This document shows positions 1-34,895 of a DNA stretch of 34,895 bases, in pieces. This DNA comes from Planctomyces sp. (lineage in GTDB: Bacteria; Planctomycetota; Planctomycetia; Planctomycetales; Planctomycetaceae). The translations under genes and the position numbers were made by a program. The stretch's first letter is position 1. Each line of letters begins with the position of its first letter. The notes under the pieces were generated by a model, which saw only the letters and a program-made list of their open reading frames with translations, ran no database searches and was not told where the DNA came from. The stretch lies in NCBI GenBank assembly GCA_005798445.1, contig SYJG01000342.1, positions 1 to 34,895 of the forward strand, in the 5' to 3' direction.

Positions 1-222
1 CTGTGCGACGAGCCGACCGGGGCACTCGACATTCAAACGGGGATCGTGGTGCTGGAGGTCATCCAGCGAGTGAATCGAGAACTCGGCACGACCACGGCAG
101 TCATCACACACAACGCGGCGATCGCCGACATGGCCGACCGAGTCGTGCATGTCTCGGACGGACGAATTTCGAGTGTGGAACGAAATACCAAGAAGATTGC
201 TCCGAGCGAGCTGCGCTGGTGA
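1..222 (+). CDS. ABC transporter ATP-binding protein, C-terminal fragment
   Basis: The open frame enters from the left edge and ends at TGA 220-222, giving 73 residues. It begins in the Walker B segment ([10 protein letters not shown], with the catalytic Glu and the D-loop) and carries the H-loop (AVITHN), followed by the usual closing segment [13 protein letters not shown]. The DEPTGALD and DGRI wording fits the MacB/LolD family of ATPases, which power lipoprotein release or efflux from the inner membrane. The Walker A motif and signature motif lie outside the window, so the substrate cannot be judged. The gene converges on the giant minus-strand gene 43 bp away. It could belong to any LolCDE/MacB/FtsE-like system. 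Confidence 0.85.
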
Positions 223-265
223 GGCTGCGGTGGTGCAGAGATGACGACGGGACGCTGCTTTTGTA

Positions 266-3200
266 CTACTCAAACGCAAAGACCGTTGCGAAGGCTTCGT
301 CGATGGTTTCGAGGGAAGGGTCGAGCACGTCGCCGGTGTCTTTCTTGCTGCTGCCTCCGCGGGCGGGGCCGCCTTTGCCGCCGAGGCCGAGGTCGGTATC
401 GGCATCACCGAAGAGCTGATCGTTTCCCACGCCGCCGATCAGCGTGTCGTTGCCGTCGCCGCCGCGCTGCGTGTCGTTGCCGGCTCCGCCGATGATCGTG
501 TCGCTACCCGTTCCGCCGAGCAAGCTGTTGGCCGCGGCATTGCCCAGAATGGCGTCGTCGCCAGTACCGCCGATCACGTTCTCGAAGTTTCCGGCAAGTT
601 TCGTCGTGCCGGTCGCACTGGTCTTGATCGTGCGGTTCGTGTGAATCGCCAAGGCGACTTCGCTGGTGAGCTTGGCGGTGACGGAGGTCGTCGCGCTGCC
701 GAAATCCAGAACGTCGGTTCCCGCATTCGAGGCTTCGGTGAGCGTATCGGTCTCGATGACATCGGTGTCGGCAAAGCGGTAGCTGTCGTTGCCAGCACCT
801 CCGAGCAGTTGATCGTCGCCTCGGCCTCCGGTGAGTTGATCGTTGCCCGCTCCACCGCTGAGCGAATCGTTGCCGTCATTGCCGTTGAGCGCGTCGTGGC
901 CCGTACCGCCGAGCGCGGTGTCACTGCCAAGACCGCCGTTGAACGCAACACCGAACGTCGCGACGTTGATCTTGCTGGCATCGAGCTTGTCGTCACCGTT
1001 GTTGCCGTTGACGACGATCTGGCCGGTGAACTTGCGAGTTGCCGGGCTGCCGGCCGAATTGAGCGACGCATCGAGCACCACCGTGTCCTTCGCGGTGCCG
1101 CCGGTGATCGTCAGCGAGGTGACGTCCTCCAGCGGCGTCGGAGCGATGACGTCCGTGACGATTCCCGCGACGTTGCGGCGCGCGACCAAATTGTTGCCGA
1201 CTTTCGAGACGGTGACGGTGTTGTCGGAGTCGAGCGCGAGAACGGTCAGGTCGAACGATTGATTCACAATGTTGACCGTGATCGGCCCGGTCTCGGTGGC
1301 CTTCGTGCCGGCGGCACCGAGCGCATCCGTGGCCTTGATCGTCAGCGTGAACAGGGCCACGAGATCATTGCCAACTTTCTTCGCCAGCGATTCGAAGTCG
1401 ATTTTGCTTGCGTCGTTGACTTTGATCTCGCCAGTGACACTGTCGATCTTAAAGGCGTTGCCGGTGTTGCCTCCAGTGATCGTGAAGGCTGTGACGGTAT
1501 CTCCTTCGGGATCGACCGCGGTGACGGTGCCGACTGGCGTGTCGTTCGTCATGAATTCCGAAATGCTCAGCGTCGTGGCGGTGACACGCGGCGCGTCGTT
1601 GACGGGTGTGACCGTCAACACGAAGGTCGTCATCGTGGAAACGTTGCTGCTGTCGGTCGCGGTCACGGTGATTGTGGTCTGGCCGCTCTTGTCGAGTGCC
1701 GGTTTGAGTTGGATCGTGCGTGAGCCGGTGTTGCCCAGGATCACGATGTTGCTCGGTGAGTCCGGAACCAAGTCGGTGTTCGACGAGGTAGCAGTGACGG
1801 TGATGCCGGCCAAGTTGACCAGCTTGTCGTCTCCGTCATCGACGGTGAACTTGATCACGGCCGTCGGCGTGTCTTCCTTGGTCGTCACATTGGCGATGTG
1901 ACTGATCGTCGGGTCGAAGTCGTTGAGCGCGTTGACTGTCACGTTGATGATTTGTGTCAGCGTGTTGACGTTCGGAGCGGTGCCGCTGCCATTGTCGGTG
2001 ACGGTGAATTTGAGATCGCCAGTGCCGAAAAGATTGGGGACCGTTTTGTACGTCAGACCTTGCAGTTCCGTGGCGGTGACAGTGCCGTTGACGGCAACTG
2101 CCGTGTTGCCGTTCGCTTTGAAGAGTTTGATCGCCGCTGGAATGGCTGTGATCTTGTAGGTCAGCGTTTGATTCGCTTCATCGGTCGCAGTCGCGGGACC
2201 GGCGGAGTAAGTCACTCCGGTTAAGCCGAGCGGTACGGCCGAGGGATTCGTACTGTCTTCGTTGACGCTGATTGCCGGGAGCGATCCGTTGGTACGGAGA
2301 GGGACATCATTGATCGACTTGACCGTGATGGTGAACGTGGTCGTGAATGAGTTCTTGCCGCCACCGGCGGTTCCGCCGTCATCGGTCAGGATCACGGTGA
2401 CGGTGGCGACTCCGTTGGCGTTGGGGTTGGGGGTGTAGGTCAGCACGCCTGTGGGGGAGATTGCTGGCTGCTGGCTGAACAGGGCGTTGTTGTTGTTGGA
2501 CACGTTGAAGGTGACGGTCTGCCCGACGTCGCCTGTTCCCGCGCTGATCGACTTGGCGAAGGGGTTGATGGTTTGCGGGCCGACGTCTTCGTTCACGGTC
2601 GGGCTGGTTCCTTTGGTGAAGCTCGGAGCCTTGTTCAATCCGGTGAGTTGGATCGTGAAGGTCTGAGCCGCGCTGAGGTTCACTCCGCCGTTGGCGGTTC
2701 CGCCGTCGTCTTGCAGTTTGACCGTGACGGTGACGGTTCCTGAGGCAGCGGCTTTGGGCGTGAAGGTCAACGTCCCATTGGGCAAGATCGCCGGAGGGAC
2801 GGTGAACAGCGTGGCGTTGGCGGTGGGAATGGTAACTTGGAAATCGAGTGCTTGTCCGGATTCACGCGCCGAGCCTTTGCTGAGGTTGGTGGCCCAGTCG
2901 GTGAGGGAACGAGCCGCGCCATCGCCGGCCGTTGTGAGGTTCGCCCCCTTCGTGAAGCTGGGAGCCTCGTTGCGGTTGGCGACGGTGATTGAGAACGTAT
3001 TGCTGACGGACGCGTTGCCGGGGTCGGTCGCCGTCACTTTCACGTCGAAACTTCCGACATCGCCATCGGCTGGTGTTCCGGAGAACGTGCGGTTGGGGCT
3101 GTCGAAGCTCAACCACGCTGGGAGGAGTGAGTTGTCGGACTGGGAGGCGGTGTAGGTCAGCGAGTCCCCCGCATCGACGTCGTTGAACGTGTGCGGCGCG

Positions 3201-6061
3201 AATGCGAAATTGAAGGCCACATCCTCGGCGGCAGGCTGGTTGGGAAGGGCATGGGCCACGGTCGGAGCGGTGTTGAGCCGCGGCAAGAACAGCACATGCA
3301 CCGCCCCACGCAGGTCGCCTGCACTGTTATCTTCGAAAGCCCCGACGGCCAGATCGCTCACGCCGTCGCCATCCAGATCACCCAGCGAGGCGACCGAACT
3401 GCCGAACCTGGAAGAATTCGAGAACGTGGGACCGCCATTCGTTTCGCTGGCAATTTTGGTGCTGCTCTTCACGGTGCCGTCCACGTTCAGCAACAGCAGA
3501 TGCACCGCCACTCCGAAAGTGTTTCCAGACGGGTGATGACCGCCTTTCGCCCCAACGGCCAGATCGGACACGCCGTCCCCATCCAGGTCACCCAGCGAGG
3601 CGACCGAACTGCCGAACAGGTCAAAATAACCGCCGTTCGGCGTTCCGCTGGCAATCGTGGTGCTGCTCTTCACCGTGCCGTCGGCGATCAGCAACAGCAC
3701 ATGCACCGCCCCTCTAGCCCCGACGGCCAGATCACTCACGCCGTCCCCATCCAGATCACCCAGCGAGGCGACCGAACTACCGAAGTAGACATCATCCTCA
3801 AGCGTGGGGCCGTTCGGCGTTCCGCTGGCAATTTTGGTGCTGCTCTTCACCGTGCCGTCCGTTTTCATGAACAGTACATGCACCGCCCCGGGACTAAACC
3901 CGCCGGTTCTATCACGGTAGGCTCCGACCGCCAGATCGGTCACGCCGTCCCCATCCAGGTCACCCAGCGAGGCGACCGAACTGCCGAAGCGGTCAGGATT
4001 CGCGAGCGTGGGGCCGCCATTCGTTCCGCTGGCAATCTTGGTGCTGCTCTTGACCGTGCCGTCGGCATTCATCAACAGCACATGCACCGCCCCGCGCTTC
4101 AACCCGCCGGTGTCATCGTAATATGCCCCGACGGCCAGATCACTCACGCCGTCCCCATCCAGATCACCCAGCGAGGCGACCGAACTGCCGAAGCGGTCAC
4201 CATCCGTAAGCGTGGGGCCGCCATTCGTTCCGCTGGCAATCTTGGTACTGCTCTTCACCGTGCCGTCCGTTTTCATCAACAGCACATGCACCGCCCCGCG
4301 ATTAACCCCGCCGGTGCTATCGGAGATTGCCCCAACAGCCAGATCGCTCACGCCGTCTCCATCCAGGTCACCCAGCGAGGCGACCGAAATGCCGAAGCGG
4401 TCATAAATCGCGAGCGTGGGGCCGCCATTCAATCCGCTGGCAATCTTCACGCTCTTGGCAGGATCGACGGTGCTTTCGCTGCGGCGAGTGATCGTCGCCG
4501 CGTAGTCTTCGACTTCGCCACCAATCGCCGCTCCGGTGGAGTTCGCCGCCGCCGCATCCGCGCTCAACCGGAACCGCGCATACGTCGCGCCCGGCGATGT
4601 GCTCGCCGAAACGGCCGGGAACGTCAGTTGGAACGTGCCATTGTTCGTCCCGTTGGGAACGCTCACCGAAGTCCGCTCAGTGGCGTTGTCGAACACGCCA
4701 TCTCGATTGAAGTCGATCCAGCCAAACAACGTCGCCTCCGAACCAGTCGTATTCGTCGCCCGCACTCGCACGACCGGAACCGCTCCCACCGTCAAAAACA
4801 AGTCCTGAGCCGGTTCGATCAAGCCCCCCTCATCATCCGGCAGCGTCGCAATGTCATCCCCATTGGCTCGCACTCCAGGAGAAGCATTCTGCTCCCCATC
4901 GACTCGGCTGCCGAGAAACAACGTTGTCCGCGTGGAGTTGATGATGTGGCTAGGCCCACCGTCGGAAGCGGACGTTTGGTAATTGCCAGTGCCCGTTCCC
5001 GCCCCGGTATCCGGTGCGTCACCGAAGTCGGGAGGCGCGTTCAAGAACACGAGATGCACGGCCCCACGAAGTATCGTCGCAAGGGGATTGAAGTCATCGA
5101 ATCGTGCTCCGACCGCCAAATCGGTCACGCCATCTCCATCCAGATCACCCAGCGAAGCGACCGAATTGCCGAAGTGGGAATAACCCGAGAGCGTGGGGAC
5201 GCCATTCGTTCCGCTGGCAATTTTGGTGCTGCTCTTCACGGTGCCGTTCGCGTTCAGCAACAGCAGATGCACCGCCCCGCGACGCAACGAGCCGCCCTCA
5301 TCGCCGAAGGCCCCGACCGCCAGATCGGTCACTCCGTCCCCATCCAAATCCCCCACCGAGGCAACGGAAGTCCCAAAAAAGTTGAAAGCCGTGATGGTGG
5401 GCGCGTTGGGAGTTCCGCTGGCGATCTTGCTCTTGCTCTTCACCGTTCCATTCGCGTTCATGAACAGCACATGCACCGCCCCGCTATAGCTCCCGCTCGT
5501 CCGATCACCCCTGGCCCCGACGGCCAGATCGGTCACGCCGTCTCCATCCAGATCCCCCAACGAGGCGACCGAACCGCCGAAGATGTCATACCCGCTGTTG
5601 CTCGGACCACCGTTGAGACCCGCGGCAATTTTGGTGCTGCTCTTCACCGTGCCATTCGCATTCAGCATCAGGAGATGCAGCCCCCCAGCGTCATCACCGT
5701 CGGTTGCTCCGACGGCCAGATCGATCACGCCGTCCCCATCCAAGTCACCCAGCGAGGCGATCGACCTGCCGAAGTTGTCATCATCCCCAACCGCGGGACC
5801 GCCATTCATGCCGCTGGCAATCTTGATGCTGCTCTTGACCGTGCCATTCGCGTTTAAGAACAGCACATGCACGGCCCCACGATCGTAACCGGCCGTATCA
5901 TCTCGGTAGGCCCCGACGGCGAGATCATTCACGCCATCTCCATCCAGGTCACCTAGTGAGCCGACGGCAATGCCGAAATGATCCCCATCCGCGAGCGTGG
6001 GGGCGTTCGTCGATCCGCTGGCAATCTTGGTGCTGCTCTTCACCGAGCCGTTCGCATTCAA
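266..6061 (-). CDS. Giant FG-GAP/GEVED/cadherin/RTX surface protein, main open fragment
   Basis: This is the longest unbroken frame (1931 codons) of a gene that really starts near 6962; see the pseudogene entry for the broken 5' part. In protein order it has five FG-GAP repeats (each with the calcium loop DLDGDG and DLAVGA), a GEVED domain (DFGDAPDT near 5030, GEVEDYAATI near 4500), six more FG-GAP repeats, then an Ig/cadherin-like region (about 3260-1270, with repeated TVTATD/TFTITV strands and NEAPSF-type junctions), and RTX nonapeptides (GGxGxDxLxGG) from about 960 to the end. Such proteins are secreted and bind calcium, and probably work in adhesion or as matrix. No sorting domain is visible at the C-terminus, which ends EAFATVFAFE. 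A start at 6061 (ATG in a repeat, MNANG) is only the first ATG after a frameshift and is unlikely to be genuine. Confidence 0.8.
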   Translation of the reverse strand: MNANGSVKSSTKIASGSTNAPTLADGDHFGIAVGSLGDLDGDGVNDLAVGAYRDDTAGYDRGAVHVLFLNANGTVKSSIKIASGMNGGPAVGDDDNFGRSIASLGDLDGDGVIDLAVGATDGDDAGGLHLLMLNANGTVKSSTKIAAGLNGGPSNSGYDIFGGSVASLGDLDGDGVTDLAVGARGDRTSGSYSGAVHVLFMNANGTVKSKSKIASGTPNAPTITAFNFFGTSVASVGDLDGDGVTDLAVGAFGDEGGSLRRGAVHLLLLNANGTVKSSTKIASGTNGVPTLSGYSHFGNSVASLGDLDGDGVTDLAVGARFDDFNPLATILRGAVHLVFLNAPPDFGDAPDTGAGTGTGNYQTSASDGGPSHIINSTRTTLFLGSRVDGEQNASPGVRANGDDIATLPDDEGGLIEPAQDLFLTVGAVPVVRVRATNTTGSEATLFGWIDFNRDGVFDNATERTSVSVPNGTNNGTFQLTFPAVSASTSPGATYARFRLSADAAAANSTGAAIGGEVEDYAATITRRSESTVDPAKSVKIASGLNGGPTLAIYDRFGISVASLGDLDGDGVSDLAVGAISDSTGGVNRGAVHVLLMKTDGTVKSSTKIASGTNGGPTLTDGDRFGSSVASLGDLDGDGVSDLAVGAYYDDTGGLKRGAVHVLLMNADGTVKSSTKIASGTNGGPTLANPDRFGSSVASLGDLDGDGVTDLAVGAYRDRTGGFSPGAVHVLFMKTDGTVKSSTKIASGTPNGPTLEDDVYFGSSVASLGDLDGDGVSDLAVGARGAVHVLLLIADGTVKSSTTIASGTPNGGYFDLFGSSVASLGDLDGDGVSDLAVGAKGGHHPSGNTFGVAVHLLLLNVDGTVKSSTKIASETNGGPTFSNSSRFGSSVASLGDLDGDGVSDLAVGAFEDNSAGDLRGAVHVLFLPRLNTAPTVAHALPNQPAAEDVAFNFAFAPHTFNDVDAGDSLTYTASQSDNSLLPAWLSFDSPNRTFSGTPADGDVGSFDVKVTATDPGNASVSNTFSITVANRNEAPSFTKGANLTTAGDGAARSLTDWATNLSKGSARESGQALDFQVTIPTANATLFTVPPAILPNGTLTFTPKAAASGTVTVTVKLQDDGGTANGGVNLSAAQTFTIQLTGLNKAPSFTKGTSPTVNEDVGPQTINPFAKSISAGTGDVGQTVTFNVSNNNNALFSQQPAISPTGVLTYTPNPNANGVATVTVILTDDGGTAGGGKNSFTTTFTITVKSINDVPLRTNGSLPAISVNEDSTNPSAVPLGLTGVTYSAGPATATDEANQTLTYKITAIPAAIKLFKANGNTAVAVNGTVTATELQGLTYKTVPNLFGTGDLKFTVTDNGSGTAPNVNTLTQIINVTVNALNDFDPTISHIANVTTKEDTPTAVIKFTVDDGDDKLVNLAGITVTATSSNTDLVPDSPSNIVILGNTGSRTIQLKPALDKSGQTTITVTATDSSNVSTMTTFVLTVTPVNDAPRVTATTLSISEFMTNDTPVGTVTAVDPEGDTVTAFTITGGNTGNAFKIDSVTGEIKVNDASKIDFESLAKKVGNDLVALFTLTIKATDALGAAGTKATETGPITVNIVNQSFDLTVLALDSDNTVTVSKVGNNLVARRNVAGIVTDVIAPTPLEDVTSLTITGGTAKDTVVLDASLNSAGSPATRKFTGQIVVNGNNGDDKLDASKINVATFGVAFNGGLGSDTALGGTGHDALNGNDGNDSLSGGAGNDQLTGGRGDDQLLGGAGNDSYRFADTDVIETDTLTEASNAGTDVLDFGSATTSVTAKLTSEVALAIHTNRTIKTSATGTTKLAGNFENVIGGTGDDAILGNAAANSLLGGTGSDTIIGGAGNDTQRGGDGNDTLIGGVGNDQLFGDADTDLGLGGKGGPARGGSSKKDTGDVLDPSLETIDEAFATVFAFE
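3280..4450 (-). repeat. Six tandem FG-GAP-encoding DNA repeats (second block)
   Basis: Six units of roughly 180-210 bp encode FG-GAP repeats. The stretch coding FGSSVASLGDLDGDGV is nearly identical at DNA level in all six. One unit (around 3690-3840) lacks about ten codons of the variable loop (DLAVGARGAVHV). The block follows a GEVED domain and duplicates the arrangement at 5035-6230. Confidence 0.85.
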
Positions 6062-6230
6062 AATAGCACAGACACGGCCCCACGATTGGTACCGTTCGTA
6101 TCATCTCGGTAGGCCCCAACGGCCATGTCGCCCACACCGTCGCCATCCAGGTCACCCAACGAGGCGACTGACCAACCAAAATTGTCTGTCCCCGGAAAAG
6201 TGGGGGTGCCATTCAATCCGCTGGCAAGCT
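5035..6230 (-). repeat. Six tandem FG-GAP-encoding DNA repeats (first block)
   Basis: Six further FG-GAP units lie directly after the first GEVED domain. Five are in the 266-6061 frame and the first is in the frame ending at 6058. Shared phrases are KIASG, SVASLGDLDGDGV, DLAVGA and GAVHVLFLNANGTVKSS. Together with its GEVED domain the block is a module duplicated once within the gene. Confidence 0.85.
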
Positions 6231-6962
6231 TCAAGTTTTTGGAAGGATCGGCAGTCGTGTGGCCGCGACGAGTGATCGTCGCCGCGTAGTCTTCGACTTC
6301 GCCACCAAGCGCCAGTCCATTGGGGGTTGACGCTACCGGATCATCGCTCAACCGGAACCGCGCGTAAGTCGCACCCGGCGACATGCTGGCCGGAATGGTC
6401 GGGAACGTCAGTTGGAACGTGCCGTTGTTCGTCGCGTTGGGAACGCCCACCGATGTCCGCTCAGTGGCGTTGTCGAACTCGCCATCTCGATTGAAGTCGA
6501 TCCAGCCATACAAGGTCGCCGCCAAGCCAGTCGTGTTCGTCGCCCGCACTTGCACCACCGGAGCCGAACCCACCGTCAACAACAAGTCCTGAGCCGGCTC
6601 GATCAACCCGTCCTCATCATCCGGCAGCGTCGCAAGGTCATCCCCATTGGCACGCACCCCAGGAACGCCAACCACCTCCCCATCCACTCGGCTGCCGAGA
6701 AACAGCGTGCTACTCGTCCCGGCAATGATATGAGCCGGACCACCGTTTTCGCCGAGCGTCCGATAGTCCCCCACTCCTGTCCCAGCGGAGTATCCGGCGC
6801 ATCACCAAAGTCGATCGTCAACAGCGTCCGGGCTTCCAAACACTCCAACTAACGTTGCCCGTGTGCCAACTCGCGCTCACGCCGCCGCGCCGTCCGCCGG
6901 ACTCGGCGATGCGAGGAGTGCGCTCGAGAAACGAACTGCTGAAGCCAATGGGTCAGTTGCAT
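6058..6962 (-). pseudogene. Broken 5' part of the giant FG-GAP/RTX surface protein gene
   Basis: Reading down from ATG 6960-6962 gives a classic planctomycete leader (MQLTHWLQQF, then Arg-rich RRVRRTARRRERE). A TAG at 6849-6851 interrupts the frame, and directly after it, in the same frame, comes LECLEARTLLTIDFGDAPDT, the phylum's N-terminal motif plus the start of a GEVED domain. Near 6785 one base is missing compared with the second GEVED copy, so the frame shifts to one that carries the rest of GEVED (GGEVEDYAATITRR) and the first FG-GAP repeat. At the A-run 6060-6063 another base is missing compared with sister repeats, and the frame shifts again into the 1931-codon fragment. Restoring these three sites would give one gene, 266-6962. 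Either the gene is decaying or the assembly has local errors. Confidence 0.8.
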
Positions 6963-7416
6963 GTGGTCACTTTCAAGCACGACGCGCCAGCGAGTGATTT
7001 TGTTCGGAACCACTCGCTGGCACGTCGTGCTGGTGTCGGTATGTGTCTCGGTCAGGAGACCAGACACAACGGATTCGGGATCGTTGACCCGGAAAGTAGA
7101 ATCGAGTGTGTCGTTACTGGCCAGCCTCATTTGTCCGCGATGCGCACAAGCCATTCAATCTCCGTGGTCATGACCCCCACGGCTATCGGCTGTCGGACAC
7201 CGGGTCAGACGACCGAGCCAGACAGCTCATACGGATTCCTAGAACTGGTGCTGCATCTTGGAGCGAGTCAACTCATCGCGAACCTCGCTCAAAAATTAGC
7301 CAGCCGTGAGGCAAACGGCCTTGGCCCTTGCAACCGCATCACGAAACAGGATCATCGCCAAGTCGAGCAGATGGCTCGGCAATGGCCAATCAAACTCGTC
7401 GATAAGAGGGTGCGTC
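6963..7416. other. Intergenic region upstream of glpK
   Basis: The divergent spacer between the broken surface-protein gene (minus) and glpK (plus) is 454 bp. It contains the palindromic repeat at 6976-7031. Short open frames here show no recognisable domain. Both promoters should lie here, but I could not pick convincing -35/-10 pairs. Confidence 0.6.
6976..7031. repeat. Palindromic REP-like element, copy 1
   Basis: Arms of 21 bp (6976-6996 AGCACGACGCGCCAGCGAGTG; 7011-7031) pair with one mismatch around a 14-nt loop. The same palindrome recurs at 8903-8968 on the other side of glpK. This kind of dispersed intergenic palindrome is common in planctomycete genomes (from memory). Confidence 0.85.
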
Positions 7417-8901
7417 ATGCCCAAATCCTGCGTTTTGGCACTCGATCAAGGGACGACATCGAGCCGAGCGATCGTGTTTGATCGGTCGGGGCGTGCGGTT
7501 GGTTCGGCTCAGCGGGAGTTTCCGCAGTTGTTCCCGTCGCCGGGACATGTCGAGCATGACCCGGAGGCGATTTGGGACAGCCAGCTCGCGACGGCAAAGC
7601 TAGCGTTGACGAACGCGAAGCTATCCGCGTCCGACATCGCGGCGATCGGCGTCACGAATCAACGCGAGACGACGATCCTCTGGGAGCGTGACTCCGGCAA
7701 GCCGGTCGCGAATGCGATCGTGTGGCAGAGTCGGATCACCGTGCCAATCTGCGAGCGTCTGAAGGCAGACGGAGTCGAGTCGCTGTTTCGGCAAAAGACC
7801 GGATTAGTCATCGATGCGTATTTCTCAGGGACGAAGATCCGGCATCTGCTGGACACGATTCCGGGACTGCGCGCACGGGCCGAGCGTGGTGAGATTTTGT
7901 TCGGTACGGTCGATTCGTTCTTAATCTGGCGGCTGACGGGCGGAAAGCAGCACGTCTCGGACGTCAGCAACGCGAGTCGCACGCTACTGTTCAATCTCCA
8001 CACGCTCGATTGGGACGACGAGTTGCTCAAGCTGATGGACGTGCCGCGCGCGATGCTGCCGCAGGTCGTCTCGTCCAGCGAGATCGTCGGTGAGTCCAAT
8101 GCGAAGTGGCTCGGCGGTGCGATCCCGATTGCCGGAGATGCCGGCGATCAGCAGGCGGCGACTTTCGGTCAGGCTTGCTTCGATCCGGGGAGCGCAAAGA
8201 ACACCTACGGTACCGGTTGTTTTTTGCTGATGAACACGGGAGAGAAGCCAGCCGAATCCAAGCACGGCCTGCTGACGACGGTCGGCTGGCGGATCAACGG
8301 GCGGACGACCTATTGCCTGGAAGGCTCGGTGTTCGTCGCCGGTGCGGCGGTGCAGTGGTTGCGGGACGGCCTGGGCCTGATCCGGCACGCGAGCGAAACA
8401 GCGGAGTTGGCGACCTCGGTCGCAGACAATGGCGGCGTCTATTTCGTGCCGGCTTTCGTCGGGCTGGGTGCTCCGTATTGGGATGCGAACGCTCGCGGAG
8501 TCATCACCGGGCTGACACGCGGGACGACGAAGGCTCATCTGGCCCGGGCGGCGTTGGAGGCGATGGCCTATCAGACTTCCGATGTGCTGGACGCGATGCG
8601 GCAAGATTCCGGCGTCGCGTTGCAATCGCTGCGAGTCGATGGCGGAGCGACCGCAAACGATTGGCTGATGCAGTTTCAAGCGGACGTGTTGGGGGTCGCC
8701 GTGCGGCGTCCGGCCGTGCAGGAGACGACCGCTCTGGGTGCCGCGTACCTCGCCGGTTTGGCGACGGGAGTTTGGTCCGACTTGAGTGACGTCTCGAAGA
8801 ATTGGCAGTTGCAGCGTGAATTTGCGCCGGTCATGTCGGGCTCTGAGCGTGAGCGATTGCTCCAACAGTGGCATCGTACGGTCGCGCGAGCGGGTGGCTG
8901 A
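7417..8901 (+). CDS. glpK: Glycerol kinase
   Basis: The product (494 aa, the usual length) phosphorylates glycerol to sn-glycerol 3-phosphate with ATP in the cytoplasm. It begins with the FGGY-kinase phosphate loop ([14 protein letters not shown]), continues with GVTNQRETT and WQSRIT for glycerol binding, [13 protein letters not shown] with the catalytic Asp, the [14 protein letters not shown] loop, and the C-terminal adenosine-binding [16 protein letters not shown]. The ATG at 7417 follows a purine-rich AAGAGGG; the frame is open farther upstream but the family N-terminus ([15 protein letters not shown]) fixes the start. No glpF or glpD is adjacent, so it appears to be a single-gene unit. 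Palindromic repeats sit on both sides, the downstream one starting 2 bp after the stop. Confidence 0.96.
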
Positions 8902-8902
8902 G

Positions 8903-8968
8903 TGCCAGCACGACGCGGCAGCGAGTGGTTGTTCGCAAAAAACCACTCGCTGGCGCGTCGTGCTGGCA
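8903..8968. repeat. Palindromic REP-like element, copy 2
   Basis: Arms of 28 bp (8903-8930 and 8941-8968) pair with a single mismatch around a 10-nt loop. The core is the same as at 6976-7031. It starts just after the glpK stop codon, so the transcript would end in a very stable hairpin that could act in mRNA protection or termination, although no T-run follows. Confidence 0.88.
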
Positions 8969-9369
8969 GAGTAAGGCGATTCGCCGTTGACGTCGGCTCA
9001 CGGGTGAGTCTGAGGGTTGTAATGTCCGCGTCAATTATGCGGATTGACAGTCCTGATGCGATCAAGGAATCGCTCGACGGAGATGCTGTCTTCGGATTCA
9101 TCGCGCCGTTCGACAAGGCTGATAGAGACGTCATGTTCGGCAGGTTTTCGCCGACTGGTCGGACTCTCGCAGGTTCGGGGAATGGCATCTTTGGCTTGCG
9201 GTGCGCATTGAGAACCCGGAATTCGTTGGACGATCTGCAAGGTGGAATTCTGACGGCTCGGCGCGACCGCCCGGCGCAGACTTTCGCCCCAAACCAAACA
9301 CATCGAGTCATGAGGCTGGCTGGCGAGACCGTCGCGAGCCGCTTTGATGGATCATCGGGAGATCAAGCG
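8969..9369. other. Intergenic leader upstream of the RTX gene
   Basis: About 400 bp without a recognisable gene. The RTX frame stays open through it, but the planctomycete N-terminal leader fixes the start at 9370. A TTGACA occurs near 9046 without a convincing -10 partner. I see nothing else. Confidence 0.5.
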
Positions 9370-11820
9370 ATGCGCCTGTTTTCGTGGTTGTCGTCGATTC
9401 AGAAATCATGGAATCGTGTTCATGCTCGCCGCCCTCGCCGAGTTTTGGCCGGATTGGAACGCTTGGAGTCTCGAACCTTGCTCACAACGGGAGCAAGAGT
9501 CGATTCGGCGAACTTGGAGTTGGACGTCGATCCCGGCGACACGTTGACCGTGACCGCGGCCGCCGATCTCATCATTCTCAACATCAACGGAGTCGATCAG
9601 CCTGCGTTGAACACGCTCGCGTCGGAAGTCGAAACGATTGCGGTCACTCTGCTTGGTGGATCAACGATTGATCTGAGCAACGTGACCGGCGATGGGTTCA
9701 CCCTTCTGTTGGCAGGCGCAGCGGACAGCCCGCAGCCGCTGGTCACCGTCACCGGAAGCGACGGCGACGATTCGATTATCGGAAGCACAATCAGCGATTC
9801 GATCATCGGCGGCGACGGCATTGACACGATCGTCTCCGGCGGCGGCAACGATTACGTCAAGGCGGGAGCCGGTGCCGACTTCGTCAGTGGCGGAGACGGA
9901 TTTGACACGATCCTTGGTGGCGACGACGCGGATGAACTGGATGGCGGCGACGACTCGGACACGATCAACGGAAACGACGGAGGTGACATCATCACCGGTG
10001 GAGACGGCGATGACCGTCTCGAAGGGGACGCGGGCAAGGACGACCTCGACGGCGAAGGAGGAAACGACGACATTCGAGGTGGAAACGACAACGATACTCT
10101 CCTCGGCGGTGACGGCACCGACAAATTGCAAGGCGGAAGCCAAGACGACTCTCTCGAAGGTGGCGACGGAGTCGACACCGTTTTAGGCGACGCAGGCAAT
10201 GACCTCCTGGTGTGGACCACCGGTGACTCGACCGAGACTTTGGATGGCGGCACTGGCAGCGATGAGTTGGAAGTCCGCGGGACAGTCGGGAACGATTCCT
10301 TCGCGGTCGGACAAAGCTCGGCGGGCAAGTACAAAGTGACCGGGACGGGCGTCGCCAACACCCGTTTGATCGAAGACATCATCGTCAAGGGGTTGGAAGG
10401 GGACGACGCGATCACCTTCACCAACATCAGCGCGGCGGCCGCAGGCTCGGCTCTCACGGTTTTCGGAGGCGTCGGCAACGACCGGATTCTTGCCAACAAC
10501 GCGGTGTTCACAAACTTCGTGGTTGCACTGAATGGCGACGAAGATGCGGACAGCATCTCTGGCTCGCGGAATCCAGACTTGATCGACGGCGGAACTGGCA
10601 GCGACACGATCAATGGCAACGGCGGTGGCGATGAAATCTTTGGTGGCGACGGCGGCGACAGCATTCTCGGCGGCGATGGTAATGACACAATCACTGGCAA
10701 TGAGGGCAATGATACGATCGATTCGCAACTCGGCGAAGACCTGATTTACGGTGATAACGACGACGGTACCGGGGCTGGCAACGACGTTCTCAACGGTGAC
10801 GGCGGAAACGACACCATCTACGGTGGTGAAGACGACGACAAAATCTCAGCCGGTGCGGGTAATGACCTCGTCTTCGGCGATAACGAGGACGGAACCGGGA
10901 CCGGCAACGACAGCCTCAATGGCAATATCGGCCGTGACACCATGAAGGGTGGCGATGGTGACGACCGGCTGCGTGGCGATGGCGACAACGACATCCTGTC
11001 GGGCGAAGCCGGCAACGATTTGGTGGAAGGTGACGACGGCCAAGACACGCTCTTTGGTGACGACTCGGACGACGTGACTGCTGGCAATGACACGGTCAAC
11101 GGTGGTGCCGGTAATGACTCGATCGTCGGTGGCCAAGGGGCTGACCAAGTCAATGGAAATTCTGGCAATGACAAAGTCTTCGGCTACATCGATGGTGGTG
11201 CGGACTCCGACGACAGCAACGTGATCCTCGGTGGCGACGGTAACGACACGCTCACCGGACAGAATGGCGATGACACAATGAATGGCCAAGCCGGCAACGA
11301 TCGCGCCAATGGCGAAGGAGGTGCCGATTCCATTTTGGGCGGTGCAGGCAATGACACACTCAGCGGCGGCGAAGGGGGCGATACGATCGACGGCCAAAAC
11401 GAAAATGACCGCATCTACGGTGACAACATCGACGGGTCTGGTTTCGGCGACGATCTTCTTTACGGCCGCGACGGCAACGACACTCTGCAAGGCGGCAGCG
11501 GAAACGACACAATGGACGGCGGTTCCGGAAACGATGGCCTCTCCGGCCAAGAAGATAATGATTCCATGCTCGGCGGCACGGGTAATGACACCCTCTTAGG
11601 CGGCGCGGGAAACGACACGCTGCGAGGCGGTGATGGCAACGATATCGTCATCGGAGACAGTTATGTTTCCGGTGCTGATTTCGGCGGCGACTATGTCATC
11701 GGTGACGCGGACAAGGATACGGTCGCCGGCAACGGCGGGGTCAACGTCGTCATCAATCCGTCCGACGTGGATTACAACGCGGACGAGAAGCCATTCAGCA
11801 TCAAGCCGTCATGGGAATAG
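9370..11820 (+). CDS. RTX (hemolysin-type calcium-binding repeat) secreted protein
   Basis: The 816-aa product starts with the planctomycete leader (MRLFSWLSSIQKSW, Arg-rich stretch, LERLESRTLLT at about residues 30-39). The ATG at 9370 has GGGAGA about 10 bp upstream. After a beta-rich segment of about 90 residues come dozens of RTX nonapeptides (GGDGNDTLxGG) from about residue 130 to 790, broken once at residues 280-400 by a repeat-free domain (TTGDSTETLDGG to ISGSRNPDLIDGG). RTX repeats fold as calcium-filled beta-rolls outside the cell. No catalytic domain is visible, so a structural or matrix role is likelier than toxin activity. It shares leader and repeat type with the broken giant gene on the other side of glpK. 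It ends shortly before a strong terminator and the left end of the integrative element. Confidence 0.9.
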   Translation: MRLFSWLSSIQKSWNRVHARRPRRVLAGLERLESRTLLTTGARVDSANLELDVDPGDTLTVTAAADLIILNINGVDQPALNTLASEVETIAVTLLGGSTIDLSNVTGDGFTLLLAGAADSPQPLVTVTGSDGDDSIIGSTISDSIIGGDGIDTIVSGGGNDYVKAGAGADFVSGGDGFDTILGGDDADELDGGDDSDTINGNDGGDIITGGDGDDRLEGDAGKDDLDGEGGNDDIRGGNDNDTLLGGDGTDKLQGGSQDDSLEGGDGVDTVLGDAGNDLLVWTTGDSTETLDGGTGSDELEVRGTVGNDSFAVGQSSAGKYKVTGTGVANTRLIEDIIVKGLEGDDAITFTNISAAAAGSALTVFGGVGNDRILANNAVFTNFVVALNGDEDADSISGSRNPDLIDGGTGSDTINGNGGGDEIFGGDGGDSILGGDGNDTITGNEGNDTIDSQLGEDLIYGDNDDGTGAGNDVLNGDGGNDTIYGGEDDDKISAGAGNDLVFGDNEDGTGTGNDSLNGNIGRDTMKGGDGDDRLRGDGDNDILSGEAGNDLVEGDDGQDTLFGDDSDDVTAGNDTVNGGAGNDSIVGGQGADQVNGNSGNDKVFGYIDGGADSDDSNVILGGDGNDTLTGQNGDDTMNGQAGNDRANGEGGADSILGGAGNDTLSGGEGGDTIDGQNENDRIYGDNIDGSGFGDDLLYGRDGNDTLQGGSGNDTMDGGSGNDGLSGQEDNDSMLGGTGNDTLLGGAGNDTLRGGDGNDIVIGDSYVSGADFGGDYVIGDADKDTVAGNGGVNVVINPSDVDYNADEKPFSIKPSWE

Positions 11821-11846
11821 TTCTCACGGCCGCAGATACGGCAATC

Positions 11847-11879
11847 AAAAAAGCCCGTGCAAAATGCACGGGCTTTTTT
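11847..11879. terminator. Rho-independent terminator, bidirectional
   Basis: A 15-bp perfect stem (AAAAAAGCCCGTGCA / TGCACGGGCTTTTTT) with a 3-nt loop is followed by a T-run on both strands. It ends the RTX gene on plus. On minus it lies beyond the displaced tRNA-Cys 3' end, so it was probably the tRNA's terminator before the element inserted. Confidence 0.92.
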
Positions 11880-11941
11880 CATTCCAACTTGAAACCGCTC
11901 CGCAAGCCGAAAACGGCTAGCGACCGAGACTGCTGTCACAA

Positions 11942-11989
11942 AAAGGGGCCGGTGGGAGTTGAACCCACGCGTGACGGATTTGCAATCCG
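11942..11989 (-). repeat. attL: displaced 3' fragment of tRNA-Cys
   Basis: 48 bp identical to 18920-18967. On minus it reads the anticodon loop, variable region, T-arm and acceptor 3' strand of tRNA-Cys; the 5' half is absent, so it cannot make a tRNA. The identity ends sharply at 11990. Confidence 0.92.
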
Positions 11990-12263
11990 CCGCTCGAATG
12001 ATGTAACCGCTGGCGGAGATGAGAACTGTGATGACGGTCGCCGAATGGTTGTACCAATGGTTGTACCCGCTCACGATGAAACGACGTGCGACACGGTGAG
12101 ACAATCGACGTTGGACGTGGCATCGGAGACGAGTTCGGGACAGCGGCCGAGCGGTGTGAACGATCCCGTGTTGGCGGACGTCGTGGCTCGGTGGGACTCG
12201 TTGCCAGAGCATGTTCGGCAAGCGATCGTCACGTTGGTCAAGGTGGCCGGCTCGGACAAGTGA
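11943..12263 (+). pseudogene. Displaced C-terminal segment of the element's integrase
   Basis: In the same phase as the integrase at the right-hand repeat, this frame reads the antisense tRNA peptide (GPVGVEPTRDGFAI), then about 90 more codons to TGA 12261-12263. It includes VVPMVVP (the arm repeat) and ends in a helical tail, DPVLADVV...WDSLPEHVRQAI, with mostly G/C third positions like real coding sequence. From memory, tails of this kind close planctomycete integrases. When left and right ends are joined in the excised circle, the integrase would continue directly into this segment and be 598 aa long. In the integrated state it has no start of its own, although host sequence upstream is open in frame from about 11811. 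Confidence 0.7.
12046..12072 (+). repeat. Putative integrase arm-type site, left copy
   Basis: A 27-bp sequence identical to 18757-18783. It contains GGTTGTACC twice, separated by 3 bp (12-bp period). It lies 56 bp inside the left core repeat. Direct paired repeats on both sides of a core are the pattern of arm sites bound by the N-terminal domain of tyrosine integrases. Confidence 0.65.
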
Positions 12264-12723
12264 GCGACGCTCCGAAGCGGCTCGGTTGAGGTGGTTCGGT
12301 GGTCGAATGCGATCGCTCCGCGCGTCGCGGTGAAGATGGTCACGAGCCGCGAAGATGGCCACTTCGTTGCGTGGGGATGTCCGCGAACGACGTGGCCAAG
12401 TTCGACCAGCCGGCACGACGGGACGGGCGGCGGATCGGTCGAACGTGAGGCCGGAGGTTCTTTGGCCGGGGGATGCCACGCGGTCGGAACGACTCTAATC
12501 CCACGAATTTTGTCCCGAAACGATTTATTTTTCAGGGTAAGTAAGTAAGTAAGTCGATTGAACAAATTGGTTGATGAAAGTTCACGTCTCTGCCTGTCGC
12601 CATTTGGCGGAAGGACATTGAAGCTGGATTCGCGATAAGCTGATTGTCGAGCTTGGTGGCGTTTCGGCTTGGCACCGTTGCCACAGTTGCCGAGTGAAGT
12701 CAACTGTTTAAGTGGTGACGATC
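12264..12723. other. Non-coding left part of the element, possible control or origin region
   Basis: 460 bp without a supportable gene. It holds two direct copies of GAAGATGGYCAC (12332-12343, 12351-12362), an A/T-richer stretch near 12500-12535 and a (GTAA)4 microsatellite at about 12538-12553. Repeats of this sort beside an element with its own helicase could mark a replication origin or a regulator-binding site; that is inference. Confidence 0.4.
12332..12362 (+). repeat. Pair of GAAGATGGYCAC iteron-like repeats
   Basis: Copies at 12332-12343 and 12351-12362 are 19 bp apart. The same 12-mer recurs in inverse orientation as a pair at 17265-17276 and 17285-17296, with a one-mismatch copy at 17224-17235, next to the helicase stop codon. 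Confidence 0.6.
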
Positions 12724-13239
12724 ATGCGCGAAATGGAAAGCAGAGTGCTCCGATTGGAACGAGCGAATCGTTGGTTGTGGTTGGCCCTCGCCGTGGCGAT
12801 CGCGGCCCCGCTGGTGACAGAGTTCATCGGCCGCCCCGCGGTGGGCGTTGAGCCGAAGAAGAAGACACTTGAAGAGCGCGTCGAGGTCTTGGAGGCGTAC
12901 AACAAGAAGGCATTGGAGCTGTCGGTTCAAACGATGATTGAGGTCATGGCGCGATCAGAAATTGAGTGTCGCGGGATCGCGGTGGTGGATGACAAGCGGA
13001 ACCCGCGAATCCTGCTGTCTGGCGGCGAGAAGGGCGGAAGCTCAAGCGTCAGTATGGTTGATCGGAATGGTAGGTCGCGGCTTGAGCTCATCGTTTCGCC
13101 TGAAGGATCAGCGATCATTCGGAACCTAGACGCGGCGGGGAAGTTGAGATTGGCACATGGCAGCTTGCCCGATGGGACTCCGACAATTGTGTTCGAGGAC
13201 TCAAAGGGCAAGGCGGTCAATTTGCTGGACAAGAAATGA
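12724..13239 (+). CDS. Membrane-anchored protein of unknown function
   Basis: I do not recognise a named family. The 171-aa product has a short charged N-terminus (MREMESRVLRLERANR), one transmembrane helix (about residues 16-36, WLWLALAVAIAAPLVTEF), a coiled-coil-like stretch (KKTLEERVEVLEAYNKKALE) and then beta-hairpin repeats of the form D-x-x-G-x-x-R-L-x-L (SMVDRNGRSRLELIV, NLDAAGKLRLAHG, FEDSKGKAVNLL). Such short repeats occur in envelope proteins of planctomycetes. Type II topology with the C-terminus outside is likely. A GTG at 12712 could add four residues; neither start has a strong ribosome-binding site. It is the first cargo gene of the element and stands apart from the replication genes. 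Confidence 0.65.
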   Translation: MREMESRVLRLERANRWLWLALAVAIAAPLVTEFIGRPAVGVEPKKKTLEERVEVLEAYNKKALELSVQTMIEVMARSEIECRGIAVVDDKRNPRILLSGGEKGGSSSVSMVDRNGRSRLELIVSPEGSAIIRNLDAAGKLRLAHGSLPDGTPTIVFEDSKGKAVNLLDKK

Positions 13240-13365
13240 AAATGACCGGCTGTTCGCAGTCGCGCAGACGATGCCCGATGCGTTCCGCTTGCCTGAATGA
13301 GTTGCGGCCGGCAAGATCTTTCGCAGGGTTGTCGGGCGGTGAGTAGCTACGTCGTTCGACCGAAG

Positions 13366-13421
13366 CGAACCGGGCGATGCGGAAGCGTTCTCTACCCTTG
13401 CACGCATCCCCGCCCGGTTCG
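13366..13421. promoter_or_regulatory. Hairpin upstream of the 360-aa cargo gene
   Basis: Arms 13366-13381 (CGAACCGGGCGATGCG) and 13403-13421 are complementary apart from a small bulge, around a 21-nt loop. The hairpin ends 23 bp before ATG 13445 and could be an operator, attenuator or terminator of the previous gene; no T-run follows. Confidence 0.4.
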
Positions 13422-13444
13422 GCCCGTTCGCAAGGGATCGGACG

Positions 13445-14527
13445 ATGGCGAGGGACTACAGCGTCGGTAGTGTGCCGAGCGGGATTGTACGACCGGGATA
13501 CGAATACGTCGTTTCGTCGAGTGTCCGGTGCAAAGGGAGTTTCGGTGGCAAGGGCTACGCAACGCCGGTTCTCACGACGCCAGAATGCTCGGAAGTGACG
13601 ACGCTTCACGTCGAAGTTGTTGCGTTGCTCACGTCAATTTGTGAGTTTGAGCACTACGTTGCAGAGCACAGCCAGAAAGCAGCGACCAAGCCAAAGTACG
13701 GACCTTGGTATCGCATCCCAATTTGCTTGTCGCGATTGCACTACCACACGAACCCCGCGCTCTTCGATGCACTGGTGACAACAACTCCAGACGCTCCAAT
13801 CGCGCCAGTCGAGTATCAGGGGAAGCGGTGGGAAAGTTACCACCGGATGGCTTGCGAGTTGTCTCAAAGACGATTCGACGAACTGGAGCGTCGGCTGGTG
13901 AAGTTGGCCCCGAAGTGTGACGTACCATTCTGGCTGAAACGCTTGTCTGAACGGGAAGCGTTGGTTGAACAGTTCGTCGATGCCGTCGTCCAACACTTCT
14001 CAGATATCGCAGCGACGTGGAACGTGCCGCCATTGGACTACGACGAGTTAAACGGACTTCTCGAATTGGAATACCGAAACTGGATGCGACGACAACAGCC
14101 CGTTGCAGAGAAAACGACTGCGGGATTCAAGCTCCACATTCCATCCAAGCTCCCCGTACCAATGCCGCAGCCATTAACAGCCGAGGCAGCGAACCGTGAG
14201 ATTCCTGCACACGTTGTCGACGACGATTGGATTCATGCTGTGAATGACGATCCGCCACAACGTTTCCAGTACGGGCCGCTCACTGATTTTCAAACTGCGC
14301 TTGGCTATGCGATCCGATACGCCAACCTTGATCCCGTCACGACTGACCGTGCGCTCCGCGACTATCTCAAAGAAGTCGCAACGGCTAACGACTCCCGCGT
14401 TTGGTTGAAACGCACTGGAAGCAAGAAACTGGAGGCGTACTTTCACAAGGCCAAGACGTTTCACGTCGCGCAAGAACGTCTGAAATCGTTCCCACAATGG
14501 AAGTCAGCGGAAACGAACGGAAGTTGA
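13445..14527 (+). CDS. Element-encoded protein of unknown function (360 aa)
   Basis: No family is recognised. The protein is soluble, without a signal or transmembrane segment, with many aromatic and charged residues. Visible parts are an N-terminal region of about 45 residues, a helical middle (about 50-220: LHVEVVALLTSICEFEHYVAE, RWESYHRMACELSQRRFDELERRL) and a C-terminal helical domain (about 265-350, YGPLTDFQTALGYAIRYANLD to KAYFH-like EAYFHKAKTFHVAQ). The first 40 codons are less certain, and a later start is possible. It lies between the membrane protein and the small-gene cluster, with decamer repeats across its stop codon and a terminator after it, so it is probably its own transcription unit. 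Possible roles include defence, toxin or replication accessory; none can be shown. Confidence 0.6.
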   Translation: MARDYSVGSVPSGIVRPGYEYVVSSSVRCKGSFGGKGYATPVLTTPECSEVTTLHVEVVALLTSICEFEHYVAEHSQKAATKPKYGPWYRIPICLSRLHYHTNPALFDALVTTTPDAPIAPVEYQGKRWESYHRMACELSQRRFDELERRLVKLAPKCDVPFWLKRLSEREALVEQFVDAVVQHFSDIAATWNVPPLDYDELNGLLELEYRNWMRRQQPVAEKTTAGFKLHIPSKLPVPMPQPLTAEAANREIPAHVVDDDWIHAVNDDPPQRFQYGPLTDFQTALGYAIRYANLDPVTTDRALRDYLKEVATANDSRVWLKRTGSKKLEAYFHKAKTFHVAQERLKSFPQWKSAETNGS

Positions 14528-14544
14528 CGGAAGTAGACGGAAGC
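14515..14544 (+). repeat. Tandem decamer repeats (GACGGAAGT type)
   Basis: Three contiguous 10-bp units, GAACGGAAGT, TGACGGAAGT and AGACGGAAGC, overlap the stop codon of the 360-aa gene. A weaker unit (TCAGCGGAAA) precedes them at 14505. The spacing is close to one helical turn. Confidence 0.7.
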
Positions 14545-14610
14545 CACTTCGTCACGGCGGCGGTGATTTTGAGAGCGCACGACTCGCACACCACAACACC
14601 ACGACGGTAC

Positions 14611-14641
14611 AGGGACCGAGGTTTTCACTTCGGTCCCTTTT
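14611..14641 (+). terminator. Rho-independent terminator after the 360-aa gene
   Basis: The stem AGGGACCGA (14611-14619) pairs with TCGGTCCCT (14630-14638), with a 10-nt loop and TTTT following on plus. It separates the 360-aa gene from the small-gene cluster that begins 20 bp later. Confidence 0.65.
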
Positions 14642-14660
14642 CGTTTCGTGGAGGTGTGCT

Positions 14661-14861
14661 GTGTGTCTGTCCGAACTGTTGCGGGAACTCCGCCAATCGG
14701 GAGTCGATGCAAGCGAGTCGCGAATCCGTTGGGCCATCAAGACCGGAAAGGTGAGCCGTCCGAGAGTCGATAGCTCGTTCCGGTTCGACTTCCGCGCGGA
14801 GAACGTCGCCGAGTTGGTGGCCTACTTCGCAGATCGTGAGGTGTCGCATGTCGCGAAGTGA
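14661..14861 (+). CDS. Small putative helix-turn-helix protein
   Basis: The 66-aa product starts at GTG 14661 with GGAGG 6 bp upstream. The sequence LSELLRELRQSGVDASESRIRW followed by AIKTGKVSRPRVDSSFRFDF and ENVAELVAYF resembles the MerR-like winged-helix fold, in which a helix-turn-helix is followed by a wing carrying K-V-x-x-P. It could be a regulator or a recombination directionality factor. It overlaps the next gene by 14 bp, which points to translational coupling. Confidence 0.6.
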   Translation: MCLSELLRELRQSGVDASESRIRWAIKTGKVSRPRVDSSFRFDFRAENVAELVAYFADREVSHVAK

Positions 14862-15138
14862 CACCTCGACAGCGGACGATGCCGGCTTGGAGTTGCTGAC
14901 GATTGATGACCTGTCGCGGCTGTTGAAGCGGTCGCGGGCGAGTCTTCATCGGGACTTGGCGGCGGGACGGTTGCCGCGGCCGATCCGCTTCGGTGCGGGT
15001 TCGTCGGCGGTGAGATGGCGACGGCAGACCGTTTTGGCGTGGCTCGAAAGTCTCGCCGCGAATGAAGACGCCCGGCCGGTGGAACGGTCGGGCGTCGATG
15101 GCTCGAACCTCGCACAGCAACGGGAGGGAGAGCGATGA
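14848..15138 (+). CDS. AlpA/excisionase-like helix-turn-helix protein
   Basis: The 96-aa product contains LLTIDDLSRLLKRSRASLHRDLAAGRLPRPIRFG followed by VRWRRQTVLAWLESL. This is the layout of the HTH_17/AlpA family: recognition helix, wing with G-x-L-P-x-P-x-x-x-G, then W-x-x-x-x-V-x-x-W. AlpA-type proteins activate or direct excision of integrated elements, so this is the best candidate for the element's excisionase or control protein. ATG 14848 has GAGG upstream (about 14837-14840) and lies inside the end of the previous gene. Its stop overlaps the next start (ATGA at 15135-15138). Confidence 0.8.
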   Translation: MSRSDTSTADDAGLELLTIDDLSRLLKRSRASLHRDLAAGRLPRPIRFGAGSSAVRWRRQTVLAWLESLAANEDARPVERSGVDGSNLAQQREGER

Positions 15139-15578
15139 CGGACTCTAACTCTTCCGGTCGGTCGCGACCACAGCGGCGACGGTCGGAACCGCCAGGGCTG
15201 ATTGAAGGCCGGTTGCGACGTGATGCCGCTCACTGGCAGAACGCGAACGGTCGCGCGGCGAGTTTCTTTGAATTCGGTCGCGTCGCGATGTTGCGATTGT
15301 TGATCGAAAAGCCGTCCGCGACGGTCAACGACTTGCGTGAAGTCTATCCGCTCCGTGAAGGCATCAAGCCGGCGGTGTACGGGACGATTCTGCAATCGCT
15401 CGCCCGGTTGAAACTCATTCGGCCGGTGAGTCGTGAGCAGACGTCTCGCCCCATTGCGCACGCTCGAAAGATTGAACGGTGGGAACTGACAGACCTGCAA
15501 CGGGCAATCGAGTGGCTGCGCGGGCAGGGGCATGACGTGCCCCAGCCCGGCACGATTCAGCGGACGTTGTTTTCGTGA
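15135..15578 (+). CDS. Small element protein, possible winged-helix domain
   Basis: The 147-aa product starts at an ATGA overlap with the previous gene, so it is translationally coupled. After a basic, Pro-rich N-terminus (GRSRPQRRRSEPPG) it has LLIEKPSATVNDLREVYPLREGI followed by YGTILQSLARLKLIRPVSRE and KIERWELTDLQRAIEWLRGQ. This reads like a winged helix: helix, recognition helix, then a beta wing. No named family is recognised. Its place between an AlpA-like protein and the helicase suggests a replication-initiation accessory or a regulator. Confidence 0.6.
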   Translation: MTDSNSSGRSRPQRRRSEPPGLIEGRLRRDAAHWQNANGRAASFFEFGRVAMLRLLIEKPSATVNDLREVYPLREGIKPAVYGTILQSLARLKLIRPVSREQTSRPIAHARKIERWELTDLQRAIEWLRGQGHDVPQPGTIQRTLFS

Positions 15579-15669
15579 CGTGATGCAACCGGCTGACGTC
15601 ATGGCGGTTGTTTGTCTGCGGAGATGTTGCGTCCCCGTGTTTCGGGTGGCGTGTCGAAAGGCGGAGAGC

Positions 15670-17268
15670 ATGGCGGCGAAACGAAAACGCGAGGATCAAG
15701 GGGTGTCGCCGTACAACTCGGAAGCCGAGCAAGCGACGCTGGCCAGCGTATTACTCGACAACTCGGTTTGGGAGTCGGTTCGGCAACTCGTTCGCGCCGA
15801 CGATTTCTTTTGCTGTGGGCATCACGTCATCTTCGCGGCCATCGACCTGTTGCGAGTGAGCGGAAGCGTCGCCGATGCCGTGACCGTTCACGAGCAACTT
15901 GAGCGTGAGGGTCGGCTCGCCGAAGTGGGCGGCGTTGAATACCTCTCCAAGTTGTTGGAAGTCGTGCCGAACGCGGCGCACGCGGTCTATTACGCTCAGA
16001 TCGTCGCGAAGTATTCGATCAGGCGACGGGGCATCGTGGCGGCCGATGCGATCAAGCAACGATTGTTGGCCGGAGACGAGTTCGACGACAACGCGGCCGA
16101 CATCGACACGTTGGACGCTCTGCGGCGAGAGCAATCGGCGCGGACGGGGGCGGAGTTGGTGACGTTGCGGGCGTCGGACATCGAACCGTTGCCGCTCGAA
16201 TGGTTGTGGCCGGGACGGATACCGCTCGGCGCGTTGGTGATGTTCTCCGGCTATGGGGGCTTGGGGAAATCGCTTGTGACGCTCGACATCGCGGCGCGGG
16301 TGACGCGCGGCATGGAATGGCCGGACGGTTCGGCGAAGTCGCAGCCGGCTGGCTCGGTCATCATCGCCAACTGCGAAGATCCCTTGGACACGGTCGTCGT
16401 GCCTCGATTGGAACGGGCCGGCGCAGAACTCAGCCGGATTGTGTTCGTGGATGGCGTGAGCGATCCTGGTCATGGATCAACCGGGACAAAGAACGGCGCG
16501 GTGAAAAGCCGCAAACGATTCTTTACGCTCGACCGGGACGTACCGTTGTTGGAACGGACGTTGTCGCAGATCCCGGATTGCCGGCTCGTGATCGTCGATC
16601 CGATTTCGGCGTTCTGTGGTGGCATCGACACGCACAAGAATTCCGATGTCCGCAGTATGCTGGCTCCGCTGACCGAGCTGGCGTCGCGTCACGGGTTCGC
16701 CATTATCGGGGTGACTCACTTCAAGAAGGGGAACGGGGGAAGAGCGGCCGATCGGTCGATTGATTCTGTTGCGTTCGTGAACGCGGCGCGGGCCAATTGG
16801 GCGTTCCTGAAAGACACTGACGACCCAAGCCGGCGGTTGATGCTCCCCGCCAAGATGAACCTCGCCCCCGATTCGACCGGGCTGGCGTATCGGATCGAAT
16901 CACCGAGCGACGATGTTCCCCCCGTTATCGTTTGGGAATCCGCACCCGTTGCCATGCACGCCGACGACGCATTGGCTGCCGAGCTTCAGCCCACCAACAA
17001 CCGGCGCGGTGAACCGCGTCGGAAGGCGATGGAATTCTTGACCGATTTCCTGTGCGACGGTTCGCGGTCAGCGGATGAAGTTTTCGCGGCTGCGGATGAT
17101 GCCGGCATCGCCGAGAAGACGCTTAACCGAGCAGCCAAAGAACTCGGTATCGAAAAATCGAAAGCCGGCTTTGATGGCGGCTGGTTGTGGTCACTGGCAC
17201 CGAGCGACGTCAAAGCATCGGCGGAAGATGACCACATCTACAACGACTTGCCCAACAACGCGAAGTGA
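15670..17268 (+). CDS. DnaB N-domain / RepA-like AAA ATPase fusion (replicative helicase)
   Basis: The 532-aa protein joins two replication modules. Residues about 14-115 match the DnaB N-terminal domain (NSEAEQATLASVLLDNSVW, DAVTVHEQLEREGRLAEVGGVEYL), which binds primase. From about 180 comes a RepA/AAA_25-type P-loop ATPase: Walker A GYGGLGKS at 194-201, IIANCEDP, and Walker B RLVIVDPISAF with Asp310, then GVTHFKK. Family knowledge says RepA-like hexameric helicases serve plasmid and element replication. The C-terminal 90 residues look like a winged helix (RKAMEFLTDFL, SADEVFAAADDAGIAEKTLNRA). The start at ATG 15670 has GGAGAG upstream. The gene follows the small-gene cluster by 91 bp and probably belongs to the same operon. 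Confidence 0.85.
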   Translation: MAAKRKREDQGVSPYNSEAEQATLASVLLDNSVWESVRQLVRADDFFCCGHHVIFAAIDLLRVSGSVADAVTVHEQLEREGRLAEVGGVEYLSKLLEVVPNAAHAVYYAQIVAKYSIRRRGIVAADAIKQRLLAGDEFDDNAADIDTLDALRREQSARTGAELVTLRASDIEPLPLEWLWPGRIPLGALVMFSGYGGLGKSLVTLDIAARVTRGMEWPDGSAKSQPAGSVIIANCEDPLDTVVVPRLERAGAELSRIVFVDGVSDPGHGSTGTKNGAVKSRKRFFTLDRDVPLLERTLSQIPDCRLVIVDPISAFCGGIDTHKNSDVRSMLAPLTELASRHGFAIIGVTHFKKGNGGRAADRSIDSVAFVNAARANWAFLKDTDDPSRRLMLPAKMNLAPDSTGLAYRIESPSDDVPPVIVWESAPVAMHADDALAAELQPTNNRRGEPRRKAMEFLTDFLCDGSRSADEVFAAADDAGIAEKTLNRAAKELGIEKSKAGFDGGWLWSLAPSDVKASAEDDHIYNDLPNNAK

Positions 17269-17296
17269 CCATCTTCGGAGCGAAGTGGCCATCTTC
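17224..17296 (-). repeat. Iteron-like GAAGATGGYCAC copies at the helicase 3' end
   Basis: On minus, GAAGATGGYCAC occurs at 17265-17276 and 17285-17296. On plus, a one-mismatch copy (GAAGATGACCAC) lies at 17224-17235. They match the pair at 12332-12362. Confidence 0.55.
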
Positions 17297-17444
17297 GGCG
17301 AGTCGATGAACAAGTCACGGTGTTGAATGTGTCTGCCGGCATCACTGGCCGGCGGTTATCTTTCGTCACCTTTTGCCACGGGGCGGGCGGCGCGGTGTGA
17401 TGCCCGCGCCCCCGCTTCGTGGTGCATCACCAAAGGGGAACACG

Positions 17445-20400
17445 ATGGCATCGCTCTTTCGGCCGATCATCACTCGATTCGTGGACGCGAACGGCAACCG
17501 GGTTCGCAAGGGGACACCGGGAGCGATTCGCAAACGCGAACGCTCAGACACGTTTTGGGGCAAGTATCGAGTCGGCAAGGGGCGTCCCGTTGCTCGTGTC
17601 GCGTTGTGCGATGACCGCGAAACCGCCGAGTCGATGTTGGCGGACTTGGTGAAACGTGCTCGCCGTGAACTGTCCGGGGACGTCGATCCGTTTGAAGCAT
17701 CGCGCAAGAGGCCGCTCGCCGAACACTTGGCCGACTTCCGGGCCTTTCTGGAGTCCAAGGGGAACACGGCTGACCATGTCGCTCTGAGCGGCAACCGCAT
17801 TCAAGCGGCATTCGATGGCTGCGGATTCAAACGGCTGGCCGATTTGAATGCCGGGCGCGTCGCCGGTTGGCTGTCCGATCGACGAAAGCCAAAATGTGAC
17901 AAAGGGGGCAAGGTCGTTCCCGGTCTGAGCGTCGCCAGTAGCAATCATCACCTGACGGCAGTGAAGGCGTTCGGCGGCTGGCTCGTGAAGGATCGACGCT
18001 CACCGGAGAACCCATTCGCTCACTTGTCGCGATTGAACGCCCGCGTCGATGTCCGACACGAACGCCGCGCCCTGTCGATGGATGAACTGCGGCGACTGAT
18101 TGACGCGGCCAAAGCCGGCAAGGGGTTTCGAGACCTGTCGGGACGTTCGCGGGCGATGCTCTACCTCATGGCGACGTTCACGGGCTTGCGGGCGTCCGAA
18201 CTGGCCAGCTTGACCGAGCAGAGTTTCAACCTGTCTGCCGATCCGCCAAACGTCACGTTGGAGGCTGCCTACAGCAAACATCGCCGGGAAGATGTTGTAC
18301 CGCTTCATCCCGCGTTAGCGGCAGAAATCGCCGGTTGGTTCGACGAACTGCGTGGCAATCGAACCACTCTCCGATTGACCGACGCATCGGCCAAGCTGGC
18401 GGCACGATCCTCGACGGCCGATCGGTTGTGGCCGGGAACTTGGGTGACAGCGGCGGCGAGCATGATCCGACGTGACCTGGACGCGGCCGGCATTCCCTAT
18501 GTCACAGACGCAGGCTGCGCGGACTTTCACTCGCTCCGTCACACATTCATCAGCAACTTGGTCAAAAGCGGAGTTCATCCCAAAGTGGCGAAAGAACTCG
18601 CCCGGCATTCCACCATCACGTTGACGATGGACCGATACGCTCACGTCGGTTTGCTCGACATGAACTCGGCATTGGCATCACTTCCAGAGTTGCCATCCGC
18701 TCCCATCGAACAACGGGCCATCGCAACGGGTACGCTGGGAAACACCGACCACGTTTTGGTTGTACCAATGGTTGTACCCGCTCCATCGAAACTCGCCGTT
18801 TCTCACGGTGAATCATGTTCACTCAGGGGTGACTGGTACGAGTCGGCATCAAAAACCGAAAGCCCTCAATTCCTGCGAAGGAATGAGGGCTTTTGCGATT
18901 CGATGAAACTCATTGACTCAAAGGGGCCGGTGGGAGTTGAACCCACGCGTGACGGATTTGCAATCCGTTGCCTTAGCCACTTGGCTACGGCCCCAAAGCG
19001 GGCGGACTTTAGTTGTGGGTTTTCTGAGGGTCAAGGCGTGTTCCGAGACAACAACCGCGTTGCAAATTGCAAAATAAAAATTGCAAATTGCAAATTGACG
19101 AGCGGCGATGGAAAGTCTCCCTTCAAGCCGTTTGGTCAACTCTGGAAGACAACTCTTATGCCCCGCGACTTCAACACCGAAAGCCTCTCACACGATCCGA
19201 TTCACGGCTACATTCCATTCGTCTCGAAGGACGGGATGCCGGACGGCGAGGTCTCGGAACAGGAGCTGATCGATCATCCGTGGGTGCAGCGGATGCGGCA
19301 CATCCACCAACTGCAAACGGCTTGGTGGGTGTTTCCGTCGGCTGAACACATGCGGTTTCAGCACATCTTGGGAGCGATGCACCTGTCGTCGATCGCCATC
19401 GAACGTTGGTACGAATCGCTGGTCGCGTCCGGCTCGAACGTGCCGTCGCGAGCATACGTCGAGAGCCTCGTCCGGTTGGCCGCGCTGCTGCACGACATCG
19501 GACATGGACCGTTCGGACACTTCTTCGACGATCATTTCCTCGACCAGTTCGGACTGACTCACGAGGTCATTGGCTCGGCGATCATCCAACAGGAACTGGG
19601 CGATCTGATTCGCCGAGTGCGACGCAATCCGAACGGCAAGCTCGGCCCGCTGGAGGAACTGGACCCCAGCCAGGTCGCGTGGCTGATCCGCCGGCCGACG
19701 GGCAAGCCTCAAGACGAACACGGCCATCCCGCGTGGCTCAAGAAGCTGCGGTCGCTCTTCAGCGGCATCTACACCGTGGACAACATGGATTTCGTGCTTC
19801 GCGACGCGTACATGTCGGGCTACAACACAAAGGCGTTCGATCTGTCGCGGATGCTGCACTACAGCTTTTTCTCGGCGGAAGGGCTGACGATTCATGCTCG
19901 TGGGCTACCGACGCTCATCAATTTCATCGAAACGCGAGCCAACTTGTTTCGGACGATCTATTTTCATCGGACGGTGCGAGCCATCGACCTCGCGCTGGAA
20001 GAGCTCTTCGGCCCGACGATGCTGCGGCTGTTTGGCGGCTCGGATGGTCAGCCGATGAATCCGCTGGAACACCTCGACGAATACCGCCGGTTGACCGAAT
20101 CGACGTTCCTGGTCGATGTGCAGCGCTGGTCGCGGAGTTCCGACCAGGATTTGAAATCGCTGGGCGAGCAGTGGGACGCCCTGCTCTCTCGCCAGGTGAC
20201 TTGGAAGATGGCCTGCGAGCGGACCTTCAACTTCCACGCCGGCCAAGCCGAGCGGACGTCGATTTTTTCGGAGCCGGATTTGGTCGAGAAACGCATCCGA
20301 GCCACGCTTCCGGAGAACTTGAGAGAGATTGAACTGCGGATCGACGTGGCTCGGCATTATCACCGTCCCAGCGGCAGACTCCCCGCAGGCGGACAGAATT

Positions 20401-20582
20401 TTCTGCTCGATCCGGCGGGTGGTACGCCGCGCGAACTGCACGACGATGAACTCTTTCAGTCATTGCCGACGAGCTTCTCGATCTTTCGCGTTTACTCGAA
20501 GGATCATCGCCACGACGCGGCGTTGTACGCGGCCGTGAACTCGGTCTTGGGCGCGGTCGCGGATTCGAAGACGAACATGTAA
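17445..20582 (+). CDS. Tyrosine integrase; reading frame runs through attR and antisense tRNA-Cys into the HD gene
   Basis: The integrase proper covers about residues 1-430. It has an N-terminal arm-binding-like region, a SAM-like core-binding domain (LAEHLADFRAFLESKGNT to AFGGWLVKD) and a full catalytic domain with Arg249 (GLRASE), the Lys of SKHRREDVVPLH, His362-x-x-Arg365 (HSLRHT), His388 (ARHST) and nucleophile Tyr398 (DRYAHV). It inserts and excises the element at tRNA-Cys. ATG 17445 follows AAAGGGG. There is no stop at the end of the integrase: the frame passes a VVPMVVP arm repeat, a terminator hairpin, the att core (from codon 493) and the antisense of tRNA-Cys, and joins the HD-protein frame, ending at 20582. 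The downstream part is separately encoded from 19158. In the excised circle the frame would end at 12263 instead (598 aa). Whether the 1045-aa fusion is made is unknown. Confidence 0.85.
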   Translation: MASLFRPIITRFVDANGNRVRKGTPGAIRKRERSDTFWGKYRVGKGRPVARVALCDDRETAESMLADLVKRARRELSGDVDPFEASRKRPLAEHLADFRAFLESKGNTADHVALSGNRIQAAFDGCGFKRLADLNAGRVAGWLSDRRKPKCDKGGKVVPGLSVASSNHHLTAVKAFGGWLVKDRRSPENPFAHLSRLNARVDVRHERRALSMDELRRLIDAAKAGKGFRDLSGRSRAMLYLMATFTGLRASELASLTEQSFNLSADPPNVTLEAAYSKHRREDVVPLHPALAAEIAGWFDELRGNRTTLRLTDASAKLAARSSTADRLWPGTWVTAAASMIRRDLDAAGIPYVTDAGCADFHSLRHTFISNLVKSGVHPKVAKELARHSTITLTMDRYAHVGLLDMNSALASLPELPSAPIEQRAIATGTLGNTDHVLVVPMVVPAPSKLAVSHGESCSLRGDWYESASKTESPQFLRRNEGFCDSMKLIDSKGPVGVEPTRDGFAIRCLSHLATAPKRADFSCGFSEGQGVFRDNNRVANCKIKIANCKLTSGDGKSPFKPFGQLWKTTLMPRDFNTESLSHDPIHGYIPFVSKDGMPDGEVSEQELIDHPWVQRMRHIHQLQTAWWVFPSAEHMRFQHILGAMHLSSIAIERWYESLVASGSNVPSRAYVESLVRLAALLHDIGHGPFGHFFDDHFLDQFGLTHEVIGSAIIQQELGDLIRRVRRNPNGKLGPLEELDPSQVAWLIRRPTGKPQDEHGHPAWLKKLRSLFSGIYTVDNMDFVLRDAYMSGYNTKAFDLSRMLHYSFFSAEGLTIHARGLPTLINFIETRANLFRTIYFHRTVRAIDLALEELFGPTMLRLFGGSDGQPMNPLEHLDEYRRLTESTFLVDVQRWSRSSDQDLKSLGEQWDALLSRQVTWKMACERTFNFHAGQAERTSIFSEPDLVEKRIRATLPENLREIELRIDVARHYHRPSGRLPAGGQNFLLDPAGGTPRELHDDELFQSLPTSFSIFRVYSKDHRHDAALYAAVNSVLGAVADSKTNM
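18757..18783 (+). repeat. Putative integrase arm-type site, right copy
   Basis: The 27 bp are identical to 12046-12072, with doubled GGTTGTACC. They lie 136 bp from the right core repeat, within the integrase frame, and encode VVPMVVPA in the same phase as the left copy. Confidence 0.65.
18851..18894 (-). terminator. Terminator for tRNA-Cys carried by the element
   Basis: The stem AAAGCCCTCA+TTCCT (18859-18874, one bulged A) pairs with AGGAA+TGAGGGCTTT (18879-18893) around a GCGA loop; TTTTT follows on minus and TTTT on plus. It lies just beyond the 3' end of tRNA-Cys and inside the integrase frame. The element thus supplies a terminator in place of the host one displaced to 11847-11879. Confidence 0.85.
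18920..18967 (-). repeat. attR: 48-bp core repeat within tRNA-Cys
   Basis: Identical to 11942-11989. It covers the tRNA 3' side from the anticodon loop to three bases beyond the acceptor stem, and it regenerates a functional tRNA after insertion. Confidence 0.92.
18922..18994 (-). tRNA. tRNA-Cys (GCA)
   Basis: The minus strand folds into a full cloverleaf: acceptor GGGGCCG/CGGCCCC, D-arm GCCAAGTGGCTAAGGC, anticodon stem ACGGA/TCCGT with loop TTGCAAA (anticodon GCA), and T-arm GTGGGTTCAACTCCCAC. The base after the acceptor stem is T (U73), the discriminator used by cysteinyl-tRNA synthetase. CCA is not encoded. The gene is the integration target of the element. Confidence 0.96.
19006..19034 (-). 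promoter_or_regulatory. Probable sigma70-type promoter of tRNA-Cys
   Basis: On minus, TTGACC (19029-19034) and TAAAGT (19006-19011) are separated by exactly 17 bp. The tRNA begins 11 bp after the -10 box. Confidence 0.55.
19060..19101 (+). repeat. Heptamer repeats TTGCAAA upstream of the HD gene
   Basis: Six contiguous heptamers: TTGCAAA twice, ATAAAAA, TTGCAAA twice, TTGACGA. They form an A/T-rich patch between the tRNA promoter and the HD-protein start. Similar low-complexity repeats are scattered between genes in planctomycetes (from memory). Confidence 0.75.
19158..20582 (+). CDS. HD-domain phosphohydrolase, SAMHD1/dNTPase-like
   Basis: The 474-aa protein has the metal-binding HD signature of dNTP triphosphohydrolases: PIHGYI near the N-terminus, His69 (FQHILGAMH), His112-Asp113 (LLHDIGHGPFGH) and a later Asp in VDNMDFVLRDAYMSG. 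Relatives hydrolyse dNTPs or nucleotide monophosphates in the cytoplasm. The start at ATG 19158 (MPRDFNTESLSHDPIHGY) fits the family, and upstream codons in the same frame are antisense tRNA and repeats. It is host sequence just outside the element. Because the frame is continuous with the integrase, pipelines may annotate one fused protein. Confidence 0.85.
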   Translation: MPRDFNTESLSHDPIHGYIPFVSKDGMPDGEVSEQELIDHPWVQRMRHIHQLQTAWWVFPSAEHMRFQHILGAMHLSSIAIERWYESLVASGSNVPSRAYVESLVRLAALLHDIGHGPFGHFFDDHFLDQFGLTHEVIGSAIIQQELGDLIRRVRRNPNGKLGPLEELDPSQVAWLIRRPTGKPQDEHGHPAWLKKLRSLFSGIYTVDNMDFVLRDAYMSGYNTKAFDLSRMLHYSFFSAEGLTIHARGLPTLINFIETRANLFRTIYFHRTVRAIDLALEELFGPTMLRLFGGSDGQPMNPLEHLDEYRRLTESTFLVDVQRWSRSSDQDLKSLGEQWDALLSRQVTWKMACERTFNFHAGQAERTSIFSEPDLVEKRIRATLPENLREIELRIDVARHYHRPSGRLPAGGQNFLLDPAGGTPRELHDDELFQSLPTSFSIFRVYSKDHRHDAALYAAVNSVLGAVADSKTNM

Positions 20583-20817
20583 GGCCGGTTTCGGGTTCAG
20601 CAAATCAGCCGGAACGCGCTAGCGTCCGGTTCGAACCGGGGCTAGCGTCCAGCGGCGGATTGAGTCAACCTGAATTCTTCGCTGTGACGGAGCACGAGGT
20701 TGTCTTTCAATTCTTCGCCGCAGTGATTCTTCGCCGCAGTGTTGTTGAGACGAATCCAACTCGCGGATAATCCGCTCAAGTTGAGGCGTTGGCCGACGAA
20801 CCAGTGTCGAGGATCGA
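20583..20817. other. Intergenic region with small repeats
   Basis: It holds two copies of GCTAGCGTCC (near 20618 and 20641), of a type scattered in planctomycete intergenic DNA, and a perfect 16-bp tandem duplication (ATTCTTCGCCGCAGTG, 20710-20725 and 20726-20741). No gene is supported. Confidence 0.6.
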
Positions 20818-21414
20818 ATGAAGCTTCAAGCCTGTCACTGCTGCGGACAGATTCACGAACTGCCGGAACTTCATTCGGGGGATTCGGCGGTTTGCACTCG
20901 CTGTCAGACGGTGTTCGGCGACGGCTCGCAGGGTCGGCGAGCGGCGAGTCGCACGGCGGCTCTCGCGGTCGCGGCGTTTGTGCTCTACTGGCCGGCAGTG
21001 TTGCTGCCAATTGTCGAGATTGAACGCCTGGGTCATCGGCACGCTGCGAGTCTGCTGATCGGGACGCTCGATTTGTTTCGGCATGGGAGCTGGTTTGTCG
21101 GAATCGTCGTTCTGGTGTTTTCGATTGTGTTTCCGGTGACGAAGCTGGTGCTGCTGTTGGAGCTCTGCCTACTGAAGCTGCTGCATCGGCGGCACAAGGC
21201 ATCGACGTATCGGCTGACGGAACAGCTTGGCCGCTGGAGCATGTTGGATGTGCTGCTGTTGGCGTTTCTGGTGATGCTTGTGAAACTCGGCAGCTTGGTC
21301 GAGTTCCACTTCGGCCCGGCGGTGGTTGCCTTCGTCGCCTGCGTCGTGCTGAGCATGTCGGCGTCAATCTGCTTCGATCCACATGCCATCTGGGAAGAGG
21401 AAGTTTCCGCATGA
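20818..21414 (+). CDS. pqiA: Paraquat-inducible protein A (PqiA), single-domain form
   Basis: The 198-aa inner-membrane protein starts with a zinc-ribbon (C-x-x-C ... C-x-x-C: CHCC, CTRC), followed by four transmembrane segments (about residues 45-65, 90-115, 140-160, 165-185). It contains the family signatures PAVLLPIVEIERLG, LLIGTLDLFRHG, FPVTKLVLLLELC and RWSMLDVLLLAFLVMLVKLGSLVEFHFGPA. Enteric PqiA is about twice as long with two such units; this is one unit. PqiA works with the MCE protein PqiB in lipid traffic between membranes. Here pqiB follows with an ATGA overlap. GAGGA lies 5 bp before the start. Confidence 0.9.
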   Translation: MKLQACHCCGQIHELPELHSGDSAVCTRCQTVFGDGSQGRRAASRTAALAVAAFVLYWPAVLLPIVEIERLGHRHAASLLIGTLDLFRHGSWFVGIVVLVFSIVFPVTKLVLLLELCLLKLLHRRHKASTYRLTEQLGRWSMLDVLLLAFLVMLVKLGSLVEFHFGPAVVAFVACVVLSMSASICFDPHAIWEEEVSA

Positions 21415-23210
21415 GCACACCTTCGCCGATTCCGCCATCACTCGTGACGTTTCCTACGGCGGTCGTCGTGCCAACACGAACGGCTCGGTCCACAACGCGG
21501 TTGTGGTGGGTGACGCTGGGTGCTGTGCTCGGAGCGATCGCACTGGTCGTGATGTCGCTCAAGTCGCACGGACTGACGATCACGATTCGATTTGCCGAGG
21601 GGCACGGACTCAAGGCGGGAGACGTGTTGCGGTTTCGAGGGATCGCGATCGGAGAAGTCAGCGAGGTGGTGCTGACTCCAGATCTGGGCCGAGTCGCGGT
21701 CAAAGTGCAGTTGGAGCCGAAAGCCGCCCACGTCGCGCGGCGCGGCAGCCAGTTCTGGGTCGAGCGTCCGCGAATCAGCCTGTCACGCGTCAGTGGACTG
21801 GAGACGGTCGTTGGCGCTAAGTTCCTCAGCGTGATTCCGGGGCCAAGCGATGGACCGGCCGTCATCGAATTCGACGGAACGGAATCGCCGCCGACGCTCA
21901 ACGAACCGGAGTCAGTCGAGATCACGATTCGCTTCCGAGAAGGATATGGCCTGCAAGTCGGTGATCCGCTGCGGCATCGAGGCATCGCGGTCGGCGAGGT
22001 CACATCGGTTGATTTGAATCATGAATTCACCGCTGTGGCTGTGCGTGTGCGGTTGGTCGGCGAGGCGCATCATCTGGCTCGCGAGGGATCGCAGTTCTGG
22101 GTCGAGCGTCCGCGTTTGAGCGTCGCGGAGGTGCGCGGTTTAGACACGCTCGTCGGTGGCCGATACCTCGCCGTGTCGCCAGGTCCCGACGACGCGAACA
22201 CACGCACCGAATTCGAGGGACTGGATCTGGCTCCTGCCAGCGAGGTGCCGGTTGGAGCGTTGGAAATTGTGCTGCACGCACCGCAGCGTTGGGGCGTCGA
22301 TCGCGGCGTGCCGGTGACGTATCGCGGTCTGCGAGTCGGCCAAGTCTTGTCCGTTGGCTTGTCGTCGGACGGGACGAGTCTCGAAGCCCGCGCGTTCGTC
22401 GAGTCGCGCTATCGGTCGCTCGTGCGGCAGAACAGCGTCTTCTGGAGCGCCAGCGGAGTCGATGTGAGCGTCGGCTTCAGCGGGTTCCAGTTCACGGCGG
22501 ACACACTGAGTTCGATCGCTCAGGGCGGAGTTGCGTTTGCCACGCCAGCCGAGCCTGGACCCGCGGCGAATACCGGGCAACGATTTTTGTATGTGAAGAC
22601 GCCGCAGGAAGAATGGCTCACCTGGCAACCACGCATCGCCGCGACGGATGCCGCGCTGCCGAACGATGCACAGCTTCCGGTGCCGCAGCGCGCGGTGGCT
22701 CGTTGGGAGGAACGCTCGTTCGGATTTCGGCGCGACCGCGAACGTGCCGGATGGTTGTTGCTGTTGAGCAACGGGAATTTGCTCGGCCCAGCCGATGTGC
22801 TGCTGCCGACCGAGAGCGCGCTTGGTCCGATCGTCTTGGAGATCGCCGGGCAAGAGTTGCCGCTGACGGCCGATCGCACGCAACGACTCGGTTCGTTGGC
22901 GACCTTTCGTCCCAAAGACTTCAAAGCCGAGGGAGTGACCGTTTGGAAGGTGGCAAGTGTTCGGAGCGACGTCAGCGATCCCGAAGATTGTCTAGCCGTG
23001 ACCGACTCACAGTCGCAACCGGTTCCGATCGCCGCCAGTAGCCTGCAAGCTCGCGACGGTGTTGGGGAGGTTCGCAGCGCGACGGGCCTGACGGCAGCAC
23101 ATCACGGCGCAGCAGTGATCTCGGTCAAAGATGGCCGCTTGATCGGCCAGTTACTGTTCGATCGCGGCAAGGCGTCGATCGCGACGATTCAAGACCTTGG
23201 AGTGCGATGA
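21411..23210 (+). CDS. pqiB: PqiB-type MCE protein with an extra C-terminal domain
   Basis: The 599-aa protein has one N-terminal transmembrane helix (about residues 30-50) and three MCE/MlaD domains (about 52-150, 168-270, 285-390), each with the pattern GLKAGDVLRFRGIAIGEV (GLQVGDPLRHRGIAVGEV in domain 2, GVPVTYRGLRVGQV in domain 3). MCE proteins of this kind form stacked rings or tubes that carry lipids across the periplasm. Instead of ending after the third domain, it continues for about 190 residues (from about 410) in a domain I do not recognise. Translation is coupled to pqiA. No pqiC follows; the next gene converges. Confidence 0.9.
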   Translation: MSTPSPIPPSLVTFPTAVVVPTRTARSTTRLWWVTLGAVLGAIALVVMSLKSHGLTITIRFAEGHGLKAGDVLRFRGIAIGEVSEVVLTPDLGRVAVKVQLEPKAAHVARRGSQFWVERPRISLSRVSGLETVVGAKFLSVIPGPSDGPAVIEFDGTESPPTLNEPESVEITIRFREGYGLQVGDPLRHRGIAVGEVTSVDLNHEFTAVAVRVRLVGEAHHLAREGSQFWVERPRLSVAEVRGLDTLVGGRYLAVSPGPDDANTRTEFEGLDLAPASEVPVGALEIVLHAPQRWGVDRGVPVTYRGLRVGQVLSVGLSSDGTSLEARAFVESRYRSLVRQNSVFWSASGVDVSVGFSGFQFTADTLSSIAQGGVAFATPAEPGPAANTGQRFLYVKTPQEEWLTWQPRIAATDAALPNDAQLPVPQRAVARWEERSFGFRRDRERAGWLLLLSNGNLLGPADVLLPTESALGPIVLEIAGQELPLTADRTQRLGSLATFRPKDFKAEGVTVWKVASVRSDVSDPEDCLAVTDSQSQPVPIAASSLQARDGVGEVRSATGLTAAHHGAAVISVKDGRLIGQLLFDRGKASIATIQDLGVR

Positions 23211-23298
23211 CCAAAGTCATCGCTTTCCAAAACGTGTCGCTGGTAAGGACACGCCACATTCTCAATTTGAAGACGATCAGTGAAACCGGAGCGTATTG

Positions 23299-23322
23299 AA
23301 AAGCGGTGACTTGGGTCACCGC
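23299..23322 (-). terminator. Hairpin between pqiB and the S41 protease
   Basis: GCGGTGAC (23303-23310) pairs with GTCACCGC (23315-23322), with a short loop and TTTT on minus. It follows the protease stop codon at 23336. The GCGGTGAC...GTCACCGC motif is also a common planctomycete intergenic repeat (from memory). Confidence 0.55.
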
Positions 23323-23335
23323 ACTCCAAAGTTGC

Positions 23336-25000
23336 CTATCGGTTCGAGAACATCGGTCGGCCGGCGGCCTGTTCGCGGGCGACGTCCATAGCCTTGCGGA
23401 CGTCGGGATCATCTTCGAGCGAGTTGGCCATCGGGCCGCGGTGCAGCACGACGTGGTCGGGCAGTTCGACTTCGACGTCCGGCTTCACGCCGATCTTGCC
23501 GAGCGTCTTGCCGGCCGGCGAGTAAAACTTCGCGGTCGTCAGTCGCAAGCCGACGCTGCGCTGAATCGGGAAGATGCTCTGGACCGACCATTTGCCGTAG
23601 GTCTTGCGGCCTACGATCACGCCACGCTGATGATCCTTCACCGCACCGGCGACGATCTCGCTGGCGCTGGCACTGTTCTCATCGGTCAGCAGCACGAGCG
23701 GGATTTTCCACTTCTGCTGGCGGTGCGCCGAGTACGACATGTTTTGATCACCAATGCGGCCCTTCGTCGAGACCAGCACACCGTTGTCGATGAAGCGGTC
23801 GAGCACTTCGACGGCCGCGGTCAGCAGTCCGCCGGGGTTGCCTCGCAGATCCCAAATCAGCACCCGCATTCCTTGGCGGTTGAGTTTTTGCAGGGCCTCG
23901 TCGAGTTCGGCGGGCGAGCTTTTCTGGAAGCCGGTCATCTGGATGTAGCCGATGCCGCGCGACTCATCGACGATCTTGGCGATCGGAATGCTTTTCACCT
24001 GTACGGCTCGCCGAACGACGGTGACTGTACGGCGGTCGGCGGCAGTCAGACCGGAAACGTCCAACCGCACTCGCGAACCGGGTGTCCCCTTTAGGCGTCC
24101 AGCGGCTTCGTCCGTGGACATGTTGCGGCAGTCGTGTCCGTCAATTCCGACGATGTAGTCGCCGATCAGCAAGCCCGCCTCCGCCGCCGGACTCTCCGGC
24201 AACACGTTGACGAGCGACATGCCGCGGCCCGCTTCGGCCTTCATCTCGATGCCCAGGCCGACGAATTCGCCGTCGATGTTGTCGTACAGATCGCTCAGCC
24301 GATCGGGAGTCAGACAGTTGCTGTAGTCGTCGAGTGCGTGACAGCCGCCGAAGACGTACTCCATCACGACGGCCGTGCTGTTCAAGCCGAACTGAGCTTC
24401 GGCCAACCCCGCGACTTCCGAGACCGTCTGGTGTGCGGCATAGCCGCTGTTCAACGGCTTGTTCCAGTATTGCGTCTTCAGGGTTTCACGAAATCGGTTG
24501 ATGTTGCCTTGAACGGCCGCTCGGCGACCGGGCAAGTGATGGTCGAGAAATTTCTCGTTTGCCAAGGCGATGTACAGGCTCTCGGTTCCGTGAGCCACGA
24601 ACGATGTCGAGCTGAGCGGATCGACGAAATGCGTATTGATTTTGTTGATGACTTCGTCGAACAGGCTCAGCCCATCATGCCGCGAGAGTGTCAGCATGTT
24701 CGAGCGAAAGCTGCTGTCCGAATAGCGTCGCTCGATTCCAAAGTGAATCTTGGAGCGACGCAGTCCGTAGATCAGGTTGCGATCTTTGGGCCACTTCTTG
24801 ATCGAGACTTCGTAGTGCTCAATGGCGTCGATCCAGTGTCGCGTCCGTTCGAAGTCCTCGCCGGCTTGTAACGCTTGCTGAGCATCAGTGACGTCCGGCC
24901 GCAGCTTGGGAGCCGCGAGCGCTTCGCCATGTGCCGCGAACAGCGCGCACGCCAGAATCAGTGCCAGCCAAATCCGCTGGCGAAACAGTCCGAGCGCCAT
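23336..25000 (-). CDS. Carboxy-terminal processing protease (S41 family) with PDZ domain
   Basis: The 554-aa exported serine protease starts with a signal peptide (LALILACALFAAHGEALA, cleavage near residue 30). A helical region follows (about 35-90, TPR-like AGEDFERTRHWIDAIEHYE), then the tail-specific N-domain, a PDZ domain (about 245-335: GEFVGLGIEM, VLPESPAAEAGLLIGDYIVGIDG) and the S41 catalytic domain with RGNPGG, probable nucleophile Ser445 (DENSASASE) and general base Lys470 (KTYGK), 25 residues apart as in Tsp/CtpA. It would degrade or trim periplasmic proteins at their C-termini. Compared with classic CtpA it has about 130 extra N-terminal residues. It is a single gene between converging pqiB and a diverging spacer. 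Confidence 0.92.
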   Translation of the reverse strand: MALGLFRQRIWLALILACALFAAHGEALAAPKLRPDVTDAQQALQAGEDFERTRHWIDAIEHYEVSIKKWPKDRNLIYGLRRSKIHFGIERRYSDSSFRSNMLTLSRHDGLSLFDEVINKINTHFVDPLSSTSFVAHGTESLYIALANEKFLDHHLPGRRAAVQGNINRFRETLKTQYWNKPLNSGYAAHQTVSEVAGLAEAQFGLNSTAVVMEYVFGGCHALDDYSNCLTPDRLSDLYDNIDGEFVGLGIEMKAEAGRGMSLVNVLPESPAAEAGLLIGDYIVGIDGHDCRNMSTDEAAGRLKGTPGSRVRLDVSGLTAADRRTVTVVRRAVQVKSIPIAKIVDESRGIGYIQMTGFQKSSPAELDEALQKLNRQGMRVLIWDLRGNPGGLLTAAVEVLDRFIDNGVLVSTKGRIGDQNMSYSAHRQQKWKIPLVLLTDENSASASEIVAGAVKDHQRGVIVGRKTYGKWSVQSIFPIQRSVGLRLTTAKFYSPAGKTLGKIGVKPDVEVELPDHVVLHRGPMANSLEDDPDVRKAMDVAREQAAGRPMFSNR

Positions 25001-25478
25001 GCCCTATCCCCCGAAGCTGGGTGTCACGAAACCAATTCCTGTCGCAGCCTGCTCACACCGACTGCCATCCACACCGGAACAGGTCCATGCCCCGAACCCA
25101 ACCTCCGCGCCCTCGAACCAGCCGAACGACTGCCTCTCGACGCCACACCAAACCGCGGTGTCAATCAATGTTGGTCTGTGGTGTCACCGCCTCGCGAGCG
25201 TTGCCGCATCGCCTCAGCCGGTGACGTTGAGATGACTTTAGGCCACCTTTTGGATGATGCAAATTGGCCAGAAAAGAAATTGCTGGTGGAATCGTCACGA
25301 CCATTGCCACTCGCCACTCCGCTCCGCATTGTGACGGACAGCGGGAGTTTTCTATCAAGTCGTCAGGAGAAACACAGAGCATCGAGGAGGCTCGGCCGCT
25401 ATCCTCCGGCGGCTCAGTCTTCCCAATCGGCAGGGTTCACGGTTCAATCGCCGATCGTCATGTCTTTGAGACCTACTC
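25001..25478. other. Intergenic region, nothing recognised
   Basis: The 478-bp spacer lies between divergent genes. Open frames across it lack domains and overlap real genes in other frames. No clear repeat, RNA or promoter pair was found. Confidence 0.5.
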
Positions 25479-26441
25479 ATGAGTCGCGTCCTCGCACCGC
25501 TCTCTGCGTCGTCACCTCGCCGACCACTCTTGTTGAGTCCTTGGAAGCGCTGGCTGCTGATCGTGACGATTCCGACAGTCGGGGTGCTGATGATGTTCGT
25601 CGCCTTCCAGCGTTCGCTGATCTATCACCCATTTGTCGAGAAGTCGCTGCCCGCGAAACTGGCCGCACTTCCGACCGGTCGAGCACACGATGTAGTGACA
25701 AAAACGGAAGACGGTCTCGATCTGCGCGGGTGGTTGATCCTGGCGAAAGGACACGTCGCAGGAACGGACCCAGAAGTTGACGCGAAGCTGGCTGAGCGCC
25801 GACCAGTCGTCTTGTACTTCCCCGGTAACGCAGGAAATCGCAGCTATCGAACGCTGGAAGTTGCCTTGCTGGCGGATGCCGGTGCCGGCGTGCTGATCTT
25901 TGACTACCGAGGCTACGGCGACAATCTTGGTGAGCCAACCGAAGCGGGACTCGCTCGCGACGCGCGCGCCGCATGGCGTTTCGCCACCGAGACGAAAAAG
26001 ATCGAACCGCGCCGCATCGTGTTGTTCGGTGAGTCGCTCGGCGGCGGCGTCGCGATCGGTTTGGCGAGCGAATTGGCGCAGAAGAAGACTCCACCGGCCG
26101 GAATCATTTTGCGTTCAACCTTCAATTCGCTCACCGATGCCGGTGCGTATCACTTTCCGTGGCTGCCGGTTCGCTGGCTGTTGTTCGATCGCTTTCCCAG
26201 CGAACAACGCATTCGAAACGTGACCTGCCCGATCCTGCAATTCCACGGCCGACGGGACACGATCATCCCGCTGCGACTCGGCAAGAAACTCTTTGTCGCT
26301 GCGCCCGCCAGGTCAGAATCGGGAGTGCCCAAGAAATTCGTGGAGTTGCCGAAGGCGGACCACAATGACGTGATGGAGACTTCGAAAGCGGATGTTGGAA
26401 AGGCCATTGGTGCTTTCCTGCCGATCGCAGTGCCTCAGTAA
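25479..26441 (+). CDS. Alpha/beta hydrolase, BEM46/ABHD13-like
   Basis: The 320-aa protein has an N-terminal membrane anchor (about residues 25-45, WLLIVTIPTVGVLMMFVAF), then RSLIYHP, the oxyanion segment LYFPGNAGNRS, DYRGYGDNLGEPTEAGL, the nucleophile elbow GESLGG, the acid Asp in FHGRRDTIIP and the catalytic His in KADHNDV. The complete Ser-Asp-His triad makes it probably active as an esterase or thioesterase; the substrate is unknown. The anchor puts the catalytic domain on one face of the inner membrane. It is a single gene. Confidence 0.85.
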   Translation: MSRVLAPLSASSPRRPLLLSPWKRWLLIVTIPTVGVLMMFVAFQRSLIYHPFVEKSLPAKLAALPTGRAHDVVTKTEDGLDLRGWLILAKGHVAGTDPEVDAKLAERRPVVLYFPGNAGNRSYRTLEVALLADAGAGVLIFDYRGYGDNLGEPTEAGLARDARAAWRFATETKKIEPRRIVLFGESLGGGVAIGLASELAQKKTPPAGIILRSTFNSLTDAGAYHFPWLPVRWLLFDRFPSEQRIRNVTCPILQFHGRRDTIIPLRLGKKLFVAAPARSESGVPKKFVELPKADHNDVMETSKADVGKAIGAFLPIAVPQ

Positions 26442-26760
26442 CCGCAAGTTCTCCATTTTGCAGTGAGTCTGACTGCGTACCTTCGAGCTGGAGTCCCGGC
26501 TTTAGCCGGTTGCACCACCGCCTCAAGGCGGAACTCCAACTAGAGAGTGCGCTGTCGTGTTAGCAAACCCAATTCACGCAGAGACGCATCGCTTGCAGTG
26601 GTCATCCCTGACCTTGATGTCTTCGCCTGCCTGCTTCGTGCCTCAGCGTGAAACGGTTTTTGAGGCTTTCATCGATCTCCGATGAGCACTCACGTTTGCA
26701 ATGCTGACGATCCGTCCGCATCATGATCGCCAACGTGTTCAAGCTGTGATCGAGGTCATC
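26442..26760. other. Intergenic region with an inverted repeat
   Basis: 319 bp without a gene. It contains the palindromic element at 26487-26540 and a CGCAGAGACGCATCG-type stretch near 26578 resembling dispersed intergenic repeats. Confidence 0.5.
26487..26540. repeat. Palindromic intergenic repeat
   Basis: GCTGGAGTCCCGGCTTTAGC at one end and GGCGGAACTCCAAC at the other form the outer arms (GGAGT/ACTCC). Two small inner hairpins (CCGGCTTTAGCCGG and CCGCCTCAAGGCGG) lie between. The design matches dispersed planctomycete repeats (from memory). Confidence 0.65.
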
Positions 26761-27771
26761 ATGTTTCAAACTTTGGTTCATTCGCCGGTTTCCCGTCGTG
26801 CCTGGCTTTGTTTGGCGTCGACTGGATCGCTCGGTGTCATTGCTCCTGGACTCTTCGCAGCGCCACCGAAGCCGAGCAAAGCTCGAATTGCCATCACGCT
26901 CGACTTGGAGATGAGCGCGCAGTATCCCAAACGCGAGCAGATCGAATGGAACTACGAGAAAGGCAATCTCGACGACGCGACCAAACGGTACTCGGTCGAG
27001 GCCGCGAAGCTGGTGAAGGAGCTTGGCGGAGTCATTCATTTCTTCTGCGTCGGCCGAGTGCTCGAACATCCCAGCGTCGATTGGCTCAAGCAAATTGCGG
27101 CTGACGGGCACGCCATCGGCAATCACACCTACGACCACGTCTATGTGAAGGCGACGAAACCGGACGAGACGCAGTTTCGGTTTCGGCGTGCTCCGTGGCT
27201 GATCGAAGGCATGACTGCTCGCGAGGTCATCGACCGAAACATTCGCGTGACGACAAAGGCGTTGAAGGGACGCGCGGGCATCGAGGTCAACGGATTCCGA
27301 ACGCCCGGCGGATTCAACAACGGGCTAACCGACGCGCCCGATGTGCAACAGATGCTGCTCGATCAGGGATTCACTTGGGTCAGTTCGAAGTATCCGACGC
27401 ACCTGTACGGCAAGGTCGGGGAGACACCGACGGCCGATGTCTTCGAGAGCATCGTGAAGGCGCAGGCGGATGCGCAGCCGTTCGTGTATCCCAGTGGATT
27501 GGTCGAAATCCCGATGAGCCCCATCAGCGATGTCGGAGCATTTCGATCGACACGCTGGTCGCTCGACGCGTACTTGAAGGCGATCCGTTTGGCTGTCGAG
27601 TGGGCGATTGAGAATCGAGCGGTGTTCGATCTGCTCGTGCATCCGTCCTGTTTGGTCGTTGAAGACCCCGATTTTCGAATCGTCCGGCTGATCTGCGAAT
27701 TGGTGCGGGCTGCGGGCGATCGAGCCGCGATTGTGACGCTGGACCGGATCGCGGACTCGGTCGCGAAATAA
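26761..27771 (+). CDS. Polysaccharide deacetylase (CE4), Tat-exported
   Basis: The 336-aa protein starts with a twin-arginine signal (SRRAWLCLASTGSLGV, cleavage after LFAA), so it is exported folded. The NodB-like domain has the first catalytic Asp (ITLDLEMS), the metal-binding H-x-x-x-H (GNHTYDH) and the R-x-P-x-G motif (GFRTPGG). These enzymes remove N- or O-acetyl groups from polysaccharides with a bound divalent metal. About 45 residues between the Asp and His motifs are longer than in chitin deacetylases, and the LDLE variant of TFDD is unusual. ATG 26761 follows GAGGTC; an upstream in-frame ATG at 26701 lacks the Tat context. Confidence 0.85.
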   Translation: MFQTLVHSPVSRRAWLCLASTGSLGVIAPGLFAAPPKPSKARIAITLDLEMSAQYPKREQIEWNYEKGNLDDATKRYSVEAAKLVKELGGVIHFFCVGRVLEHPSVDWLKQIAADGHAIGNHTYDHVYVKATKPDETQFRFRRAPWLIEGMTAREVIDRNIRVTTKALKGRAGIEVNGFRTPGGFNNGLTDAPDVQQMLLDQGFTWVSSKYPTHLYGKVGETPTADVFESIVKAQADAQPFVYPSGLVEIPMSPISDVGAFRSTRWSLDAYLKAIRLAVEWAIENRAVFDLLVHPSCLVVEDPDFRIVRLICELVRAAGDRAAIVTLDRIADSVAK

Positions 27772-27774
27772 GAA

Positions 27775-27799
27775 CGGCCCGCCGAATCTCGGCGGGCCG
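27775..27799. terminator. Hairpin between convergent genes
   Basis: CGGCCCGCCGA (27775-27785) pairs with TCGGCGGGCCG (27789-27799), with a 3-nt loop. It lies directly after the deacetylase stop codon. No long T-run follows, so its efficiency is uncertain. Confidence 0.6.
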
Positions 27800-27866
27800 A
27801 TGGCGTTGCACAAGTCTGGGACCGGAGGATTCCGGTTCTCTCTCCCTCACTCGCGATGCCGCAGAA

Positions 27867-29687
27867 TTATCGAAGTTTCGCTTGGAAGGTGATTACGCCA
27901 CCGGTGTGGCCGGCCAGTGGATTGTCGAGTTCCAGTCGCAGGATGTGGCTCCCTTCGCCATTGTCATCGACGCTGATCGAACCGGGCAGATCGCTGCTGA
28001 CGCTGTCGTCCACGTATTCGAGTCTTGGAGTCAGGTTGTCGATCAGCCGGACATTTCGCAATTCGCGGTCGCCGAGATTGTCGAAGCGAATTGTGAACGT
28101 AATCACGTCGCCCGGTTTCGCGAATTCCTTGTCGGCCAGTTTCACGAGTCGCAAGTGGCCCGGCTTCTTGTGGCCTTCGTCGATGCCGACCAGTTCGGCC
28201 ACTTTGAAGTTGGCATAGACCTCTTGACTCGCCGTCAGGCTCGCCACGATGACCGGATTCAACTCTCTCGTCCACGTCGTCGCCGCAATCATGCCGCGGT
28301 GCAGTTGAGCCATCTCGGACTGTCGAACTTGTCCGTCGTGCAGGAATTGAACTCCCTCGAAGAGGTTCATCAGCTTGACGTGTTGAGCGATTCCCTTCGC
28401 GGCCGAAACGTCTCGCCGAGTCGACTGGCTGAAGATTCCGCTGGCTCGCGAACGCATTCGCACACCTTGGACGCGGTCTCGTTGCACGCCGGTCTTGCCG
28501 CCAACTTTTTGTCGCAAGGCGGCACCTTGAACTTGGTCTACGTTGCTGATGGGTCGCTGAATATTGGTCCCTTCACTGATACCTGTGAAACTTCTCACCG
28601 CGGCGAAGCGGGGCGAGTAGATGGCGACTCGGTTCGAGGCTTTGACTTTGCGGTCCCCTTTGTGATCTCGGAACTCGGCGACCGTGTCCTCAGTTTCAAC
28701 ACCGACCATCAGAGCACCGTCGTAATGCACAGGGTACTCGCGGTCACCACCGTCGAAGAGGTACTCGTCCGGAAATTGTTCGGCGAGCGTCGGGCTGGCG
28801 GCGATCAAGCCGGATCGGTTTTGTTTGAAACCGGTCGCATTCGGAAATTCGTTGTGCGACGCAAGCTGGACTCGCGGTTCTGCGGCTGAGAACGAGACCG
28901 CCTGTTGAACAGCGTCCGTGGGGCTCTTCTTCGCGGCACTGGTCAGCACTGGAGCACCGGTGCCGAAAAAGGTTCCACGAGTTTCATTCGGTGCCGGCAA
29001 TCGTCCGCCCAAGCGGATCAGAGCCAACGGACGTCCCGCCTTGTCGGCTTCTTCGATGAGATTGGCTCTGGGATCGACGGATCGGACGGCCGTGTCGCCA
29101 CTCAGTTCGAACGGCATCGCGAGTTGTGGCTGTTCGAGGTACACGACCTTCGTGATCATCCGGCCTTGGATCGCGGCATCGATTTCATCGATTGTGAACG
29201 ACAAGGGCATCGAGAATTTGTCGGCGTGTCCGGCGGGAGGATGCAGGCGGTCGATCAATTCGATCGACGGATACAGCTCGATGCCCGGAAACTCCGGCAT
29301 GTCGCTCAGCTTGAGTCGGTAGGACTGTGCGACCGCGAGTCTCGCATTCGCCGTGGTCTTGACCTCGTCACGCGAACCAACAAACCAGGTCACTGTTCCG
29401 GTGGAGGGTAACTCGACGGTGACGGATTGAAATTCAAAGCCGTTGACTCGACCGGCGGCTTGAACCCATTGGCCCCAAGTGCCGGGAGGGACGCGATGAT
29501 CCATCAGCAGTCGTGGCGGAGCGTCTGTATGAGTCTGTGCCTGAGCTGTGCCATAGGACAATCCCCACATCAGAGCCACGCTCATCAGCATTCCCACGAG
29601 CCGGCAGCGCTTCAATGCAGACCAAAGATCGGTGATCAAACCGAGCCGGCGCAGGCACAGCAGTTCGGGAAGAAGTGAGGCGCACAT
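27867..29687 (-). CDS. Secreted DUF11-domain protein
   Basis: The 606-aa protein has a signal segment (about residues 32-50, VGMLMSVALMWGLSYGTAQAQ). An N-terminal beta domain (about 80-230, SYRLKLSDMPEFPGIELYPSIE ... ITKVVYLEQPQ ... LALIRLGGR) is shared with the lipoprotein-like protein at 30511-31641. The low-complexity middle is poorly conserved-looking, and the C-terminal DUF11 domain (about 525-606) reads KPGDVITFTIRFDNLGDREL and NVRLIDNLTPRLEYVDDS. DUF11 occurs in large envelope proteins such as chlamydial OmcB. The start is uncertain: ATG 29687 gives a long n-region, and a later ATG (MLMSV) is possible. It is the third gene of a minus-strand cluster, 67 bp after the outer-membrane-like gene. 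Confidence 0.75.
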   Translation of the reverse strand: MCASLLPELLCLRRLGLITDLWSALKRCRLVGMLMSVALMWGLSYGTAQAQTHTDAPPRLLMDHRVPPGTWGQWVQAAGRVNGFEFQSVTVELPSTGTVTWFVGSRDEVKTTANARLAVAQSYRLKLSDMPEFPGIELYPSIELIDRLHPPAGHADKFSMPLSFTIDEIDAAIQGRMITKVVYLEQPQLAMPFELSGDTAVRSVDPRANLIEEADKAGRPLALIRLGGRLPAPNETRGTFFGTGAPVLTSAAKKSPTDAVQQAVSFSAAEPRVQLASHNEFPNATGFKQNRSGLIAASPTLAEQFPDEYLFDGGDREYPVHYDGALMVGVETEDTVAEFRDHKGDRKVKASNRVAIYSPRFAAVRSFTGISEGTNIQRPISNVDQVQGAALRQKVGGKTGVQRDRVQGVRMRSRASGIFSQSTRRDVSAAKGIAQHVKLMNLFEGVQFLHDGQVRQSEMAQLHRGMIAATTWTRELNPVIVASLTASQEVYANFKVAELVGIDEGHKKPGHLRLVKLADKEFAKPGDVITFTIRFDNLGDRELRNVRLIDNLTPRLEYVDDSVSSDLPGSISVDDNGEGSHILRLELDNPLAGHTGGVITFQAKLR

Positions 29688-29754
29688 GGGAGATAAGGAT
29701 GCCGAATGAGAAGGGTAGGAAACCAATGTCTGATGGCCCGAGGTTGGCGATTCG

Positions 29755-30450
29755 CTACCAGGCCAGCCCGGCTCCAATCCCACCGGTCTTATTCCCGGCG
29801 GTGTCGATTACCAAGGACAATCTCGCAAACCAAGACTGTGAAGGCCGAATGAAGAGTTCATTGACGATGTCATGCTCGATTTGTGGGTCAACTTGAAACA
29901 CGAATGACGATCGCCATGCCACCGAGTCAATCAAATCGAGTTCAGCCCCAAAGCCGAAAAATGTTTTTCTCGTGACGATCGGAGTTGTTTGAGTCGTCTC
30001 GGGAATGGGGGGGGCGGGAGGCATGGGGGGCCTTTCTAGGATGAGAGAGTCTAACTCTGTCGAGTTCCAAATCATTCCCGCCGTGGCGAATGGACGAATG
30101 TGTTCAGTCGCGTGAAAAAACAGATTGAAACCGACATCACCGCCGATGGAATCCGCGTGATTGGTGTCACCAAAGTCATTCTGAGATGCCATCGTGTCTC
30201 CGTGAAGTGTCGCGAAAACGTCCATGGCAACACCGCTGAACGGCTCTTCGTTCTCAAGCCAGATGATCGGAGCATTGATCTGGGTTTGCCATCCCGTGCT
30301 GTAATTGTCAAATCGAAATCCATTGGCAGGATTTGAGTCGAACATCAAGAACTGCGACGAGATATGCCCTTTACCCAGAAGCCCTTGAGCGAAGCCCTCG
30401 CTTCCGAGAAGAAGGCAGAGAAGAGACGCGATCGTGACTGATCGAAACAT
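29755..30450 (-). CDS. Putative outer-membrane beta-barrel protein
   Basis: The 231-aa protein has a signal peptide (MFRSVTIASLLCLLLGSEGFAQ). Alternating amphipathic strands (GHISSQFLMFD, GFRFDNYSTGWQTQIN, VGFNLFFHAT, KTFFGFGAELDLIDS, SWFARLSLVIDTAG) end in GIGAGLAW, an aromatic C-terminus like that recognised by the barrel-assembly machinery. A Pro-rich loop (RPPMPPAPPIPE) is encoded by G-runs, including G8 at 30007-30014. No named family is recognised. It lies 60 bp after the lipoprotein-like gene in the same direction. Confidence 0.7.
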   Translation of the reverse strand: MFRSVTIASLLCLLLGSEGFAQGLLGKGHISSQFLMFDSNPANGFRFDNYSTGWQTQINAPIIWLENEEPFSGVAMDVFATLHGDTMASQNDFGDTNHADSIGGDVGFNLFFHATEHIRPFATAGMIWNSTELDSLILERPPMPPAPPIPETTQTTPIVTRKTFFGFGAELDLIDSVAWRSSFVFQVDPQIEHDIVNELFIRPSQSWFARLSLVIDTAGNKTGGIGAGLAW

Positions 30451-30510
30451 GATCGCGCCTCGAACCCACACATTGCGAACTTCACTGGAAGGATTCCACC
30501 AAGCTGACCA

Positions 30511-31641
30511 CTACCGATTCAGATTCCAATTTGGTTGCGAGACTTGTCCCGGTCCGTAGATCGGATGCTTCTCGCTGTACTCGACGTGCTTGACTGGCTT
30601 CGGCAGACGGATGCCGGGGTCGTGTTTCACGTCCATCAGCAGGTGGTCAACCGGATCAGGCAGTTCGGTCTTGGTCAGGTTGCGAACCGTGTGCGACTTC
30701 AGTCCGGCTGGTGCGCCGAAGGGCAAGTGCGCCGGTCCGGGCAATCCAATCGGGGTCGAGGTGTACGGCATGCCCCACATCGGAGTGCCATTCATTCCGG
30801 CGACGGGACCATTCGGTCCACCAGGGCCGCCGACGATCATCGGGCCGGGAACTCCGGCGTAAAGGCCCCCTTCCATTTCGACGGGCACGGGTGGGACGAT
30901 CTCCCCCTTTTCGCCGTCGGCATCGTAGCTGACTTGTTGCAGTCCGTTGTCCAACTCCGCGGTTGGATCGCCAGCACCTTGTTGTTCGAGGTTCTTGTTG
31001 CCGACTCGCAGGACAACCATGATCGTGCCACGGCGGTCCGCTTCGGAAACCGGATCAACTCCCGGATCGAGCCGCGTCGAGGACAGCGTCTCGACACCGG
31101 CAATCGCCAACTCTTGGAACTTCGCGTCCGGCAGGTAGATCACTTTCGTGACGTAGTTGTTCGATTCGATTTGATCGAGATCCTCGTCGGTCAACTCGAT
31201 GGGAACGCTGTTGTGTCCGAGGTAGCCGTCGGTCGTCGGATGACCGGGATAGACCTGCAACGTCGGGTACAGCGTCAGAGCCTCACGGCCGGTGATGTTG
31301 GACAACTTCAGGCGGTAGGTCGCCCCTTGCGAGAATTCCCAACGGTTCGGAGTGACCAACTGGTTGTTGGCGTAGCCTGGGCCAATCTTCCAACCGATGT
31401 TCATGCCAATCGGCCCGACGAAGCGAACTTGCGTCGTCGCCGATTGGAAGCTGCGCGGCTGCGCCGGCCCCATCGAGTTGAAGATCGCCGGATGTGGCAA
31501 ATCAACCATTGGACCGGGTCGAGCCATCATCGCCGCGGGCGGAGCAACGTACTCCCCTTTGTCGATCAACTGCTGACCGTCGAGGTGGCAGCCAAAGCAG
31601 ACCACGACCAAAGTTCCGAGTGCCAGAAAGTAATATCTCAT
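30511..31641 (-). CDS. Lipoprotein-like secreted protein, paralogous to the DUF11 protein N-domain
   Basis: The 376-aa protein starts with [18 protein letters not shown], a signal with a weak lipobox (CFGC), so membrane anchoring by lipid is possible. Residues about 110-240 ([24 protein letters not shown] ... [13 protein letters not shown] ... [12 protein letters not shown]) match the N-terminal domain of the DUF11 protein. A Gly/Pro/Met-rich stretch (about 275-325, [20 protein letters not shown]) follows, then a conserved-looking C-terminus ([17 protein letters not shown]). AAGGGA lies 7 bp before the ATG. The frame is open farther upstream but overlaps the opposite-strand LolA-like gene and should not be used. 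It is the first gene of a three-gene minus cluster. Confidence 0.78.
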
Positions 31642-31881
31642 CACGAGTCCCTTCGACCTGAGACGGTCATGCACCCCGACCTTGGGGTCGCTCTGCTGAC
31701 GTGCTGGAACTAAACTCCGCCGCGTTTCGTTCATCGTTGCCGAATTCAGCCGGCAGTTTTGGCCGACTGAGCACCGCACGATGAACTTGAATGCCGGGAC
31801 GGCATCCACTTCTGCGACACATGGATAATTTCGGTTCTGCCTGATCCGAATCTTTGGCAAATCCGGAATCTTCGAGGCGAT

Positions 31882-32826
31882 ATGAAAAGTCTTCCCAAAT
31901 TCACATCGGCCGTCATCGCAATGGCGCTCGTCATTTTGTGGCAGAAAGCTCCCGAAGTCTGGGGCCAACGAGCTCCTGGCTTGGAGCAGAAGCCGGCAAA
32001 AAATGTCCCCTCGAAGTCTCCGACTCCGCTGATGGCAGATGCCTCTGGCCCCGAGTCGCCGGAAGCCAAGGCGGCGCTCGATCAGGCTCGACAACGGTTG
32101 CTGTCCTATCAGTCGATCCAGGCCAAGCTGGTGGAAACCGTGGCTTTGGCCAATCGCCGCTTCACGATCAACGGCAGCTATCTGCAAGCGGGCGGCGCGG
32201 ACTTGAGATTGCGGTTGGAGTTTCAGGTGAAGCTTGGCGACACCGAAGGCTCGATTTTGGAAGTCTGCGACGGCCAAGTCTTGTGGACCCGTCATAAAGT
32301 TGGTGGTGACGTTCGCATCACACGCCGCGACGTTGGACAAATCCTGCAGGCTGCTGCTGACAATGGCCTGTCGGACAACCTGATCACCGTTGAACTGGGT
32401 GTCGGCGGACTCCCGAGTTTGCTGGCATCGATTGGCCAGTCCATCCAGTTCGACCAGTACAAAGAGGACACCGCCGATGGCCGCAAGTTGGTTGTGATCG
32501 AAGGGGGCTGGAAACCCGAAATGCTCAAATTTTGGCAAGGGGCAAAGTTCAATGAACCGCTGCCCGATTATGTGCCGTCGCGCATTCGACTGTACCTCGA
32601 CGGCGAGTCACTCTTCCCGCGCCGCATTCTGTACCTCCGTCGGAACGCGGAGAATCAATTGCGGCCGAAAGTCAGCCTCGACTTTTCGGAAATTGAAACG
32701 GACAACGAGATCTCTGCTGCGAAGTTCAAGTTCGTCCCGCCCGAAGGGGTGTTTCCGGAAGATCTGACGCCGCAATTCTTGGATCGGATCAAACAACGCG
32801 GACAGGAACGCGGGAACGACAAGTGA
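31882..32826 (+). CDS. LolA-like exported protein
   Basis: The 314-aa protein has a signal peptide ([20 protein letters not shown]). It then reads [40 protein letters not shown], with [23 protein letters not shown] and [24 protein letters not shown], and closes with [20 protein letters not shown]. This is the layout of LolA/LolB-like outer-membrane lipoprotein-sorting folds in planctomycetes: half-barrel strands and a D-G-x-x-L-W motif. It probably binds lipid or a lipidated partner in the periplasm. ATG 31882 has GAGG upstream. The von Willebrand-A gene starts 4 bp after its stop, so the two form an operon. Confidence 0.75.
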
Positions 32827-32830
32827 CGTC

Positions 32831-33853
32831 ATGCAGCCCGTCCCGGAATTGAAACTTGGCGCTGGCATCGACGACGGCCGAGACCGGCTGGATGTGGTGG
32901 TACCGAGTTGGCTGCTGTCGATCGTGACGCACGTCGTACTGTTCTTCGCGATGGCCATGATCCTACGCGGGTGTTCGTCGTCCGGAACTGTTGGGTCAAA
33001 GGTCGGGGACGGAACGTTTCGCGAAATCGTCCTGCACATTCCGCGCGAAATTGTCCTGCATCCCGCCGACCAGAACACCGCCAATCCCAACGAAGCATTG
33101 ACGCGCGATGAGGGAACTCCGCAGTTGGAGAAATCGATTGTCGGCGACGACAAATCGATCAGCGACCTGCTGAGTTTGCCGACGAACTCGGCATTGCCGG
33201 TGCTCGGCCCCGGTCCAGCCGCGTCATTGAGAACTCCGGCCGATGCGAAGGAACTCATCAAGTCTTCCGGACGCCGTCCGACAGGTGGCGAAGAAACGTC
33301 GGGGTTGGGGCAGACCACTTTCTTCGACATCGCCGCGAAGGGTAACCGTTTCGTTTACGTGCTCGACCGATCCGGCAGCATGTACGACCACGGGGCGATT
33401 CGAGTCGCGAAAGAGGAACTCGTCGTCAGCCTCGCGGCGCTCGAGCAGACACAGCAGTTTCAAGTGCTCTTCTACAACCAAGGCTTGCTGGAATTGACTG
33501 GCGGCGCCGATCGTCCGGCGATGCAGTGGGCCACCGACATCAATCGAACGCTCGCGCGTCAATTCATCTCCAGCGTGCAACCGGACGGTGGCACCGATCA
33601 CATGCCGGCGTTGAAGAAAGCTTTGCGGTATCAGCCGGAGCATCTCTTCTTTCTGACGGACGCCGATCAGCCGATCCTGTCCGCTCGCGAGTTGAACGAA
33701 ATCAAGACGGCTAACAACGGCCGCACGGCCATTCACTGCGTCGAATTCGGCAAAGGCCCCGAAATCTCGGCAGACAATTTTTTGAAGAAGCTCGCCCGCG
33801 AGAACGGTGGGACGTACCGCTACCGCGACGTGACGAAGTTTGGACGCCGGTGA
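32831..33853 (+). CDS. Membrane-anchored von Willebrand factor A domain protein
   Basis: The 340-aa protein has a transmembrane helix (about residues 27-46, WLLSIVTHVVLFFAMAMIL), a low-complexity linker to about 170 and a C-terminal VWA domain. The metal-ion site is complete: D-R-S-G-S (VYVLDRSGSMYD), Thr in DGGTDHMPAL and Asp in FLTDADQP. VWA domains bind proteins through a Mg2+ ion. The SIVTHVVLFF anchor resembles those of planctomycete TonB/VWA-like proteins. It is co-transcribed with the LolA-like gene. Its partner is unknown. Confidence 0.85.
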   Translation: MQPVPELKLGAGIDDGRDRLDVVVPSWLLSIVTHVVLFFAMAMILRGCSSSGTVGSKVGDGTFREIVLHIPREIVLHPADQNTANPNEALTRDEGTPQLEKSIVGDDKSISDLLSLPTNSALPVLGPGPAASLRTPADAKELIKSSGRRPTGGEETSGLGQTTFFDIAAKGNRFVYVLDRSGSMYDHGAIRVAKEELVVSLAALEQTQQFQVLFYNQGLLELTGGADRPAMQWATDINRTLARQFISSVQPDGGTDHMPALKKALRYQPEHLFFLTDADQPILSARELNEIKTANNGRTAIHCVEFGKGPEISADNFLKKLARENGGTYRYRDVTKFGRR

Positions 33854-33854
33854 G

Positions 33855-34002
33855 CTTCAGACTACGGGCTTCAGACTACGGGCTTCAGGCTGCGGGCTTC
33901 AGGCTGCGGGGACCCAGTCCCTGGTATCGAGAACAGTGAACGGAGTACTGGGACTCCGGAGAGTGTCTTTCCGAAGCCAGTAGCCCGCAGCCCGTAGCCT
34001 TT
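33855..34002. repeat. Tandem 14-bp repeats and inverted counterpart
   Basis: Four tandem units of CTTCAGRCTRCGGG lie at 33855-33910. A reverse-complement relative (AGCCCGCAGCCCGTAGCC) lies near 33982-33999. Between them ACCCAGTCCC and ACTGGGACT form a further inverted pair, so the whole block can fold as nested hairpins between the VWA gene and the dehydrogenase gene. Confidence 0.75.
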
Positions 34003-34046
34003 GCTGCGTTGCCCTTCGACAAACCTCTCGCCATCATCGCCGCACC

Positions 34047-34808
34047 ATGATTCTCGATCTCTTCAAATTGGATGGCCGAGTCGCCGTCGTGACTGGCGGC
34101 CGGCGTGGATTGGGTCAGTCGATGGCTTGGGGACTGGCCGAAGCGGGAGCAGACATCGTCTGTGTCTCGAAGCACGGCCAAGCGGATGAGGCTCGGCGGT
34201 TGGTCGAATCAGCTGGACGGCGATTCTTCGACCTCCAATGCGACCTGGCCGAACCGGAACAGCGGCGCGGATTGATCGACAGGGCGATCGGACTCGCCGG
34301 GCATGTTGATATCCTCGTCAACAACGCCGGCGACGGAGTTCGTCAACGTCCCGAAATCTTTCCGGAGGACGCCTGGCGGCGGCAGCTCGAACTGCATGTC
34401 ACCGCGATGTTCGATCTCAGCCAGCAAGTCTACCCGCACATGCGTCGTAAGGGCCGAGGCAAGATCATCAACATCGGCAGCATCATGTCGTTCGAGGCGG
34501 GGCTGAACATTCCCGCCTACGCTGCCGCGAAACACGCGATCGCCGGCATGACGAAATCGCTGGCCGTCACTTGGTCGTCGGAAGGGATCAACGTGAACTG
34601 TATCGCGCCGGGCTATTTTGAAACCGACATGGCCAGCCCGCTGCGAACCGATCCGGTGCGAGCACCCCAAATTCTCGATCGCATCCCGTGCGGACGCTGG
34701 GGTCGCCCCGACGAACTCGCCGGCTTGGCGGTATATCTCGCATCTGATGCCAGCAACTACATGCACGGCAGCGTCGTTGTCATCGACGGCGGCTGGCTGG
34801 CGAGGTGA
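34047..34808 (+). CDS. kduD: SDR oxidoreductase, KduD-like (2-dehydro-3-deoxy-D-gluconate 5-dehydrogenase)
   Basis: The 253-aa classical short-chain dehydrogenase has the nucleotide loop TGGRRGLG, NNAG, catalytic Ser145 (NIGSIMSF) and Tyr158-x-x-x-Lys162 (AYAAAKHA). The opening ILDLFKLDGRVAVVTG and the ending ILDRIPCGRWG ... VVIDGGWLAR closely follow KduD, an NAD-dependent enzyme of pectin and uronate breakdown. Related SDRs (gluconate 5-dehydrogenase) share these endings, so the exact substrate is not certain. No other pectin or uronate genes are in view. It is a single gene in this window. Confidence 0.8.
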   Translation: MILDLFKLDGRVAVVTGGRRGLGQSMAWGLAEAGADIVCVSKHGQADEARRLVESAGRRFFDLQCDLAEPEQRRGLIDRAIGLAGHVDILVNNAGDGVRQRPEIFPEDAWRRQLELHVTAMFDLSQQVYPHMRRKGRGKIINIGSIMSFEAGLNIPAYAAAKHAIAGMTKSLAVTWSSEGINVNCIAPGYFETDMASPLRTDPVRAPQILDRIPCGRWGRPDELAGLAVYLASDASNYMHGSVVVIDGGWLAR

Positions 34809-34847
34809 CGACCAACTATACCTCGCGCGGGGAGTCATGAGAGATTC

Positions 34848-34880
34848 GGCGAGCGGCAGGGCGTCAGCCCTCCGAGTCAA
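34848..34880. repeat. Dispersed-type intergenic repeat
   Basis: CGGCGAGCGGCAGGGCGTCAGCCCTCCGAG-type sequence contains the small palindrome AGGGCGTCAGCCCT. It resembles repeats found between planctomycete genes (from memory). The window ends 15 bp later. Confidence 0.5.
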
Positions 34881-34895
34881 AACAGATGGAATCAC

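Follow-up and report, generated by a model that had tools for sequence, protein, structure and literature searches.

Planctomycete tyrosine integrase genes with the attachment site between the catalytic domain and a conserved C-terminal tail

Where does an integrase gene end if the attachment site of its own element lies within its reading frame, and what becomes of the protein on integration? The question is raised by the window analysed here, the whole stretch of 34,895 nucleotides of Planctomyces sp. DNA (GenBank assembly GCA_005798445.1, contig SYJG01000342.1), which contains an element spanning about 7 kb, from 11942 to 18967. Its ends are an exact 48-bp repeat on the plus strand that corresponds to the 3' half of a tRNA-Cys. 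The right core (attR, 18920..18967) is antisense to the tRNA and lies within the integrase frame, and the left core (attL, 11942..11989), a tRNA 3' fragment that has been displaced, has the phase of the tail described below. The complete tRNA-Cys gene, the target site, was located by ARAGORN at 18922..18994 on the minus strand. On the plus strand the element also encodes a DnaB-like replicative helicase/primase (15532..17268; Pfam AAA_25 and DnaB, phrog_19) and an excisionase-like HTH protein (14836..15138), a candidate directionality factor that matches phrog_66 with an E-value of 3.3e-9 and Pfam HTH_17 with an E-value of 7.4e-6 and 26.6 bits, just below the 27-bit cut-off. A large host protein with RTX repeats (8902-11820, HemolysinCabind repeats) adjoins the left element end.

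The integrase frame up to the end of the core (17445..18967, plus strand) encodes arm-binding, core-binding and catalytic domains followed by a linker. Tyrosine recombinases share the catalytic motif R..K..HxxR..H..Y. In an alignment of 11 sequences (A2) the K278, H362, R365, H388 and Y398 columns are invariant and R249 is nearly so, and we take these to be the catalytic residues. The conserved columns and the match of the catalytic domain to Pfam Phage_integrase (PF00589, E 4.9e-15) place the protein among the tyrosine recombinases of the phage integrase type. The sequence-only reading of this DNA had proposed that the att core is part of the integrase frame, that joining the element ends gives one integrase of 598 codons, and that integration exchanges the tail for antisense-tRNA and host sequence. 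All of this was borne out. From the ATG at 17445 the frame is stop-free up to and through the right core, the left core read in the integrase phase opens into a frame that continues to 12263, and joining 17445-18967 to 11990-12263 in silico keeps the frame and yields 598 aa plus a stop, ending in ...DPVLADVVARWDSLPEHVRQAIVTLVKVAGSDK. The tail encoded at 11990..12263 (plus strand), with its motif DPVLADVVARWDSLPEHVRQAIVTLVKVA at about 12162-12248, is supported by the joined frame, by conserved homologous tails and by a codon-position bias. In the integrated state the frame crosses the antisense tRNA instead, enters the host HD-domain gene (19158..20582, plus strand), with whose ATG at 19158 it is in frame by position, and stops at 20582 after 1045 aa. 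Over 17445-20582 the integrated integrase frame in this way forms an in-frame fusion with the gene of an HD-domain phosphohydrolase of the host, and the same integrase/tRNA-Cys/HD-like readthrough, of 1093 codons, was seen at another locus (L149) whose integrase is 52% identical.

The arrangement had been treated as a single case, and this part did not stand, since it is widespread across the phylum. A profile of the last approximately 30 tail residues, built from four tails, found matches in 59 of the 294 phylum genomes, the open frames concerned being 32-385 aa long, and 72 unique tails were taken for examination. Most of the 72 are preceded, in frame, by a peptide, recognised by eye, such as translation of a tRNA 3' half, antisense or sense, would presumably give. 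A profile search within the stretch fetched around each of the 72 found an integrase downstream on the same strand for 20, only upstream for 5, on the opposite strand for none, and none at all for 47. A core repeat pair was accepted for 22 of the 72 tails, and 18 of the 22 have an integrase beside the right core, counting those of L097 and L116, which were missed by the profile and recognised by eye. For 17 of these 18, integrase and tail agree in phase and the frame is open throughout, L093 included, whose integrase is truncated at its start; the one out of phase (L018) has a truncated integrase. None of the 34 stretches read in the other two phases of these 17 elements was open, a stretch being the 150 codons before the core, the core itself and the sequence on to the tail. 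The core phase relative to the T-loop fell 9, 5 and 1 times into the three phases (2 elements unscored), so that all three are used, and the targets comprise many tRNAs in both orientations. On these comparisons the shared integrase-tail frame is more than chance, because the tail motif recurs across the phylum, 17 of 18 elements are in phase and no wrong-phase stretch is open. The arrangement also spans distant integrase lineages, since the divergent integrases of L097 and L116 share the same tail and in-frame core.

An independent sample was drawn from the integrase side: a scan of genome contigs gave 402 matches, of which the best 80 were used. Among these 80, 78 titles give a planctomycete taxon, as which we count Kuenenia and Brocadiaceae, and two give only 'bacterium'. 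The integrase frame enters or crosses a complete tRNA gene in 58 of the best 80 (53 antisense, 5 sense), has no detected tRNA in 21 and ends with its contig in one. As background, 0 of 413 other frames of at least 250 codons on the same strand overlap a tRNA in their last 200 codons. All ten elements with a tail upstream and a repeat were in phase; one of them, L201, is the tail-first element L105 and is counted once. Three further in-phase elements are L251, L238, which is counted despite a 26-bp repeat that shows no tRNA, and L206 with L240/L241. In all, the integrase frame runs through the core into the tail in phase in 29 of 30 distinct elements in which tail, repeat and integrase could be paired. 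Left out of the 30 were L101, L102, L110 and L114, which have a repeat pair and no integrase at the right core; L221 and other new tails without a repeat; the 47 of the 72 tails without a profile-found integrase, except L097 and L116, restored by eye; and repeats shorter than 18 bp, as well as those that had no tRNA link and fell short of 40 bp (e.g., L091).

The junction check called for in the sequence-only reading, done here in silico, thus came out in favour of a kept frame in the window and in 29 of 30 elements and against it at six adjacent junctions elsewhere. In L110, L113, L096 and L047 the integrase precedes the tail across one core, out of phase; in L016 the adjacent integrase and tail are out of phase and the integrase frame is decayed; and in L211 the adjacent out-of-phase tail is weak and shifted (E 3e-3). 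We tentatively read these six as tandem or decayed elements. Tandem insertion by different elements would yield out-of-phase junctions, and of the six only L110 offers support for this, in another core that lies downstream together with a complete tRNA. Nor is the architecture universal among relatives, because 21 of the best 80 of 402 integrase frames have no detected tRNA and eleven of these end 18-43 aa past the tyrosine, which was called by a script with errors in some rows. Of the same 21, L154, L157 and L174 still show a tRNA-like peptide, L170 has a paired in-phase tail and L204 is unsplit.

Several loci are of interest in their own right. In Limnoglobus roseus PX52 (NZ_CP042425.1) two tails (L240 and L241) lie about 130 kb apart and have one 49-bp tRNA-Arg core in common with the integrase L206, an arrangement that suggests two tandem islands, both very large (about 130 and 122 kb). 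L101, L102, L110 and L114 are tRNA-flanked segments, 2-7 kb long, in which one end has a tail but the other lacks an integrase, and which we read as remnants or islands moved in trans. A tblastn search of the window's own genome with the integrase gave 32 matches, and in several of these the open frame is long. Among the distinct integrase ends there, about 20 in number, about 14 as judged by eye finish in tRNA-derived peptides, and ARAGORN called a tRNA at several of the ends.

That homologous integrases might never contain the tail, an outcome that would speak against the joined gene, is ruled out by L133 and L204, the only two unsplit integrase-core-tail genes with this tail type that were found. 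In L133, on a 49-kb phage contig, a single frame of 533 aa runs from the integrase through a tRNA-like antisense segment to the tail (E 1e-6) and lies between a helicase/primase gene and a terminase; the L133 core matched the fetched tRNAs only weakly, over 18 nt of a tRNA-Gln. The unsplit frame of L204, on a MAG contig, is 645 aa long and its core matches a tRNA-Arg (91% over 46 nt). A type I restriction HsdR gene, possibly defence cargo, lies near this integrase at 7604-10690. A third candidate, L246 (G334), with a tail in a frame of 668 aa, was rejected because its upstream part is not an integrase. The canonical tail was present in L133 only among 28 viral loci. Viral scans with the window integrase and with L105 gave no matches, the scan with L089 gave one locus matched over just 16 residues at the antisense-tRNA end, and L133 retrieved only itself. 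Plasmids searched with the window frame and L133, and phages searched with L133, gave no match at 60% identity or 80% coverage. The 9.5-kb contig of L138 is probably circular because it has an 87-bp terminal repeat. Inside the L138 integrase lies a core resembling tRNA-Gly (93% over 46 nt), after which comes a tail of another type. L127 and L137 look similar, and their tails also differ from the canonical one. A tRNA-derived segment in the integrase frame followed by a different C-terminal tail was observed in the viral or circular contigs L127, L137, L138, L140 and L141. The tRNA-like segment is sense in L128, L140 and L141, and these could be integrated copies.

The tail motif is about 30 aa long, with conserved L, W, LP and R/K positions and variable last residues, and the window tail matches no Pfam family. 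In 24 tail pairs of 70-99% identity, which share members, the differences at codon positions 1, 2 and 3 number 138, 85 and 247, as expected for protein-coding sequence under constraint. For the one close pair compared by dN/dS (L073 and L081) the values were about 0.10 for the catalytic part, 0.66 for the linker and 0.49 for the tail (32 codons), which suggests a modest constraint on the tail next to the catalytic part. The unsplit L133 protein was modelled with AlphaFold (14 sequences, mean pLDDT 70.5). The model consists of a small beta-sheet N-terminal domain, a helical domain, the catalytic domain, a linker and two helices, and the best fold matches in the PDB are the Brujita, lambda and Tn1549 integrases. 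The linker, 388-497, which contains the core, has a pLDDT below 50, as have residues 354-367 around the nucleophile. The tail helices are 499-507 and 514-525, and the pLDDT is 76-77 for residues 501-520, falling to 49 beyond 520. As modelled, the tail resembles a helical hairpin set apart from the other domains and attached by a flexible tether, and it is in the tether that the DNA site is tolerated.

The stretches on either side of the core also carry repeats. A direct repeat of at least 12 nt is shared by the stretch before the core and the stretch from core to tail in 16 of 27 same-element pairs vs. 3 of 702 cross pairs. At a threshold of at least 10 nt, the figures are 23 of 27 vs. 46 of 702 mismatched pairs, with medians in the 23 elements of 130 bp before the core and 56 bp after it. 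Perfect tandems of at least 9 nt at 12-bp spacing occur in 19 of 54 arms, where shuffles lead to an expectation of 0.08, and all other spacings from 8 to 21 bp total 7 tandems. In the 16 elements with a repeat of at least 12 nt the spacing from P to P' modulo 3 is 0, 1 and 2 in 7, 2 and 7 cases. Since the distances are not all multiples of 3, the repeats look like DNA sites, and their interpretation as protein repeats was rejected. We predict from this pattern that the 12-bp-spaced repeats are arm-type integrase binding sites. In the window the predicted P-arm pair (18757..18783, plus strand), which is GGTTGTACC twice at 12-bp spacing, and the predicted P'-arm pair (12046..12072, plus strand) are exact 27-bp repeats of each other that follow the family pattern, with GGTTGTACCAATGGTTGTACC on either side of the core. 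The complete attP is probably coding sequence, because the pairs of 12-bp-spaced repeats to the left and right of the core fall within the gene. Repeats of this kind supply predicted arm sites for about twenty integrases that differ in specificity.

On the tail side the circle form would add 51-98 aa past the core in the 17 tail-first elements, and in the integrated form the host adds 1-47 aa in 16 of the 17 and 537 aa in the window. It follows from the sequence that the catalytic protein persists after integration with an arbitrary end. Excision would still be expected, as the excisionase-like gene of the window element suggests, and the protein encoded by this gene could set direction by itself. 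The explanation we lean towards, with some reserve, is that attP in the 3' part of the integrase gene lets integration strip off an integration-promoting tail and leave a tail-less enzyme capable of excision. According to this model, attP would sit in the 3' part of the element's own tyrosine-integrase gene, between the catalytic domain and the conserved helical tail, and the gene sequences show that integrase, core and tail are one gene in the joined, circle form. Recombination at the tRNA places the tail beside attL and the catalytic gene beside attR, where the integrase gains a usually short host-derived end. The paired 12-bp-spaced repeats on both sides of the core would serve as integrase arm sites in an attP that is predicted to be coding throughout. 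The tail would be used by the circle-encoded enzyme only, and would most likely aid integration, for example by protomer contacts across the flexible linker. Integration would then remove the integration-promoting part and leave a catalytically complete, tail-less enzyme, which would excise only with the element's excisionase or with a full-length enzyme from another copy. The sequence-only reading had suggested that two state-specific C-termini could bias insertion against excision. We put forward tentatively the stronger claim that direction is set by the recombinase's own product, deletion of the helical tail turning the integration-proficient enzyme of the circle into an excision-type or locked one.

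The other readings turn on what the tail does and on whether it belongs to the gene. If it were needed for any recombination, the integrated integrase would be dead and excision would need a complete integrase in trans. There is an archaeal parallel, the truncated halves of such integrases being inactive in vitro according to a review (PMC8371274), and several of the 32 integrase matches in the window's genome, with their long open frames, could act in trans. The catalytic domain, however, is in one piece and open, unlike in the archaeal cases, and the element's excisionase-like gene would be idle, and we hold this reading to be unlikely. We think it improbable that the tail is an inhibitory or destabilising tag that keeps the circle-encoded integrase low and leaves the integrated one stable. 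The model for this is the repressor of phage BPs, which loses 33 C-terminal residues on integration to give a short form that is stable and active, and the BPs integrase also has a C-terminal proteolysis signal (PMC4557955); the planctomycete tail, by contrast, is a motif of about 30 aa modelled as two helices and not a short terminal degradation tag, and its last residues vary.

The tail frame is short and stands alone in integrated elements, as would a separate small gene at attL, for instance for a directionality factor, that shares the integrase frame incidentally. We regard this as very improbable and rejected an independent tail gene, as no conserved methionine was found between core and tail in 16 aligned tails, the phase is that of the integrase in 29 of 30 elements and two unsplit single genes exist. 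Hardly credible, finally, is an accident of island boundaries, in which open antisense-tRNA frames meet the leftover integrase 3' end of an older neighbouring element. Tandem elements do seem present at some tRNAs (L240/L241 and L110), there are adjacent integrase-tail junctions that are out of phase, and the core can often be read without a stop in more than one phase, but 0 of 34 wrong-phase stretches were open, the tail is under coding constraint, the polarity is fixed, with no opposite-strand integrase at any of 72 tail loci within the stretch fetched, and none of the 413 background frames overlaps a tRNA. A chance boundary was rejected on the grounds of phase, polarity and background.

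In their fold, and in the predicted arm sites to either side of the core, the planctomycete integrases are like those of the lambda/Tn1549 type. In the textbook cases of that type attP lies outside the integrase coding sequence. The planctomycete element differs in that the core and both predicted arm pairs lie inside it. Closest among known systems are the 'suicidal' integrases of archaea, of the SSV type (SSV1, pTN3, pT26-2), described in a 2021 review of archaeal tyrosine recombinases as having the site inside the integrase gene, which integration splits (PMC8371274). The same arrangement, attP inside the integrase frame and a split on integration, was found here. According to that review the archaeal split parts the N-terminal portion from the portion with the catalytic domain (PMC8371274), whereas in the planctomycete case the catalytic domain is whole, only the C-terminal tail is lost, and the catalytic domain stays joined to the N-terminal domains in the window and in the other integrated copies with a full-length frame. 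The Phage_integr_3 domain (PF16795), reported there for archaeal suicidal integrases (PMC8371274), was absent in a Pfam search from the window frame, L133, L204 and L138, all of which gave PF00589. The review also has self-disrupting integrases as exclusively archaeal (PMC8371274). The planctomycete self-splitting integrases are bacterial and their folds match Brujita, lambda and Tn1549, whereas the SSV type is archaeal. No report of a bacterial self-splitting integrase was found in the open-licence PubMed Central literature, which was the scope of the search. In the integration-dependent immunity of mycobacteriophage BPs and its relatives, attP lies in a phage gene and integration shortens the C-terminus, giving two state-specific forms (PMC4557955). 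That gene is the repressor and in the planctomycete element it is the integrase, for which attP in the frame and two C-terminal forms according to state were likewise found.

The planctomycete genes make up a bacterial, phylum-wide family of self-splitting integrases with a cut point that differs from the archaeal one. Because of the in-gene att core, many integrase genes in planctomycete genomes end in antisense-tRNA peptides, and since the tail marks the far end of the island it offers a simple way to find island ends. The family lets one ask whether a mobile element controls direction through the change in its enzyme's C-terminus at each insertion. If this is true, the recombination reaction would alter the gene for the enzyme that catalyses it and would in a single step record the state of the DNA.
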